Origin: Rhodanobacter sp. LX-99
GTDB taxonomy: Bacteria; Pseudomonadota; Gammaproteobacteria; Xanthomonadales; Rhodanobacteraceae
Direction of reading: 5' to 3'
Assembly: GCF_018599185.1 (NCBI RefSeq)
Contig: NZ_JAHFVL010000003.1
Span: forward strand, 310,001 to 374,000
DNA: 64,000 bases
Part shown: positions 1-64,000 of the stretch, piece by piece
Numbering within the stretch: position 1 is the stretch's first letter
Layout: each line of letters opens with the position of its first letter
Notes under the pieces: model-generated
Seen by the model: only the letters and a program-made list of their open reading frames with translations
Told to the model about the DNA's origin: nothing
Database searches by the model: none
Program-made: the position numbers and the translations under genes

Positions 1-173
1 CCATGCTGGCGGATATGGTAGAAGTCGCCTCTGGCACGGATGGCACCGACACCATGCTTCGCCGGCTGCATGCGCGATCCCAGGCCTGCAGCCTGAAATC
101 GAGAACTCGGCAACGGCATGCCGGCCAGCGACTACTTGTGTCGCCGGCGGGATCTGCCAAGGGGAAGGCGCGC

Positions 174-740
174 GTGTCCGACACCGACATCACCAGCTTG
201 CTTGCACTTGCCCGCGACGGCGAGCCCGCGCAACTGGGCGCCGTGTTCGAAGCGCTGTATCCGGAGTTGCTGCGCCTTGCCAACGCGCGCCTGCACGGCA
301 ACGGGGCCACGCTGACCCCGACTGTGCTGGTGCACGAACTGTTCCTGCGGATCACCCAGGGCAAGCCGCTGTCGCTGACCGACCGCAACCACTTCTTCGC
401 GATCTCGGCACAGGCGATGCGCTGGATCCTGGTCGAGCACGCACGCCAGCGCGTCACCGAGAAACGCGGCGGCGGGCAGGTCATGATCAGCCTCGACGAC
501 CAGGTCCCGCAGGTGCCGGCGGCGACGACCAATGTGCTGGCGCTGGAAGAGTGCCTGCAGGAGCTGGAAGCAATCAGCCCGCAGCGACGCCGGATCGTCG
601 AGCTGCGCTATTTCGCGGGGCTGGAGTTCAGCGAGATCGCGCGCCTGCTGGCGTGCTCCGAACGCACCGTATACCGCGAGTGGGAGCGTGCCCGCGCATT
701 CCTGCAGGCGATGCTCGACGAGGCCGGTGATGGACGCTGA
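174..740 (+). CDS. ECF-type RNA polymerase sigma factor (TIGR02999/ECF43-like)
   Basis: A 188-residue ECF sigma factor that should direct RNA polymerase to a small set of promoters. The region around DRNHFFAISAQAMRWILVEH followed by KRGGG is the typical region-2 signature of the TIGR02999/ECF43 group. The C-terminal half carries the sigma-4 helix-turn-helix (ELRYFAGLEFSEIARLL, then SERTVYREWERAR). The frame stays open to the window edge, but homology begins at GTG 174, which has a purine-rich ribosome site (GGGGAAGG) just upstream. It overlaps the downstream kinase gene by 11 bp, so the two are translationally coupled. In Xanthomonas the related EcfK is activated by threonine phosphorylation by its partner kinase PknS; the same logic is inferred here. 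No anti-sigma gene is seen. Confidence 0.9.
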   Translation: MSDTDITSLLALARDGEPAQLGAVFEALYPELLRLANARLHGNGATLTPTVLVHELFLRITQGKPLSLTDRNHFFAISAQAMRWILVEHARQRVTEKRGGGQVMISLDDQVPQVPAATTNVLALEECLQELEAISPQRRRIVELRYFAGLEFSEIARLLACSERTVYREWERARAFLQAMLDEAGDGR

Positions 741-3351
741 GACGCTGGCTCACTGGCGGGCAGCCGACACGGCCTTCGATCAGTGGCTGGACCTGCCCTA
801 CCACGAACGCGAGGCCTGGCTGGCCGCACAGACGCTGCCGGCGCCGGTGCGGCGGCGGCTCGAGCAACTGCTGGCCGCGCACCGGCAGCCGCGGGCATCG
901 CTGGACCCGTGCGGCGGCGACCTGGCCGGGTGCCGCCTCGGCGGCTGGACCCTGGAAACCGAGCTCGGCCGCGGCGGCATGGCCGTGGTCTATCGCGGCT
1001 GGCGCGAGCAGGGCGTGGCGCGGCAGCAGGCGGCGATCAAGATCCTCACCCTCGGCGCGCTCGGCATCACTGGCCGCGACCGCTTCCAGCGCGAGACGGC
1101 GATCCTCGCCCGCCTCAACCACCCAAACATCACCTCGCTGATCGACTCCGGCGTCGCCGACGACGGTACCTGCTGGCTGGCGATGCCGCTGGTCGAGGGC
1201 GAACGCATCGACCATTGGTGTGAATCGCACGCGCTCGATACGCGCGCGATCGTCCATCTTTGCCTACAGGTCTGCGACGCCGTGGCCTACGCGCACCGCA
1301 ACCTGGTGATCCATCGCGACCTCAAGCCCTCGAACGTGCTGGTCGAAGTCAGCGGCCACGTGCGCCTGCTCGATTTCGGCGTCGGCCAGTTCACCGACTC
1401 CACCGAGGAATGCACGCAGACGATGTTGCGCGCGATGACGCCCGGATACGCGGCGCCCGAACAGCTGCACGGTGCCTTGCCGAGCACCGCCATCGACATC
1501 TACGGCCTCGGCGCCCTGCTCCACCGCCTGCTCACCGGATGCACGCCGCAGACGACGGCCGAAAGCAGCCGATCCACCCGGCCTTCGCTGCTGGTCCGCG
1601 CCGACAGCGACGCCTGCCACCGCCATTACCTGCCGTTGAAAAACGACCTCGACTGGGTGCTGCTCAAGGCCTTGTCCGAAGCACCGGAGCAACGCTATCA
1701 CTCGGCCGAGGCGTTGGCCGACGACCTGCGCCGCTGGCTCGGCGGCCTGCCCGTGCTGGCGCAGAAACCGCGGCCGGGCTACCGGTTGCGCAAGTTCGTC
1801 GGTCGCCACAAGGTCGGCGTCGCCGCGGCGTGCCTACTGCTGTTCACCCTCGCCGGCGGCGTGGCGACCACGCTGTGGCAGGCGGGCATCGCCAAGGAAG
1901 AGGCGGCGAACGCGCGCGTGCAGGCGCAGCGGGCGACCCTGGTGCGCGACTTCCTGCAACACGTCTTCGAATCCACCAACCCGGATGCGGGCGGCATTCC
2001 CAGCGCGCTCGACCTGCTCGACGAAGGCGCCAGCCAGGCGCGCGAGAACATCGTCGCCAGCGATCCGCTGGCCGCCGCCGACATCCTCCACCTGACCGGG
2101 GTTTCGCGCCTGCGCCTGAACCAGCTCGATGACGCCGCGCGCGACCTCGAACAGGCGCTGGAACTGATGGCTGCCGCGGGCGGCGCCGGGCAAACCCAAG
2201 CACGCCAAGCCGGGGCCATCCACAAGGAACTGGCGCGACTGCACCGTGTGCGCGGCAACACAGCCGAAGCGATCCGCCACGCCCGCGCCGCCCTGGCCCT
2301 CGATCATCAACTGGGAACACCGGTCGCCGACCATCTGCGTGCCATGAACGCGCTGGGTATGGCGCTGGCGACCACCGCCCCGGCGGAGGCCGAAGCGCTG
2401 CACCGGCAGGCGCTGGCACGTATCGCCGGGAGCCCGCTGGAAAATTCGCGGCTGCACCTGGACACGCTCAACGGTCTTGCCGTGTCCATCGCCTTCGCCC
2501 GGCCCACGGATTTCGCCGAGCGCATCCAGCTGGAGGAAACACGCCTGCGCCTGGTCCGCGCGCTGGACGGGGAACAGAGTGGCAGTTACGCGTACACCGC
2601 CGCCGATGCCTCCACCACGATGCGCAAGGCCGGCCGGCTCGAGCGCGCCGAGGCATTGGCACGGCAGGCGGTGGAGATCACCGATCGCATCTATACCCGG
2701 CCCCACCTGCATGCGTCGCTCGCCCACTGCAACCTCGCGGCGTACCTGATGCAACGCGGCCGGCATGCGGATGCCCTCGAACACTACGAGACAAGCAGCG
2801 CGATCGACGACCGCATCAAGCGCATGGATCTGCATGCGGAATCCTGCTACCGCGGCCATGCCTATGTACTGACGGCGTTGGATCAACCCGCCCGTGCGGC
2901 CGAAGCGCTGGGCCGGAGTTCGGCCATCATCGGCAAGCACGGCTTGACCCACCAGGGCGCCGGCCTCGCCGCCTGCGGCCTGGCCGCCTCGATCCAGTGG
3001 CGCCGCGGCAAGGCGGAGGCCGCCACGCAAACGCTCGAAGGCTGCGCGCCGCCGGCCGGGATCGAGCCACCGCTGGCCTACCGGCTGGCGCAGGCCGAGC
3101 GGCACGTCCTGGGCAGCAACCACGCGGAGGCGTCACAGCTTCTCGCCGGGCTGCGCAGCGAGCTTCCGCCGGTAAGCCTCGCGCGCGACTGGCAGCGCCC
3201 CTGGATGCTGTCGCTGCTGCTGGCCCGGGACACCGGCGATGCGGCCGCCACGACAGAACTACTCGCTGGCCTGGGCGATTTCGCCGGCGTCACCCCGCTG
3301 GCGCACTGCGTCGCCGCGACCAGCCGGGCCCGCTGCACGGCGCTGCCGTAG
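730..3351 (+). CDS. Membrane serine/threonine protein kinase with TPR-like C-terminus
   Basis: An 873-residue Hanks-type kinase. The glycine loop GRGGMAVVY is at about residue 80, the ATP-binding Lys at 104 (AAIKIL), HRDLKPSN at 195-202 with catalytic Asp197, DFG at 215 (followed by VGQF) and APEQ further on, so the kinase looks catalytically complete. One transmembrane helix lies near residues 363-384. The rest is an extracytoplasmic alpha-helical region with TPR-like repeats (for example DDAARDLEQALELM and HADALEHYETSSAID). ATG 730 overlaps the end of the sigma gene. By analogy with EcfK/PknS pairs it probably senses an envelope signal and phosphorylates the sigma factor; the signal is unknown. 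Confidence 0.9.
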   Translation: MDAETLAHWRAADTAFDQWLDLPYHEREAWLAAQTLPAPVRRRLEQLLAAHRQPRASLDPCGGDLAGCRLGGWTLETELGRGGMAVVYRGWREQGVARQQAAIKILTLGALGITGRDRFQRETAILARLNHPNITSLIDSGVADDGTCWLAMPLVEGERIDHWCESHALDTRAIVHLCLQVCDAVAYAHRNLVIHRDLKPSNVLVEVSGHVRLLDFGVGQFTDSTEECTQTMLRAMTPGYAAPEQLHGALPSTAIDIYGLGALLHRLLTGCTPQTTAESSRSTRPSLLVRADSDACHRHYLPLKNDLDWVLLKALSEAPEQRYHSAEALADDLRRWLGGLPVLAQKPRPGYRLRKFVGRHKVGVAAACLLLFTLAGGVATTLWQAGIAKEEAANARVQAQRATLVRDFLQHVFESTNPDAGGIPSALDLLDEGASQARENIVASDPLAAADILHLTGVSRLRLNQLDDAARDLEQALELMAAAGGAGQTQARQAGAIHKELARLHRVRGNTAEAIRHARAALALDHQLGTPVADHLRAMNALGMALATTAPAEAEALHRQALARIAGSPLENSRLHLDTLNGLAVSIAFARPTDFAERIQLEETRLRLVRALDGEQSGSYAYTAADASTTMRKAGRLERAEALARQAVEITDRIYTRPHLHASLAHCNLAAYLMQRGRHADALEHYETSSAIDDRIKRMDLHAESCYRGHAYVLTALDQPARAAEALGRSSAIIGKHGLTHQGAGLAACGLAASIQWRRGKAEAATQTLEGCAPPAGIEPPLAYRLAQAERHVLGSNHAEASQLLAGLRSELPPVSLARDWQRPWMLSLLLARDTGDAAATTELLAGLGDFAGVTPLAHCVAATSRARCTALP

Positions 3352-3489
3352 GGCGGCGAGCTACCGGCCGCCGGGCCGCCCGCGATGGCGGCTGTCAGTT
3401 TTCGCGCGCAAATCTCGTTTATGGGAGACCCGGACTCGCCGGGCTCGGCCGGGCCGCCGTTTCGGCCCGCCCCAACGAGGGCGCCGCGC

Positions 3490-4650
3490 ATGCACACTTC
3501 TTCCATTTTCCTCGCCGCCTCGGCTCTAGCCGTCGGCATCGCTGCCGCGCTGCCGACGGACGCCAGCGCGCAGACCAAGCCCAGGCCCGCGGAGCTGTAC
3601 ATCGACGTGGCGACCCACGCCATGCCCGGCATGCCCGGCATGGGCGGCATCGGCCGGATGGCGAATGCGATGAGCGGCCAGGCCGCCAGCTACGGCATGG
3701 CGCGCAGCCCCGGCATGGCCGGCAAGTATCTGGACATCGCCCTGCACAACCGCGAGCGACCCGGCACGCCGGCCAGCCAGTTCGTGCCGAAGGGCCTGCG
3801 AGTCGGCGAGCGGATCGACTTGCTGCCCGCGCCGCGTCGCACCGCGACCAACGATTCCGACAGCGCGTCGGCCACTCAGACAGCGGCCGGCGACGGCACC
3901 TTCCGGGTGCGCTACTACTGGGGTTGCGGCGAGCAGGTGCGGGCGGGCCAGCCGGCCGAGTACACGATGACAATCCGCAACGGCAAGCCGGCGCAGAGCG
4001 GCCGCGCACCCACCCCGCGCCAGGTACCGTCGTCGGGTATCGATCCCGGTCCCGAACACGTGCTGTGGCCGAATCCGTCCAGCCGCAAGACGGTTTCCGC
4101 CAAGGGCTCGCTGGTCGGTAGCCACCGCGTGACCAGCGAAGGGCTGCCCGAAACGATGCAGTTCGAGTTGGCTCGCGAGCACGACTTCATGCCCGAGCTG
4201 AAACTGCGCAGCGAGAAAAATTCGCAGCAGGGCACGACGCTGCAGTGGGAGGCGGTGGACGGGGCGCGCGCCTATTTCATCCACGCCACCGCGATGGACG
4301 GCAACACCATCGTGATGTGGAGCAGCGCCGAGGACGGCTACGCCGGCCCGGAACTGATCGGCTACCTGCCCGAAAAGCAGATCGCCCGGTGGATCGGCTC
4401 GCGCACCCTGCTGAACGCTGGCGCGCGCAGTTGCGCCATTCCGCGCGAGGTGTTCGCCGGCAACGGCAACGCCGCGCCGATGCTGCAGATGATCGCCTAC
4501 GGCAGCGAACGCACCATCCGCCAGCCGGGCTGGAACGTGCACCTGCGCAACAAGTCGACCGCGATGCTGATGTCCTTCGGCGCCGGCGCATCCTCCGCGC
4601 CGGTCAAGAGCACGGCCAAGGGCCTGCTGCGCGGGCTGATCGGACGCTGA
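3490..4650 (+). CDS. Exported protein of unknown function
   Basis: A 386-residue protein that I do not recognise. ATG 3490 gives an N-terminus MHTSSIFLAASALAVGIAAA with a signal-peptide pattern and probable cleavage after DASA. The mature N-terminus has a short Met/Gly/Pro repeat (MPGMPGMGGIG, around 3622-3654). The middle holds a segment RVRYYWGCGEQVRAGQPAEY and a later beta-rich part (TLQWEAVDGARAYFIHATAM) resembling a fibronectin- or carbohydrate-binding-like fold, but no family can be named. It lies 138 bp after the kinase and 66 bp before the next gene on the same strand, and may belong to the output of the sigma/kinase pair (inference). Confidence 0.75.
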   Translation: MHTSSIFLAASALAVGIAAALPTDASAQTKPRPAELYIDVATHAMPGMPGMGGIGRMANAMSGQAASYGMARSPGMAGKYLDIALHNRERPGTPASQFVPKGLRVGERIDLLPAPRRTATNDSDSASATQTAAGDGTFRVRYYWGCGEQVRAGQPAEYTMTIRNGKPAQSGRAPTPRQVPSSGIDPGPEHVLWPNPSSRKTVSAKGSLVGSHRVTSEGLPETMQFELAREHDFMPELKLRSEKNSQQGTTLQWEAVDGARAYFIHATAMDGNTIVMWSSAEDGYAGPELIGYLPEKQIARWIGSRTLLNAGARSCAIPREVFAGNGNAAPMLQMIAYGSERTIRQPGWNVHLRNKSTAMLMSFGAGASSAPVKSTAKGLLRGLIGR

Positions 4651-4716
4651 CCGCGTGGCCGGGCGGCGGGCCCGGACACGTCGCACCACTCCCTACTCCT
4701 GCGGTGAACGACGGAC

Positions 4717-7700
4717 ATGACGACGAACTGGAACCACCTGCTCAAACGCATCGCCATCGCCGTTGGCAAGGGCTTGTGGCGAATGGCCGTACTCCTTTTC
4801 GCGCTACTGACCGCAATCGGCACTTTCACCGTCCGCAGGCTGCTGCCGGCCTTGTGGCAGGGGTGGCGGAACACCGTCTGGCCGTTGCTGCGCCGAGGCT
4901 ACCTGAAGCTGCCGCGGCGTCGCCTCGTCGTCGGCATGGCGGGCCTGCTGCTGGTCGCGACTTGCGTGCTGCTGCTTCGCAGTCCCGGCAATGGCAAGGC
5001 GAACCTTTCGGCGCGGACGTCGACGGCCGCCGTCGACACTATGCCGGGCAAGCCGGCGGTGCTCACCTTCGCGCCCGCATCGGCGGCGCCCGGTGCGCCG
5101 GTGCTGCTGAGCGGCGTTCCGGTGGTCGCTGACGAGCGCCTCGATGTGCGTGTCGGCGGCCAGCCCGCGGCAGCCCAACGACTGGCCGACGGCAGTATTC
5201 GGATTCTCGTGCCGCTGTACCTGGGGCCGGACAACTGGCCGGTGCCCCCGGCGCAACCGCAGCCGGTGGAAGTGCATCGGGGCGGCGTGCTGGCAGCCGC
5301 CAGCAAGAGCGGACTGCGGGTCACCGAACTGCAGCGCGCACCGGGCACCACCGCCGGCGTGCAGCGCTCGCTGGCCACAATCACCGGGGCCTACGAGAGC
5401 ATCCTCACCTCCCTGCCGGTGCAGCGCGAGGAAGATCGCGCCTACCGCCAGGCGACGCTGGCGACGCTGCGAGCCCTGGTCAGCGAAGGCGACCACTCGC
5501 TGGCCGCGGTACTCGCCGGCACCTCGCCCTTGCTGGCCGGCGCGGAGGTCGACCTGGAGCTGACCGACGCGCTGCTGGCTTCCAGCGGTGGCGCGGCCTA
5601 CCTCGACGCCTACGCGACCGCCCTGGCCGGCAAGCCATCGGCGGACGGCGATGCGTCGGCCAGCCCGGCCACGGCGCAGGGCCCGCATCGGCGCGCCGGT
5701 CTGAACGTCCTCGCCGTCGCGGCGAAGGCGGCAGGCAACTCGATGGCCGCCACGCTGCAAGCATCCGACCTCGGCTTCCAGCCGCGTTCGTTCAGCGCAT
5801 CCACCAGCGCTGCAGCCTACACCGGCGACCTGCTGAAATCGGCGGGCCTCCTGACCGCCGCATGGGCGGCCGACTCGGCGCTTGCTGGCGGCAGCGCCTT
5901 CGCCACGATGGGGTTGGGAACAGACGGCGATGGCGGTGGCAGCCATTACGTCGTCTCTGGCGGCGGTGTGGCACGCTGCCGGGGCGGCGACGACAAGGCC
6001 TTCGAGATCGCCTGCCTGATGCAGGTCCAGGGCGTGCTTTCCGCGTTCACGCTGGAGGTCGTCAAGCCCACGGCCGAGCTCTACGCCAATACCCTTGGGC
6101 TGGCGTTCGGCGCGGCGGGCGTCGCCGGCAAGGCGATCCCCGGGCACACCATGGTCAGCGCCCTGCTGACCATCACGAGTTTCGTGATGGAGAAGGTCTC
6201 GCTGTCGCTGCTGCCCGCCGAGCTGTCCCGTTTCGAGATCGTCGAACACAAGGGCCTCATGCGCGTGGGCGAGATCGCCAAGGTGACCATCGAGGTAGAG
6301 GCGCGGAACCACCCGCAGACCGTTACCGTCATGGATCTGGTGGATCTGACCAAGATGGTCGTCGGGCCGAATATCAAGTTCAACCAGGCGTACAAGGACG
6401 CCCTGGTGAGCGTGTTCGATTACACCATCGACATTTACCAGGCCGCACTGCGCGGTTCCGAATACATGCAGCGCGGCTCGACCGCGGGGGTGAACCCCGG
6501 CGCGTTCACCATGCCGGCGATGAAGTGGGGCCCGGCCAAGATCACCAGCGACGACTTGGTGACCTTGTTCAGCCAAGACAAGCAAGTGGTCGAGCCGCAG
6601 GAAAAGGCACTGGTGTGGGAAGCCAAGGGGTATGGCAAGACAGGCGTGCGCGCGGAGACGCGCGGAGCCGGCGATCGTAGCAAGGTACTCGTCGATCACA
6701 GCATGTGCCCCGGTTGCGTCTGGAACGGCGGGGCCTTCGGCGAAGACATACTGGTGGAATCCAAGAAAATCGACGTGGGCGTCAAGCTCGAACCGCTCCC
6801 GCGCCACGGCACCGCGCCGATGGAGGTCGAGCTGACCTGGGAAATCGCCGAGGAACTGGAGGACAAAGGTCCGCTGGCCTGCACGGTGGACTTCGGCGAC
6901 GGCTCACCGGTGGAGCACATCGGCGACTGCCGGAAAACCGACTCCGTCTCGCACGAATACCCATACACCTCGCGCCTGAATGCCGACACCGACGGTGCCT
7001 ACGTGGCGACAATCAGCCTGGGTGGTTCCCGGCCCGACGGCTCCACCGAAATCTATCCCGACTGGGAGTTCAAGGTTTCGCCGTCCGGCGGCGAAGCTCC
7101 CCTCGATACAAAGTTCACCTGGAACATTCCGCTGCCGCCGGACCGGACAGCGCCAAGTTGCGTGCTCGATCACGGTGACGGCTCCAGCCAGCAGACCTTC
7201 GACGACTGCACCCGCGCCACCAAGGCCGGGCATCGCTACGAGAAACGGGGCAGCTACGTGGCGACCCTCACCATGGCCAGCGACGGCGCGAAAGACACCA
7301 AGACGGCGCCCGTATCCGTCGCCGAAACCGGCACCTGCACGAACCTGCTGGAGGGCAAGACCTGGACGGGCAGCGTGTCCTACAACCAGTCGCGCGACGT
7401 CTACGACGATCGCGGCAGACATGCCGTCTACAACTTCGCAGTCAGCCTGAGCGCGGACATGCCGGAAGACACCCGCCGGCAATGGCGCGGTGGCGACTAC
7501 CTGGTGCGCTACTTCAGCCCCAACCCCAGCGGAACCGCCAACATCACCTACACCGAGGAGGATTACGACGAACGGGGCGCGCTCACCATGTATGACCGAT
7601 TCACCGGCAACGGCAAGTTGCGGCCGTTCGAGAAGGGCATGTCGGAGGACGGCACGATGCTCATCCTCACCCTGAGGCGCGATTGCACCTATTCGTTCTA

Positions 7701-7989
7701 CCTGCAGGGGCAGGTGTATGGCTCGGGCGAACGATGGGCCGTGATAGGGGACAAGGAGTCGTACGAGGGCCGTCTGTGGCTCCACTCCGTGACGGGCGAG
7801 GGACAGGTCACCTCGTCAAGCCAGATCCAGGGAAGTGCCCAGTTCCCGTCGCTCATCCGCTCCCAGATCGAGGACAACTCCTTCGAGAAGACAAGCTGGA
7901 TAAGCGAGATGAACATCGTCGGCGATGCGCTGGGCGAGGCTGAAATGGGCACGGTCACGGTCCACTGGGACTTCAGGCCGAAAGACTGA
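4717..7989 (+). CDS. Large membrane-anchored protein with PKD-like repeats
   Basis: A 1090-residue protein. An N-terminal cytoplasmic stretch is followed by a transmembrane helix near residues 70-88 (VVGMAGLLLVATCVLLL), so most of it should be periplasmic or surface-exposed. Residues ~110-170 resemble an IPT/TIG-like beta domain. The middle is largely helical with further hydrophobic segments (around GVAGKAIPGHTMVSALLTI). Two PKD-like repeats follow at about 700-770 and 790-858, each with an FGDGS or HGDGS turn and a cysteine pair flanking it. A C-terminal beta-rich domain begins at CTNLLEGKTWTG. No enzyme motif is visible. PKD domains usually serve protein-protein or carbohydrate contacts. 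Its place behind the sigma/kinase genes suggests an envelope or surface role. Confidence 0.75.
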   Translation: MTTNWNHLLKRIAIAVGKGLWRMAVLLFALLTAIGTFTVRRLLPALWQGWRNTVWPLLRRGYLKLPRRRLVVGMAGLLLVATCVLLLRSPGNGKANLSARTSTAAVDTMPGKPAVLTFAPASAAPGAPVLLSGVPVVADERLDVRVGGQPAAAQRLADGSIRILVPLYLGPDNWPVPPAQPQPVEVHRGGVLAAASKSGLRVTELQRAPGTTAGVQRSLATITGAYESILTSLPVQREEDRAYRQATLATLRALVSEGDHSLAAVLAGTSPLLAGAEVDLELTDALLASSGGAAYLDAYATALAGKPSADGDASASPATAQGPHRRAGLNVLAVAAKAAGNSMAATLQASDLGFQPRSFSASTSAAAYTGDLLKSAGLLTAAWAADSALAGGSAFATMGLGTDGDGGGSHYVVSGGGVARCRGGDDKAFEIACLMQVQGVLSAFTLEVVKPTAELYANTLGLAFGAAGVAGKAIPGHTMVSALLTITSFVMEKVSLSLLPAELSRFEIVEHKGLMRVGEIAKVTIEVEARNHPQTVTVMDLVDLTKMVVGPNIKFNQAYKDALVSVFDYTIDIYQAALRGSEYMQRGSTAGVNPGAFTMPAMKWGPAKITSDDLVTLFSQDKQVVEPQEKALVWEAKGYGKTGVRAETRGAGDRSKVLVDHSMCPGCVWNGGAFGEDILVESKKIDVGVKLEPLPRHGTAPMEVELTWEIAEELEDKGPLACTVDFGDGSPVEHIGDCRKTDSVSHEYPYTSRLNADTDGAYVATISLGGSRPDGSTEIYPDWEFKVSPSGGEAPLDTKFTWNIPLPPDRTAPSCVLDHGDGSSQQTFDDCTRATKAGHRYEKRGSYVATLTMASDGAKDTKTAPVSVAETGTCTNLLEGKTWTGSVSYNQSRDVYDDRGRHAVYNFAVSLSADMPEDTRRQWRGGDYLVRYFSPNPSGTANITYTEEDYDERGALTMYDRFTGNGKLRPFEKGMSEDGTMLILTLRRDCTYSFYLQGQVYGSGERWAVIGDKESYEGRLWLHSVTGEGQVTSSSQIQGSAQFPSLIRSQIEDNSFEKTSWISEMNIVGDALGEAEMGTVTVHWDFRPKD

Positions 7990-8009
7990 AGCCCGCGCGG
8001 CCGCCCAGC

Positions 8010-9902
8010 CTACCGGGCGGCGGATATCTGCAGCCGCAGAATCCGCCGCAACTCCAGGATCGCCGCCGGGGTTTCCTGCACGCTGTGCCATGACGGGATG
8101 GCGAGCTCGGAGTCGGCGCCGGCCAGGTGCGCGCTGCGGTACGGCACCACGCCATCGCTGCTGTCCTGCAGCGGGCCCTTCTCTTTGTAGACGCCGACGA
8201 TGGTGTGGTAACGCACGCGCGGCGAGATCGGCAGGTTCGCCGCGGCGACGATGAACGGGTCGGCGTCGCTGAGGTTGTCGATGCTGTTGGGGATGCGCAG
8301 CAACGGGGCGTTGCCGCCTTCGTCGCCGTCGCTCTTGATCAGCTCGGTGATGCTGGCCATTTCCTTCAGCACGCTGACCGGCAGGCGGATCAGGTTGCCG
8401 ATCCAGCGGGCGAGGCGATGTTGCGCGTAGGGCGTGCCGCGATGCGGCGAGGCCAGGAAGACGGCGCGGTTCACCTGCGGCATCGGGGTGAACTGCAGAT
8501 AGCGGCTAAGGCGTTCGCGAAAACGGGCGCGCTTCGCCGCCGACAGGTTCGCGCGCAGCGGGATCAGGCTCCACAGCTTGTCGCCGCTGGACGACACCAG
8601 CAGGCGCGCGATCACGCCGCCCATGCTGTGTCCGATCAGCACCATGTTTTGCGAGGCACGCGCCTGGCCGGACGGGTCGTAATGTTTCAACGTGGCGTCC
8701 AGCGCCTTGCGGATGTTGGCCAGGTTGACCGCAACCGGCAGGTTGGTGGGGTAGTAGACCTCCCACACCTGATAGTTGCGGCGCAGTTCCTCGTCGCCCA
8801 TCACCTCGTTCGCCACGTTGATCCACGCTTCCGGGCTGCTGGCCAGGCCGTGCAGCATCACCACGGTAAGCCGATCGGGGTCGTACGGCTGCATCAGCAG
8901 CACGCGCGGCGTGCGGATGCCGCCTTCGCGTCCCAGCAGCGAACGGATCGACTGGCTGGCGAAACCCGAGCGGGCCAGCCACACGCCGTAGGCCGCGGTG
9001 AAGTTCGCGCCCAGCGGCACCACCCGCCCACCCACCGCGATGGTGTCGTCGCGGTAGGGAGCCCGCACCAACAGACGCACCTGCCGCGTCGCCAGCACGT
9101 CATCCAGCGTGCCGCCATCGAACACCAGCGCACCGGTCATCGAGACATAGTCGGGTTCGCGCCACGGCACCTCGGCATCGGCTTTCTGCTCCGGTGCAAC
9201 GGCCACGAAGTCGGAACCGAAGCCGTCGCGCCGATAGACGTTGCGCAGGCCGTTGAAGCGCAGGTTGGCCGCCGGGATCAGCTCCGCCGGCACCCGAGCA
9301 TCGCCGGCCAGATGCACGTCACTCTGCGGGCGCAGCACGGTCCAGCCGGCCAGCGTGGCATGGGTCCAGCGCGGGTCCAGCCGCGGCAGCTCCAGGAAAA
9401 GGCGGCTCATCACCCGCTGCACGGCGAGGTTGTAGAACCCCGTCACCTGCACCTGGCGCAGCTCGAACGCACGCTCGGCGGGCGAGCGCGCGGTGTAGAA
9501 GAGATACGCATAGGCGTAGCGCGCGGATTGCAGGAAAGCATCCAGCGTCGCGTCGTCCATCGCCACGCCGGGCTGCGATCGATCGGCCTTGAGCGCCCTG
9601 CCCAGCCACAGTTCGGCCAGCGCCGAGAGCCGCTGCTCGTCGGTCAGCCCCGCCGAACGGGCGACGGTACCCGTGCAGCCGGCGAACTCGCGCTGGCAAC
9701 TGTCGACCGTCAGCGCCACCACGTTGAGCGACTGCACGGTGCGGTCGCTCAGGCGGTTGCTGCCGATCACATCGGCACGCCGCTGGTTGACGTAGTCGTT
9801 CGTCTTGACGTGACTCACCCCGACCATCGCGCAAGCATTGAGGCCGAGCAGCCCGATGACGCCCGCGCAGCGCACGATCCAGGCGCACGTTCCGGCTCTC
9901 AT
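8010..9902 (-). CDS. Lipoprotein alpha/beta hydrolase (esterase/lipase family)
   Basis: A 630-residue protein starting at MRAGTCAWIV with a lipoprotein-type signal (hydrophobic stretch, then LNAC), so probably anchored in an envelope membrane. The C-terminal half is an alpha/beta hydrolase: VVMLHGLASSPEAW (oxyanion strand), nucleophile elbow GHSMGGVIARL, SPHRGTPYA, a downstream Asp in SSDGVVPYRS and His in PSWHSVQE. This resembles the PGAP1-like esterase/lipase family. The N-terminal ~250 residues are a conserved non-catalytic domain I cannot name. The reading frame continues upstream into the divergent DUF4105 gene, but the signal sequence fixes the start at 9902. It converges with the PKD gene with 20 bp between stops. 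Confidence 0.85.
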   Translation of the reverse strand: MRAGTCAWIVRCAGVIGLLGLNACAMVGVSHVKTNDYVNQRRADVIGSNRLSDRTVQSLNVVALTVDSCQREFAGCTGTVARSAGLTDEQRLSALAELWLGRALKADRSQPGVAMDDATLDAFLQSARYAYAYLFYTARSPAERAFELRQVQVTGFYNLAVQRVMSRLFLELPRLDPRWTHATLAGWTVLRPQSDVHLAGDARVPAELIPAANLRFNGLRNVYRRDGFGSDFVAVAPEQKADAEVPWREPDYVSMTGALVFDGGTLDDVLATRQVRLLVRAPYRDDTIAVGGRVVPLGANFTAAYGVWLARSGFASQSIRSLLGREGGIRTPRVLLMQPYDPDRLTVVMLHGLASSPEAWINVANEVMGDEELRRNYQVWEVYYPTNLPVAVNLANIRKALDATLKHYDPSGQARASQNMVLIGHSMGGVIARLLVSSSGDKLWSLIPLRANLSAAKRARFRERLSRYLQFTPMPQVNRAVFLASPHRGTPYAQHRLARWIGNLIRLPVSVLKEMASITELIKSDGDEGGNAPLLRIPNSIDNLSDADPFIVAAANLPISPRVRYHTIVGVYKEKGPLQDSSDGVVPYRSAHLAGADSELAIPSWHSVQETPAAILELRRILRLQISAAR

Positions 9903-10070
9903 CGGCCGGCCCCCATCTGCAGTGTCCCCATCGGCGTCTTGTCCTGCGGCCGGACGATGCGGGGATTGTAGCCGCCGCGTCGATGCCTCCGGCATTGTCA
10001 TGCCGCGGCCAAAGCCGCACGCTTGGGTCGTGGACGGATGCCCGGGAACGAGATGGCGACGAAGGGTGGA

Positions 10071-11054
10071 ATGATCGGCAGGGCGGCGCTCATCGCGGTG
10101 GCGGCGATCGCCACCTTCGTCTCCGGCGCCTGGGGCGCCATGGCGCTGTGGTACCAGCTGCCCGGCGGCGCGACCGCGCGCACGCTCGGCAGCGTGTCGT
10201 GGGCGCTCGCCGTGATCGCGTTCGCCATCGTCGCGATCAGCCACCGCAGCTGGCTCCCGCTGGGCGCCTACGCGGCGATGTACGCGCTGCTGTTGCTGTG
10301 GTGGACGAGCATCGCGCCGTCCAACGCGCGGACCTGGGCCGACGACGTCGCCCGCCAGCTCGGCGGCACGGTAGGCGGCAGCGCCGTCACCCTCCACAAC
10401 GTGCGCAACTTCGACTGGCGCAGCGACGACGACTACGACGCGCGCTGGGAAACCCGCCATTACGACCTGGACCGGCTGGCCTCGGCCGACGCGGTGCTGT
10501 CGTACTGGGGCAGCCGGGCGATCGCCCACGCGATGATCTCGTTCGGCTTCGACGACGGCCAGCGCGTGGTCTTCTCGGTGGAGATCCGCCGGCAGCGCGG
10601 CCAGCGGTATTCGCCGATCGGCGGCTTCTTCAAGCAGTTCGAGACGGCCCTGGTCGCCGCCGACGAACGCGACATCATCCGCGTGCGCACCAACGTGCGC
10701 GGCGAGGACGACTACCTCTACCCGCTGCGCATGGACCGACCCGCCATGCGCTCGCTGTTCCTCGCCTACGTGCAGGCCGCGAACCGGCTGGCCGGGCAGC
10801 CCGAGTTCTACAACACCCTCACCTCGAACTGCACCACCCTCGTCTACCGCATGGCCCGGCAGATCGACCCGGGCCTGCCGTGGGACACCCGCCTGCTGCT
10901 GACCGGCTACCTGCCGGGCTATCTCCACGACGTGGGCGCGGTGGACCGGAGCGCGCCGCTCGACGAACTGCGCCGCCGCGGCCGCATCACCGGGCGCGCG
11001 CGAAACGCGGCGAGAGACGATTTCTCCCGGGCGATCCGCACGAATGAACCTTGA
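10071..11054 (+). CDS. DUF4105 (Lnb N-terminal-like) membrane protein
   Basis: A 327-residue protein with two N-terminal membrane helices (IGRAALIAVAAIATFVSGAW and a second near SWLPLGAYAAMYALLLLWW) followed by a periplasmic DUF4105 domain. The signature is FYNTLTSNCTTLVYRMA, with the conserved Asn-Cys pair that suggests a papain-like/NlpC-type catalytic Cys. The family includes the N-terminal part of the Lnb apolipoprotein N-acyltransferase-like proteins of Gram-positives; the substrate here is unknown. I chose ATG 10071 because GAAGGG stands at good spacing before it. ATG 10053 or 10038 are in-frame alternatives. It is divergent from the lipoprotein hydrolase. Confidence 0.8.
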   Translation: MIGRAALIAVAAIATFVSGAWGAMALWYQLPGGATARTLGSVSWALAVIAFAIVAISHRSWLPLGAYAAMYALLLLWWTSIAPSNARTWADDVARQLGGTVGGSAVTLHNVRNFDWRSDDDYDARWETRHYDLDRLASADAVLSYWGSRAIAHAMISFGFDDGQRVVFSVEIRRQRGQRYSPIGGFFKQFETALVAADERDIIRVRTNVRGEDDYLYPLRMDRPAMRSLFLAYVQAANRLAGQPEFYNTLTSNCTTLVYRMARQIDPGLPWDTRLLLTGYLPGYLHDVGAVDRSAPLDELRRRGRITGRARNAARDDFSRAIRTNEP

Positions 11055-11128
11055 TCCCGCGCGTCAGGCGTTCGGGCCACGGCGGTCGCCTCCCGCCCCA
11101 CCACGCGATTGAAAGGCAGCCGCCGCGG

Positions 11129-12568
11129 TCACCCCGCCAGTTCGAAACGCGTCACGCGCCTGACCGGATCGGCCTCGACCAAGCTCACCCTGACGTCGGC
11201 GCCGAGCGAAAGGCTCGCGCCGCCGGATACGCTGGCCTCGACCGCCGGGTCGCGCACGATGACCGTGCCCCTGCCCGGGTCGTCATGGGCGACCTCGACG
11301 ATCGCGCCGTTGAAGACTTCCCCCACGCGCGGCGCCAGCACGGCGGCTTCGGCCAGGTTGAGCACGGCGCTTTCGTACTGGCCGGCGCGATGGCCGGAGG
11401 CCTGCATGGTGACCGGCAGGCCCGGCAGCGCGGCCAGCGCCCACGCCGGTATCGGCTGCTTCGCGCACAGCGCCACGCAGATCTCGCCGGTGTAGCGATC
11501 GACCAGCCGGCGCAGCGGCGCGGTGGCGTGGGTGTACTGCGCGGCCAGCGCCGAGTGCATCGGCTGCGCGGGCAGCGCGCCGTCGAACGCCGCGTAGCCG
11601 GCCCCGCGCAGCACACTGGTGCAGGCGGTCAGCATCGCCACATGCACGTCGTTCGACGGATCCAGCGAACGGATGAAGCCGGGATAATCCAGCCCGGGCG
11701 GCCAGGCGATGCCGAGCGCCCGCGCGGTCACGCGCAGGCGCTCGATCGCGCGCGGGCCGGCCGGCGGCAAGGTGCGCAGCAGGCCGACCTTCGCCTGCAC
11801 CATCAGGTGCGCCGCGGCCATCCCGGTCAGCAGCGAGACCTGCTCGTTCCAGTCCTCGATCGGCATGCGCGCGCGAAACGCCAGCTTCCAGCGGCCGCCG
11901 ACCACGCTGACTTCCTGCTCCGGCAGCGGCAGGCTGACGCCGCCGCGGGCGAACTCGCGCTGCCGGCGCAGCTCGCCGATCTCGCGCAAGACCGCCCACA
12001 TCGGCTCGGCCGTGCCGGCGTCGATGCGTTGCTGCACGCCGGCGTAGTCGAGCCGGGCGCGGCTGCTGACCTTCGCGCGCCGCACGTCGACGGCGATGCC
12101 TTCGCCGGTCCGGTCCAGGTCGATCGTCCACAACAGCGCCGGCCGCAGCTGGCCGGGCAGCAGCGAGGCGGCATCTTCGGACAGCACCTTCGGATGCAGC
12201 GGGATCTTCGCATCCGCGCCGTACAGCGTCTCGCCGCGCCGGTTCGCCTCCAGGTCGACCGGATCGCCGGCGCTGACGAAGGCGGCGACGTCGGCAATCG
12301 CGTAGTGCACCCGATAGCCGCCATCGATGCGCTCGACATGCATCGCCTGGTCCAGGTCCATCGAGCCGGGCGGGTCGACGGTCACCAGGGCGATGTCGCT
12401 GCGGTCCAGCGCCGGCAGCCGCGGGTTCGCGGCCGCCTGCGCCGCGGCGGCCTCGACTTCCGGCGGAAACGCCGACGGCAGCTTCAGGTCGTCGTGGATG
12501 TCGCGCATGCCCTGCGCGAGCACGGGATCCCCGGCAGGCTGGATGTGGAGGCGGCGGGTGGTCGACAT
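11129..12568 (-). CDS. RNB-domain ribonuclease (RNase II/R superfamily, short form)
   Basis: A 479-residue protein consisting almost only of the RNB 3'-5' exoribonuclease domain. The metal-binding cluster reads TVDPPGSMDLDQAM, giving Asp65, Asp71 and Asp73. The fourth acidic position of E. coli RNase II (Asp210) is Gln here, which I recall as a feature of this short subfamily. Later conserved pieces are YAIADVAAFV, YGADAKIPLHP, AYAQYTHATAPLRRLVDRY-like text (QYTHATAPLRRLVDRYTGE) and a C-terminal beta part. The usual cold-shock and S1 RNA-binding domains are missing. AAGGA precedes ATG at 12568. Likely RNA turnover in the cytoplasm; exact substrates unknown. Confidence 0.88.
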   Translation of the reverse strand: MSTTRRLHIQPAGDPVLAQGMRDIHDDLKLPSAFPPEVEAAAAQAAANPRLPALDRSDIALVTVDPPGSMDLDQAMHVERIDGGYRVHYAIADVAAFVSAGDPVDLEANRRGETLYGADAKIPLHPKVLSEDAASLLPGQLRPALLWTIDLDRTGEGIAVDVRRAKVSSRARLDYAGVQQRIDAGTAEPMWAVLREIGELRRQREFARGGVSLPLPEQEVSVVGGRWKLAFRARMPIEDWNEQVSLLTGMAAAHLMVQAKVGLLRTLPPAGPRAIERLRVTARALGIAWPPGLDYPGFIRSLDPSNDVHVAMLTACTSVLRGAGYAAFDGALPAQPMHSALAAQYTHATAPLRRLVDRYTGEICVALCAKQPIPAWALAALPGLPVTMQASGHRAGQYESAVLNLAEAAVLAPRVGEVFNGAIVEVAHDDPGRGTVIVRDPAVEASVSGGASLSLGADVRVSLVEADPVRRVTRFELAG

Positions 12569-12729
12569 GGGCGATTTCCTTGCGTGGATGCCGTTCGGCA
12601 AGACGAGGCCGATGCATCGCCCCGGCCTTTGTCGCGCTCCGCAAAATATACACGTGCCGGCAGGGACTACCGCAGCCACCATGCAAGGTGTAGAAACGGC
12701 ACCGTCACCCCGCCACCGACTCGATCCTC

Positions 12730-13206
12730 ATGACCGACATGTCCCTGCTGATTCGCCTGGCCGAAGAAGACGACGACGATTTCATCCTCGATCAGGTGCC
12801 GCGATTCGTGGATTTCACGCTGCCGCCATGGCGGCGCCGCCACGAATGCATCGAGGGCATCCGCAACGACCTGCTGCGCCATCTGGAGGACCAGCCGGCG
12901 AACAGCTACCTGTTCGTGGCCGAGGACGAAGACGGCGAACGGGCCGGTTTCATCCACCTGCAGCGCACCGCGGATTTTTTCACCGGGCGCAGCAACTGCC
13001 ACATCTCCGACATCGCGGTGGCGCCGCAGCACGAGGGGCGTGGCGTCGGCAAGGCGCTGCTGGCGCATGCCGAGACTTGGGCACGCGAACACCAATGCCA
13101 GCTGGTGACGCTGGCGGTATTCCCCGGCAACGAGCGCGCCCGCGCCCTGTACGAAGCTGCCGGCTACGCACCCGACCTGCTGCGGCTGGTCAAGCCGGTC
13201 CGCTGA
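12730..13206 (+). CDS. GNAT-family N-acetyltransferase
   Basis: A 158-residue acetyltransferase of the GNAT fold. The acetyl-CoA pyrophosphate-binding motif A is clear: ISDIAVAPQHEGRGVGKALL, followed by HAETWAREH and the typical C-terminal NERARALYEAAGYAPD. It probably acetylates a small amine or peptide N-terminus in the cytoplasm, but the substrate cannot be read from the sequence. It is divergent from the RNB nuclease gene and followed by a strong hairpin. Confidence 0.88.
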   Translation: MTDMSLLIRLAEEDDDDFILDQVPRFVDFTLPPWRRRHECIEGIRNDLLRHLEDQPANSYLFVAEDEDGERAGFIHLQRTADFFTGRSNCHISDIAVAPQHEGRGVGKALLAHAETWAREHQCQLVTLAVFPGNERARALYEAAGYAPDLLRLVKPVR

Positions 13207-13234
13207 ACCCGTCCAGCGGAATGCATCAACGAAA

Positions 13235-13256
13235 GAAGCCGCCCGAGGGCGGCTTC
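13235..13256. terminator. Hairpin terminator between convergent genes
   Basis: A perfect 9-bp stem (GAAGCCGCC with GGCGGCTTC) closed by a 4-nt loop, located between the GNAT gene and the convergent SapC-like gene. It reads similarly on both strands and is flanked by short A and T stretches, so it can serve as a bidirectional terminator. Confidence 0.7.
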
Positions 13257-13280
13257 CTTGCGATCAGCGGAATGGAACGA

Positions 13281-14063
13281 TCAGTTCGTGACCGTGCCGG
13301 CAGCCGCCTCGGCCTGCTCGCGCACGTCCAGCCGACGGGCCAGGCGGTCGATATTGGTCAGCGACAGCAGGTGCGCATAGATCCAGCCGAGCACGCCTTC
13401 GCGCAGGAACTCCTGGCAAGTCTTCTCGTCCAGCGTGCGCAGCTTCTCCTCGTTGACCACGAACAGGCCGTTGAGGTTGATCGACTTGCCCTGCTCGCCG
13501 TCCTTGCCCTGTTTCTGCAACTGCACGTTGCGCGGCTCCAGCAGGCCGTGATTGTTCAGCTGCTCCATGAACCACTTGGTGCGCGTGACGTTCTGCTGGA
13601 AATCGCCGAGGAAGCCCACGGCATTGGCCAGCAGTTCGCTGTCGGTGCCGTCTTCCTTGAACAGGCGCTGGCCCTCGGTTGCGTTGAAGCCCTCGTAGCG
13701 CTCGTCTAGGAACACGGTGAAGTCGTCGCCTTCCTGCCCTGCCGGCTTCTCGGCCAGCACGAACGGGTAGCGGCGCACGAAGGCCGGGACATAGGTGTCC
13801 GGCGACCACTGGCCGTCGGCGTCGACGTACAGGTTTTCGTTCTGGCGCAGGCCGAGCAGGGCCACCGGGCCGGCGTCGGCGACGCTGGTACCGGCGAACA
13901 CGATCAGCAGGTCGCGCGCCGCGATGCCGAACTCGACGCCGGTCAGCGGCACGGAATGCGCGTTCATGGCGAACTTGACGTTCGGCACGGCCTTCATGCG
14001 CAGGTCCTTGTGCTCGACACGGTTGAGCGGTACCGGATGCTCGTAGAAAAGAACTTCAGCCAC
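13281..14063 (-). CDS. SapC-family protein
   Basis: A 260-residue protein matching the SapC family (PF07277 type): N-terminal FYEHPVPLNRVEHKDLRM, then NAHSVPLTGVEFGIAARDLLIVF and a Y-P-F-V-L segment (RRYPFVLAEK), a central FLDERYEG, and a late LNGLFVVNEEKL. GTG at 14063 is chosen because AGAGGTGG precedes it and family homology begins there; the frame is open further upstream. The function of SapC proteins is unproven. In other genera they often sit beside TonB-dependent receptors and tryptophan halogenases, but here the gene stands alone. Confidence 0.8.
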   Translation of the reverse strand: MAEVLFYEHPVPLNRVEHKDLRMKAVPNVKFAMNAHSVPLTGVEFGIAARDLLIVFAGTSVADAGPVALLGLRQNENLYVDADGQWSPDTYVPAFVRRYPFVLAEKPAGQEGDDFTVFLDERYEGFNATEGQRLFKEDGTDSELLANAVGFLGDFQQNVTRTKWFMEQLNNHGLLEPRNVQLQKQGKDGEQGKSINLNGLFVVNEEKLRTLDEKTCQEFLREGVLGWIYAHLLSLTNIDRLARRLDVREQAEAAAGTVTN

Positions 14064-14305
14064 GTTGTCCACCTCTGCCCACCGCCGTGCCGGGTCACCA
14101 CCAAGCGCCCCTACCAAACCCGGCGCCGGGTCTGTGTTGACTGGCAATCATATCAGTGCTTATCCGCAACGGCGACTGCCCCGCCAGGGGCGCCGCAGCC
14201 TCATTTGCATGCGAATTGCAACGGAATTGTTCTATGCTGGCCCCAGACAAGCACCCTGCATTGCCTGAACGCTCTTTCGAAGCCCCTGGCTGAAGGACGA
14301 TTTAC

Positions 14306-14923
14306 ATGCTGATGGAAGTGCCAAGTCGGGCCGACCTCCATGCGACCCGCGTATTGTCACTGGACGCCGCCGGCCGCATCCTCGACTGGATCAGCTGGCA
14401 GGAGGCGGTTTGCCTGTACGTCCGTGACGCGGTCGCCTGGACCCTGGGCGACCCCTGCCTCACCGTGCACGGCGGCCACAACCGTCTGCTCGGCGCGCAG
14501 AGCCTGCTGCAGCTGCATCCGATCATCGCCAGCACCGGCCACTGCCGCGAGCATGCGATCGACCCGGCACCGGCGCTGACCAACACCGCGCTGTTCGCCC
14601 GCGACCGCCACATCTGCCTGTATTGCGGCGAGCACTTCGTCCGCGCCGAGCTCACCCGCGACCACGTGCTGCCGATCTCCAAGCGCGGCAAGGACGAGTG
14701 GGAGAACGTGGTCAGCGCCTGCCTCGCGTGCAACCTGAAGAAGAGCAACCGCACCCCGCAGGAAGCCAACATGCCGCTGCTGGCGGTGCCGTACCGGCCG
14801 AGCTGGGTCGAGCACCTGATCCTGTCCAACCGCAACATCCTGGCCGACCAGATGGAATTCCTGGTCAGCCGGCTGCCGCGCGACCGGCGCTCCATGTCGA
14901 TGACCACGCCCGTGGCGGCCTAA
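14306..14923 (+). CDS. HNH endonuclease-family protein
   Basis: A 205-residue protein with a C-terminal HNH domain: Cys104-x2-Cys107 (CLYC), Asp119-His120 in TRDHVLPISKRGKDEWENVV, Asn134 and Cys139-x2-Cys142 (CLAC), then NLKKSNRTP. The Cys pairs form the structural zinc site and His120 is the general base of the fold. The N-terminal ~90 residues are conserved in standalone HNH proteins of proteobacteria, whose biological target is not known. No restriction, phage or toxin neighbour is present, so a housekeeping role is as likely as defence. It ends 2 bp from the convergent next gene. Confidence 0.85.
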   Translation: MLMEVPSRADLHATRVLSLDAAGRILDWISWQEAVCLYVRDAVAWTLGDPCLTVHGGHNRLLGAQSLLQLHPIIASTGHCREHAIDPAPALTNTALFARDRHICLYCGEHFVRAELTRDHVLPISKRGKDEWENVVSACLACNLKKSNRTPQEANMPLLAVPYRPSWVEHLILSNRNILADQMEFLVSRLPRDRRSMSMTTPVAA

Positions 14924-14925
14924 GT

Positions 14926-15360
14926 TCAGTCGGCCGAGTCGTCCTCGCCCTCGTCGTTGTGCATGTCCCTGATGTCCTGTTCGATCGTGGACAGGCTGCC
15001 GTAGGCCTGGTGCGCCAGCTTGCAGTAATGCCTGCGGATGCGGTCCAGGTCGTCCTCGTCCAGTTCCTCCAGGTTCAGCAGCGCGTTGTGCGCATGGCTG
15101 GTGCGGATCAGTTCGTCCAGCTTGATCTGCAGCGCCGCGGTATCGCGGTTCTGGCTGCTCTGGATCAGGAAGACCATCAGGAAGGTGATGATCGTGGTGG
15201 AGGTGTTGATCACCAGTTGCCAGGTGTCGCCATAGCCGAACAGCGGCCCCGTGGCCGCCCATGCCACCACCAGGGTGACGGCCAGGATGAACGCCATAGG
15301 CTTGCCGGCCTGACGCGAGGTGCCCTCGGCAAAGCGGCGGAACAGTTTGCGCACGGACAT
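14926..15360 (-). CDS. Low-affinity iron permease-family membrane protein
   Basis: A 144-residue protein with two transmembrane helices (AFILAVTLVVAWAATGPLF and VINTSTTIITFLMVFLIQSSQ) and a helical, acidic C-terminus (NLEELDEDDLDRIRRHYCKL). The second helix followed by NRDTAALQIKLDELIR is the hallmark of the low-affinity iron permease family PF04120. Bacterial members are much smaller than yeast Fet4 and iron transport by them is not proven. ATG 15360 has AGGGA at suitable spacing. Confidence 0.85.
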   Translation of the reverse strand: MSVRKLFRRFAEGTSRQAGKPMAFILAVTLVVAWAATGPLFGYGDTWQLVINTSTTIITFLMVFLIQSSQNRDTAALQIKLDELIRTSHAHNALLNLEELDEDDLDRIRRHYCKLAHQAYGSLSTIEQDIRDMHNDEGEDDSAD

Positions 15361-15506
15361 GAGGAATTCCCTGTATCTGGAGAGCCTTGTCCAGCGTCCC
15401 CGCACGAACGTGTGCGCCATGTGGAGAGCCTCCTGCAGCGGCCTCGCCATCGTCCGTTCACATGTCCGCCCTTGCCCCGCCCCGCCGCTGGACCAACAAT
15501 ACGCGG

Positions 15507-17399
15507 ATGAACGACCTTTCCCACTACCCCCACCTGGCGTCGATCGAGACGCCGGCCGACCTGCGCCGCGTACCCGATGACGAACTGCCCGCCGTCGCCG
15601 ACGAGCTGCGCCAGTACCTGATCGAGGCGGTGGCCAGTTCCGGCGGCCACTTCGGCGCGGGCCTGGGCGTGGTGGAACTCACCGTGGCCCTGCACCACGA
15701 ATTCGACACGCCGCACGACCGCCTGGTGTGGGACGTCGGCCACCAGTGCTACCCGCACAAGATCCTCACCGGCCGCCGCGACCGCATCACCACGATCAAG
15801 AAGAAGGACGGCCTGGCGCCGTTCCCGCGGCGCGAGGAGAGCGAGTACGACACCTTCGGCGTCGGCCACTCGTCCACCTCGATCTCGGCCGCGCTGGGCA
15901 TGGCGCTCGCCGCGCAACGCAAGGGCGACCATCGCAAGGTCGTGGCGGTGATCGGCGACGGCGCGATGACCGCCGGCCTGGCGTTCGAGGCGCTGAACCA
16001 CGGCGGCGACGCCGAACCGGACATGCTAGTGGTGTTCAACGACAACGGCATGTCGATCAGCGAAAACGTGGGCGCGATGACCAAGATGATGGCCCGCGCG
16101 ATGGCCAGCCGCCGGCTCAACCAGTTGCGCGAGCGGGCCAAGCGGGCGATGCCGAAGCAGTCTTTCGCCGGCCGCTGGTTCAAACGCTGGGAGGAGCACG
16201 CCAAGGGCATGTTCGTGCCCTCGACGCTGTTCGAGGAACTGGGCTTCCACTACACCGGCCCGATCGACGGCCACAACATCCCGAAGCTGCTGCAGGCGCT
16301 GCGCACGGTGAAGAACCTGCCCGGCCCGCAGCTGCTGCACGTGATCACTACCAAGGGCAAGGGCTACGCCCCGGCCGAGCAGGCGCAGATCGAATACCAC
16401 GCGGTGGGCCCGTTCGACCCGCAAGCCGGCGTGATGAAGAAGGCCGCGCCGGCCAAGCCCACCTATACCGACATCTTCAGCGACTGGCTGTGCGACCAGG
16501 CCGCCGCCGACGGCCGCCTGTTCGGCATCACCCCGGCGATGCGCGAAGGTTCCGGCCTGGTGCGTTTCTCCAGGGAATACCCCGAGCGCTACTTCGACGT
16601 GGCGATCGCCGAGCAGCACGCGGTGACACTGGCCGCCGGTATGGCCTGCGAAGGCGCCAAGCCCGTGGTGGCGATCTATTCCACCTTCCTGCAGCGCGCC
16701 TACGACCAGGCGATCCACGACGTGGCGCTGCAGAACCTCGACGTCACCTTCGCGATCGACCGCGCCGGCGTGGTCGGCCCGGACGGCGCCACCCACTCGG
16801 GCAGCTTCGACCTCACTTTCCTGCGCTGCCTGCCGAACATGGTCATCATGGCGCCGGCCGACGAGAACGAGTGCCGCATGATGCTGAGCACCGGCTTCCA
16901 CCACCATGGCCCCGCCGCCATCCGCTATCCGCGCGGCACCGGCCCCGGCGCCGCCATCCACGAGGAACTCGACACGCTGCCGATCGGCAAGGCCGAGCTG
17001 CGCCGGCGCGGCCACGGCTTGGCCCTGCTCAGCTTCGGCGCGATGCTGGCACCGGCCGCCACGATCGCCGCCGAGCTCGACGCCACCCTGGTCAACATGC
17101 GCTTCGTGAAGCCGCTGGACGAGGCGCTGATCGTGGAACTGGCGCAGACCCACGACGCCTTCGTCACCCTGGAAGACAACGCGGTCGCCGGCGGTGCCGG
17201 CTCCGCCGTGGCCGAATGCCTGGCCGCGCACGGCATTACCCTGCCGATCCTGCACCTGGGCCTGCCGGATGCCTACCTCGAGCACGGCAGCCGCGAGGAA
17301 GTGCTGACCATGGCCGGCCTCGACCTGCCCGGCATCCGCAACGCGATCCGCGCGCGCTTCCCGCAGCTTGCCGCCGCCAGTATCGCCAGCGCGGGCTGA
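15507..17399 (+). CDS. dxs: 1-deoxy-D-xylulose-5-phosphate synthase
   Basis: Condenses pyruvate and glyceraldehyde 3-phosphate in the first step of the MEP isoprenoid pathway, also feeding thiamine and pyridoxal synthesis. The 630-residue length is normal. Visible landmarks are the early [36 protein letters not shown], the thiamine diphosphate/Mg motif GDGAMTAG followed by NDNGMSIS, and in the pyrimidine domain [20 protein letters not shown] with [18 protein letters not shown] 15507 is the first start matching the family N-terminus. It stands alone, convergent with prmC. Confidence 0.97.
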
Positions 17400-17400
17400 A

Positions 17401-17426
17401 ATCCGCCGCCCTGCAGGCGGGCGGAT
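17401..17426. terminator. Hairpin between dxs and prmC
   Basis: A 10-bp GC-rich stem (ATCCGCC plus GCC, paired to GGC plus GGCGGAT, with one bulged G) starts right after the dxs stop codon. There is no U tract, so whether it terminates transcription or only protects 3' ends is uncertain. Confidence 0.4.
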
Positions 17427-17440
17427 CGGCGCGCGACGGC

Positions 17441-18265
17441 CTACCCGAGGCGCCCGCCGCTGACCCGGTCACGCATCTCCAGATCCTGCGCGGTGAACAC
17501 CTCCACATAACCCGCCGCGTGCAGCAGCGCGCGGGCGGCTTCGCCCTGGTTCCAGCCGTGTTCGAACAGCAGCCAGGCGTCGGGGTGCAGGTGGGCGCGG
17601 GCATCGCGCACGATGCGGCGGATGTCGTCGAGGCCGTCGGGGCCGGAGGCCAGGGCGCTGGCGGGTTCATGGCGCAGGTCGCCTTGCGCCAGGTGCGGGT
17701 CGGCGGCTTCGATGTACGGGGGATTGGAGACGATCAGGTCGAAGTGCTGGCCGGCGAGCGGCGCCAGCCAGTCGCCGTGCACGAACGCGACGTTGCCGAT
17801 GGCATGGCGTTGCGCGTTGCGCCGGGCGACGGCGAGTGCGGCGGCGCTGGCGTCGGTGGCGACCACCCGGGCTCGTGGCCGCTCGCGCGCGATGGCCAGC
17901 GCGATCGCGCCGCTGCCGGTGCCGAGGTCGGCCACGCTGCAGGCGGCGGCGAGCGGGAGGCGTTGCAGCGCCAGCTCGACCAGCAACTCGGTTTCCGGGC
18001 GCGGGATCAGCGTGGCCGGGCTCACTTCCAGATCCAGCGACCAGAAGCCGCGCCGGCCGGTGATATAGGCCACCGGTTCGCCCGCGGCGCGGCGTTCGAC
18101 CAAGGCGGCATAAGCCGTCTGGACGTCCATATCCGGCACGTCGTCGGCGTGGGTGAACAGCCAGCTGCGTGGCTGCTGCAGCACGTGCAGCAGCAGCAGC
18201 TCGGCGTCGACGCGCTCGCCGAGCCGCTCGGCGGCGACAGCCAGCATGCCGCGGACATCAGGCAT
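17441..18265 (-). CDS. prmC: Release factor glutamine N5-methyltransferase
   Basis: Methylates the Gln of the GGQ motif of peptide chain release factors RF1 and RF2. The 274-residue protein has the SAM-binding loop DLGTGSGA at 113-120 and the substrate-amide motif NPPY at 181-184 ([14 protein letters not shown]), plus the family hallmark [12 protein letters not shown]. Its start overlaps the end of the upstream 1386-residue protein gene by 8 bp (ATGCCTGA arrangement), so it is probably translated from that messenger. In many bacteria prmC lies next to prfA; here it does not. Confidence 0.96.
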
Positions 18266-21200
18266 GCGGCGGCTCCGACGCCGATGGCGGCAGCTGCGGC
18301 GGCGCCGCGCCCGGCTTCGGCGCGGGCTTGCGCCAGTAGCCGCCGCGCGTCCACGCGTCGAAGGCCCAGCGCAGCCAGTCGATCAGCGACCATGCCAGCC
18401 ACAGCGCCCACGCCAGCATGGCCAGCTTGTACACCCACAGCGAGACGCTGAACACGCCGCCGCCGGGCAGCGCATTGGCGCTCTGGTCGGCGAACCAGCG
18501 CAGGTTCCACGCATTGGATGCGTTGCCGGCCACGTGCATGTCTGGCAGGCCGAGCAGGCCCTTCGGCACCGCGCCGATCAGCACCACCAGCGCCAGCAGG
18601 GTGAGCAGCGCGAGACCCAGCTGCATCAGGTTGAACTTCGTGCTGCCCAGTTGTTCCGACGGCGTGCTGCGCGCACGCACGCCCAGCAGGATCAGCCACA
18701 CCACCACCAGCGCGTAGGCGCTCCAGGCGAACGCGGAGAAACCCAACCCCAGCAGCAGCCAGTGGCGGAAGCGCAGCGGCGTCGGTGCGTAACGCGCCAG
18801 CAGCCACGCGGCGAACAGCAGCACGACCAGCTGCGACCAGTACAGCACCGCCGGACCGGTGGCCGGCCCCCACGTCCACAGCACCCAGCGATCCTGCGGC
18901 AGCTGCAACGCGAGGTCGACGTTCGCCACCGGCGCGTGCAGCGCGAACACCGGCGTGCGCGTGCGTGCGGCGACGCCGTGCGGCTCGCGCAGGCGCAGCG
19001 TGTAGTCGTGTTCGCCCGGCAGCAGCGGCAGGCTCAACTTGCCGTCGCGCACGGCCAGGTTGATCGGCTCGCCGTCGCGATTCGCATCGAGCAGTTCGGC
19101 ACCGGCCGGCAGGCCGATCGCGTGCTCGCCGCCACGCGTGCTGCGCGCGCGCAGGCTCAGCGTGGTTTCGGTGGCACGTTCGCCGGCACGGCTGGTTACC
19201 TGCACGCCATCGAACGCCAGGCTGTCGCCGGCGATCGCCACCGGCTTGCTGAAGGCCAGCTGCAGGCTTTCGCCGGGCAGCGGCTGGTACAGCAGCCCGT
19301 CGTCGCTGGCGCTGGTCGGCACGCCCTTCGCGTCCACGTGCCACATCGGCGCGGCGTGGATGGCCCACACCTCGGCACGCTCGCCCAGCGCCGGCGCCGT
19401 GAGCGCCAGCTTCGTCGCATGATCGAGCCGGCTGCTCCAGCTCACCGCGCCGCTGTTCGCGTTGAAGGTGATGCTGATGCGGCCATCCTTCACCAGCGCG
19501 TCGTCGCCCAGCGGGTGCTCGCCCGGCAGCAGCGGCAGCGTGACGCTGAAGCCGCCGTCCTGCGGGGCGATGCGCTCGACCGTGTTCTCGACAGTCCAGT
19601 CGATGCCCAACTGCAGGCGGCGGGTCAGCCGCACATAAGGCGGGAAACTCTGCGCGGGCGGCAAGTCCTTGCCGTCGCTGGCGGTACGCATGCGCTGCAA
19701 GGCGATGCTGTCGCCCAGCGGGCGGCCGTCGTCGACGCCGGCCAGCGACCAGCCCTGGCCGCTGAACGCGATGCGCTGCGGGCGCAGCACGAAGCGCAGG
19801 CTGGCGTTGTCGGTCGCGCCGATGCGGTAGCGCAGGCTGACCCGGTGCACGCCGCGATCCAGCCGCAACAGCAGTTGGTCGCCGCGACGACTCAGCGGTG
19901 CATTCGCACGGCCGTCCACGTCGACATCGAGCAATTGCAGGGCGTCGTCGGCTTGCGGCAGCGGCAGCGCGACCGCGGCACCGACATGCGCCTCCAATGC
20001 CACATCCAGCGTGTCGCCACTGGCCTGCAGTTGCGCCTGCGCCACGGCGGCGCAGGCCGGCGCGCACTTCGGCGCCTCGGTCAGCCGGTCACGCAGCTGG
20101 TTCAGCAAGTCCTGGCTCGGGAGGTTCTGCGCATGCACGCCGGCGGGCAGCAGCGCGATGGCCAGCAAGGCGGCGCCCACCGCACCACCGTCGCGCCAGT
20201 CGCGCCAGCGACCGCGCAGAGGCGTCAGCAGCAGCGGCACCAGCTTCGCCAGCAGCAGCGCCAGCAGTCCCACCATGACCACCCGCAGCAACCGTACCAG
20301 CCACGCCGGCGCTATCACCAGCCTTGTGCTCTGCTCCGAAGTGACCGGGCCGGACCAGCCGAGCCGGTAGTCGTTGCCCTGGTTCCAGCTCGGCATGCCG
20401 GCGCCGGCCTGGATCACGCTGCGGCTGTCGACCTGGTTGTTGCCGGCACTGCCGAGGCTCGGCATCTTCGTTCCCACGACAACGACCGAAGACAGCGCCT
20501 GATTCGAACGGTCACTTGCCACCAGGCCGGAGTCTCCCCGTACTTGCCTGTCCTTCATCGCGTCTTCGGCCGACGGTGCGGCGGCGGCCATCTCTTCGAC
20601 GGGCGGCGGCGGCGCCGGCGCCACCTGTTGCTTCATCTTCATCTGCGCATTCGCATAGGCCTCTTCCCGTGCAGCCTGCTCGGCGTAACCCGCCGAGACG
20701 ATCCGTACCTGGCTGCCGCCTTCCAGTTGCGGATGCAGCGCGTACTGCAACTGCGCCGCGGCGAACGGCAGGGTCCACAGCACCGCCAGCGCGAAGACCG
20801 CCACCGCACCGGCGCGCGCCGCCGCGCGCAGCCGGCCTTCCGGCAAGGCGCGCAGCAGCAGCGCCAGCGCCAGCGTCACGGCCAGCGTCCACAGCGGTGC
20901 CGTGTGCTCATGCTGCGCCAGCGCCAGATAGCCGGCCGCCAGCAGCGCCCACGGCCAACCCAGCAGACGGCCGGCGAGCAGCGCGATCAGGGCCACCACG
21001 AACAAGTCGAGCAGGCTCCACTGGCCGACCCACGAATCGGGCGAGCGGTCCACGCCGATCGCGCCGAGCAGGCGGTAGCCGTACGGCAGATGCAGGGTGG
21101 CGTCGATGCTTTCCAGCGGCAGCTGCCAGCCGGCACTGGGAATCGCGCCGCGATGCGTGGGCAGGCGCAGGCCGGCGTCGAGATCGAGCTGCTGTTCGCG

Positions 21201-22418
21201 CAACTCGACGCCGCTGCCGCCACCCTCGCCCTGGCTGACCAGCAGCGGCTCGCCGTCCTGGCTGGCCCGCTGCAACTGCCACGGCGCCGCCACGTCGAGG
21301 CGCCGGTGATGGCGCAGCTCGCCGCTGAGGCGGTCGGCCACGCTGAGGCCGCCGCCATCGAAGTCCAGCCACAGCTGGCGCTGCAGGTGCAGTTGGTCGC
21401 CCTTGCCGCCCTCGTCGCCGCGCGTGCCCTGCTCGACCGCCAGGCCCGCACCGTCGTCCAGCACGAAGGCCGGCAGCTCGCGCCACTCGCCCGGCACGCC
21501 GGCCTGCGCGGCATCGGTGGCATTGCCTTCCACCCGGGTGTTGCGCAGGGCTGGATCGTCGTCGTAGCTCCAGATCTCCTGCCGCGGCCACGGCGCCACC
21601 GGCAGCTTCAGCGCTACCTTGCCCAGCGGCGCGACGCTGCGCGCGGCCAGCGTGACCGTCCACTGGCCCGGCCGCAGTTGCACGCGCAGCTGGCCATCGC
21701 TCTCCAGCCGTGCCGGCAGGTCGCCGGACAAGACGGTGGCCACGAAACCCTCCGGCAATACCGGACCGAGCGCCTGCTCGCGCGCGCTGCCGGTGACGTT
21801 GAACTGCAGCTGCGTTTCCAGCGTGGCCGGCAGGCCATCGGCAAGGCGGCGATAGACGCGCAGCGACAGCGCATCGGCGGCGCGCTGCGCGGCGGCGGCT
21901 TCGCCCAGGGTGAGCTGTTCGCCGTTGCGTTCGATGCGGGTCACCGCCGCACCCTCGACGCTCAGCGCCACCAGCCCGATCGCCGAAGGTACGCGCAAGC
22001 GCGCCGGGCGCGCCGTCCACGGCAGCGTGCCGCGCAATTGATAGTCGCCGGGCGTCAGCCACAGCATCGGCTGGCCGGCGCGCTGCAGCACCGTCGCCGG
22101 CTGGTTGTTCGCACTGACCTGCTGCGGCCAGCTCCGCGCGTCACCGGGCAATGCCACCCAACTCGGCGCATCCACGTGCACGTCCAGGCCGAAGCGGCCG
22201 CCGTCCTTGCCGGCATCGAGGACCAACCGGCCGGGCCAGGCGCATTGATGGCTGCCGGCATTCGGCGCCTGGGTGGCGAGAAACGGGCAGTCGTGCTGCG
22301 GCACGTCGTGCAGCACCCAGCCCTGCCAGTCGCGCAGCGGCGGAGGTACGTCCTGCGCCGGCAACGGCGCCGCCAGCAGCAACCACAGGCCCAGCAGTCC
22401 GAGCATTCGAGCGAGCAT
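18258..22418 (-). CDS. Very large exported/membrane protein of unknown function
   Basis: A 1386-residue protein with a signal peptide ([20 protein letters not shown], cleavage near AQD) and ATG preceded by AGGGAGA. Several beta-sandwich-like segments (for example [18 protein letters not shown] and [18 protein letters not shown]) alternate with membrane regions. Two or three helices lie near residues 480-560, one near 715 ([19 protein letters not shown]), and about five at the C-terminus from [17 protein letters not shown] onward. The tail is Pro/Ala-rich. No catalytic motif is seen. The architecture suggests an envelope protein with large periplasmic domains. Overlap with prmC shows co-transcription but not shared function. 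Confidence 0.75.
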
Positions 22419-22770
22419 GCAGTTCTCCCTGTGTGCCGTGCGGCCGGCACAGTGTAAGTGGAACACGACAGGCACACAGCCAGACCGTCCCGTCGACGAT
22501 TCCGGCGTCAGCGGATGCCGGTCACCGATTCAACGCAGCCGACGGCACAACGGGGTTGCATACCTGCGACGGCGGCACTCACTGGAAAAAGCCGGCATTG
22601 GCGTGGCGTTCTCCGCAGGCAAGCAGGCTGGTCACCCCCGATGCAACCGTTCGGGCGCGCGGACAGAGATTCCGGCGCAGTGCTCAGCGGCCGGCCAGGC
22701 CCAGGCTCTCGGCGGCCGCCCCACCGGTTCACGACGCCTGCTTTCGCAGCTCGTGGGAGAGGCAAGCCCC
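22419..22770. other. Intergenic region, no gene seen
   Basis: About 350 bp between the start of the 1386-residue protein gene and the end of the serine hydrolase gene, both on the minus strand. It must hold the promoter of the former and the end of the long island transcript, but I find no clear hairpin with a U tract and no convincing open frame. It marks the left edge of the accessory island. Confidence 0.5.
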
Positions 22771-23907
22771 TCAGTCCGGCAACGCCCTCGCCAAAGCCGC
22801 GAAAAACGCATCGTCATTGATCTCGAAGCGCTTGGTATAGCCGGGTTTCGAACGTGCGCTGAGCACCACAGCCACCAGCCTCCTGCGAGGGTTGATGTGA
22901 ATGAACTGTCCGTAGATCCCTTCGGCCTGGAAGCTTCCTTTCAGTTCAGGGTCGTCGAGGACCGGAATCCACCACATGTACCCATAGGGAACGATCGTCC
23001 CGTCGATCTCGAAAGGCGCGCCGGCCTCCGCGACCCAACTTTCCGGGAGAAGATCGAGGCCTCCGACTCGGCCGCCACCGAGAACGAACTGGCCGAAGCG
23101 CGCATAGTCGCGCAGGGTCGCAAACATGCCGCTGCCCGAGATCGCCATGCCGCCGACGGACTCGGTCCACAAACGCGCTTCCGCCTCCATTCCCAGCCTG
23201 GACCACAGGCGGGACTGCAGATAGTCAGCCATGTTCATGCCGGTGGCGCCTTCCAGGACCGCGCTGACCACGTAGGATTCGCCGGTGTTGTACTTCCATG
23301 ACTTTCCGGGTGGTGTCTCGGCGGGAAGGCTTTCCATGAAATCCAGGATGCCGCGCTTCCGCCACTCGATCTGGATGTCCAGCAGCTGCCTGCGTTCCGA
23401 GGTCGGATCCTCGTAGGTTTCCCGCCATCGGATCCCCGAAGCCATCCTCAGAAGTTGCCGAACGCTCACGTCCTTGTAGATGCCGCCGACATCGGCGTAG
23501 CGGGTCACCGGGGCATCGAGATCGATCAGCCCTTCGCCCGCGGCGACCCCCACCAGAGTCGAAGAAACCGATTTGGCGAGCGAACAGGAGTTCCACATCG
23601 TCCGGGCATCGATGCCGAGGGAGTAAGTCTCCACAACGCGCCTGCCGTCCTTCAGGACCATCAGGCCGGCCACGCGGTTGACCGAGAGATAGTCGTACAG
23701 GTCGAAAGAGCGGCCATGATCCTCCACACGAAGGTTCTCCAGTGAAAGCCCGGCGCTCTCGAAGGAGGTCGTGTGCGATCCGGGCGCGACGGTCCTCGAC
23801 GGGAACCAACCGCAGTCGCCCGTCATGGCTTCCATCACCTCGTCCGGCAGGAGGGTGCCGTCGAAAAAGCGCCGGATCTGCGCTTGCGCTTCTGGTTTCA
23901 TGCTCAT
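22771..23907 (-). CDS. Serine hydrolase, class C beta-lactamase/NylB-like (family S12)
   Basis: A 378-residue cytoplasmic protein (no signal peptide). The S-x-x-K catalytic motif is Ser109-Leu-Ala-Lys112 in WNSCSLAKSVSS. The second motif Tyr206-Asn207 is in KYNTGESYVV, and GYMWWIP with the late IYGQFIHI fits the beta-lactamase-related family. Length and motif spacing resemble 6-aminohexanoate-dimer hydrolase (NylB: Ser112, Lys115, Tyr215). Family members cleave amides, D-amino-acid peptides or esters. As last gene of the importer operon it probably hydrolyses the imported compound. GGAAG precedes the ATG at 23907. The precise substrate is not readable. Confidence 0.88.
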   Translation of the reverse strand: MSMKPEAQAQIRRFFDGTLLPDEVMEAMTGDCGWFPSRTVAPGSHTTSFESAGLSLENLRVEDHGRSFDLYDYLSVNRVAGLMVLKDGRRVVETYSLGIDARTMWNSCSLAKSVSSTLVGVAAGEGLIDLDAPVTRYADVGGIYKDVSVRQLLRMASGIRWRETYEDPTSERRQLLDIQIEWRKRGILDFMESLPAETPPGKSWKYNTGESYVVSAVLEGATGMNMADYLQSRLWSRLGMEAEARLWTESVGGMAISGSGMFATLRDYARFGQFVLGGGRVGGLDLLPESWVAEAGAPFEIDGTIVPYGYMWWIPVLDDPELKGSFQAEGIYGQFIHINPRRRLVAVVLSARSKPGYTKRFEINDDAFFAALARALPD

Positions 23908-23974
23908 TGCAAATCTTCCGAGCCGGCCACCCTGTGGCTGCACGCGGCGCTGCCGCGCAACCGCAGTTCGGCCG

Positions 23975-25828
23975 CTACACGTGAGGGCCCAGGTCAGGCC
24001 CGGTTGTCGGCACCCGGCACGCTGCCGCCCACCCTGCCGGCAGGCGGCCGCTTTCCACGGACGGGATACAGCGCACGAAGTGGTCGTCAGCGACTTCCAC
24101 CATGCAGGCGTTTTCGACGTCGTACCCTGGAGGTTCGGCGGCCTGCACGTCGAATTCGTAGCCCGGCGGCGGATCCGCGTGCCGATTCGCGAGGGCGGCC
24201 AAGGCATAGCGCGACGGCGCGATGCGACGGATGCGTGGAGTCGCCTCCAGCAAGGTGCGGGTATAGGGGTGTCGCGGGTCATCGAAGACGGCATCGCGAC
24301 CGCCAACCTCCACCAGGCGCCCCTGCTTCATGACCATGACGCGGTCGGCGAGTTCCTCGACCACGTCCAGGTCGTGAGAGATGAACAGGTAGGTCAGCCC
24401 ATACGCGGAACGCAGCCGCTTCAGCAGGTCGAGTATCTGCCGCTGGATGGACACGTCCAGCGCGGAAACGGGCTCGTCGGCCACGATCAGGTCGCCGCCT
24501 CCGACGATCGCGCGCGCGATGCCGACCCGCTGGCGCTGGCCGCCGGACAGCTGATGCGGGTAGCAATCGTGCATGTCTTCGCCAAGCCCGACCTCGGCAA
24601 GCATGTCCCTGGCGCGCCGCAATCTTTCAGCGGCAGCGGCGATTCCGCCAGCGCGTAACGGCTCGGCAACAGCCTGCTTGATCGTCATCCGCGGATCCAG
24701 GGAGCCGCCGGCGTCCTGGAATATCATCCGTACTTGCGGCCGAGACCCCGCAACATCCTTTCCTCCATCACGTCGTTCGATGCCACTTGCGAAAAGGATT
24801 TCTCCCCGGTTCGGCCTATAGAGGCCTACCAAGGCTTTCCCGACGGTGCTCTTGCCCGACCCCGACTCGCCCACCACCGCGAGGACTTCTCCGCTGCGGA
24901 TGTCGAACGAGACATCCCTCACTGCCCGGACATATTCTTTCCGGGACAGGATCGACTTGCGGCTCTTGCGGAACGCAACGTCGATGTTCCTGACCCGCAC
25001 GAGCGGGCTCCTCCCGGTCGAGCCTCCGCCGGCGAGGGCGCGTTCCGGGAACGCGTCAAGCAGGGTCCGGGTGTAGTCGACGCGTGGCTGCAGCAGAACC
25101 TTGCGCGCGTCGCCCTGGTCCATCACCCGGCCGTCCTTGAGCACCACCGAACGCTCGGCGTACTGCGCGACCATCCCCAGGTCGTGGCTGATCAACAGGA
25201 TGGCGGTACCGACTTCGCGCGTCAGCTCGACGGCTTGTTCCATGATCTCCCGGCGGACTATCGCATCCAGTGCGGTCGTGGGCTCGTCCGCAATCAGCAC
25301 GGCAGGGTGGGTCAACAGAACCGACGCGAGCATGAATCTCTGGCGCATGCCCCCCGAGAACTTGCCGGGGTATTCATCGAAGCAGCGCTGCGGATTTTCG
25401 ATCCTGACGCGCTCGAGCATCGCCAGGCAGCGAAGCCTCGCTTCGTGCGCGTCGACGTCTTCGTGCAGGCGCAACGCCTCCATCATCTGACGCCCCACTT
25501 TCAGAGAGGGGTTCAACGATGCCATCGGATCCTGGAACACCGCCGCGATGCTGCCGCCCCTGATCTTTCTCAACTCCCTCGGAGGCGTGGCGGTCAAGCT
25601 GTCGCCACGGAGCACGATGTCGCCGCCGGTGCACGCGAGACCGTTCGGCAACAACCGGAGAATGGCCCGCCCGATCGTGGTCTTCCCGCTTCCCGATTCG
25701 CCGACCAGTGCGACGATTTCCCCCGGAAGCATGTCGAACGACACGTCGTCGACGATCCTGCGAGCGCCCAGGGTGCTGACCTGGAGGCGATCTACCCGGA
25801 GGATAGGCGAACCTGGAGCCATGCTCAT
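23975..25828 (-). CDS. Dipeptide/oligopeptide ABC transporter, fused double ATPase (DppD-DppF type)
   Basis: A 617-residue protein with two complete ABC ATPase halves, as in GsiA/YejF. Half one has Walker A GESGSGKTT, signature FSGGMRQR and Walker B VLIADEPTTALD. Half two has GESGSGKST, LSGGQRQR and LIVADEPVSALD. Each half has the Q-loop FQD and a switch His (LLISHD, LFISHD). The oligopeptide-type C-terminal extension (HPYTRTLLEA, then Cys-containing tail) follows half two. It energises uptake through the two adjacent permeases. ATG 25828 overlaps the permease stop by 4 bp (ATGA). Confidence 0.95.
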   Translation of the reverse strand: MSMAPGSPILRVDRLQVSTLGARRIVDDVSFDMLPGEIVALVGESGSGKTTIGRAILRLLPNGLACTGGDIVLRGDSLTATPPRELRKIRGGSIAAVFQDPMASLNPSLKVGRQMMEALRLHEDVDAHEARLRCLAMLERVRIENPQRCFDEYPGKFSGGMRQRFMLASVLLTHPAVLIADEPTTALDAIVRREIMEQAVELTREVGTAILLISHDLGMVAQYAERSVVLKDGRVMDQGDARKVLLQPRVDYTRTLLDAFPERALAGGGSTGRSPLVRVRNIDVAFRKSRKSILSRKEYVRAVRDVSFDIRSGEVLAVVGESGSGKSTVGKALVGLYRPNRGEILFASGIERRDGGKDVAGSRPQVRMIFQDAGGSLDPRMTIKQAVAEPLRAGGIAAAAERLRRARDMLAEVGLGEDMHDCYPHQLSGGQRQRVGIARAIVGGGDLIVADEPVSALDVSIQRQILDLLKRLRSAYGLTYLFISHDLDVVEELADRVMVMKQGRLVEVGGRDAVFDDPRHPYTRTLLEATPRIRRIAPSRYALAALANRHADPPPGYEFDVQAAEPPGYDVENACMVEVADDHFVRCIPSVESGRLPAGWAAACRVPTTGPDLGPHV

Positions 25829-26634
25829 GCTTGCTTCATCCTGGGGTCGAGGAGGTCGCGACAGCCATCGCCCAGCAAATTTACGCCCAGCAGCGAAAAG
25901 GATATGGCGAGGCCAGGCACGACGGCCAGCCATGGCGCGTCGGCGAAGTAGTTCCTGCTGTCCGACAGCATTCCCCCCCAGCTTGCGGCAGGCGGCGGCA
26001 AGCCGAGCCCGAGGAATGAAAGCGCCGACTCGGCCAGCAGCGCCCATCCGAATATGGCCGTGGAGATCACGGTAACCAGACCCACCACGTTCGGCACGAC
26101 ATGCCGCGCCAGCGTGTAGGCCGCGGAGTTCCCCATGATCGAGGATGCCGTGATGTAATCCGCCTGGCGGATGGTCAGGACCCCGGTCCGCACGACGCGG
26201 ACAACATAAGGTACGTACGCCACGCTCAGCGCGATGACCGGTGCCAGCGACGCACCGGAAAGGAGTGTCGTCATGGCGATCGCCAGGACCAGCGCCGGGA
26301 ATGCAAGCAGCGCATCCATCACCGCCACCACGAACTTGTCCAGCCAGCCGCCCAGGAATCCGGCGGAAACGCCCACGATCGTTCCGGCCCCGGTCGCCAC
26401 GAGGGTCGTCAGTCCAGCGATGGCCACGGTGATCGCCGCACCGGACAGGGTACGACTGTAGACGTCCCGCCCCCATTCGTCGCAGCCGAACCAGTGAGAC
26501 CAGGACGGAGGCGCCAGGCGGTCGGCGGCGTCGATCAGGGTGGGGTCGTACGGCGTTCCGATAGCGCCCATCAGGGCCGCGGCGAAAACGATGACGACGA
26601 TCGATCCACCAACTACGAGATTCGTCTTCTTCAC
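25825..26634 (-). CDS. ABC transporter permease (DppC type)
   Basis: A 269-residue inner-membrane permease. It has an N-terminal helix (LVVGGSIVVIVFAAALMGA), the DppC-type loop HWFGCDEWGRDVYSR, four or five further helices, and the EAA-like coupling loop near ADYITASSIMGNSAAYTLARH contacting the ATPase. The C-terminal NLLGDGCRDLLDPRMK is the family hallmark. The start is GTG at 26634 with GGAG seven bases upstream. It lies 18 bp after the DppB-type gene and overlaps the ATPase gene by 4 bp. Confidence 0.94.
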   Translation of the reverse strand: MKKTNLVVGGSIVVIVFAAALMGAIGTPYDPTLIDAADRLAPPSWSHWFGCDEWGRDVYSRTLSGAAITVAIAGLTTLVATGAGTIVGVSAGFLGGWLDKFVVAVMDALLAFPALVLAIAMTTLLSGASLAPVIALSVAYVPYVVRVVRTGVLTIRQADYITASSIMGNSAAYTLARHVVPNVVGLVTVISTAIFGWALLAESALSFLGLGLPPPAASWGGMLSDSRNYFADAPWLAVVPGLAISFSLLGVNLLGDGCRDLLDPRMKQA

Positions 26635-26652
26635 GGCTCGCTCCAGGTCGAC

Positions 26653-27597
26653 CTACGAGTAACGGACGGCAGGGCAGATGATCGGCGCCGTGAGTTCGAA
26701 TACCAGGTTCATGAACACGTAACTCATCACGATCACCACCATGCATCCCTGGATGACCGGATAGTCGCGAGCGAACACGGCTTCGACCATGAGGCGACCC
26801 AGGCCGGGCAACGAGAACACCGTCTCGATCACGACGGCTCCGCCCAGAAGTCCGCCCAGCGCCAACCCCATCATCGTCCACGTCGGGCCCATCACGTTCG
26901 GAAACGCATGACGCCGGGCGACAAGCAACTCCGGAAGCCCCTTCGCGCGCGCGTGCGTGATGTATTCCAATCCCTTCACCTCGATCGTGCTGGATCGGAC
27001 GAGCCGGACGAATACCCCGGTTTCCACCAGGGCCAGGGTCATGACCGGCATGACCAGATAGCGAATGCCCTGTCCGAAGTCGTCGAACGGGGAGACGTAT
27101 CCGACTACAGGAAGCAAATCGAGCTTTACCCCGAACACGAGCATCACGATCAACCCAAGCCAGAAGCTTGGAATGGAGAGGAATGCAGTGGCGGCGGCCA
27201 CGACCGCCGCGTCGGTATGCGTGTTCTGGCGCCATGCCGAGAACATTCCGGCCGGGACGGAAAGCAGGGCCGCGATGGCGACTGCGGGGACAACAAGAAG
27301 CGCAGTGACCGAAAAGCTCGAAAACAGCAGGTCGCCGACTGGACTGTCGAGGGCGATCGAACGACCGAAGTCTCCGCCGGAGACCGCCCGTAGCCAGAGC
27401 AGGAACTGCACGGTCAGAGGCTTGTCGAGGCCCAGCTTGGCGCGGATGCGCTGTAGCGCCTCGGCGTCGTCGACATCGCCCAGGATGATCTGGGCCGGAT
27501 CCCCGGGTATCAGGCGGATCATGAAGAAGATCATGAACAGCGATATCAGTATCGTCGGCAGCGCCAGCAACAGCCGGCTCGTTGCGTACCTCATCAT
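26653..27597 (-). CDS. ABC transporter permease (DppB type)
   Basis: A 314-residue inner-membrane permease of the peptide/nickel class. N-terminal RLLLALPTILISLFMIFFMIR leads to the signature RLIPGDPAQIILG, followed by LGLDKPLTVQFLLWL and about six transmembrane helices. The cytoplasmic coupling loop is EYITHARAKGLPELLVARRH. It pairs with the DppC-type protein to form the channel. ATG 27597 overlaps the substrate-binding protein's stop (ATGA); a second ATG follows at once. Confidence 0.94.
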   Translation of the reverse strand: MMRYATSRLLLALPTILISLFMIFFMIRLIPGDPAQIILGDVDDAEALQRIRAKLGLDKPLTVQFLLWLRAVSGGDFGRSIALDSPVGDLLFSSFSVTALLVVPAVAIAALLSVPAGMFSAWRQNTHTDAAVVAAATAFLSIPSFWLGLIVMLVFGVKLDLLPVVGYVSPFDDFGQGIRYLVMPVMTLALVETGVFVRLVRSSTIEVKGLEYITHARAKGLPELLVARRHAFPNVMGPTWTMMGLALGGLLGGAVVIETVFSLPGLGRLMVEAVFARDYPVIQGCMVVIVMSYVFMNLVFELTAPIICPAVRYS

Positions 27598-29219
27598 CGC
27601 GCGCCCTCCCGAACCCGATGCACGCCCCAGTAGCGCGCCCTGCCGAACATCCAGGACTCGAACCCATCGACGTCTTCGCGCACGGCATTGATGTCCGCCG
27701 GACTGAACAGCCCGATGTAAGGAACATCCTTCAGCATCAGCAGATGCAGCTGGTCGAACAGCTCGTGCCGCCTTTCTCCGTCGCCGGTACGCAGACTCTG
27801 CTCCAGCAACGCCAGCGCCTCTGGGTTGTCCCAGATCCTGCTGGGGTTCCTCGCGCGGTCGCCGAGGATGAACGAGTAGCTGCCCGCGGCATCGGCGCGC
27901 GCCGAGAATCCAAACGAAAGGAGCTGGAATTTCCCCGCCCTCCATCGATCCATCTGCGCCGCCCACTCCAGTACTTCGATCCGTATGTTGAGCCCGACCT
28001 GCCGGCACATCGCCTGCACCAGAAGAGCCTGGTTGAACATGGCGGGGTAGCGCCGGTTCGTGGACAGCACGATCGGCGCGCCGTCGTAGCCGGCTTCCCG
28101 CAGCAGCGCCCTCGAACGCTCGAGATCGGGTTTGCCTCCCAGGATCGAAGCCGGCGGGTGAAACACGCTCGCGTTCGCCACGATGGATGGATTGCCGACC
28201 GCAGTGCCCTCGTTGACGATATCCGCCAGCGCATCGCGATCGATCGCCAGCGCGATCGCCTGCCGGATACGCCCGTCCGCCAGGAGGGGGTCCTGGTTCT
28301 GCACGAGGATGCCGTAGCTCCCGAGCATGGGCGCGCTGACCAGCCTGACCCGCTTGATGTGCCTGATCTGCCGCATCTCCGCTGCCGGCACTTCGGGCAT
28401 GACCTCGACCTGGCCCTTGTCCAGCGCCGCGAGTCGGGACGCCGCATCGCGTATGACCAGGAAGGTCAGGTGCTTTTCCAGGGCCTGCTTGGCGCCGGTG
28501 TTGCCGTCCCGCGGCTCCGGGCGTGGCAGGTATTCCGGGAATGCCTCCAGCTGGATGGAATCTCCGCGTTTCCACTCCACCAGGCGATACGGCCCGGTCG
28601 CGACGGGAACCCGCCACTGGCCCTGCGCGTCGACGGAGGATGGATGGAGAATGGCGCCCGCGCCGCAGTTGATGGCCGCCATCTGGCTGAGAAACAGAGG
28701 TTGCGGCCGGTTCAGGCGAAACAACACCTTCAACCGGCCCACGGCGCGCACTTCCTCGACGCGATTGCCGTTGGTTCCGTCGAAGTCGCTCAGGCAGGTC
28801 CATCCCGTCGCCGGATCCAGATAGCGACGCCACGACCAGACGACTTCCGCCGAGGTCACCGGCGCGCCGTTGTGGAACTTGAGCCCGTCACGCAACTTGA
28901 ACAGGTACTCGAGCCCGTCGTCCGACACCTCCATGGATTCGGCCAGCAGCAACCCAGGGGTGCCGTCTTCCCGGTAACCCACCAGCCCTTCCACGATGTG
29001 CATCATGACCGTGTCGGTGTTCGCGTCGCGGTTGACACCCGGGTTCGTGCTCCTGATGTCGGAACTCAGCGTGACCAGAAAATGGCGGTTGCCCGAGCTG
29101 TCTGCCGCCTCACCACCGCGGCACGCCGCGAGCAACACCAGCAGGACGACTGCAAGCGGCCCGATTGTCCGGCTCAACCACCCCCAGGGGATCGTCGCGT
29201 GATGGCGCCGCCGGCTCAT
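27594..29219 (-). CDS. ABC transporter substrate-binding lipoprotein (solute-binding family 5)
   Basis: A 541-residue periplasmic lipoprotein of the peptide/opine/nickel class. The signal ends in LLAAC with lipidated Cys33. Family hallmarks are ESMEVSDDGLEYLFKLRDGLKFHNGAPVTSAEVVWSWRR-type text (shown by KFHNGAPVTSAEVVWS), VATGPYRLVEWKRGDSI, and the late RIRQAIALAIDRDALA. Ligand specificity cannot be deduced. It captures the compound delivered through the outer membrane and hands it to the permeases. Its ATG overlaps the LysR stop by 4 bp. Confidence 0.94.
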   Translation of the reverse strand: MSRRRHHATIPWGWLSRTIGPLAVVLLVLLAACRGGEAADSSGNRHFLVTLSSDIRSTNPGVNRDANTDTVMMHIVEGLVGYREDGTPGLLLAESMEVSDDGLEYLFKLRDGLKFHNGAPVTSAEVVWSWRRYLDPATGWTCLSDFDGTNGNRVEEVRAVGRLKVLFRLNRPQPLFLSQMAAINCGAGAILHPSSVDAQGQWRVPVATGPYRLVEWKRGDSIQLEAFPEYLPRPEPRDGNTGAKQALEKHLTFLVIRDAASRLAALDKGQVEVMPEVPAAEMRQIRHIKRVRLVSAPMLGSYGILVQNQDPLLADGRIRQAIALAIDRDALADIVNEGTAVGNPSIVANASVFHPPASILGGKPDLERSRALLREAGYDGAPIVLSTNRRYPAMFNQALLVQAMCRQVGLNIRIEVLEWAAQMDRWRAGKFQLLSFGFSARADAAGSYSFILGDRARNPSRIWDNPEALALLEQSLRTGDGERRHELFDQLHLLMLKDVPYIGLFSPADINAVREDVDGFESWMFGRARYWGVHRVREGAR

Positions 29220-30124
29220 GCCTTGCCCGCGCCGACCAGGTTCTTGGAAATTTCGATCTCCTCGCAAAGCCAATCCTGGAAGACCCTCACCTGCACCCTG
29301 TCGCTGATGTTCGCCGGCTTGACGAGGTAATAGGAGACGCCGCTCGGCACCGATCGCTCGGATGCCTTGACCAGCTGTCCGTCCCGGATCGCGTCGATGG
29401 CGAGCAAATGGTCGCTGATCGCGATCCCGAAGCCCGACTCGGCGGTGCGCAGCGCCATGTCCAGCACGTCGAAGTCGAGCCCGTGGTCGGTATCGATTTC
29501 GCCGCCCTCCCAACCGTCGGCCCAGGTCTTCCAGTCCTGGTGGCTGGGCTGTGGGTGCAAAAGCATCTTTCCTGCCAAATCGTCGGCAGTCTCGATCATG
29601 CGCCCGCACAGATAGGTCGGTGAACAGACGGGCACCAGGCGCTCTTCGTACAGCTCAACGGCATCCTCCCTCCTCCAGCTCCCCAACCCGAACCGGATGC
29701 CGAGCTCGGCATCGTTGTCGCTCGACACCATGTCGTGCCAACGGGTATGGATGAGCACCTTGACGAACGGATAGCGCTCGTTGAACTTGTGCAGGCGCGA
29801 ATAGAGCCAGCGAATCGCGAAGGTCGGCAGCACGCGCACCTGGATCACGTCCTGGTCCCTGTAGAAGCTGGCGATGGTGGTGGCGATCTGGTCGAACGCG
29901 CTCCGGGTGCTCGCTGCCAGCACCGCGCCCGCCTCGGTGATCTCCAGTCCGTTGACGCCCCGATGAAACAAGGTCAGGCCGAGCTGCTGCTCGAGGATCT
30001 TGACCTGCCGGCTCACGGCGCTCTCGCTGACGTTCAACGCCGCCGCGGCTTTCCGAATGCTCATCTTCGATGCCACGACTTCGAAGCACTTCAGGGCATT
30101 CACCGAGGGCAACCGACGAGTCAT
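29216..30124 (-). CDS. LysR-family regulator (GcvA-like)
   Basis: A 302-residue regulator. The N-terminal winged helix (LPSVNALKCFEVVASKMSIR, then AAALNVSESAVSRQVKILEQ) is of GcvA type. The C-terminal co-inducer domain contains PTFAIRWLYSRLHKF and ELGIRFGLGSW. ATG 30124 has GGGGA at good spacing. Unusually it lies inside the operon, 40 bp after the aldehyde dehydrogenase gene and overlapping the importer's first gene by 4 bp, so it is probably co-transcribed with its targets and autoregulated. The inducer is presumably the imported compound or a product (inference). Confidence 0.92.
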   Translation of the reverse strand: MTRRLPSVNALKCFEVVASKMSIRKAAAALNVSESAVSRQVKILEQQLGLTLFHRGVNGLEITEAGAVLAASTRSAFDQIATTIASFYRDQDVIQVRVLPTFAIRWLYSRLHKFNERYPFVKVLIHTRWHDMVSSDNDAELGIRFGLGSWRREDAVELYEERLVPVCSPTYLCGRMIETADDLAGKMLLHPQPSHQDWKTWADGWEGGEIDTDHGLDFDVLDMALRTAESGFGIAISDHLLAIDAIRDGQLVKASERSVPSGVSYYLVKPANISDRVQVRVFQDWLCEEIEISKNLVGAGKA

Positions 30125-30164
30125 CGAAATTCCCCATGGCCGCAAGAATTTGCGAACGATGCTA

Positions 30165-31667
30165 TCACGGACTCGATCGCGCGCTGATCCATACCGTCTT
30201 GCTCCTCAGGTACTGGTCCATGGCCTCGGTCCCCTTGTCTCTCGCCAGGGAGCCCGAACGCTTGTAACCGCCGAAAGGGGTCTTGATGTCGCCTTCGGTG
30301 AAGCCGTTGACCGCGACCGTTCCGCACTCGAGCGAAGCCGCAAGACGCATCGCCCGATCGATATCGCCCGTGAACACCGTCGCATGCAGGCCGTACTCGG
30401 TATCGTTCGCGATGTCGGCGGCCTGCTCCGCATCCTCGATGACCATCGTGCCCAGCACCGGACCGAAGATCTCCTCGCGCGCAATCTTCATGTGGCGTTC
30501 CAGCCCGGTGAATACCGTCGGGCCAAGGTAGCTTCCGGGGCCCGCGCGTTCGGCAAGGTCCAGCGCCACGGCGGCCCCTTCCCGCCGGCCCAGCTCGAGA
30601 TAGGATCTGACGCGCGATCGATGCTCATCGCTCACCAGCGGCCCCATCTCCGTCCGTGGATCCAGCGGATCCCCGATCCGGATCCGCTGGGTACGTTGCA
30701 TCACGCGATGCAGGAACTCGTCATGGAGCTTCCTGTGAACGAGCTGGCGCATGTTCGCCGAGCAGTTCTGGCCTGCGTTCCAGAACGCGGCCTGCGCCGC
30801 GCTCTCGACGAGATCGTCGTCGATCCTGGCGTCGTCCAGAACGATGAAGGCGCTCTTGCCTCCCATCTCCAACCCGACGCTCTTCAGGTTGCTCTCGGCG
30901 GCATACCGCAGGAAGCACGAGCCGACGCTCGTCGAGCCGGTGAAAGAGACCGCATCGATGTCCGGGTGGCGGCCGATGGCCGCACCCGCCGTTTCACCCA
31001 GGCCCGGCAACACGTTCAGCACGCCATCCGGAATGCCGGCTTCCTGCGACAGTTCGGCAAGTCGAAGCAGGCTGAGAGACGTCTGCTCGGCCGGCTTGAC
31101 GATGGCCGAGCATCCCGCCGCAAGGGCAGGCGCAAGTTTCCATGCTGCCATGATCAGGGGAAAGTTCCAGGGCAGCACCAGTCCGACGACGCCGACCGGC
31201 TCCCTGACGATCATGGCCCATACATCCGGGCCCGCAGGCGCGGTTTTCCCGAAAGTCTTGTCGATCAGCTCGGCGTACCACTGGAGACAGGCCGGAACTT
31301 CATCGCCGATCTCGCGCAGGCAGTCGCGGATCGGCTTGCCGCCGTCCATGCTCTCGATGACCGCGAGCTCTTCAGCATGCTTCCGAACCAGTCCCGCCAG
31401 GGCAAGCAGGGCCTCTTTCCTGGCTTCCGGAGGACGCCTGCACCAGATTCCTTCACGAACGCTGCGCCTGGCTGCGGACACCGCCATGTCGACGTCATCC
31501 CCGCCGCAGTGCGCTACCGTCGCAATCGGCTCGCCCGTGGCGGGATTGATGGACTCGATGACCCTGCCGTCCCGGGCACCGACGAAGCGACCTCCGATGA
31601 AGGCCCGGCTCTCCAGCTTCGCTCGTGCCGCGATGGCGTGGTAATCCCGATGCTCACTGACTGGCAT
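30165..31667 (-). CDS. Aldehyde dehydrogenase (PuuC/betaine-aldehyde-dehydrogenase-like)
   Basis: A 500-residue NAD(P)-dependent aldehyde dehydrogenase with all key residues: Asn168 (LPWNFP), Glu267 (GLEMGGKSA), nucleophile Cys302 (AGQNCSANMR), the cofactor loop SFTGSTSVGS, and the C-terminal EEIFGPVLG and NGFTEGDIKTPFGGYKRSG. The general sequence style matches gamma-glutamyl-aminobutyraldehyde/aminoaldehyde dehydrogenases. It probably oxidises an aldehyde produced by amine or amino-acid oxidation by the flavoenzymes encoded just upstream (10 bp gap). Confidence 0.94.
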   Translation of the reverse strand: MPVSEHRDYHAIAARAKLESRAFIGGRFVGARDGRVIESINPATGEPIATVAHCGGDDVDMAVSAARRSVREGIWCRRPPEARKEALLALAGLVRKHAEELAVIESMDGGKPIRDCLREIGDEVPACLQWYAELIDKTFGKTAPAGPDVWAMIVREPVGVVGLVLPWNFPLIMAAWKLAPALAAGCSAIVKPAEQTSLSLLRLAELSQEAGIPDGVLNVLPGLGETAGAAIGRHPDIDAVSFTGSTSVGSCFLRYAAESNLKSVGLEMGGKSAFIVLDDARIDDDLVESAAQAAFWNAGQNCSANMRQLVHRKLHDEFLHRVMQRTQRIRIGDPLDPRTEMGPLVSDEHRSRVRSYLELGRREGAAVALDLAERAGPGSYLGPTVFTGLERHMKIAREEIFGPVLGTMVIEDAEQAADIANDTEYGLHATVFTGDIDRAMRLAASLECGTVAVNGFTEGDIKTPFGGYKRSGSLARDKGTEAMDQYLRSKTVWISARSSP

Positions 31668-31677
31668 GATGGCTCCC

Positions 31678-32976
31678 TCAAAGCGGTGCGTATGGACTTC
31701 CGTACGTGCCTCGCGCGAACCGGCTCAATTGAAACCGTGCCAGATCGATATCGCCGGATCTGCCCGACGCGATGCCCGCCACGACCTTGCCGACGGCCGG
31801 GCCCAGGGCAAACCCATGCCCGGAGAAGCCGGTCGTCACGATCAGTCCCGCGATCCCCGTCGAGCCGTCGATGACCGGGATCGCGTCGGGCAGGACATCG
31901 ATGTTGCCTGCCCACGACTTCCGCACCCTGATGCCGTCCACTGCCTGGAACACCTCCTCGACGCGCGTCGCGACCTTGCGGACGCGGCGTCGGTTCGGGC
32001 GGATGAGGGGGGCCCGCGGCTCGACCATGCGCTCGTGCTTGCTCCACGCGATTCTTCCGTACACGTCGCCGACCAGTGCCCCGCCGAGACTCAGGTCGAA
32101 CGCTCTCTTGTTCGCAAAAAGCCCGGGCATGAAGAAGCCGGCGTACCGGAATACGTCCAGCGTGACGTCGATGTCGGAAGTCGATTCGGCGGCGATGATG
32201 CAGGACATGTCCTTGCGCTGGCGGACGCCGACGCCGAACCCGCAGAAGCAGGGCACTGAAAGTTCGCGCACGGGTTCGGTGAGCGAAACAGTGTTTCGGA
32301 CGACCTTCTGCGGCAGCAGCAATCCGATTTCCGCCAACAGGCGATGGGATGCGGCACCCGCGGCGCAAACGACGACCGGCGCCCGGATGCGGCCCCACTC
32401 CGTGGTGACACCGGCGACACGGCCGCCCTCGACGTCGATGCCGTAGGCACCGCAGCGCTCGAAGATTTCAACGCCGGCTTCCGTTGCCGCCTGGGCGAAC
32501 GCGAGCGTCGCGGTTTCCGGTTCGGCCTGGCCGTCCTGGGCCGTGTACAAGGCGCCGCGCGAAGTCTGTGCAAGGTTGGGAAGCATCGCTTTCACCTCCC
32601 TCGGGGAGAGCATCTGCGTCGAAACCCCCGCGCCCCGCACTTCGTCCATCCACTTCTCGAAAGCGGCGGCCTCGCGCTCGTCCGTTGCCGCGAACAGGCA
32701 CCCGGTCCGGCGCCAGCCCAGCGGACGGCCGAGCTCCGCTTCCAGCGTCGGCCACATCGCGAGCGACGCGACGGCGAGCTGGATTTCGGCGGGATCCCGG
32801 TACTGGGAACGGACAAACCCCCAGTTCCGTCCCGACTGTTGCGACGCGACGCGATCCTTTTCGAGAACGACCGTTCTCATGCCGGTACGGGCCAGGTAAT
32901 AGGCCGACGCCAGACCCATGATGCCGCCGCCGACGACGATGGCGTCGGCACGTTCCGGAAGTCGCTGATGGTCCAT
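31678..32976 (-). CDS. FAD-dependent amino-acid/amine oxidoreductase (DAO family)
   Basis: A 432-residue flavoenzyme of the D-amino-acid/glycine/sarcosine oxidase fold. The FAD-binding Rossmann motif is AIVVGGGIMGLASAYYL (GGGIMG at 16-21). SQQSGRNWGFVRSQYRDPAEI is a marker of a DAO subgroup often linked to ABC-type amino-acid or opine importers. The C-terminal GFSGHGFALGPAVG closes the FAD site. It likely oxidises a secondary or D-amine to an imine. No strong ribosome site precedes ATG 32976; starts 30 to 57 bases upstream are possible. It sits between the Rid and aldehyde dehydrogenase genes. Confidence 0.9.
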   Translation of the reverse strand: MDHQRLPERADAIVVGGGIMGLASAYYLARTGMRTVVLEKDRVASQQSGRNWGFVRSQYRDPAEIQLAVASLAMWPTLEAELGRPLGWRRTGCLFAATDEREAAAFEKWMDEVRGAGVSTQMLSPREVKAMLPNLAQTSRGALYTAQDGQAEPETATLAFAQAATEAGVEIFERCGAYGIDVEGGRVAGVTTEWGRIRAPVVVCAAGAASHRLLAEIGLLLPQKVVRNTVSLTEPVRELSVPCFCGFGVGVRQRKDMSCIIAAESTSDIDVTLDVFRYAGFFMPGLFANKRAFDLSLGGALVGDVYGRIAWSKHERMVEPRAPLIRPNRRRVRKVATRVEEVFQAVDGIRVRKSWAGNIDVLPDAIPVIDGSTGIAGLIVTTGFSGHGFALGPAVGKVVAGIASGRSGDIDLARFQLSRFARGTYGSPYAPL

Positions 32977-33019
32977 GTCGCGGACGCACGCACCATTCGT
33001 GAACACCCCTCGAATACGG

Positions 33020-33433
33020 TTACTTGGACTCATCGACGATTGCGTCCATGTCCATCTCGATGCGGATTTCCGGATCGAAGAGCCACGCTTCGACCGTGGT
33101 GCACGCCGGGCAAATGCCGGCGAACGCGTCGGCATAGGCGCGCATCACATCCTCGTAGTCATCGGCGTACGCCAGGTACATGCGCACCCGAACGATCTGG
33201 CCGAGGTGTCCGCCTGCCTGCGCCAGCACGGACTCCACGTTCTTGACGAGCTGCGCTACCTGCTCCCTGGCGGAGGCGGCGAGCGTGCCGGTTGCGTAGT
33301 CGTATCCCGTCGTTCCGGAGATGAAAAGCTGGTTGCCGACGAGCACGGCGCGGCTGTAGTTGTACTCCTGCTCGAACTTGCTGCCGGACGAGAACAGCTT
33401 TCTTGTCGATGGGGGTTTCTTGTTGGGGTTCAT
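33020..33433 (-). CDS. Rid (YjgF/YER057c/UK114)-family protein lacking the RidA arginine
   Basis: A 137-residue protein of the Rid fold (FISGTTGYDYATGTLAASAREQ, GHLGQIVRVRMYL, FAGICPACTTVEAWLF). RidA enzymes hydrolyse reactive imines from amino-acid oxidation and need the Arg of the motif PARSxVEV (E. coli Arg105). At that place this protein has Cys111 (PACTTVEA), as in the non-archetypal Rid subfamilies. Imine deaminase activity is therefore not assured although its place between two imine-forming flavoenzyme genes suggests related chemistry. AGGAG precedes the ATG. Confidence 0.88.
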   Translation of the reverse strand: MNPNKKPPSTRKLFSSGSKFEQEYNYSRAVLVGNQLFISGTTGYDYATGTLAASAREQVAQLVKNVESVLAQAGGHLGQIVRVRMYLAYADDYEDVMRAYADAFAGICPACTTVEAWLFDPEIRIEMDMDAIVDESK

Positions 33434-33484
33434 CTGGGCTTGCTCCTGGGGTTTTCCGTGCGCGGCTGGTTGGTCGCAGACAAA

Positions 33485-34606
33485 TCATCCGAGTCGCCCG
33501 GGCGAAAGCGCCTGCTCGGTCACGCCGCGTTCAAGCACTTCCAACGGCAGCCGGGAGCCCGTCGCGATCGCAGCGATGGATGCCCCCATCGCCGGCGACG
33601 TCAGCACGCCGCAGCCGCCTTGCCCGGCGACCCACATGAACTCGGGCCGGTCCAGCGCGCGGCCCAGTACCGGATTCCTGTCGGCGACGAAGTTGCGCAG
33701 GCCGGCCCAGCTGCTGATCAACCTGCTCACGTTCAGCGTCGTTTCCCGCTCGATGTTGTCGACGCCCTGGGCGACGTCCAGATCGTCCGGGTACACGTCC
33801 CCCGGCGCGGTCAGCACTTCCTCGGCCAGGCTTCCCATGAAGGTCGAGCTCTCGGGCTTCAGGTACCAGCGATAATCCACGTTGCACACGTGCGGCCAGC
33901 CCGCCACCGAAACGCCATCCCGAGCGGGAAACGTGAAGGCGGTTCTGCGCATTGGGCGAATCCCGAGCGGGGCAACGCCCGCAAGCCCGGCGACCACATC
34001 GACCCAGGCTCCGGCTGCATTGATCAGAAGCGAGCCACTGAACTCCCCCCTCATCGTCGCCACGACCCAATACCGCCCAGTCCATTTGATTGATTCCGCA
34101 GCGGCATGGGTCAGCACTTCGGCTCCGTTCGCCTTTGCGCCGCGCAGGTAACTCTGCAGCAAGAGGCCGCCGTCGATGTCCGAAGCTCCTGCTTCGAACA
34201 CGCCGAGGTCGACACCATCGGTACGCAGCGCGGGGAACAAGTCGAGGGATTCTTTGCAGCCCACGATGCGCGCTTCGGCTCCGGATCCGGCGATGCGATC
34301 GGCCAGCGCCTGCAGGCGCTGGCGCTGATCGCTTCGGCCAACCGTAAGGCTTCCGCGCGGCGACAACAGCGGGCGCTCGCAGAATCCAGGCGGCGGCGCA
34401 TCCAGGAAGGAGCGACTGGCCACGCCCATGGCACGCATGAGATCCGCGGTGATGCCGACCGTGTACTGCTCGGCGGATCTCCCGGAGCTGTGGATGGCCA
34501 GCGCAGCCTCGCGCTCCAGCAGGAGCACCTTCGCGTTGCGCGACAGGAAGTAGGCCGCGGAGGCCCCAGCAAACCCGCCTCCGACGATGATCGCGTCGTA
34601 CTTCAT
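33485..34606 (-). CDS. D-arginine dehydrogenase-like FAD oxidoreductase (DauA type)
   Basis: A 373-residue DAO-fold flavoenzyme. It closely resembles Pseudomonas D-arginine dehydrogenase DauA as I recall it: AIIVGGGFAGASAAYFLS, HSSGRSAEQYTVG, PPPGFCERPLLSPRGSL, INAAGAWVDVVAGLAGVAPLG, WYLKPES, SSWAGLRNFVADRNPV and the C-terminal WVAGQGGCGVLTSPAMG. Such enzymes oxidise basic and hydrophobic D-amino acids to imino acids and pass electrons to the respiratory chain rather than oxygen. The exact substrate range cannot be assigned. It follows the TonB receptor gene by 84 bp and precedes the Rid gene. Confidence 0.87.
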   Translation of the reverse strand: MKYDAIIVGGGFAGASAAYFLSRNAKVLLLEREAALAIHSSGRSAEQYTVGITADLMRAMGVASRSFLDAPPPGFCERPLLSPRGSLTVGRSDQRQRLQALADRIAGSGAEARIVGCKESLDLFPALRTDGVDLGVFEAGASDIDGGLLLQSYLRGAKANGAEVLTHAAAESIKWTGRYWVVATMRGEFSGSLLINAAGAWVDVVAGLAGVAPLGIRPMRRTAFTFPARDGVSVAGWPHVCNVDYRWYLKPESSTFMGSLAEEVLTAPGDVYPDDLDVAQGVDNIERETTLNVSRLISSWAGLRNFVADRNPVLGRALDRPEFMWVAGQGGCGVLTSPAMGASIAAIATGSRLPLEVLERGVTEQALSPGRLG

Positions 34607-34690
34607 TCCGGATCCGTTGTGTGCACTGAAACGATGGCGCGGGTAATCCGGCGCCAGGTTGTAGGCAGGCCGGCAAGGCGTTGCGATTCG

Positions 34691-36814
34691 CTAAAACGAT
34701 GTCGACATGGTCAGCTTGATGGTGCGCGGCGCCCCCTGTTGCAGCAGGCTGGCTCCGGTGGCCGCCCAATAGTCCTTGTCGGCGACGTTGGACACGTAAA
34801 GGCGGAACGCCAGGTCATGCTCGTTGACCTTGGTCTCGTAGCTCGCACCCAGGTCGAAAGTCGTGTACGCGGGTACGAAACCGGTGTTTGTCGCGTTGAT
34901 CGCGCGTTCGCCCGTGTAGAAGGCGCCTGCCGACAAGCTCAGGCCCTCGATCGTGGGGACACGGTACTCGAGGAACACCGAACCGCTGCGCTTGGGCGTG
35001 TTCTCGATCCGCTTGCCGACGACCGCCGGGCTGCCTGATGCCTGGACCGCATCCAGCGACATCGCGCCGAGGTAAATCGACAGCCTCTCGGTCAACTCGC
35101 CCGAGAGGCTGACCTCGAAGCCCTTGTAGGACGCGATGCCGTCCTGGACGAAGAGGTTCGCCGAGTTGAGGTACGCCGACGCCCGGTCGATGTCGAAATA
35201 GGCGGCCGTGAGCAACAGCCCGTTCCTGGGCTCGTACTTGATGCCGAACTCCTTCTGTTCGCTCGTGCGCGCCGGCATGGTCTGGCCGCCATTGGCGGCG
35301 ATCTGCGGCACGATGCCGCCGGACTCGAGCGCCTCGATGTAGTTCCAGTAGGCGCTCAGCTTCTCGGTCGGCTTGACCATCAACCCGTACGACCAGGTGT
35401 CGGGCTTGACCGAATAGTCACCGGTGAGGCTGACATCCTTGTAGTCGGTTTTGCGATACCCCACGATCACGTCCAGCCATTCCTTGTAGCTCGATCGTGT
35501 CGTAAGGAACAGGGCCTTTTCGTCGATGCTCGAAAAATTCGCGCGGACGCGTGGCTTGAATGGCTGTGTGGGCACCAGGATCGGGTTGTACAGGTTTTGC
35601 GCAAACAGGTATCGCTGGGCCAGCGGCGTGTCGTTGTCGCGGGTGTAGTACGAGAAACCCGCAAGGATGTTGTGTTCGACGGGCCCGGTGACGACCAGGC
35701 CCGACAGGTCGCCGCGATAGATCCGGGCTTTGTGGGTGATGTCGGGAAACAAGGCAAGGGACAACGTCCCGTCGCCCGTCTGCATGTCGTAGCCGTAGAA
35801 CGCCGAGTACTGCCGCGCGGTCTTCAGGTAGGACTCGCCCGCACTGGCGGCCGCGCTCCATTGCGGCGAGATGTCGTAGTTGAGCCGGGCAAGCAGGTTG
35901 TACTCGTAGCCGTTCGACAGGAATCCCGGCGAGCCGACGTTGGTGCGGTTGGAGATGGCAGGCGGTACCTGCGTTACGCCGTCGACGGGACTCGGCGCCA
36001 CCATGTCGGTCGCCTCCGTCACGGTCTTCTTGATGTACTCGCCGTCGAGCTGCAAGGACAAGCGGTCGCTCAGATTCCAGTCGAATGCCTCGGACATGAA
36101 ATAGCGCTCGCCCTTGCTCCGGTCGACGCCGTTCTCCAGGGAATAGGCCCCAGCGTTGAACCGCGAGCCGCCCTTCGAGAACTTCCGGCTGACGTCCAGG
36201 TGCGCACCGTAGCCGCCGTGTCCGTTCGCCGACAGTTCGACCGCGGTCAGCGGCGTGCCCAGATAGCGGGAAGTCACCATGTTGACGATGCCCGACGGCG
36301 ACGCGAAGCCGTAGAACAAGCCACCCGCGCCCTTGAGGATCTCGATTCGATCCTTGTCTTCCATCGGCATGTCGATGAGGTTGATCACCGGCAACACGCC
36401 GTTGAGGCGATAGTTGGTCAGGTTGTCGACGGGGATGCCGCGGATCGAGATGTTGCTGTAGATGTTGGCGTTGATCTGCGACTGCGTCACGCCGGGCGTG
36501 TTGCGAACGGCGTCGATGATGCTTCTGGCGTCCTGGGCCTGCAAAAGATCCTTGGTCACGACCGAAACGGTCAACGGCGTGTCCAGCACGCGTGCGTCCC
36601 GGAAGGTACCGACCTGGAGATAATCGGAGCTGAAACTGTCGCTGCGGTCGGCAATGACGGTAATCGTCTCGAGTGTTTTCGCCTGACTCCGCTTCTTGGC
36701 TGCCGTGCCGTCTTCGCTTACGGAGTCCGTGCTCTGGGCGCCGGCGACGAGTGGTGCGCACAAGGGAAGACAAAGAGCAATGGCCAAGCCGAGCTTCTTT
36801 CGCTGAACGTTCAT
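34691..36814 (-). CDS. TonB-dependent siderophore-type receptor
   Basis: A 707-residue outer-membrane receptor. The signal peptide (LGLAIALCLPLCAPLVAGA) is followed by a TonB-box-like ETITVIA stretch, the plug domain (DTPLTVSVVTKDLLQAQDA, YSNISIRGIPVDN, DRIEILKGAGGLFYGFASP) and a 22-strand barrel ending in aromatic Phe (LTMSTSF). Plug text and length match the FhuA/FpvA/FecA siderophore-receptor group rather than the sugar or maltodextrin group. A GGAGGGGG ribosome site precedes the ATG. It heads the eleven-gene minus-strand series and would import the ligand, whose identity is unknown. Confidence 0.93.
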   Translation of the reverse strand: MNVQRKKLGLAIALCLPLCAPLVAGAQSTDSVSEDGTAAKKRSQAKTLETITVIADRSDSFSSDYLQVGTFRDARVLDTPLTVSVVTKDLLQAQDARSIIDAVRNTPGVTQSQINANIYSNISIRGIPVDNLTNYRLNGVLPVINLIDMPMEDKDRIEILKGAGGLFYGFASPSGIVNMVTSRYLGTPLTAVELSANGHGGYGAHLDVSRKFSKGGSRFNAGAYSLENGVDRSKGERYFMSEAFDWNLSDRLSLQLDGEYIKKTVTEATDMVAPSPVDGVTQVPPAISNRTNVGSPGFLSNGYEYNLLARLNYDISPQWSAAASAGESYLKTARQYSAFYGYDMQTGDGTLSLALFPDITHKARIYRGDLSGLVVTGPVEHNILAGFSYYTRDNDTPLAQRYLFAQNLYNPILVPTQPFKPRVRANFSSIDEKALFLTTRSSYKEWLDVIVGYRKTDYKDVSLTGDYSVKPDTWSYGLMVKPTEKLSAYWNYIEALESGGIVPQIAANGGQTMPARTSEQKEFGIKYEPRNGLLLTAAYFDIDRASAYLNSANLFVQDGIASYKGFEVSLSGELTERLSIYLGAMSLDAVQASGSPAVVGKRIENTPKRSGSVFLEYRVPTIEGLSLSAGAFYTGERAINATNTGFVPAYTTFDLGASYETKVNEHDLAFRLYVSNVADKDYWAATGASLLQQGAPRTIKLTMSTSF

Positions 36815-36863
36815 CAGACCCCCTCCAGGAATTACGGCTCATGCACAGTGCGAAAAATTCCTG

Positions 36864-36879
36864 ATCCTGTCGACAAGAT
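36864..36879. promoter_or_regulatory. Candidate LysR-type operator
   Basis: ATCCTGTCGACAAGAT is a near-palindrome of the form ATC-N10-GAT with a TGTCGACA core, 50 bp upstream of the receptor start codon. LysR regulators bind interrupted dyads of the T-N11-A class, so it could be the site of the LysR protein encoded in the operon. This is a pattern match only. Confidence 0.35.
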
Positions 36880-36998
36880 TTTTTTGGGAGGGCCCTGAGG
36901 TTTTTGACGCTCGTGGAAGGAATGCCGTTTCGTGCGCTTCCTTTGCAGCTGCGTATCCCACGGAAGCCCATGAGGAATACGGTATGGGCTGACGATCG

Positions 36999-37017
36999 AT
37001 GCCGGTCGCACCGGCAT
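36999..37017. repeat. Perfect dyad, possible operator
   Basis: ATGCCGGT-CGC-ACCGGCAT forms a perfect 8-bp inverted repeat with a 3-nt spacer in the middle of the divergent control region, about 190 bp from either gene. It is not followed by a U tract, which favours a protein-binding site over a terminator. Confidence 0.4.
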
Positions 37018-37208
37018 TCCGGCTTGGCGCACCTCGTGTGCAGGCAGCTCGTGGAATCGTGGTTCCACTTTCCCGAACATCGCTTGCGATTTTTAGGGTC
37101 GACACTGCAAACCGTTGCTGCTGTCATGCAGTGGCCCGGTACCGGCAGCATCTCCACCCACGAATATTCCTCGACCGGGCGAGGAAAGCGCGCTGCGGAG
37201 ATATCTCA

Positions 37209-37688
37209 ATGCATTGGACTTCGAGAGTTTCTGTGAGGTTGGCGGCGGTTGTCTTGGCTTCGATGCTGCTTGCGACGGCGCTGACGCCGATGCAGGCGTT
37301 CGCGGGAGAGCAGCACAAACCGCGGCCAGTGTGGCGAGGCTGGAATGCGAGAACCCATGAGGACAAGCAGGCCGAGTACATCCGCTTCCTCAAAAAAATC
37401 CACTACGAAGAGCTCAAGGCATGGAAGGCGGCTGGACTGCTGACCGACTACAAGGTGCTGGTCCAGGAGCCGCGCGGGCCGGATGACCCCGACGTGACGA
37501 TCATGTACCAGTACGCAAACCTCGCTGCGATGGATCGTCCATCGAAACTGTGGGCGGAAGTCAGCAGGAAAGCCCTGGAGAAGTTCAAGAACGATCCGGA
37601 GGCGCAGAAGATGATGGCTGAATCGGATTCGCTCAGGCGGTTCATCGGTTGGTCTCCCATGACCAGAGAAGTGGTCTGGGAAGACTGA
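37209..37688 (+). CDS. Small exported protein, possible ABM-like fold
   Basis: A 159-residue protein with a signal peptide (RLAAVVLASMLLATALTPMQAFA). ATG 37209 has GGAG eight bases upstream. The mature part (IRFLKKIHYEELKAWKAAGL, TDYKVLVQEPRGPDDPDVTI, MYQYANLAAMDR) has the length and alternating strand/helix pattern of dimeric alpha+beta-barrel/ABM-type proteins, but I do not recognise a family with certainty. It is first of the divergent unit ahead of the porin and may act on the ligand in the periplasm (inference). Confidence 0.7.
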   Translation: MHWTSRVSVRLAAVVLASMLLATALTPMQAFAGEQHKPRPVWRGWNARTHEDKQAEYIRFLKKIHYEELKAWKAAGLLTDYKVLVQEPRGPDDPDVTIMYQYANLAAMDRPSKLWAEVSRKALEKFKNDPEAQKMMAESDSLRRFIGWSPMTREVVWED

Positions 37689-37737
37689 GGGTGAGGGCAT
37701 ACCTCTCCCATGGCCGTTTGACTGTTCGGATTCGCCC

Positions 37738-38949
37738 ATGACGCACGCAGCGCTGATGGGTCTGCTGATGGCCCTGGCCCTTGGCCCTTGTGCCGCCGGG
37801 GAGCCAGTGGTTGTCGATGGCTTCGCGCACGAATCCGGGCATCACGAAGGCGACACAACGCTCGAACTCGCGTACACGGCGGATTACTGGTCCGCCATCT
37901 CGGGCGGCGTGGGTCGCCATGATCGCGTCATCGGCAACATGGATCTGGTACTGCCCGCGGACCTGGATCATCTCTTCGACCTGGCAAGGACACGTGCACT
38001 GGTCCAGGTCATCTACAACAATGGCGCGTCGTTCAGCGAGGAGGTCACGGGCGATCTGCAAGTCATTTCGAACATCGAAACCGGCACGCGCATGGTACGG
38101 CCGTTGCAAGCCTGGATGGAGCATCGAGGGCTCCGGAACAACTGGTCGATCCTGGCTGGAATCTACGACGTGAACAGCGAGTTCGATTCGCTGAATGCGT
38201 CAAGAACTTTCCTTTCCGGTGCTCACGGAATGGGAACCGACATTGCGCAGAGCGGTCGCAACGGCCCTTCAATATTCCCCATCACGTCGCTGGGCATCAG
38301 GTTCGCGCGGACACTTTCGCCATCGACGGTCCTGCGGATCGCCGTCCTGGACGGGGTTCCCGACGACGCGGAGAACCCGCAGCGCTCGACGATAAACATC
38401 AACGCCCGGGAAGGCGCTTTTTCCATCGCCGAACTCGATTTCACCGGCAAATCGATCCGGCTCCTCGGGGGAGCGTGGGGTTACTCGTCGACCCTTCCGG
38501 ACATCAGGCAGGAGCTTGGGCCACGCTACGGGAAGCACAGGAGCATGGGTGTGTACTTCCGGGGCGAAACGCTTCCAGGCAATGGCACGGGCAGCGGAGC
38601 GAAGGCATTCTTTCGCGTTGGGATTGCGTCGGACAGGACGAATGCGTTCGACCGTTTCGCAAGCGTAGGGCTGAGTTGGGCCGGACTGCACGCAAGCAGG
38701 CCTGACGATGAGGCCGGCGTGGCGATTCTCTGGGCGGGAAGTGGAGGGCCGCAAAGGGAGCTCATGCGGCACCAGGGCGTGAATGCCTCCGCCAGCGAGT
38801 GGGCTGCCGAGCTCACGTACAAGTTCGCCGCGACCGATTGGCTTGCCATCCAACCAAGCGTACAGTTCATTTTCAATCCGGGGCTCGACAGGAATGCGCA
38901 AAACATCCTCGCAGCAGGGCTGCGGATTGTCGTTGCGTATGCTCCGTAA
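37738..38949 (+). CDS. OprB-like carbohydrate-selective porin
   Basis: A 403-residue outer-membrane protein with a signal peptide ending near CAAG. The pattern LELAYTADYWSAISGGVGR, then NMDLVLPADLDHLFDL, WMEHRGLRNNWSILAGIYDVNSEFD and the barrel end (IQPSVQFIFNPGLDRNAQNI, final short strand) matches the OprB family. OprB porins pass sugars and other small neutral solutes. In this context it may supply a diffusion route for a breakdown product or small substrate. No strong ribosome site is seen before ATG 37738; ATG 37756 is an in-frame alternative. Confidence 0.85.
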   Translation: MTHAALMGLLMALALGPCAAGEPVVVDGFAHESGHHEGDTTLELAYTADYWSAISGGVGRHDRVIGNMDLVLPADLDHLFDLARTRALVQVIYNNGASFSEEVTGDLQVISNIETGTRMVRPLQAWMEHRGLRNNWSILAGIYDVNSEFDSLNASRTFLSGAHGMGTDIAQSGRNGPSIFPITSLGIRFARTLSPSTVLRIAVLDGVPDDAENPQRSTININAREGAFSIAELDFTGKSIRLLGGAWGYSSTLPDIRQELGPRYGKHRSMGVYFRGETLPGNGTGSGAKAFFRVGIASDRTNAFDRFASVGLSWAGLHASRPDDEAGVAILWAGSGGPQRELMRHQGVNASASEWAAELTYKFAATDWLAIQPSVQFIFNPGLDRNAQNILAAGLRIVVAYAP

Positions 38950-38970
38950 GGCTCTTCGGGAGGCAGCGCT

Positions 38971-41010
38971 GTGCGGCGACTCTCAGCTCATGTCCACCGC
39001 TGGACGGGTATAACGATCGGAGTTGCATGTGCGTACCTTGCACTGACAGGGGCGTGGGTCCTCATCAAGCCCCAGCTCAACGCGACGGTCAGCCCGTACC
39101 TGCAGACAACCAGCACATGCCAGCGGCCGGCATCGGTCGATCTGATTGCCGCAAGTGCACAGAGGATCCACAGTGCGTCCCGGATCGAGTCGGTGTGGGT
39201 GATGGGGAACCCGTCTTCCTCGGTGATCGTGAGGTTCTCCGACCAGGTGCAAGGCTACTTCGATCCTTGTACGGGCCGATTGATCGCGATGCATTCCAGA
39301 TGGTCCAGCTTCTTCGGGGCAGCAGAGTACATCCATCGACTCCGCTTCATGGGCGAACGCGCCGGGAGATTGCTGGGCGGAACGATCGCGCTGGCCACCT
39401 GCCTCCTTCTCGTCTTCCTGGGTCTGTTCACGTGGTGGCCCCGCAGGCTGGCGGCCTGGCCCGCGTCGTTGAAGATCAATTCCGCCTTGAGCGGTCGCGC
39501 CCGACTCAGGAACCGTCATTCAGTGACCGGCGTGCTCGTGGCGCCGATCCTCCTTGTCATCACGATCGCGGGCTCCTTCATGGCATTCGATCCCGACAAG
39601 CGGGCACTGAATGCCATTCTCGGATCCGCAAGCATCGAATGGCCCGCTGCGGGACCCATCGATCCGCGCGCTCCTCCGGCGATCGACAGCGCATTGGCGA
39701 ACGCGGCAGGGGTTCTTCATTCGCGCCCACTGCTCACGACCGTCCAGTATCAGCCAAAGCATGGCGTCGTCGAGATCACGGTCATCGAATCGGAAACCCG
39801 CAATCCGCGGGGCGTCAGCTTCGTATTCGCCGATGCGCGGTCGGGCAAGATTCTCGGGTACATCCCTTACGCAAGAACGCCGGCAAGCGAGCGCGCCTAT
39901 TCATGGCTCGTATCTCTTCACCTGGGCCTCGTGGGCGGGCTGGCCGGCCAGGTGTCGACATTTCTCGCGCTCCTCGGATTGCTGTATCTCTTCTATTCCG
40001 GAGTTCGCAGTTTCACCGTCCGCAAACGCGCGCAAGCCGTGCCGGTCTCCTCCCGTGAATTCGTCCGAATGCTGGTACGCGATGTGTCCGACGTTTCGCT
40101 GGGCGTCAAACGCTTTACGCTGGTTCCGGCCGACAAAGCGCAACTGCCTGAATCCACCCCGGGAGCGCACGTCAGCGTGATGATGGCCAACGGACTGGTG
40201 CGTCAATACTCGCTGTGCAACGGCCCGGAGGATATCGGCCACTTCGTACTGGCGGTGAAATTGGACGAGAGAGGGAGAGGAGGCTCCAGGGCCATGCACG
40301 ACCTCGAGCCTGGGCAGTGCGTGTTCGTCGACCAGCCGCGGAACAACTTCAAGCTGGTGCACACACGGCAAAAATCGCTCTTGCTTGCCGCCGGTATCGG
40401 CATAACGCCGATCATCAGCATGGTGAGATACCTCAAGGCGGGAGGCATGCCGTTCGAGCTCCATTACTTCGGCAGAAGTGTCGGTAGCCTTCCCTTTGTC
40501 GACGATTTGCGCCAAGCGTGTGGCACGCGGGAATTTTCGCTTCACGTCGGCTTGTCTCGCGAAGAGGTGGGCGAGAAGATCCAGGCATTGATGAAGACAA
40601 CCAGTTCCGGCGCCCACGCCTATGTTTGCGGCCCATCCGGGTTCATCGCGAAAGCCGAGGCATGTGCCGCATCCGCCGGGCTGCCCGGGCCGCATTTTCA
40701 TCGTGAATGCTTCAGCAATGATCTCCTGTCGATCGCAACACTTGGCAGTTCATTCAGCGTGACACTGGCGCGCAGCGGCGAAGTCCTGCTTGTGGGACCG
40801 GACGAAAGCTTGCTGTCGGCACTGAAACGTCACGGCATCAAGGTGGACAGTTCGTGCGAACAGGGATTGTGCGGAAGCTGCGTGATTGGCGTCCTGTCAG
40901 GAGATCTCGACCATCGCGATCTCGTGCTGTCCGATGCGGAGAAATCCCGCGGAAACAGGATCATTGCGTGTGTTTCCAGGTGCAGGGGAAAACTGACCCT
41001 CGATCTGTAA
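38971..41010 (+). CDS. PepSY membrane protein fused to flavin reductase and [2Fe-2S] ferredoxin domains
   Basis: A 679-residue inner-membrane redox protein. The N-terminal half is a PepSY-associated TM module with four membrane helices and His residues typical of haem-binding ferric reductases (HVHRWTG, YIHRLRF, SLHLGLVGG). Residues ~360-590 form a phthalate-dioxygenase-reductase-like unit: flavin motif RQYSLCN, nucleotide motif LLAAGIGITPIISM and CGPSGF. The C-terminal plant-type ferredoxin domain has Cys629, Cys634, Cys637 (CEQGLCGSC) and Cys667. Electrons should pass from NAD(P)H through flavin and Fe-S to the membrane, probably for ferric-chelate reduction. The GTG start has GGAGG at ideal spacing. 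Confidence 0.9.
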   Translation: MRRLSAHVHRWTGITIGVACAYLALTGAWVLIKPQLNATVSPYLQTTSTCQRPASVDLIAASAQRIHSASRIESVWVMGNPSSSVIVRFSDQVQGYFDPCTGRLIAMHSRWSSFFGAAEYIHRLRFMGERAGRLLGGTIALATCLLLVFLGLFTWWPRRLAAWPASLKINSALSGRARLRNRHSVTGVLVAPILLVITIAGSFMAFDPDKRALNAILGSASIEWPAAGPIDPRAPPAIDSALANAAGVLHSRPLLTTVQYQPKHGVVEITVIESETRNPRGVSFVFADARSGKILGYIPYARTPASERAYSWLVSLHLGLVGGLAGQVSTFLALLGLLYLFYSGVRSFTVRKRAQAVPVSSREFVRMLVRDVSDVSLGVKRFTLVPADKAQLPESTPGAHVSVMMANGLVRQYSLCNGPEDIGHFVLAVKLDERGRGGSRAMHDLEPGQCVFVDQPRNNFKLVHTRQKSLLLAAGIGITPIISMVRYLKAGGMPFELHYFGRSVGSLPFVDDLRQACGTREFSLHVGLSREEVGEKIQALMKTTSSGAHAYVCGPSGFIAKAEACAASAGLPGPHFHRECFSNDLLSIATLGSSFSVTLARSGEVLLVGPDESLLSALKRHGIKVDSSCEQGLCGSCVIGVLSGDLDHRDLVLSDAEKSRGNRIIACVSRCRGKLTLDL

Positions 41011-41711
41011 CACACCATTGGAGGCGCCTGAATAGGCTTGGCCGATCGGTGCGTGCCCGATGAATACCCCGGCCGCCACAAAGCATCAAGGGACCGGCCA
41101 TGAGCGCGACACGTTCGTACCCAGGCATGTCATTGCCTATGAAGTTTTGAATAGACGTCCCTACGCCCGCCACGATTTCGCGACATCAACGCGCCAAGCG
41201 ACCCGCTTGAGGCCATGACGACATCTGCCCTCACGCTCCCTCGACGGAAGCTCCTTTCAGAAGCGCGTTTCGATTGCGGCGCTCCATGCACGGGCGCTGA
41301 TGAACCTGCTGCGCGCCGGGTTCCGCGCGGCTTCACGCATGCAGACGAGCCGGCCCCGCGGTGGCGGACATAGTGGCGCGGAAGAGGGGCGCCGGCATCG
41401 TGCTGACCACCACCGTACCCGAGGACAAGGCAGAGAATGCCGATGTACGGCTCGCACCATTTTATTTATGGAATCGACGCCAAAGCGGTGACGACGTGCC
41501 GCGGGACATACTGATGGACACCGCCCCAGGCAGAACGGCGATTGCACAGCCGGCGCCATCGCAGCGCGGCTGTCATTGCAGGACTGCCGCGGATACGGCG
41601 GCGGTACAGTAGCTACGTTCTCTCGGGCAGGCGCAAAGGAGCGACTCGGGCACCGAAGGCGCATGAAAGCTTTTGCTTCAAAAAAGCAGCAACAAAATCG
41701 CAAACACCTAC
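41011..41711. other. Gene-free stretch at the island's right edge
   Basis: About 700 bp with no supported gene. Short open frames on both strands lack homology, ribosome sites and consistent codon use. On the minus strand near 41173-40960 a hydrophobic run (YERVALMAGPLML) can be continued only by changing frame, which might be the remnant of a membrane-protein gene. The stretch is more AT-rich than the flanking core genes, notably at 41640-41710. It may be scar sequence from insertion of the island. Confidence 0.45.
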
Positions 41712-42647
41712 TCAATCCGAAATCGCCAGCACACACTCGTCCGCCCCATAACTCCGGCAGCAAACAGGAAAGATCGACAGCCCGCCCGGCGCGATGGCCG
41801 GCCCGAGCAATCCCTCCAGGAAACCGCTGAAGAAACCGCAGCCGGATTGGCCTTCCTCCGCGCACAGGGGGCTGTCGTGGATGTGCAATTGCATACCTTG
41901 CTGGTCGACCTCGACCAGCGCGCGCAAGGCAGGGATGCCCAGGCGCTCGACCGCCTCGCGCAGGTCCAGTCCGCCATCCAGCGCGTACTCGCGCCCGAAC
42001 ACCCAAGTGCCCACGCGCCGGCCGGCCAGCGCGAGCGAGGGCTCGCGCGCATCCGCAGCGACCGCATGCCGCAGCGCCAGCAGCTGCGGCAGCACCCGCG
42101 GGTAGTCACGCTCCAAATCCCGCAACGCCTTGTCGACCGCCGCCTCGTCCGGCGCCAGCGCAACCGGTTCGACGAACAACGCCGTCTCCACGGACTTCAC
42201 CGGTGCAGGTGGCCGTGGCGTGGGCTGGATGAACTCGAACTCCGGCTCGGGCGAGGCTGCCTGCCGCGGCGCTGGCGGGCTCGCCACGCCAGGCGATGGA
42301 GTGGCCACCGGTACGGCTGGTGTGAACGCAGGCCCTGCCGGCGCCGGCGGCGCCACGACCGTCGGCCGCGCGCGCTTGTGCGAGATCGCGAAATGCGGCC
42401 TCGGCTCGTCCTCGGTGTAGGGAAACACCTTGACGCTGATGAAACGATCGCAGCCGTCCAGCGCCGCCTCGAGCGTGCGTCTGGCGCGGGGCGGTCCCCG
42501 CACGATCACGCTGAGCAGGATGCCGTGTTCGCCTTGCACCAGGCGTTGCCGCTGCAGCGCGAAGCCACTGGCCAGCGCGAGCCGCCCGACCTCCATCAGC
42601 AGCCCCTTCCGGCTTTCCGAGAGGCCCTGGATTTCCAGCTCGATCAT
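41712..42647 (-). CDS. V4R-domain protein with N-terminal ACT-like domain
   Basis: A 311-residue cytoplasmic protein. Residues 1-75 (ELEIQGLSESRKGLLMEVGR, then FALQRQRLV) look like an ACT regulatory fold. A Pro/Ala-rich linker covers ~100-160. The C-terminal part fits the V4R (4-vinyl-reductase) domain: LHIHDSPLCAEEG, CGFFSGFLEGLLGPA, and terminal CCRSYGADECVLAISD with the conserved Cys residues that in relatives bind a metal or sense small molecules. AGGGGG precedes the ATG. Function unknown; a ligand-sensing role is inferred from the two domains. Confidence 0.78.
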   Translation of the reverse strand: MIELEIQGLSESRKGLLMEVGRLALASGFALQRQRLVQGEHGILLSVIVRGPPRARRTLEAALDGCDRFISVKVFPYTEDEPRPHFAISHKRARPTVVAPPAPAGPAFTPAVPVATPSPGVASPPAPRQAASPEPEFEFIQPTPRPPAPVKSVETALFVEPVALAPDEAAVDKALRDLERDYPRVLPQLLALRHAVAADAREPSLALAGRRVGTWVFGREYALDGGLDLREAVERLGIPALRALVEVDQQGMQLHIHDSPLCAEEGQSGCGFFSGFLEGLLGPAIAPGGLSIFPVCCRSYGADECVLAISD

Positions 42648-42905
42648 CAAGCCCCCTGCAGGTGATGCCGGTGGAACGCATTGTGTGGAACGACGACGAC
42701 GCATGCAGGGCCATGCACTGCAGCGGAAGGCGCCCGCGATACGTGGAGATTCTAGAACCAACCAGAAGGAACGGGCGATACGGGAGTCAGCTACGGGCGT
42801 CCTGCACGCCCCTCTTTTGCCGTTACCCCGGCGGCTTTCAACCGCCGCCGTGGCATCCCGCCGGCGAAGGACGTATCGTCCAACTTCTCCAGAATCAGGC
42901 TCCCC

Positions 42906-43367
42906 ATGGCAACCCCGAAGCCCTTCCCCCACGCCGGCTTCCTGAGCCAGCTGGAGCACATCGGCGCATCCGCGCCCGCGAACACGCCGCCATCACTCGC
43001 CCGCGTCCCTCTTGTCACGGAGAACTCCGGCCAACCGACGCCAGCCGCTGCCCATCTGCTCCAGTTGCTGAAGGCGCGCAAAGCCATGCTGCAGGCATCG
43101 TTCGATACCGAAGTGGTTGCGGATGAGTTGCGGCGGTACCAGAAGTTCGCGCGGCCGGGCCAGCCATCGCCGCACATCGTCCGGCTGCGGCAGCAGCAGG
43201 CTGCCGCGCGACAGTCATCGAATCAGTCCAGGCAATCATTCATCAAAGCGGCCGCCGCGTTCGTGCGGGAGGGCGGGATCGAGGTGCCGCCGCGGGTGGC
43301 GCTGGAGGCATTCGTCATCGGCTGGATCGAGGCCAATGTGCCGAAGGACGTCGTCGCCGCGACCTGA
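42906..43367 (+). CDS. Small hypothetical protein
   Basis: A 153-residue protein I do not recognise. It has no signal peptide or membrane helix. The centre is helical and basic (LLQLLKARKAMLQASFD, ELRRYQKFARPG, Gln/Ser-rich AARQSSNQSRQS). The end is a short helical domain (VALEAFVIGWIEANVPKDV). It is divergent from the V4R gene and followed by a strong hairpin, both arguing that it is real. The ribosome site is weak. Confidence 0.6.
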   Translation: MATPKPFPHAGFLSQLEHIGASAPANTPPSLARVPLVTENSGQPTPAAAHLLQLLKARKAMLQASFDTEVVADELRRYQKFARPGQPSPHIVRLRQQQAAARQSSNQSRQSFIKAAAAFVREGGIEVPPRVALEAFVIGWIEANVPKDVVAAT

Positions 43368-43403
43368 CAACGGCTGGCCGAAGGGTTCTTCGATCCATGC
43401 AAA

Positions 43404-43440
43404 CGAAACAGCCGGCACGTTGTGCGTGCCGGCTGTTTCG
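43404..43440. terminator. Strong bidirectional terminator
   Basis: A perfect 15-bp stem (CGAAACAGCCGGCAC with its complement at 43426-43440) with a 7-nt loop lies between the convergent hypothetical gene and the M1 aminopeptidase gene, 16 bp beyond the latter's stop codon. U-rich text follows the stem on the minus strand. Confidence 0.75.
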
Positions 43441-43455
43441 GTTCCACCTTGCCGC

Positions 43456-46137
43456 TCAGCGCAGGATCGCGGCCGGATCCTGCTTCGCCTTCAGCGCGCT
43501 GCACAGCTGGATCGATTCGCCCGTCTGCGCCAGGCCGCGGCCGATGCCGGCGGCGTCCTTCTCGCGGGTCTTGAAGAACGCCTGCAGGCGATCGTACTCG
43601 GCCGTGCTGCAGCCGCCGCCACCGGCCAGCGACGGCAGCCGGCCGCCGGAGAAGCTGCCGGTGCGATCGAGGATCTGCTGGTAGTGGGCGGTGAACCAGG
43701 CCCACATCGCGTCGCGCTGGGCCAAGGTGTCGCGGCCGCCGCGCAGCAGCATGCCCATCTCGCCGACCTTCACCGGCTTGGTCAGGGCGAAGTTGCGCAC
43801 CTGCTCGGTCAGCGCCGGATCCTCCACGCTGGCCAGGCCGCCGAGGATGCCGTTGCGCAAGGCCGGGTCGCTGGTCCTGGGCAGTTCGGCGATCAACGCA
43901 TCGACCGCGCTCTTGCCGTGTTCCTGCACCGCCACGCCCAGCGCGTCGCCGAGCAGGTCGGGATCGGCGGCGGCCAGGTTCAGACGGCCATCCGCCTTCG
44001 GCTTGAGTGCCGCGTCACCCTGTTTGAGCAGGGCCGCACGCACTTCCGGCAGCTTGAAGTCGAACGCCAGCGAGCTGGCCAGGCTGCTGCGCATCAGCGC
44101 ATCGTCTTCCGGCTCGTTCGCCTTGCGCTGGTAGCCGAGCTGTTCCAGGCGCGGCAGGTAGGCCGCCTTCGCCCATTCGGCGAGGCGGGCACGTTGCGCA
44201 TCGTTTGCGGCGATGCGGTGGTAGAGCTGCGCCGCCTGGCCCAGCGGCACGGTGGCCACTTCGCGGATTTTCGAAGCGGTCAACGGCTGCAGTGCGGCCA
44301 GCATGTCGCCGGCATCGAGGTCGCCATGGCGGAAGCTGGCGCCGATCGCGTCGGCGTAGGCGAGTTGCTCGGCATCGCTGAGCTTGCCGATCTGCTTGAC
44401 CAGCGCGCCCAGTTCCGACTTGTCGAGGCTGAAGCGGTAATAGCCGCTGGCGTTCGCGTTCGGCATGATCCAGGTCGGCGTGCTGGCGCCGGCCAGCACC
44501 ATCGAGCCGGTCGCCTTGTCGAGCATTTCGCAAGCCACCTTGCTGCCGTCGGCGGTACCGTAGCGCACGCATACCGGCACTCCCCAGATGCGCTGCGGAT
44601 CGCCGCTGCTGCCGAGCGGCAGGTAGCGGCTCTGGCTCAGCTGCAGCACGGTCTGGCCGTTTTTCTGTTCCAGCTTCGTGGCCACGTATGGCACGCCGGA
44701 CTGGTCGAGGAAGCTCTTGAACGCGTGCTTGAACGCGTCGCCCTTGTCCGCCGCGGTGGCGATCGCCGAGACCAGGTCGTCGGCGGTGGCGTTGCCGTAC
44801 TTCTGGCTCTGGATGTACGCGCGCATGCCCTTCTGGTAGGTCTTCTCGCCCACGTAGTTCTCGAACATGCCGATGACGCTGGCGCCCTTCTGGTAGGTGA
44901 TGCCGTCGAACGCGGTCATGATGTCGCCGTTGCCGGTGATCGGCTGGCGGATGCTGCGCGCGCTGACCAGGCTGTCATTGTTCATCGCGCCCTGGCCGCC
45001 GCGCACGCGGTCGAGGTCGGCGCGGTATTCCGGGTGCACCTGCATGGTCACCTTCTGCTGCATCCAGGTGGCGAACGCCTCGTTGAGCCAGATGTCGTTC
45101 CACCATTCGGTGGTCACCGTGTCGCCGGTCCACTGGTGGGCCAGCTCATGCGCGTTGACGTTGAACGAGCCCTGCACGTTGCGCGCCGGCGAATCCTTGT
45201 CGATCAGCAGCAGCCAGTCGCGGAAAGTGACCAGGCCCGGGTTCTCCATCGCGCCCGCCTCGAAATCCGGTGCGGCCAGCAGGTCGAGCTTGTCGAACGG
45301 ATAGCCGAAGCCGTAGTAGTTCTCCAGCGCGTGGATGATGCTCGGCGTTTCGCCCAGCACGTGCTTCATGCGCTGCCCCTCGCCCTTGGCGGCGATGCCG
45401 CGCAGTTGCAGCGGCTTGACCCGATAAGCGGTCGGCGAGATGTCCGGGCCGGCGACGATGTCCCACGGACCGACCGCGAACGCGACCAGGTAGGTCGGCA
45501 GCGGCAGCGTCTGCGCGAACGTCACGGTCTTCCAGCCCTTGCCGGCCGGCTGCTCCTTCACCTGCTGGGTGTTCGCCACCACGTTTTCGTGGTCGGGCAC
45601 GGTGATGCTGAGATCGAACGGGGTCTTGAAGCCGGGCTCGTCGAAACCGGGGAAGGCGAAGCGCGCGCTGATCGGTTCCATCTGCGTCATCGCGTACGGC
45701 TGGCCCTTGGCGGTGACCTTGTACAGGCCCTGCAGCTGCGCGTTGAGCGGTGCGGTGTACTCGAACCTGAGGGTCAGCTGCTGCGGCTTGAGGCTGCTGC
45801 CGAAATCCACCCGCGCCACGCCGGCCTTCGGATCCACCGCGACGTACTTGCCGGCGTGCGCCTTGCCGGCGGCGTCGGTGATCGTCACCTTCGACACCTT
45901 CAACTCGGCGCCGTCCAGCCACAGGTGGTCGGAGGCCTGGGTCAGCTTGACCTTGATCGTGGTGGTGCCGGAGAAATCCTGCTGCGCCGGATCGACCTTG
46001 AACGCCAGCTGGTACGACTGCGGCACGGCCCAGCCGGGCAAGCGGCCCTGCGGCGCCTGGTCGGCGGTGGCGGCAAATGCCGCGCCACAGCAGGCGGCCA
46101 GCGCGGTGAGCAGAAGAGGACGGGCGAGTCGGCGCAT
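43456..46137 (-). CDS. M1-family metallopeptidase (aminopeptidase N type), exported
   Basis: An 893-residue zinc aminopeptidase that trims N-terminal residues from peptides. The exopeptidase motif GAMEN is at 295-299 and the zinc site HELAHQW at 330-336 (His330, His334) with the third ligand in NEAFA at about Glu353. The C-terminal half is the long helical domain of the family. Unlike cytoplasmic E. coli PepN it has a signal peptide (PLLLTALAACCGAAFA), so it acts in the periplasm or outside. AGGGA precedes ATG 46137. It is the reverse-strand neighbour of oxyR; a terminator lies in between. Confidence 0.94.
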   Translation of the reverse strand: MRRLARPLLLTALAACCGAAFAATADQAPQGRLPGWAVPQSYQLAFKVDPAQQDFSGTTTIKVKLTQASDHLWLDGAELKVSKVTITDAAGKAHAGKYVAVDPKAGVARVDFGSSLKPQQLTLRFEYTAPLNAQLQGLYKVTAKGQPYAMTQMEPISARFAFPGFDEPGFKTPFDLSITVPDHENVVANTQQVKEQPAGKGWKTVTFAQTLPLPTYLVAFAVGPWDIVAGPDISPTAYRVKPLQLRGIAAKGEGQRMKHVLGETPSIIHALENYYGFGYPFDKLDLLAAPDFEAGAMENPGLVTFRDWLLLIDKDSPARNVQGSFNVNAHELAHQWTGDTVTTEWWNDIWLNEAFATWMQQKVTMQVHPEYRADLDRVRGGQGAMNNDSLVSARSIRQPITGNGDIMTAFDGITYQKGASVIGMFENYVGEKTYQKGMRAYIQSQKYGNATADDLVSAIATAADKGDAFKHAFKSFLDQSGVPYVATKLEQKNGQTVLQLSQSRYLPLGSSGDPQRIWGVPVCVRYGTADGSKVACEMLDKATGSMVLAGASTPTWIMPNANASGYYRFSLDKSELGALVKQIGKLSDAEQLAYADAIGASFRHGDLDAGDMLAALQPLTASKIREVATVPLGQAAQLYHRIAANDAQRARLAEWAKAAYLPRLEQLGYQRKANEPEDDALMRSSLASSLAFDFKLPEVRAALLKQGDAALKPKADGRLNLAAADPDLLGDALGVAVQEHGKSAVDALIAELPRTSDPALRNGILGGLASVEDPALTEQVRNFALTKPVKVGEMGMLLRGGRDTLAQRDAMWAWFTAHYQQILDRTGSFSGGRLPSLAGGGGCSTAEYDRLQAFFKTREKDAAGIGRGLAQTGESIQLCSALKAKQDPAAILR

Positions 46138-46265
46138 GGTGATTTCCCTGGGTACGTGGAGAACCTCCAAAGCTAGAGCCGGCATGACCTTCGACCCAGT
46201 GCCAGAAGGCATGCCCGGGGGGCCGGCACGCGTGATCCAGGACCGTCCGCGAGGGAATCCCGAAC

Positions 46266-46301
46266 AAAAAAAACCGGCGACGAAGCAAGCTTCATCACCG
46301 G
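46266..46301 (-). terminator. Intrinsic terminator with U8 (minus strand)
   Basis: On the minus strand a 13-bp stem (CCGGTGATGAAGC with GCTTCGTCGCCGG, two wobble pairs, 2-nt loop) is directly followed by eight T (46273-46266). It stands upstream of pepN and far from the end of any minus-strand protein gene, so it must end a short non-coding or leader transcript. Confidence 0.8.
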
Positions 46302-46374
46302 CCGGGGAAGCCCGCGCGCCTGCGGGGGAGAGGGAGGGGGAGCTCCGGCGCGCGGGGTGTCACGAGCACAACGT
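46266..46374 (-). ncRNA. Candidate OxyR-controlled small RNA divergent from oxyR
   Basis: A predicted 109-nt transcript read opposite to oxyR. From 5' to 3' it has a ~18-nt single-stranded leader, then a perfect 10-bp stem (46347-46356 with 46311-46320, CCCGCGCGCC/GGCGCGCGGG). The 26-nt loop (46346-46321) contains a long C/U-rich run, well suited to pair with purine-rich ribosome sites. A short linker and an intrinsic terminator hairpin with eight U follow. A candidate promoter and a tandem OxyR-type motif lie just upstream. No coding potential is evident. Enterobacterial OxyS has the same position and size but unrelated sequence. The alternative is an attenuated leader of pepN, whose ATG lies 129 bp beyond. 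Transcription is not shown. Confidence 0.5.
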
Positions 46375-46380
46375 GGGCAC

Positions 46381-46410
46381 AGGATAGGACCCTCGCTTGC
46401 ATTGCTCCAA
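46381..46410 (-). promoter_or_regulatory. Candidate sigma-70 promoter for the divergent small RNA
   Basis: On the minus strand TTGGAG (46410-46405) and TATCCT (46386-46381) are separated by 18 bp. The match to consensus is moderate, as is common for activator-dependent promoters. The expected start is near 46374. The OxyR-type motif ends exactly at the -35 element. Confidence 0.4.
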
Positions 46411-46446
46411 TTGATTGTTACCATCCCAGCCATAGCGTATGGCTAT
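46410..46446. promoter_or_regulatory. Tandem OxyR-type binding motif at oxyR
   Basis: Two 15-bp elements, ATTGATTGTTACCAT and ATAGCGTATGGCTAT, are separated by 7 bp, the spacing of the E. coli OxyR consensus (ATAGntnnnanCTAT twice). I count 15 of 20 conserved positions matching. The site lies 19 bp before the oxyR ATG and abuts the -35 of the divergent candidate promoter, which fits autorepression of oxyR and activation of the divergent transcript. Confidence 0.55.
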
Positions 46447-46465
46447 TGCCAAGCCGGGACGATCC

Positions 46466-47437
46466 ATGAACCTGCGCGATCTCCAGTACCTGGTGGCCCT
46501 GGCCGAACATCGGCACTTCGGCCGCGCGGCCGAGGCCTGCTTCGTCAGCCAGCCCACCCTGTCCACCCAGATCAAGAAGCTGGAAGAGGAACTGGGCGTG
46601 CCGCTGGTCGAGCGCACACCGCGCAAGGTGCTGCTGACCGAGGTCGGCCGCGACATCGCCATCCGCGCGCGCGACGTGCTCAACGGGATCGAACAGATCC
46701 GCAGCGTGGCCCGGCGCACGCTGGACCCCGAATCCGGCACGGTGCGGTTGGGCATCTTCCCCACCCTGGGTCCGTACCTGCTGCCGCACGCGTTGCCGCT
46801 GGTGCGCAAGGCATTCCCCAAGCTGGAGCTGCTGCTGGTCGAGGAAAAGACCGAGGCCGTGCTGCGCCTGTTGCGCGAGGGCAAACTCGACGCCGGCATC
46901 CTCGCCCTGCCGCTGCACGAGGACAGCCTGCATACCGAGTTCCTGTTCGAAGAGCCCTTCCTGCTGGCCGTGTCGGAAGCCCATCCGCTGGCGCACAAGC
47001 AAGGTCAGCTGAAACTGGCCGACCTGTCCAACCAGAACCTGCTGCTGCTGGAAGACGGCCACTGCCTGCGCGACCAGGCGCTGGAGGTGTGCCACCTTGC
47101 CGGCGCCGCCGAACGCAGCGGGTTCCGCGCCACCAGCCTGGAGACGCTGCGACAGATGGTGGCGGCGAACGTCGGCATCACCCTGCTGCCGGTCACCGCC
47201 GTGAAGCCGCCCGTGGCGCCGCTGGACAACCTGCACCTGATCGAGTTCAAGGGCCATCCGCCGAGCCGGCGCATCGCCATGGTCTGGCGCAAGAGCTCGG
47301 CGATGGACGGCTTCCTGAAACGGCTGGCGGCCGTGTTCCGGCAGTTGCCGACGGATCTGCTGAACCCGCATACGGCAGCCTCGCCTGCGGTACCGGCGGA
47401 ACCCGTCCGTCCCGCGCGCAAGGCGGCGCGCCGATAG
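46466..47437 (+). CDS. oxyR: Hydrogen-peroxide-responsive LysR regulator OxyR
   Basis: A 323-residue LysR-type regulator that switches peroxide-defence genes through a disulfide. The DNA-binding domain is MNLRDLQYLVALAEHRHFGR with CFVSQPTLSTQIKKLEEELG. The redox loop LLLLEDGHCLRDQALEVCH carries Cys200 and Cys209, equivalent to E. coli Cys199 and Cys208. The C-terminal ~25 residues are a basic Pro/Ala-rich extension. ATG 46466 gives the family N-terminus; nine extra in-frame codons upstream are less likely. It is divergent from pepN and upstream of the rubrerythrin operon. Confidence 0.96.
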   Translation: MNLRDLQYLVALAEHRHFGRAAEACFVSQPTLSTQIKKLEEELGVPLVERTPRKVLLTEVGRDIAIRARDVLNGIEQIRSVARRTLDPESGTVRLGIFPTLGPYLLPHALPLVRKAFPKLELLLVEEKTEAVLRLLREGKLDAGILALPLHEDSLHTEFLFEEPFLLAVSEAHPLAHKQGQLKLADLSNQNLLLLEDGHCLRDQALEVCHLAGAAERSGFRATSLETLRQMVAANVGITLLPVTAVKPPVAPLDNLHLIEFKGHPPSRRIAMVWRKSSAMDGFLKRLAAVFRQLPTDLLNPHTAASPAVPAEPVRPARKAARR

Positions 47438-47470
47438 CTGCAGGCTATTTGCCCGATCCAGACAATCAAT
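47434..47470 (+). promoter_or_regulatory. Tandem OxyR-type motif upstream of the rubrerythrin operon
   Basis: ATAGCTGCAGGCTAT matches nine of ten conserved positions of an OxyR half-site; a weaker second element ATCCAGACAATCAAT follows after 7 bp, together 15 of 20. It begins inside the oxyR stop codon. Directly downstream a weak -35 (TTTCAG, 47470-47475) and -10 (TAGGCT, 47494-47499) are 18 bp apart, the same geometry as at the divergent small-RNA promoter. Confidence 0.5.
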
Positions 47471-47564
47471 TTCAGCATTCGCCCGCCGCGCGCTAGGCTC
47501 GGCAGGTCACGACCATGAAGGCCGCACTCGCAACCCTCCCAGCCCAACGCCACGAGGTGATGTC

Positions 47565-47984
47565 ATGAGCAACCTGAAAGGATCCAAGACCGAGCAGAAC
47601 CTGAAGGACGCCTTTGCCGGCGAGTCGATGGCGAACCGCCGCTACCTGTACTTCGCCGCCAAGGCCGACGTGGAGGGCTACAACGACGTCTCCGCGGTGT
47701 TTCGCTCCACCGCCGAAGGCGAGACCGGCCACGCCCACGGCCACCTGGAATACCTCGAAGCGGTGGGCGACCCCGCCACCGGCCTGCCGTTCGGCGGCAC
47801 CCAGCTGAACCTGAAAAGCGCCATCGCCGGCGAAACCCACGAGTACACCGACATGTACCCGGGCATGAGCAAGGCCGCGCGCGAGGAAGGCTTCGACGAG
47901 ATCGCCGACTGGTTCGAGACCCTGGCCAAGGCCGAGCGCTCGCACGCGAACCGCTTCACCAAGGCGCTGGGCGAACTGGGCTGA
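47565..47984 (+). CDS. Rubrerythrin-family diiron protein without rubredoxin domain
   Basis: A 139-residue four-helix diiron protein. Ligand residues are in AGE20, EGE53TGH56, AGE90THE93 and AE124RSH127. Rubrerythrins reduce hydrogen peroxide at the diiron site. The C-terminal rubredoxin domain of classical rubrerythrin is absent, so electrons must come from another protein, perhaps the Fe-S protein encoded next. GAGGTGATGTC precedes the ATG. Position after oxyR and an OxyR-type motif supports a peroxide-defence role. Confidence 0.92.
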
Positions 47985-48003
47985 GGAACCGCCGAACGAA
48001 CAA

Positions 48004-48035
48004 ACCGTCATCCCGGCGAAAGCCGGAATGACGGT
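48004..48035. repeat. REP-like palindrome
   Basis: ACCGTCATCCCGGC, a GAAA loop and GCCGGAATGACGGT form a 14-bp hairpin with one mismatch. Its translations give the familiar [17 protein letters not shown] text of dispersed proteobacterial repeats. It sits between the rubrerythrin and Fe-S genes and could protect the upstream messenger or lower read-through. I see no second copy in the window. Confidence 0.75.
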
Positions 48036-48087
48036 GATGGTGCGACGTTTTCCTCTCCGATCTCGCCCAACCCGCGGGGAAATGACG

Positions 48088-49431
48088 ATGGCCGATCCCA
48101 TCCACGAAACGCGCGAAGGCAATCTCGACGCACCCACACGCCACCCGCTGGGCCAGCACGACCCGGCCTTCTGGGACGCCGCGGCGCTGGAAGCGGAAAT
48201 GGAGCGCGTGTTCAACATCTGCCACGGCTGCCGCCGCTGCGTCAGCCTGTGCCACGCCTTTCCCACCCTGTTCGACCTGGTCGACGCCTCCAAGACGATG
48301 GAGATCGACGGCGTCGACAAGGCCGATTACCCCAAGGTTACCGAGCAGTGCTACCTGTGCGACCTGTGCTACCAGACCAAGTGCCCGTATACGCCGCCGC
48401 ACCCGTGGAACGTGGACTTCCCGCACCTGATGCTGCGTGCCAAGGCGGTGGCGTTCGAGCGTGACGGCGCGCCGCTGTCGTCAAAGATCCTGTCCAGCAC
48501 GCGCGCCGTCGGCAAGCTCGCCTCGATCCCGGTGGTGGTGCAGGTCGTCAACGCCGCCAACCGCAACCCGGCCGCGCGCCAGCTGCTGGAAAAGACCATG
48601 GGCGTCGACGCGAAGGCGCGCGTGCCCGAATACCACGCGCCCACCGCGCGCAAACGCCTGCGCGGCCTCGACGGCAGCGGCGAAGCGGTTCCCGCCGGCC
48701 GCACGCGCGGGAGGCTGGCACTGTTCGCCACCTGCTATTGCGACCACTCCGACCCGGTGGTGGTCGAAGACCTCGCCGCGGTGCTGCAGCACAACGCGAT
48801 CCCGGCCAGGCTGGTCGAACAGGAAAGCTGCTGCGGCATGCCCAAGCTGGAACTGGGCGACCTGCAGACGGTGAAGAAATACAAGGAGCGCAACATCCCG
48901 GTGCTGGCGAAGATGGCACGCGAAGGCTGGGACTTCACCGCGGCGATCCCGTCCTGCGTGCTGATGTTCAAGCAGGAACTGCCGCTGATGTTCCCCGACG
49001 ATGCCGACGTCGCGCTGGTGCGCGAGCGCTTCTTCGATCCGTTCGAATACCTCGCCGAACGGCACAAGGCCGGCCTGCTGCAGACCGACTTCAGGCAGTC
49101 GCTGGGCAAGGTCGCCTGGCAGGTGCCGTGCCACCAGCGCGTGCAGAAGATCGGCCCGAAGACGCGCGACATCCTGCAACTGGTGCCAGGCACCGAAATC
49201 GTCACCATCGAGCGCTGCTCAGGCCACGACGGCACCTACGGCGTGAAGCACAAGACCTACGCACTCTCGCGCAAGCTGGCCAAACCGGTGGAGAATCGCG
49301 TCGAGCAGGCCAACCCCGACCACTTCACCAGCGACTGCCCGATGGCCGGCGGCCACATCGCGCACGGCCTCGACGACAAGCCGGCGGCGGAACATCCGTT
49401 GAGCCTGCTGCGCAAGGCTTACGGAATCTGA
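48088..49431 (+). CDS. Iron-sulfur oxidoreductase, heterodisulfide-reductase/GlpC-like
   Basis: A 447-residue Fe-S protein. Two [4Fe-4S] ferredoxin motifs are at Cys45/48/51/55 (CHGCRRCVSLC) and Cys88/91/94/99 (CYLCDLCYQTKC). Two cysteine-rich CCG-type domains follow (CYCDHSDP with ESCCGMPK; later PCHQRVQKIG with RCSGHDGTYG), as in GlpC and HdrB. It should move electrons, plausibly to the rubrerythrin. ATG 48088 is preferred over 48082 because GGGGA then has correct spacing. The rubrerythrin/Fe-S protein/DUF3501 trio recurs in proteobacteria (from memory). Confidence 0.9.
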   Translation: MADPIHETREGNLDAPTRHPLGQHDPAFWDAAALEAEMERVFNICHGCRRCVSLCHAFPTLFDLVDASKTMEIDGVDKADYPKVTEQCYLCDLCYQTKCPYTPPHPWNVDFPHLMLRAKAVAFERDGAPLSSKILSSTRAVGKLASIPVVVQVVNAANRNPAARQLLEKTMGVDAKARVPEYHAPTARKRLRGLDGSGEAVPAGRTRGRLALFATCYCDHSDPVVVEDLAAVLQHNAIPARLVEQESCCGMPKLELGDLQTVKKYKERNIPVLAKMAREGWDFTAAIPSCVLMFKQELPLMFPDDADVALVRERFFDPFEYLAERHKAGLLQTDFRQSLGKVAWQVPCHQRVQKIGPKTRDILQLVPGTEIVTIERCSGHDGTYGVKHKTYALSRKLAKPVENRVEQANPDHFTSDCPMAGGHIAHGLDDKPAAEHPLSLLRKAYGI

Positions 49432-49433
49432 GC

Positions 49434-50015
49434 ATGGACAAACTCACCCGCACCGACCTGCTCAGCCTGGAAACCTACGCGCAGCAGCGCAACGAGTTCC
49501 GTGCCCGCGTGATGGCGCACAAGAAGCAGCGCACGGTGCATCTCGGCGAGCACCTCACGCTGATCTTCGAGGACCGCCTGAGCATCCAGTACCAGGTGCA
49601 GGAAATGCTGCGCATCGAGCGCATCTTCGAGGCCGACGGCATCCAGGACGAGCTGGACGCCTACAATCCGCTGATCCCCGACGGCAGCAACCTCAAGGCC
49701 ACGATGCTCATCGAATATGCCGACGTCGAACAGCGCAAGCGCGAGCTGGTGCGCCTGCGCCATATCGAGCATGCGATCGCGTTGAGCGTGCACGGCCACG
49801 CCGCGGTCACCGCCATCGCCGACGAGGACATGGGGCGCAGCAACGACGAGAAGACCGCCGCCGTGCACTTCCTGCGTTTCGAACTCGGCCCCTCGATGAT
49901 CGCGGACTGGCGCGCCGGCGCCGCGGTCGCGCTGGCCTCGACCCTGCCGGCGATGCCGGTCGAGGCCACCCTCACGTCCGAACAACGGCGCACCCTGGCG
50001 GCGGACTTCGCCTGA
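49434..50015 (+). CDS. DUF3501 family protein
   Basis: A 193-residue soluble protein matching DUF3501: MDKLTRTDLLSLETYAQQRN, KKQRTVHLGEHLTLIFEDRL, IQYQVQEMLRIERIF and a late VHFLRFELGP. Function unknown, but the family is found next to Fe-S oxidoreductases of this type and rubrerythrin, so it is probably a partner of that redox unit. It starts 2 bp after the Fe-S gene stop, indicating one operon. Confidence 0.9.
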   Translation: MDKLTRTDLLSLETYAQQRNEFRARVMAHKKQRTVHLGEHLTLIFEDRLSIQYQVQEMLRIERIFEADGIQDELDAYNPLIPDGSNLKATMLIEYADVEQRKRELVRLRHIEHAIALSVHGHAAVTAIADEDMGRSNDEKTAAVHFLRFELGPSMIADWRAGAAVALASTLPAMPVEATLTSEQRRTLAADFA

Positions 50016-50017
50016 GC

Positions 50018-50617
50018 ATGCGCAAACTCCTGCTGGCGGCCGTCCTGCTGCTGGTGCTGCTGGGCGCGCTGTCGCACTGGCACCGTCGCCCGCTGCAACC
50101 GGGGCCGGGCGTGCTCGCCGCCGAAGTCCCGGTGCAGGTCGACCTCGACCACGGCGCGCAGCTGCAGCGCGGCGACACCACCTTGACCACCCGCGCGCAC
50201 TTCGACATCACCGCCCGCGTGCTGTCGCGCAAGGACTATTCGTGGGGCGCCGACGCCGACCTGGTGCCGCTGGACCTCGCCCTCGGCTGGGGTCGCATGT
50301 CCGACAGCGACGTGCTGGCGAAGATCGACATCACCCAGTCCGGCCGCTTCTACTACTGGCACGTCAAGGCATTCCCGATCCCGCGCCGCGAGATCGAGAC
50401 CTCCAGCGCGAACATGCACATGATCCCCGCCGACGCGGACGTGAAACGCCAGCTCGAACAGGTCCGCCCCGGCCAGGTCGTGCACATCGAAGGCTTCCTG
50501 GTCGACGCCAGCCGCGCCGACGGCTGGCACTGGAACACCTCGCTAAGCCGCGACGACACCGGCGCCGGCGCGTGCGAGCTGATCTACGTGGAGAGCGTCG
50601 GCGCGGCCGCGCCCTGA
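50018..50617 (+). CDS. Membrane-anchored/exported hypothetical protein
   Basis: A 199-residue protein with an N-terminal hydrophobic anchor (LLLAAVLLLVLLGALS) and a periplasmic beta-rich domain (DYSWGADADLVPLDLALGWG, GRFYYWHVKAFPIPRREI, HIEGFLVDASRADGWHWNTS). The stretch around GWGRMSDSDVL and the paired aromatic residues recur in conserved hypothetical proteins of this order. I cannot name a function. It begins 2 bp after the DUF3501 gene and so belongs to the same transcript. Confidence 0.8.
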   Translation: MRKLLLAAVLLLVLLGALSHWHRRPLQPGPGVLAAEVPVQVDLDHGAQLQRGDTTLTTRAHFDITARVLSRKDYSWGADADLVPLDLALGWGRMSDSDVLAKIDITQSGRFYYWHVKAFPIPRREIETSSANMHMIPADADVKRQLEQVRPGQVVHIEGFLVDASRADGWHWNTSLSRDDTGAGACELIYVESVGAAAP

Positions 50618-50653
50618 GCGGCCCCATCGCGCGACGCGCCCGACGCGCGGGAT

Positions 50654-51172
50654 TCAGTAACGCAACAGGCTGTGCAGCGGTCTGCCGGCATGCCAGCGGC
50701 TGCGTCCCCGCAGCACGGGCAGCTCGATCACCACGCTGGCGCCGAGCAATTCGGCCCCCAGTTCGCTGACCAACGCCGCGGCCGCCGCCAGGGTGCCGCC
50801 GGTGGCCAGTACGTCGTCGGCCAGCAGCACGCGCTCGCCGGGCCTGAACGCATCGCGCTGCACCTGCAGCTGGTCGCTGCCGTATTCCAGCTGGTAGTCC
50901 ACCGTCGCCACCGGCGGCGGCAGCTTGCCCGGCTTGCGCAGCGGCACGAAGCCGGCGTGCAGCTTCTGCGCCAGCGCGGCGCCGAAGATGAAACCGCGCG
51001 CCTCGATGCCGCACACCGCCTGCACACTGCTGCCCTGCCACGGCTCGGCCAGCGCGTCGATGCAGCGGGCGAAGCTGCCGGCATTGACGAGCAGCGGGGT
51101 GACGTCGCGGAACATCACGCCGGGCCGGGGGAAATCGGGCACGGCGCGGATCAGTGCGGCGATGTCTTGCAT
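50654..51172 (-). CDS. apt: Adenine phosphoribosyltransferase
   Basis: Salvages adenine with PRPP to AMP. The 172-residue length is normal. Landmarks are IRAVPDFPRPGVMFRDVTPLL, the GIEARGFIFGAALA loop, PLRKPGKLP, and the PRPP-binding motif VLLADDVLATGGT. It stands alone on the minus strand, upstream neighbour DUF2007 protein 35 bp away. Confidence 0.95.
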   Translation of the reverse strand: MQDIAALIRAVPDFPRPGVMFRDVTPLLVNAGSFARCIDALAEPWQGSSVQAVCGIEARGFIFGAALAQKLHAGFVPLRKPGKLPPPVATVDYQLEYGSDQLQVQRDAFRPGERVLLADDVLATGGTLAAAAALVSELGAELLGASVVIELPVLRGRSRWHAGRPLHSLLRY

Positions 51173-51207
51173 GGGATTTCCTCAGGGAATGCGCGCGGCC
51201 ACGCGAC

Positions 51208-51483
51208 TCAGCAGGGCATGGCCAGCGGGTCGTCCGGCAGGTCATCGTCCTCGATCGCCTGCCGCGCCTCGATGAGCCGGGCCTCGACCTCGCCCACGAT
51301 GCCGTTGGCGGCGGCCAGGCTCGATTCGGGCACCATCACCGCGATGTAATCCATCGCCGGCAGCTGGCCCACCGCGCCGGTGAGGTACTCGCCGGCAATG
51401 AACGCCGGAATGCCGTCGGCCTCCAGCGCATCCTTGACCAGATGGGCATCGAACAGGTTTTCGGCGCGGTAGACGGTGTGCAT
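51208..51483 (-). CDS. DUF2007 putative signal-transducing protein
   Basis: A 91-residue protein of the DUF2007 family, with a GlnB-like ferredoxin fold: VYRAENLFDAHLVKDALEAD, GIPAFIAGEYLTGAVGQLP, YIAVMVPESSLAAA. The acidic tail EDDDLPDDPLAMPC is variable. Members are presumed small-ligand or protein-binding modules; no function is established. It is divergent from glnS and 35 bp upstream of apt. Confidence 0.88.
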   Translation of the reverse strand: MHTVYRAENLFDAHLVKDALEADGIPAFIAGEYLTGAVGQLPAMDYIAVMVPESSLAAANGIVGEVEARLIEARQAIEDDDLPDDPLAMPC

Positions 51484-51607
51484 GCCTGCACGCTAACCCG
51501 CACGGCGACGCGGGGCAAGCTGCACCGCCGGGCACGGCCGTCCTGCGCCCGGTGGCGGCGACAGGGTAAACTTGGGCGTTTCCGCTACCGCCTGCGAGTC
51601 CAACCCG

Positions 51608-53383
<1,776 letters not shown>

Positions 53384-53396
53384 ACGGAGCGAAGGC

Positions 53397-53957
53397 ATGC
53401 TGCCGCTGCAGATCCATCTCACGTTGCCGCCGTGGATCGGCGACATTGCCGACACCAACCGGCGTTACCAGAGCGACGAGGAACGCGTGGGCCTGGCGAT
53501 CGAGCTGTCGCGGCAGAATGTGGATCGCGGCGGTGGCGGCCCGTTCGGCGCCGCCGTGTTCAACAGTCACAGCGGCCGGCTGGTCGCTGTCGGGGTGAAC
53601 CGGGTGGTGCCGCAAAGCTGCTCGGTCGCGCATGCCGAGATGATGGTGATCATGATCGCGCAGCAGCGCCTGGGCCGGCACCGGCTGAACGAGGACGGCG
53701 GCCATTACGTGCTGGCCACCAGTTCGCAGCCGTGCTGCCAGTGCTATGGCGCCACCGTGTGGGCCGGCATCGACGAACTGCTGATCGGTGCGCGCTCCGA
53801 AGACGTCGAGGAACTCACCGAGTTCGACGAGGGCCCGTTGCCGGCCGACTGGGTCGGCGAACTGACCCGCCGCAGCATCGCCGTGCGCCGTGACATCCTG
53901 CGCGACCAGGCCCGCGAGGTACTGGCCACCTACGGCGCCACCGGCACACCGTATTGA
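53397..53957 (+). CDS. Nucleoside/guanine deaminase-like protein (CDA fold)
   Basis: A 186-residue zinc deaminase. The zinc ligands and proton shuttle are His79-Ala-Glu81 (SVAHAEMMV) and Cys113 and Cys116 in PCCQC, giving the HAE...PCxxC signature of the guanine/tRNA-adenosine deaminase branch. GGPFGAAVF is also typical. It probably deaminates a free nucleobase or nucleoside; the substrate is uncertain. GGAG precedes ATG 53397, 13 bp after glnS, so the two may be co-transcribed. Confidence 0.87.
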   Translation: MLPLQIHLTLPPWIGDIADTNRRYQSDEERVGLAIELSRQNVDRGGGGPFGAAVFNSHSGRLVAVGVNRVVPQSCSVAHAEMMVIMIAQQRLGRHRLNEDGGHYVLATSSQPCCQCYGATVWAGIDELLIGARSEDVEELTEFDEGPLPADWVGELTRRSIAVRRDILRDQAREVLATYGATGTPY

Positions 53958-54676
53958 GCCGCTGGCGTGCCGCGCTGCCGCTGGTCCTGCTGGTGCTGGC
54001 AGGCATCGTCCTGTTTGCCTCCGGCTCGCTGGACCAGTTGAGTCCGCACCAGCTGGTGGCGCACCAGGCCGAGCTGCACGCGCAGATTGCCGGACACCCG
54101 TGGCTGACCCGGCTGGCCTTCATCGGGCTGCTGACGCTGACCGTGGCCACCGGGATTCCCGGCACCATCGTGGTGATCCTGGCCGGCGGCTTCGCGTTCG
54201 GCGTGGTCGACGCCACGCTGTGCTCGTCGGCCGGGCTCACCCTCGGCTCGCTGATCCTGTACCTGGCCAGCCGTTACGCGTTCGGCCCCGGCAGCCGCCA
54301 GCCGCCCGCCTTCGTGGCGCGACTGCACCACGGCTTCGAACGGCACCCAGTGAGCTACACCTTGTTCCTGCGCTTCGTGCCGGTCGTGCCGTTCGGCGCG
54401 GTGACCGTGGCGCTGGCGTGGTTGCGCTGCCCGCTGTGGCTGTTCCTCGGCGCCAGCTGGCTCGGCGGCACCGTATCGCTGATCTTCGAAACCTCGATCG
54501 GCGCAGGCCTCGGCGACGCCATGGCCATGAGCCAGAACGGCAGCTTCGGCATCGGCCTGTTCATGCACCGCGAAGTGCTGCTGCCGTTGGGCGCGATCGC
54601 CCTGCTCGCCCTGCTGCCGCTGCTGATCGAACGCATCACCCGACGGCACCGCCAGGGCCACGGGCGGATCGACTGA
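53954..54676 (+). CDS. TVP38/TMEM64 (SNARE-associated/DedA-like) membrane protein
   Basis: A 240-residue inner-membrane protein with about six hydrophobic segments. The family core FIGLLTLTVATGIPGTIVVI, GGFAFGVVDATLCSSAGLTLG and the re-entrant LFLRFVPVVPFGAVTVALA are clear. Members are implicated in lipid scrambling or small-molecule transport. The start is inferred as TTG 53954 overlapping the previous stop (TTGA); there is no ATG before the first helix. This suggests translational coupling to the deaminase gene. Confidence 0.85.
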   Translation: MSRWRAALPLVLLVLAGIVLFASGSLDQLSPHQLVAHQAELHAQIAGHPWLTRLAFIGLLTLTVATGIPGTIVVILAGGFAFGVVDATLCSSAGLTLGSLILYLASRYAFGPGSRQPPAFVARLHHGFERHPVSYTLFLRFVPVVPFGAVTVALAWLRCPLWLFLGASWLGGTVSLIFETSIGAGLGDAMAMSQNGSFGIGLFMHREVLLPLGAIALLALLPLLIERITRRHRQGHGRID

Positions 54677-54803
54677 AACACCCGCCGGCAGCTGTCAATC
54701 CACCCATTTCGCGCTAGTGTTGCGTCGGGTCCGGACCACCCGGATGCATGGGCAAGGGCTGGATCTGGCCCGGCGCGCTGGCGCGGGGTAATGCAGGGGA
54801 GGT

Positions 54804-56717
54804 ATGGGGTGGATGGACATGGCGACCAACTCCTGGCCCGCACGCCTGTGGCAGCGCACGTCGCTGATGCAGCGGCTGGCCTTTGTGGCGCTGGTGCCTG
54901 CCCTGATCACCGCCGCACTGCTGGTGACCTTCCTGACCCAGCGCCAGCTGTTCAACCTGCGCCAGATGGCGCGCAGCAACGCCGAGGCGATCGCCACCCA
55001 GGCGGCCTCGATCAGCCTGCAGCCACTGCGCACGATGCAGCTGCGCGAGCTGGTGCGGATCGCCGACTCGATCGGCGACCTGCCGCACGTGACGCGCGTG
55101 CAGATCCGCACCACCGCCGGCCAGATCCTGGCCGACCATCACGAGCCCGACGACAGCCGCGATCCGCAGGAGACCCTGACCGTGGTGCGCGACGTGTTCG
55201 ATCGCGACCAGCCCGGAAAAGCCGTGCTGGGTTCGGTGCTGGTAAACGTGAGCCTGCACGACGCGATCGTCGCCCAGCACGCAAGCCTGCGCTACGCCCT
55301 GGCCGTCCTGCTGTTGAGTCTGCTCGTCGCCGGCGTGATCGGCTGGCAGGCGGCGAGCTGGATCAGTGCGCCGTTGCGCCATCTGGCCGGTGCCGTGCGC
55401 CAGCTCGGCCAGGGCGACCGCCAGGTGGCGGTGGCGGTGACCGATCGCACCGAGATCGGCGAGCTGCAGCAGGGTTTCAACCATGCGGCGGCCGCGTTGC
55501 ACGACGTGCAGCGCGGCATGGAGCAGCAGATCGAACAAGCCACGCAGGAGCTGGCCCGCAAGAACGCCGCGCTGGAAGCGGCCAGCCTGGCCAGGTCGCG
55601 CTTCCTGGCGGCCGCCTCGCACGACCTGCGCCAGCCGCTGTACGCGCTGACCCTGTTCTCCTCCGCGCTGGCCGTGGACGAACACGACCCGCAACGGCTG
55701 GATCGGATCGCCCACATCCAGGAATGCGTGCAGTCGCTCGACCACCTGTTCAGCGAACTGCTCGACCTGTCGCGGCTGGAAACCGGCGCGGTGCAGGTCG
55801 AGATCAGCGAGTTCCCGCTCGACCATGTTCTCGCCGAGGTCAGCCGCAATTTCGACATGGTCGCGGAGCAGCGCGGGCTGCAGCTGACGATCCACCCTAC
55901 CCGGCTGTGGGTCCGCAGCGACCGCACCATGCTGACCCGCATACTCAACAACCTGGTCAGCAACGCCTTGCGCTTCACCCGCCATGGCGGCGCGCTGATC
56001 GGCGCCCGGCGCGCCGGCGATGGGCGGATACGCATCGAAGTATGGGATACCGGCAGCGGCATCGCGCCGGAACATCTGTCCAGCGTGTTCGACGAGTTCT
56101 ACCGCATCGACGACCGTCCCGATACCGGACTTCATGACGGCTCGCACTCGGGCCTGGGCCTGGGTCTGGTCACCGTGCAACGGCTGGCGGAGCTGCTCGA
56201 TACCGAGGTCCGGGTAAAGTCCCGGCTCGGTCGTGGCAGCGTGTTCCACTTCCAGCTGCCGATCGCCACCGCACGCTCGGAACCGCCCGCACCCGACGAC
56301 GACGTATCCGCCGACCTGGCCGGCAAACGCGTGCTGGTCGTGGATGACGACCCGGCCATCCTTTCCGGCATCCGCTTCCTTCTGCGCAGCTGGGGCTGCG
56401 ACGTGGAAGTGGCCGAGGATCGGCTGCAGGCGCTGGAGGCCGTCGAGAACTGGCCGGGGCCACCCGACATCGTGATCTCCGACCTGCACCTGCGCGGCGG
56501 CGAACGCGGCCTGGACGTCTTCGCCGCACTCGACCAGCACTACCTGCGCGATGGCAACACGCCATTCGCGCGCCTGCTGGTCACCGGCGAAACCCGCATC
56601 GAGCGCCTGCGCGAAATCATCGCCGCGAAGATTCCGCTGCTGTACAAGCCGGTTTCGCCACAACAGCTGCGCAGCGCGATGATGTCGGTGTGGAGCGTCA
56701 CCCGCGACGACGACTGA
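54804..56717 (+). CDS. Hybrid sensor histidine kinase/response regulator
   Basis: A 637-residue sensor. Helices near 22-45 (LAFVALVPALITAALLVTF) and ~160-185 (LAVLLLSLLVAGVIGWQAA) flank a ~115-residue periplasmic sensing domain. HAMP, a coiled coil, then HisKA with phospho-accepting His273 (ASHDLRQPLYAL) follow. The ATPase has NNLVSNALRF, DTGSGIAP and GLGLGLV. The receiver domain has VVDDDPAI, phospho-acceptor Asp560 (ISDLHLRGG) and LYKPVS. All catalytic residues are present. There is no output DNA-binding domain, so a separate regulator or phosphorelay partner is expected elsewhere. ATG 54813 is an alternative start. Confidence 0.93.
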   Translation: MGWMDMATNSWPARLWQRTSLMQRLAFVALVPALITAALLVTFLTQRQLFNLRQMARSNAEAIATQAASISLQPLRTMQLRELVRIADSIGDLPHVTRVQIRTTAGQILADHHEPDDSRDPQETLTVVRDVFDRDQPGKAVLGSVLVNVSLHDAIVAQHASLRYALAVLLLSLLVAGVIGWQAASWISAPLRHLAGAVRQLGQGDRQVAVAVTDRTEIGELQQGFNHAAAALHDVQRGMEQQIEQATQELARKNAALEAASLARSRFLAAASHDLRQPLYALTLFSSALAVDEHDPQRLDRIAHIQECVQSLDHLFSELLDLSRLETGAVQVEISEFPLDHVLAEVSRNFDMVAEQRGLQLTIHPTRLWVRSDRTMLTRILNNLVSNALRFTRHGGALIGARRAGDGRIRIEVWDTGSGIAPEHLSSVFDEFYRIDDRPDTGLHDGSHSGLGLGLVTVQRLAELLDTEVRVKSRLGRGSVFHFQLPIATARSEPPAPDDDVSADLAGKRVLVVDDDPAILSGIRFLLRSWGCDVEVAEDRLQALEAVENWPGPPDIVISDLHLRGGERGLDVFAALDQHYLRDGNTPFARLLVTGETRIERLREIIAAKIPLLYKPVSPQQLRSAMMSVWSVTRDDD

Positions 56718-56733
56718 AGCCGCCGGCGGGGAC

Positions 56734-56761
56734 AAAAAAAGAGCGCCCGTCAGGACGCTCT
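56734..56761 (-). terminator. Intrinsic terminator of tRNA-Lys
   Basis: On the minus strand a 9-bp stem (AGAGCGTCC with GGGCGCTCT, one wobble) and a TGAC loop are followed by seven T, a few bases past the tRNA 3' end. It also lies 17 bp beyond the histidine kinase stop on the plus strand. Confidence 0.8.
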
Positions 56762-56767
56762 GAAAAC

Positions 56768-56843
56768 TGGTGGGTCGTCCGGGACTCGAACCCGGGACCA
56801 ATAGATTAAAAGTCTACTGCTCTACCAACTGAGCTAACGACCC
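56768..56843 (-). tRNA. tRNA-Lys (anticodon UUU)
   Basis: 76 nt including an encoded CCA end. The acceptor GGGTCGT pairs with ACGACCC. The D arm is TAGCTCAGTTGGTAGAGCA, and the anticodon arm has CTTTTAA (anticodon TTT). The T arm CCGGGTTCGAGTCCCGG is canonical. Reads lysine codons AAA and AAG. Confidence 0.97.
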
Positions 56844-56913
56844 ATCATTGCAAAACTCAAGCAGACAATTTTACGGGCTGGGCGGCAGCGGCACAAGCAA
56901 GCGCACCGGACGC

Positions 56914-57600
56914 TCAGGCGTAGCGCGTGGGATCGGCCAGCCCCGCCTCGCGGAAACCCTGCGCGCGCAACCGGCAGGCGTCGCAATGACCGCAGGCGCG
57001 GCCGTCGCCGTCGGCCTGATAGCAGCTGACCGTGGCGGAGAAATCCACGCCGAGGCGCTGGCCCTCGCGCGCGATGTCGGCCTTGCTCATGCGCATCAGC
57101 GGTGCGTGGATGCGGATCCCGGCGCCTTCCACGCCGGCCTTGGTGGCGACGTTCGCCAGGGTCTCGAACGCCTCGATGAAGGCGGGGCGGCAATCCGGAT
57201 AACCCGAGTAGTCGACCGCGTTGACCCCGCACCAGATGTCGCTGGAACCCAGCACCTCGGCCCAACCCAGCGCGATCGACAGCATGATGGTGTTGCGCGC
57301 CGGCACATAGGTCACCGGGATGTCGCTGCTGTCCACGGTGTCCAGCGGCACGTCGATATCGGCGGTGAGCGCGGAGCCGCCGATGCTGCGCAAGTCGATG
57401 CCGACGGTCTTGTGCTCGACCGCACCGAGCATCTTCGCGACGCGATCGGACGCGGCCAGCTCCGAGTTGTGGCGCTGGCCGTAGGCCACGCTCAGTGCGT
57501 GCACCTGGTAACCCTGCTCGCGCGCCAGCGCGATGGTGACGGCCGAATCCATGCCGCCGGAAACGAGCACGACGGCTTTGCGGGGAGAATTTTCAGACAT
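56914..57600 (-). CDS. queC: 7-cyano-7-deazaguanine synthase
   Basis: Converts 7-carboxy-7-deazaguanine to preQ0 with ATP and ammonia in queuosine synthesis. The 228-residue protein has the PP-loop [38 protein letters not shown], and the zinc-binding cysteines in [19 protein letters not shown]. Starts at 57609 or 57615 are also in frame. It lies ~105 bp after queE on the same strand, the two acting in consecutive steps. Confidence 0.96.
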
Positions 57601-57704
57601 GTCTTGCATCCACACAGGTGCGACCGGTCACCGGCCGGAAGCGCCACCGGCAACACAGGCCGGCGCGCGGGTTTTCTCGTCGCTTGCGGCAACATGGCCA
57701 CCGC

Positions 57705-58397
57705 TTATCTTCCGGCCGCGTCGTTCCACAGCAGCTTGTGCAGCTGCAACTGGAAGCGCACATCCAGCTTGTCGGCGATGATCCACTCGGCCAGGTCGCG
57801 TGGCTCGACCGCACCGTGCACCGGCGAGAACAGCACCATGCAGCGATCCGCCAGCGCATGCTCGGCCAGCATCGCGCGCGCCCACTCGTAGTCGGCGCGG
57901 CTGGCGATGACGATCTTGATCTGGTCGTGCGGCAGCAGGTGGTCGAGGTTCGACCACAGGTTGCGCTGGCTTTCGCCCGAATCCGGCGCCTTCAGGTCCA
58001 TCACCTTGCGCACGCGCGGGTCGACCATGGAGACGTCCAGCGCACCGGAGGTTTCCAGCGACACTTCGTAGCCGGCGTCGCACAGCTTGCGCAGCAGGAT
58101 AAGGCAGCGCTTTTGCGCCAGCGGCTCGCCGCCGGTCACGCAGACGTGCCTGGCGCCATGCGAGGCGACCTCGGCAAGAATGTCGTCGATCGCATGCCAG
58201 TTGCCGCCGTAGAACGAGTACTCGGTATCGCACCAGACGCAGCGCAGCGGACAGCCGGTGAGGCGCACGAATACGGTGCGCCAGCCGATCGCGTCGGCCT
58301 CGCCCTGGATCGAGTGGAAGATCTCGGTGATGCGCAGGCGCTCGGCAACGGCCGCCGCAGGCGTGCCGGACGCCTCGCGCACGTCATTGCCGCTCAT
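57705..58397 (-). CDS. queE: 7-carboxy-7-deazaguanine synthase (radical SAM)
   Basis: Radical-SAM ring contraction of 6-carboxytetrahydropterin to 7-carboxy-7-deazaguanine for queuosine. The 230-residue protein has the cluster-binding triad Cys49, Cys53 and Cys56 (GCPLRCVWCDT), ITEIFHSIQGEADAIGW at the N-terminus, VCVTGGEPL for SAM contact and the shortened C-terminal barrel of the family. It follows cpoB on the same strand by 11 bp, continuing the tol-pal transcription direction. Confidence 0.95.
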   Translation of the reverse strand: MSGNDVREASGTPAAAVAERLRITEIFHSIQGEADAIGWRTVFVRLTGCPLRCVWCDTEYSFYGGNWHAIDDILAEVASHGARHVCVTGGEPLAQKRCLILLRKLCDAGYEVSLETSGALDVSMVDPRVRKVMDLKAPDSGESQRNLWSNLDHLLPHDQIKIVIASRADYEWARAMLAEHALADRCMVLFSPVHGAVEPRDLAEWIIADKLDVRFQLQLHKLLWNDAAGR

Positions 58398-58408
58398 ATC
58401 GCTACCGC

Positions 58409-59266
58409 TCAGTTGCCCGACTGCAGTTGCAGGCGCTGCAGGCGTTCCTGGGCCAGGCTGGCCACCTTGGAGCCCGGGTACTTGGTGGTGACCTTGGTCA
58501 GCGTGGCCTTGGCCGCCGCGATCTGCTTGAGCTCGAGTTGGCTGTAGCCGACCTTGAGCAGCGCGTCGGGTGCCTTGTCGCTCTGCGGAAACTGGCTGAG
58601 CAGCTGCTGGAACGACTCCAGCGCGACCGGGTAATTGGTGGTGGCGTAATACGACTCGCCGAGCCAGTACCAGGCATTCGGCGCCAGCGCATGGTTCGGG
58701 TACTGCTGGATGAAGCTGCGGAACTCGCGCGAGGCTTCCACGTAATTGCCCGCGCGAATCGCCTTGAAGGCCACGTCGTAGGCAGCCTGGGCCGCGGCCG
58801 GATCGCCGGCGGCGGCGCTGCTGCCGGCCTTGGCCGGCTGGCTTGCCGTGTTGCTGGCGGCCGGGGCGGCGCTGGCCGCGGCGGCCGGGTTGCCGGCCTG
58901 CGCCTGCGGGTTGTTGCCTGCTGCAGCGGGGGCGCCCGCACTGCCTCCCTCGAGACGCCCCAGGCGGGCGTCGAGGTCGGTGTACTGGGCCTTGTTCTTG
59001 TCATCGAGTGTCTGCAACTGGTGCTGCAGTTCCTCGATCTGTCCCTGCAGCTGCTGCACCTGCGACTGCAGCTGCTGCATCTGGTTGACCATGCCGGTGC
59101 CGGACTGGTCCTTGTTCTGTGCCTGCTGTTCCAGGCGCGTGACGCGATCGGCGAGGCTCAGCCGCGAGTCCTGCGCGAATGCCGGGAACGCGAACAGCAT
59201 GGCGGACGCGATTGCGCCCGCCATGCTGAACCTGGCTGCAAAGCTGTTAGCCAGTCGCTTCATCAT
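58409..59266 (-). CDS. cpoB: Cell division coordinator CpoB/YbgF (Tol-Pal associated)
   Basis: A 285-residue periplasmic protein that couples Tol-Pal constriction to peptidoglycan synthesis at the septum. The signal peptide ends at FPAFAQ. A coiled-coil trimerisation region (LADRVTRLEQQ to QTLDDKNKAQ, Gln-rich) is followed by an Ala/Pro-rich linker and three C-terminal TPRs (AYDVAFKAIRAGNYVEASRE, NAWYWLGESYYATTNYPVAL, DALLKVGYSQLELKQIAAAK). The ATG overlaps the pal stop by one base (TAATG). Confidence 0.94.
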   Translation of the reverse strand: MMKRLANSFAARFSMAGAIASAMLFAFPAFAQDSRLSLADRVTRLEQQAQNKDQSGTGMVNQMQQLQSQVQQLQGQIEELQHQLQTLDDKNKAQYTDLDARLGRLEGGSAGAPAAAGNNPQAQAGNPAAAASAAPAASNTASQPAKAGSSAAAGDPAAAQAAYDVAFKAIRAGNYVEASREFRSFIQQYPNHALAPNAWYWLGESYYATTNYPVALESFQQLLSQFPQSDKAPDALLKVGYSQLELKQIAAAKATLTKVTTKYPGSKVASLAQERLQRLQLQSGN

Positions 59267-59772
59267 TACTGCGCCGTGTAGACGATCTCGACGCGGCGGT
59301 TCTTGCTCCAGCAATCCTCGTTGTGCTCACGGCACACCGGCTTCTCTTTGCCGTAGCTGATCACTTCGAGCTGGCTGGCCGAACCACCGTTGGCCTGCAG
59401 CGCGTCGGAGACGGCATTGCCACGACGCTCGCCGAGGCCGAGGTTGTACTCGCGGGTGCCGCGCTCGTCGGTGTTGCCTTCGAGACGGATGTGCGAGGTC
59501 GGGCGATCCTGCAGGTACTTGGCGTGGCACGCCATGATCTGCTGGAATTCCGGCTTGATTTCGGTCTTGTCGAAATCGAAGTACACGACGCGCTGACGCA
59601 GGCAGGCATCGGTATCGAGGTCGGCAGGGGTGTACTTGCCATCAGACACGGGAGCCTGGGCCGGAGCAGCCTGCTCCGGAGCGGGCTGCGGTTTGACTTC
59701 CTGCTTCTTGGAGCAAGCGGCCGCGCCTACGCAGAGCAGGGCAACCAGGGCGACGCGAACGGTCTTATTCAT
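59266..59772 (-). CDS. pal: Peptidoglycan-associated lipoprotein Pal
   Basis: A 168-residue outer-membrane lipoprotein with acylated Cys20 (VGAAACSKK), a Pro/Ala-rich linker and an OmpA-like domain binding meso-diaminopimelate peptidoglycan (VVYFDFDKTEI, LEGNTDERGTREYNLGLGE, VISYGKEKPVC). It anchors the outer membrane during division and contacts TolB. A 249-bp gap separates it from tolB, so it may also have its own promoter. Confidence 0.97.
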   Translation of the reverse strand: MNKTVRVALVALLCVGAAACSKKQEVKPQPAPEQAAPAQAPVSDGKYTPADLDTDACLRQRVVYFDFDKTEIKPEFQQIMACHAKYLQDRPTSHIRLEGNTDERGTREYNLGLGERRGNAVSDALQANGGSASQLEVISYGKEKPVCREHNEDCWSKNRRVEIVYTAQ

Positions 59773-60021
59773 GGTGACGTTCCTTACGGGTTGAGTTCCG
59801 ACAAACGATGACGACTGAGGTTACGGGACAGCTGACGCCGGTCGACCGGCTGTTATTTTGACACGTGAAAGTTCGACAGTGCGCGATTCTGCACGGTCGC
59901 CCTGACTGGCCATGACGCGGCAAAGCGCCACAACCGGAAACCGAAACGCGCCGCGAGGGCGCTGTCCGGGCCCATTCCCTGGGCATCACGTTGCCGCACT
60001 TGCGTGCAGCAGCATGAAAAA
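59773..60021 (-). promoter_or_regulatory. tolB-pal intergenic region
   Basis: Gene-free 249 bp in an otherwise overlapping cluster. It includes a CCGGTCGACCGG palindrome (59839-59850) and, next to pal, an AGGAACGTCACC ribosome site. Probably holds an internal promoter for pal-cpoB, but no clear -35/-10 pair can be chosen. Confidence 0.4.
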
Positions 60022-61353
60022 TCAACGTTGCCGATATGGCCCCCAGGCGGGTTCGCGCACGTCGCCATCGGAAAGTACGAGGCGCTGGCGAACCAGACCG
60101 TCAGCCGATACGGCGTACAACACGCCGCGACGTCCTTCGGTAGCGGCATACAGCAGCATGCTGGCATTCGGAGCAAAACTCGGGGACTCGTCGATCGGGC
60201 CCGGCGAGAGAGGACGCACCTGGTCACCCAAGCTGCGGTCCATGATGACAATACGATACACGTTCCCGTTGCCCTGCACCATCGCGATCTGCTTGCCGTC
60301 GTAGCTCACCGAGGCGTTCGCGTTGTTCTGGCCCTGGAAACTGATCCGCTGCGGCGTGCCGCCGCTGGCCGGAACCTGGTAGATCTGCGGCCGGCCGGAA
60401 CGGTCGGAGGTGAAATAGATGCTCTGGCCGTCGGGCGCCCAGACCGGCTCGGTGTCGATCGCCAGGCTGTTGGTCAGCCGGGTTTCGTGGCGGCTGGCGA
60501 GGTCCAGCACGAACAGCTCGAGGTTGCCGACGTAGGACAGCGCCACCGCCAGCTTGCTGCCGTCAGGCGACCATGCCGGCGCGCCGTTGATGCCCCTGGC
60601 ATGGGCGGCCACCAGTTGGCGCGAACCGGTGGTGATGTCCTGCACGTAGATCGACGAGTTGCCGCTCTCGAACGAGACGTAGGCGATCTTGCGGCCGTCC
60701 GGCGACCACGCCGGCGACAGCAGCGACTCCTTCGATCGCGCCACCACCTGCGGGTTGTAGCCGTCCGAATCGGCCACGATCAGCGAATAGGTGGTGTTGT
60801 TGCCGAGGCCGACCGCGGTGATGTAGGCGATGCGGGTCCAGAACGCACCGCGCACGCCGGTGATCTTCTCGTAGACGATGTCCGCGATCTGGTGCGCCAC
60901 GCTGCGCAGGTCGCCCACCGGCGCCGGCGGCATCTGCTGGTGCAGCAGGCTCTGCTGCTTGTTGACGTCCCACAGCTCGTATTCGACCTGCACCATGCCG
61001 TTGCCGGCGTCCTGGACATTGCCGACCACGATGTAGTCCTGCTTCAGCAGGCGCCAAGTGGCGAACTTGATGTCCGACCCCTTGGACGGGAACTCCACGA
61101 TGTCGCTCTTGGCCAGCGAACGGAACTTGCCGGAACGGTTGAAATCGTTGCGCATCACGTCGGCGATGTCGGTCGACAACGGTGCCCCGCCGGCCTGCGC
61201 GAACGGCACCACCACGATCGGGGTGGCGGTCTTGACGCCGCCGACGATGTCGACATTCAACGACTGGGCGGCCGCCGGGCCGGCGAACAACGCCACCGCC
61301 GCCAGCAGGATGATGGCGAAGCTTGAGCTGAATTTGCGCATGGGCTTGATCAT
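60022..61353 (-). CDS. tolB: Tol-Pal periplasmic beta-propeller protein TolB
   Basis: A 443-residue periplasmic protein linking TolA and Pal. The signal peptide (SFAIILLAAVALFAGPAAAQ) is followed by the N-terminal TolB domain (PIVVVPFAQAG, DIADVMRNDFNRSGKF) and a six-bladed propeller with PD40 repeats (PAWSPDGRKIAYVSF, PAWSPDGSKLAVAL, PVWAPDGQSIYFTSDRSG). The start at 61353 overlaps the tolA stop by 4 bp (ATGA); ATG 61341 would also leave a full signal peptide. Confidence 0.96.
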   Translation of the reverse strand: MIKPMRKFSSSFAIILLAAVALFAGPAAAQSLNVDIVGGVKTATPIVVVPFAQAGGAPLSTDIADVMRNDFNRSGKFRSLAKSDIVEFPSKGSDIKFATWRLLKQDYIVVGNVQDAGNGMVQVEYELWDVNKQQSLLHQQMPPAPVGDLRSVAHQIADIVYEKITGVRGAFWTRIAYITAVGLGNNTTYSLIVADSDGYNPQVVARSKESLLSPAWSPDGRKIAYVSFESGNSSIYVQDITTGSRQLVAAHARGINGAPAWSPDGSKLAVALSYVGNLELFVLDLASRHETRLTNSLAIDTEPVWAPDGQSIYFTSDRSGRPQIYQVPASGGTPQRISFQGQNNANASVSYDGKQIAMVQGNGNVYRIVIMDRSLGDQVRPLSPGPIDESPSFAPNASMLLYAATEGRRGVLYAVSADGLVRQRLVLSDGDVREPAWGPYRQR

Positions 61354-62280
61354 TGCGGCCTGAATGTGAAGGTGAGGTTGCGCTGGAACACGCTTTCAAA
61401 GCCCTTGTAGGGCAAGGTCTTGGTGCGCAGTACCGCATTCTCGACCGAACGCCGGCCAGCATCGTCATACGGGCAGCTGGAATCGACGGTGGCACTCATC
61501 ACGTCACCGCCGGGCGACTGCACGATATGAACCTGGCACGGAACTGCCGGTATGTTATCCGGCCTTAACCAGTTCGGCGTGACCGCATTCTGAATGGCCG
61601 CTGCATATTCGTCGGCGAGACTGCTGTTCTGGCTGTTGTTGCCGGTCTGGCGCTGCGCCGCGTTGGGCAGGTCGGGGGCGCCGTTGTCCTGGGCGTTCTT
61701 CAGGTCCTCCAACTGCTGCTTGGCCTGCTTGGCCCGGCTGTCGAGCCTGCGGGTCTGCTGCGCCGCCGCGTCCATTTTGGCCAGCAGGTCGTCGATCTGC
61801 TTCTGCTTTTCCTGCTTCTGCTTGACCGCCTGCGCATCCAGCTCGGCCTGCCGCTGGCGCTGCTTTTCCTCCTGCAGCTGTTTCGCTTCCTCGGCCTTCA
61901 GCGCGGCCTCCTCCACCACCCGCTCCTGGTCCTTGAGGTCGGGCTGCTTGGGCGGCGGCGGCAGGGTCTTCACCTCCGGCGCCTCGATCTTGGGCGGCGT
62001 CGGGGGCGGCACGGTCGGCGGCGGCGGGGTGGAATCGGGCACCGGCTTGACCTTCACCGCCTTCGGCGGCGGGCTGCCGGTGGGCCCGATCAAGGTCGCC
62101 TCGATGATCTGGCCCTGCAGTTCCAGCGGCTTCGAGCAGGTGATCGGATTCATCCACGCCGGCAGGTGCAGCGCGTTGAACACGTTTTCGTAGGTCGAAC
62201 ACGGCAGGACCGCGAGGAACAAAAACCCCACGATGCCGATGTGCAGGATGGCGGAAAGTACGACCGCCTTCGGCGTCGCC

Positions 62281-62294
<14 letters not shown>
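61350..62294 (-). CDS. tolA: Tol-Pal inner-membrane protein TolA
   Basis: A 314-residue energy-coupling protein spanning the periplasm. One N-terminal helix (AVVLSAILHIGIVGFLFLAV) anchors it. A Pro-rich stretch and a long charged Lys/Gln/Glu helix (QLQEEKQRQRQAELDAQAVK) form the arm. The C-terminal domain (ADEYAAAIQNAVTPNWLRPD, SVENAVLRTKTLPYKGFE) contacts TolB/Pal. It overlaps tolR by 14 bp and tolB by 4 bp. Residues 50-130 are unusually proline-rich. Confidence 0.94.
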
Positions 62295-62733
<439 letters not shown>

Positions 62734-62746
62734 GGCCGCTCTCCGC

Positions 62747-63433
62747 TCAGGCGACGTCGTCGGTCTGGATCTGCCGCTGCAGCACGGAGGAGAACTCCTC
62801 CTGGAACACGTCGTAGCGCGACGCGATGCGTTCGACCTTGGTGGCGTAGCGGTTGTACGCCCACTGCGCCGGAATCGCCGCGAACAGGCCCATCGCGGTG
62901 GCGATCAGCGCCTCGGAGATGTGCGGCGCGACCACCGCGATGGTCACGTCCTTCATGTCGCCCAGGCCCTGGAACGCGCCCATGATGCCCCACACGGTGC
63001 CGAACAGGCCCACGTACGGGCTGATCGAGCCGACGTTGGCGAGGAATTCCAGGTTGCGCTCGAGCAGGCCGATCTCGCGCGTGCCGGCCACCTGCATGGC
63101 CCGCTCGGAACCCTCGATCGCGCTGCGCGGGTCGTGGGTCTTGCGCTGGCGCTGGCGCGCGAACTCGCGGAAGCCCGACTCGAAGATGTTCTCGATGCCG
63201 CCGGTGCCGCCGTTGCGGTTGCTGACCTCGCGGAACAGCTGGGCCAGGTCGCCGCCGGACCAGAAGCGTTCCTCGAACTCCTCGGCATTCTCCATCGCCG
63301 CCTTGGTCTGCGAGTACTTGCGGATGATGATCACCCACGACAGGAACGAGAACACCAGCAGGATCAGCAGCACCAATTTTACCGGCACGCTCGAATCCGC
63401 GACCAGCGTGAATACATTCAGTCCACCGTTCAT
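62747..63433 (-). CDS. tolQ: Tol-Pal proton-channel subunit TolQ
   Basis: A 228-residue ExbB/TolQ/MotA-family protein with three transmembrane helices (VPVKLVLLILLVFSFLSWVI; ISPYVGLFGTVWGIMGAF; ISEALIATAMGLFAAIPAQ). The last two line the proton path. The cytoplasmic loop contains FARQRQRKTHDPRSAIEGSE. It lies 34 bp after ybgC in the same transcript. Confidence 0.96.
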   Translation of the reverse strand: MNGGLNVFTLVADSSVPVKLVLLILLVFSFLSWVIIIRKYSQTKAAMENAEEFEERFWSGGDLAQLFREVSNRNGGTGGIENIFESGFREFARQRQRKTHDPRSAIEGSERAMQVAGTREIGLLERNLEFLANVGSISPYVGLFGTVWGIMGAFQGLGDMKDVTIAVVAPHISEALIATAMGLFAAIPAQWAYNRYATKVERIASRYDVFQEEFSSVLQRQIQTDDVA

Positions 63434-63467
63434 TGCTTGCAGGTTCTCCGCCAGTCGGCTTGATTGT

Positions 63468-63887
63468 CTAGGGTGCGGGTCGCGGGATCAGGTCGGCCGG
63501 AATCGGGGCCGGCCGCATGCGCCCGAGGTCCACGCAGGCCACCCGGACGCTTGCGCGGATCAGGCAACTGCCGTCCGTCTTCGTGATCGTCTGGGTGAAC
63601 AGGATACTGGCTGCGCGCCGTTCTTTGACCTCGACCGTTACCGACAGTTCATCATCCAGCAGGGCGGGCCCGAGGAAGTCGATGTGCATGTCGCGCACCA
63701 TGAAGGCCAACCCGGTGGCCTGCTTGAACGCCATCTGGTCGACGCCGAGCGCGCGCATCCACTCGCTGCGGGCGCGCTCCATGAAGCGCAGATAGCCGGC
63801 GTGGTAGACCACTCCGCCGGCGTCGGTGTCTTCCCAGTAGACGCGCACTTTCCAGCTGAAAGGCGGCTTCGGAGCAAGCTCAGGCAT
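63468..63887 (-). CDS. ybgC: Tol-Pal-associated acyl-CoA thioesterase YbgC
   Basis: A 139-residue hot-dog-fold thioesterase. The active-site segment VYWEDTDAGGVVYHAGYLRF and the following MERARSEW are family signatures. It hydrolyses short or medium acyl-CoA or acyl-ACP and is linked to phospholipid metabolism; it is not needed for Tol energy coupling. Its ATG overlaps the ruvB stop by 8 bp. Confidence 0.96.
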   Translation of the reverse strand: MPELAPKPPFSWKVRVYWEDTDAGGVVYHAGYLRFMERARSEWMRALGVDQMAFKQATGLAFMVRDMHIDFLGPALLDDELSVTVEVKERRAASILFTQTITKTDGSCLIRASVRVACVDLGRMRPAPIPADLIPRPAP

Positions 63888-64000
63888 CGTCGGTCCCGCT
63901 GTCGAACAGGTCGGCGGGCTGCGCCTGCCGTGGCGGCGGAGTCAGTCCCAGGTGGCGCCAGCCCCTGGCGCTGACCATGCGGCCACGGGCGGTGCGCACC
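63880..64000 (-). CDS. ruvB: Holliday junction helicase RuvB, C-terminal fragment
   Basis: Only the last 39 codons and stop are in the window; the gene continues past the right edge. The text VRTARGRMVSARGWRHLGL, then TPPP, matches the conserved RuvB end (E. coli [21 protein letters not shown]), in the winged-helix DNA-binding domain. A 16-residue acidic tail (QPADLFDSGTDDA) follows. The stop overlaps the ybgC start, so ybgC and the tol genes are probably transcribed with ruvB. Confidence 0.9.
   Translation of the reverse strand, partial: VRTARGRMVSARGWRHLGLTPPPRQAQPADLFDSGTDDA

Follow-up and report, generated by a model that had tools for sequence, protein, structure and literature searches.

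OxyS of Escherichia coli and its relatives is a small RNA (sRNA) of 109 nt that is induced by OxyR, as stated in excerpts of a published account (PMC8141631). We found that a predicted RNA in the window, i.e., the whole 64-kb stretch of Rhodanobacter DNA analyzed here, resembles OxyS in its predicted length of 109 nt, its OxyR-type operator, and its location divergent from and adjoining oxyR (Table 1). It differs from OxyS, however, in that it occurs in another bacterial order, among other neighbor genes, and presents one large C/U-rich loop. A further difference is that the window's RNA would come from ahpC of an ahpC-ahpD pair, the same element being carried by ahpC-bearing relatives. Such an origin was reportedly put forward for a peroxide-responding sRNA, as the title of Krieger et al. 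2022 conveys, and OxyS itself is said to have come from the mRNA of a peroxidase gene beside oxyR. Comparison with Rfam yielded nothing that fits the RNA. OxyS was absent from the four matches at E <= 5 in 45500-47500, and an OxyS homologue was rejected on that ground. The best overlapping model was anti-hemB (RF02837), which likewise joins a C/U-rich loop to a terminator; scoring 14.6 bits (E 3.6) where 49.5 is the cut-off, the RNA is not a member of that family. Among the open-licence matches listed, no paper dealt with an RNA at this locus.

CcsR1-4 and SorX of Rhodobacter are stress sRNAs derived from 3'UTRs, with CcsR being processed from the ccaF1 mRNA. CcsR carries a C/U-rich motif, and the cuckoo RNA motif CCUCCUCCC is linked to DUF1127 host genes. 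In contrast, the host gene here is ahpC, not DUF1127, and it has been lost in the window, where the promoter would drive the RNA directly; inspection by eye found CCUCCUCCC in none of 53 loops. The Xanthomonas sRNA sX13 is described, in the excerpted portions of one report, as located beside polA, as having three C-rich stem-loops, and as repressing mRNAs with G-rich motifs near their starts in an Hfq-independent manner (PMC3771888). The window's RNA shares with sX13 a C-rich loop at the apex of a strong stem; unlike sX13, it has a single such loop plus a terminator and is located at oxyR rather than polA. Nearer to sX13 in shape are Dyella ginsengisoli L051, D. lutea L055, and the related MAG L054 (about 2690-2920, minus strand), in which a fused RNA, i.e., the element joined to the promoter without ahpC, would be about 160 nt long with several C-rich loops.

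Table 1. Features of the oxyR-pepN region in the window, and the ahpCF operon of the same genome (G000).
Feature	Position	Strand	Remarks
Operator, tandem OxyR-like	46410..46446	-	Between oxyR and RNA; 15/20 consensus bases
Putative RNA promoter (former ahpC promoter)	46381..46410	-	-35-like TTGGAG at operator edge; -10 TATCCT 46386-46381
Small RNA, predicted, 109 nt	46266..46374	-	Start inferred from -10, end from U tract
Stem-loop 1	46311..46356	-	10-bp covarying stem, 26-nt C/U-rich loop (46346-46321)
Intrinsic terminator hairpin and eight U	46266..46303	-	Covarying
oxyR, LysR family	46466..47437	+	Best NCBIfam match OxyR NF008361, 316.7 bits, slightly below cut-off 329
pepN-like M1 aminopeptidase	43456..46137	-	Downstream neighbor of RNA; own conserved upstream block
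Promoter-like block of pepN, conserved	46173..46215	-	Present with and without RNA
ahpCF operon	L171 7849-10245 (G000:C1)		OxyR-like site 13/20 upstream

Operator, promoter and fold of the predicted RNA

Direct reading confirmed the parts that the first-pass annotation had observed here, namely a tandem motif, a promoter pair, a stem with a C/U-rich loop, and a terminator, the -35 being weak; the RNA of about 109 nt that it had proposed also stands as a prediction, with its start set by the -10 and its end by the U tract. The arms of stem 1 (46356-46347 and 46320-46311) are paired at 10 of 10 positions, and the terminator hairpin (46303-46272) has 14 pairs when G-U is allowed, with the U tract at 46273-46266. 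The named oxyR genes closest to that of the window belong to Rhodanobacter. Sites were scored against a 20-base sequence that we take to be the OxyR consensus. By this score, the other OxyR-like sites in the 64-kb window are one of 15/20 and one of 13/20, and none of at least 13 turned up in 400 kb sampled from this genome. Over 20 fused loci, mean pairwise identity was 0.76 for the operator and 0.73, gap-free, for the promoter, compared with 0.21 in the spacer that follows the terminator, with each gap scored as a mismatch. A strict sigma-70 scan found no promoter for the RNA, its -35 being weak. We infer from these motifs that the RNA would be controlled by OxyR, induced by peroxide, and started at 46374. 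A second tandem OxyR-like site (15/20, 47434-47470) directly follows oxyR and precedes a rubrerythrin gene (47565-47984, plus strand), suggesting rubrerythrin as a member of the OxyR regulon.

The 109-nt RNA was predicted to fold at -49.3 kcal/mol (z -3.4), with none of 200 shuffles as good. The region 45800-46900 contains one terminator-like site; shuffles of the same stretch average 0.9, and hence this count by itself proves nothing. An ordinary leader of pepN, an objection that the first-pass annotation had itself raised, was examined and rejected: the conserved promoter-like block separates the RNA from pepN, and the 248-nt fold continuing into pepN is unexceptional (z -1.42, 20/200 shuffles equally good). 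Over 20 fused loci, this block (TGCCTTCTGGCACTGGGTCGAAGGTCATG...CTAGC) has an identity of 0.83, one-base indels occurring towards its end; it is probably a pepN promoter or an operator of some kind. A hidden protein within the RNA was likewise rejected, the loop length modulo 3 being 0, 1, and 2 in 13, 18, and 22 of 53 distinct sequences, respectively.

The element at the 3' end of ahpC in relatives

In a similarity search among relatives, the RNA part was located about 700 nt away from the oxyR part in several genomes. At such loci, the operator and the RNA are separated by the peroxiredoxin gene ahpC, and ahpD comes next after the RNA, so that divergent oxyR, the OxyR-like site, ahpC, the stem-loop with its terminator, ahpD, and pepN succeed one another; we consider this the likely ancestral order. 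The RNA-bearing ahpC form occurs in Luteibacter, some Dyella, and some Rhodanobacter, and an ahpC-ahpD pair adjoining oxyR was also seen in Lysobacter, Dokdonella, Oleiagrimonas, and Rudaea loci. Because the pair adjoins oxyR in these outgroup genera, the polarity would be loss rather than gain. In the window's genome, both ahpC and ahpD are gone from the locus, and the ahpC promoter leads directly into the element: the operator and promoter that precede the RNA there can be aligned to the ahpC promoter, alignable sequence being present upstream of ahpC in L041 and others. Since the element is the ahpC 3' end in relatives, the promoter would be the one that formerly served ahpC, and the RNA would be what is left of the ahpC mRNA. 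The earlier proposal of an OxyR-linked sRNA is upheld in part, as regards the divergent unit, the conserved OxyR-like site, the covarying stem, the C/U-rich loop, and the terminator; its origin from the ahpC 3' end had been missed. C/U-rich loops between ahpC and ahpD were also seen by eye in L069, L107, and L048, which were excluded from the counts. In one MAG (L060, 2000-2337, minus strand), the ahpC-ahpD spacer of 337 bases contains repeated stretches and is without the RNA.

A covariance model was built from 29 sequences and run on whole genomes irrespective of context. From the first candidate list, matches above E 5 and one opposite-strand match were dropped, and 7 of 36 candidates (L097, L091, L017, L087, L018, L053, and L096) were excluded from alignment A1 for loop inserts or weak similarity; scans of more than 40 genomes used stricter filters. 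In the window, the model matched 46361-46266 with 94.6 bits, the next matches there reaching 14.9 bits (the terminator read backwards) and lower. Paralogues were rejected, as the whole genome gave one match at E <= 0.01. Family-wide, 78 of 233 genomes matched at E <= 1e-3, nine of them weakly only (six of the nine fetched, three left out). Fetched matches numbered 50, from 30 of the 36 matching Rhodanobacter genomes and 20 of the 42 others, and 44 of the 50 lie at oxyR: 25 without ahpC, and 19 between ahpC and ahpD. These 19 are all of the ahpC-bearing matches examined, and their position at the mRNA 3' end, before the terminator, is that of a 3'UTR-derived sRNA. Within Rhodanobacter, 30 of 30 are at oxyR (19 fused, 11 between ahpC and ahpD); many of these are training sequences, and hence what they demonstrate is that each genome has one such site, not an independent discovery. 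Outside the genus, the strongest 14 of 20 are at oxyR (8 between ahpC and ahpD, 6 without ahpC), and 12 of these 14 were absent from training, the exceptions being L179 and L181 (training rows L102 and L081). The weakest 6 fetched matches (E 4.9e-6 and weaker) are away from oxyR and were taken as false, with a narrow gap of 3.2e-6 versus 4.9e-6.

The first-pass annotation had suggested a covariance check, and this revealed covariation against shuffled and slid controls, with double-changed pairs in both stem 1 and the terminator. In the 29 sequences, pairing holds in 97.5% of cells, and double changes affect 11 of the 22 pairs (4 in stem 1, 7 in the terminator) compared with 4.3 in shuffles. 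The 20 fused rows alone (alignment A2, in which L102 is off register by one column) gave 9 such pairs versus 4.3 (2 in stem 1, 7 in the terminator); further pair types among them numbered 17 versus 17.4 in shuffles, of which 396/500 were as high. Among 53 distinct matches, whose alignment is fitted to the model and therefore biased towards it, 15 pairs were double-changed versus 8.1 (6 in stem 1, 9 in the terminator), and double-changed cells amounted to 98 versus 17.2. All 53 loops contain CUCCC and CCCC, and 46 contain CCUCCC, the model itself favoring such loops. Over 20 fused Rhodanobacter loci, identity was 0.84-0.86 for the stem arms (arm borders one base off), 0.88 for the U tract, 0.71 for the loop, 0.68 for the terminator hairpin, and 0.44 for the leader. 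Functionless GC-rich hairpins arising upstream of pepN by chance are conceivable in that GC-rich DNA folds readily, some ahpC-ahpD spacers have unrelated hairpins, and the terminator count is at chance level. This explanation is nevertheless highly improbable in view of the covariation against both kinds of control, the recurrence of fetched matches at the same locus, and a conservation that exceeds that of the flanks. In two Dyella species (L091 2142-2246 and L097 2117-2221, minus strand), an inner hairpin is inserted in the loop and the C/U part is kept.

The element might instead be merely the cis-acting 3' end of the ahpC message, a stabilizer and terminator kept by chance or to shield pepN from the leftover promoter. 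Its location at the ahpC 3' end in ahpC-bearing relatives is consistent with such a role, partial termination there could adjust the proportion of ahpC to ahpD, and most double changes fall in the terminator helix, not in stem 1. A terminator, however, needs no upstream stem or C/U-rich loop, yet these are much better conserved than the spacer behind it. Moreover, the -10 is retained more often where the RNA stands alone than where RNA and ahpC are both lost: at least four TATAAT matches were present in 11 of 17 fused named loci versus 3 of 35 loci lacking both (Fisher p 5e-5, kinship uncorrected and the window left out of the count). The same mark, which is crude, was present in 6/13 ahpC-bearing loci with the RNA and 13/15 without it, and L024 and L029 by eye show the same -10 erosion as the loci lacking both ahpC and RNA. 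We regard a purely cis-acting 3' end as an unlikely account of the window's element.

Loss of ahpC and ahpD and origin of the fused loci

An ahpC ortholog (at least 89% identity) was present in 15 of 45 Rhodanobacter genomes, and ahpD in those same 15. In the remaining 30, the best match was to a different AhpC with 37-40% identity across residues 26-177 (E values of roughly 1e-32 to 1e-36); none of this second class was listed for the 15 ahpC genomes, whose next matches had E values of 1e-23 or weaker. In the window's genome, the second AhpC heads an ahpCF operon (AhpC 345 bits, AhpF 798 bits, both over the cut-off), this ahpCF-type assignment covering that one genome out of the 30 without ahpC. 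The ahpCD pair seems to have been displaced by ahpCF. Under strict filters, the RNA was matched in 12/15 ahpC-bearing and 24/30 ahpC-less Rhodanobacter genomes; the lack of a match in the other 3 and 6 makes the RNA seem dispensable in some.

The element sat between the two lost genes, and its survival requires deletions on both sides or a rearrangement, since one deletion spanning ahpC and ahpD would have removed the element too. In an oxyR tree of 42 RNA-bearing loci, the fused versus ahpC states required 6 changes (bootstrap 5-7), 3 of them forced by well supported branches. A tree of 81 loci required 7 changes, 5 of them forced; L051, L054, and L055 were scored there as fused despite weak matches (E 4e-5 to 3e-4), and L058 (E 6e-5), whose match is far from oxyR, was not scored as fused. 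These change counts do not separate ahpCD loss from regain. A locus without ahpC means one with no AhpC ortholog in the fetched DNA, where L094 has a 41% AhpC-like gene; L090 and L105 are poorly scorable, as they have 203 and 723 bases upstream of oxyR, respectively. In L034 and L072, the fused RNA shows an AGGAGU-type loop as in their ahpC-bearing neighbors, and the window's group has GGAGU or GGAGC, which speaks for separate fusions. Taken at the level of sequence, these data suggest that fusion happened more than once among relatives.

Comparison of the loci establishes the homology and synteny of the element, the absence of both genes, and, where ahpC is missing, the conservation and covariation of the structure. 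The feature is probably a stand-alone sRNA built from ahpC leftovers and driven by OxyR. In the ancestor, OxyR would have activated ahpC from the divergent promoter, and the ahpC message would have ended in, or run through, the C/U-loop stem-loop and terminator ahead of ahpD. Both genes would then have been deleted in the lineage of the window, with the promoter and the 3' element retained and joined, so that oxidized OxyR may now cause the RNA of about 109 nt to be made directly.

Possible targets and significance of the RNA

The RNA may act in trans, and its likeliest mode, held at a little under even odds and by analogy with sX13, is that the C/U-rich loop pairs with G-rich translation-start sites and lowers expression in peroxide stress. 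The first-pass annotation had expected repression of messages with GGGGAGG-like starts, and our counts give this expectation no backing. Among 273 crudely called genes (from twenty 20-kb stretches and the window), complementarity to the loop of at least 6 was found at -25..-1 in 32 genes, at -60..-36 in 7, and within genes in 4 to 9, and the reversed string gave 28; matches of at least 7 occurred in 10 genes versus 14 with the reversed string. The loop matches ribosome sites about as often as its reversed string does, which points to generic purine richness. Complements of 12 nt with one mismatch were rarer in the window's genome than those of the backward control (12 sites, one of them the RNA's own locus, versus 27), and near-perfect 12-nt complements were absent from the gene starts checked. 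At one of the other 11 sites (L207), an ATG located 3 nt downstream begins a frame that stays open to the stretch end (499 codons); the remaining ones lack a start, show short frames, or have a frame beginning with GTG/TTG (133 and 179 codons).

The loop may alternatively be a protein site, bound by a pyrimidine-binding protein or Rho, or its GGA may bind RsmA/CsrA and the RNA act as a sponge. GGA does lie at the 5' side of the loop in many sequences, and Xanthomonas has a 3'UTR-derived RsmA-binding sRNA, RsmU, as described in an excerpted source (PMC7694677). GGA is limited, however, to 30/53 loops, compared with CUCCC in every one, and the window's loop has one GGA; the sponge was rejected for this limited occurrence, and we regard the protein-binding alternatives taken together as still less probable than a purely cis-acting 3' end.

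The reading of the RNA as an OxyR-driven sRNA left behind by ahpC would provide a candidate OxyS-like regulator outside the enterobacteria. The origin of new bacterial sRNAs is an open question because the intermediates are usually gone. Here, one family displays a series of states next to one another: ahpC whose 3' end holds the RNA, an ahpC promoter followed by nothing but the RNA, and loci that have lost both. This series permits a test of whether the 3' end works as an sRNA before gene loss. It may be, with about even chances, that OxyS-like sRNAs have arisen repeatedly from peroxidase genes beside oxyR and that, in Rhodanobacteraceae, the ahpC promoter and 3' element were joined several times as ahpCD was abandoned, the window's genome having ahpCF in its place. 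If this is true, the state before the loss would still be visible in living species, and the process would be convergent with the origin proposed for enterobacterial OxyS.
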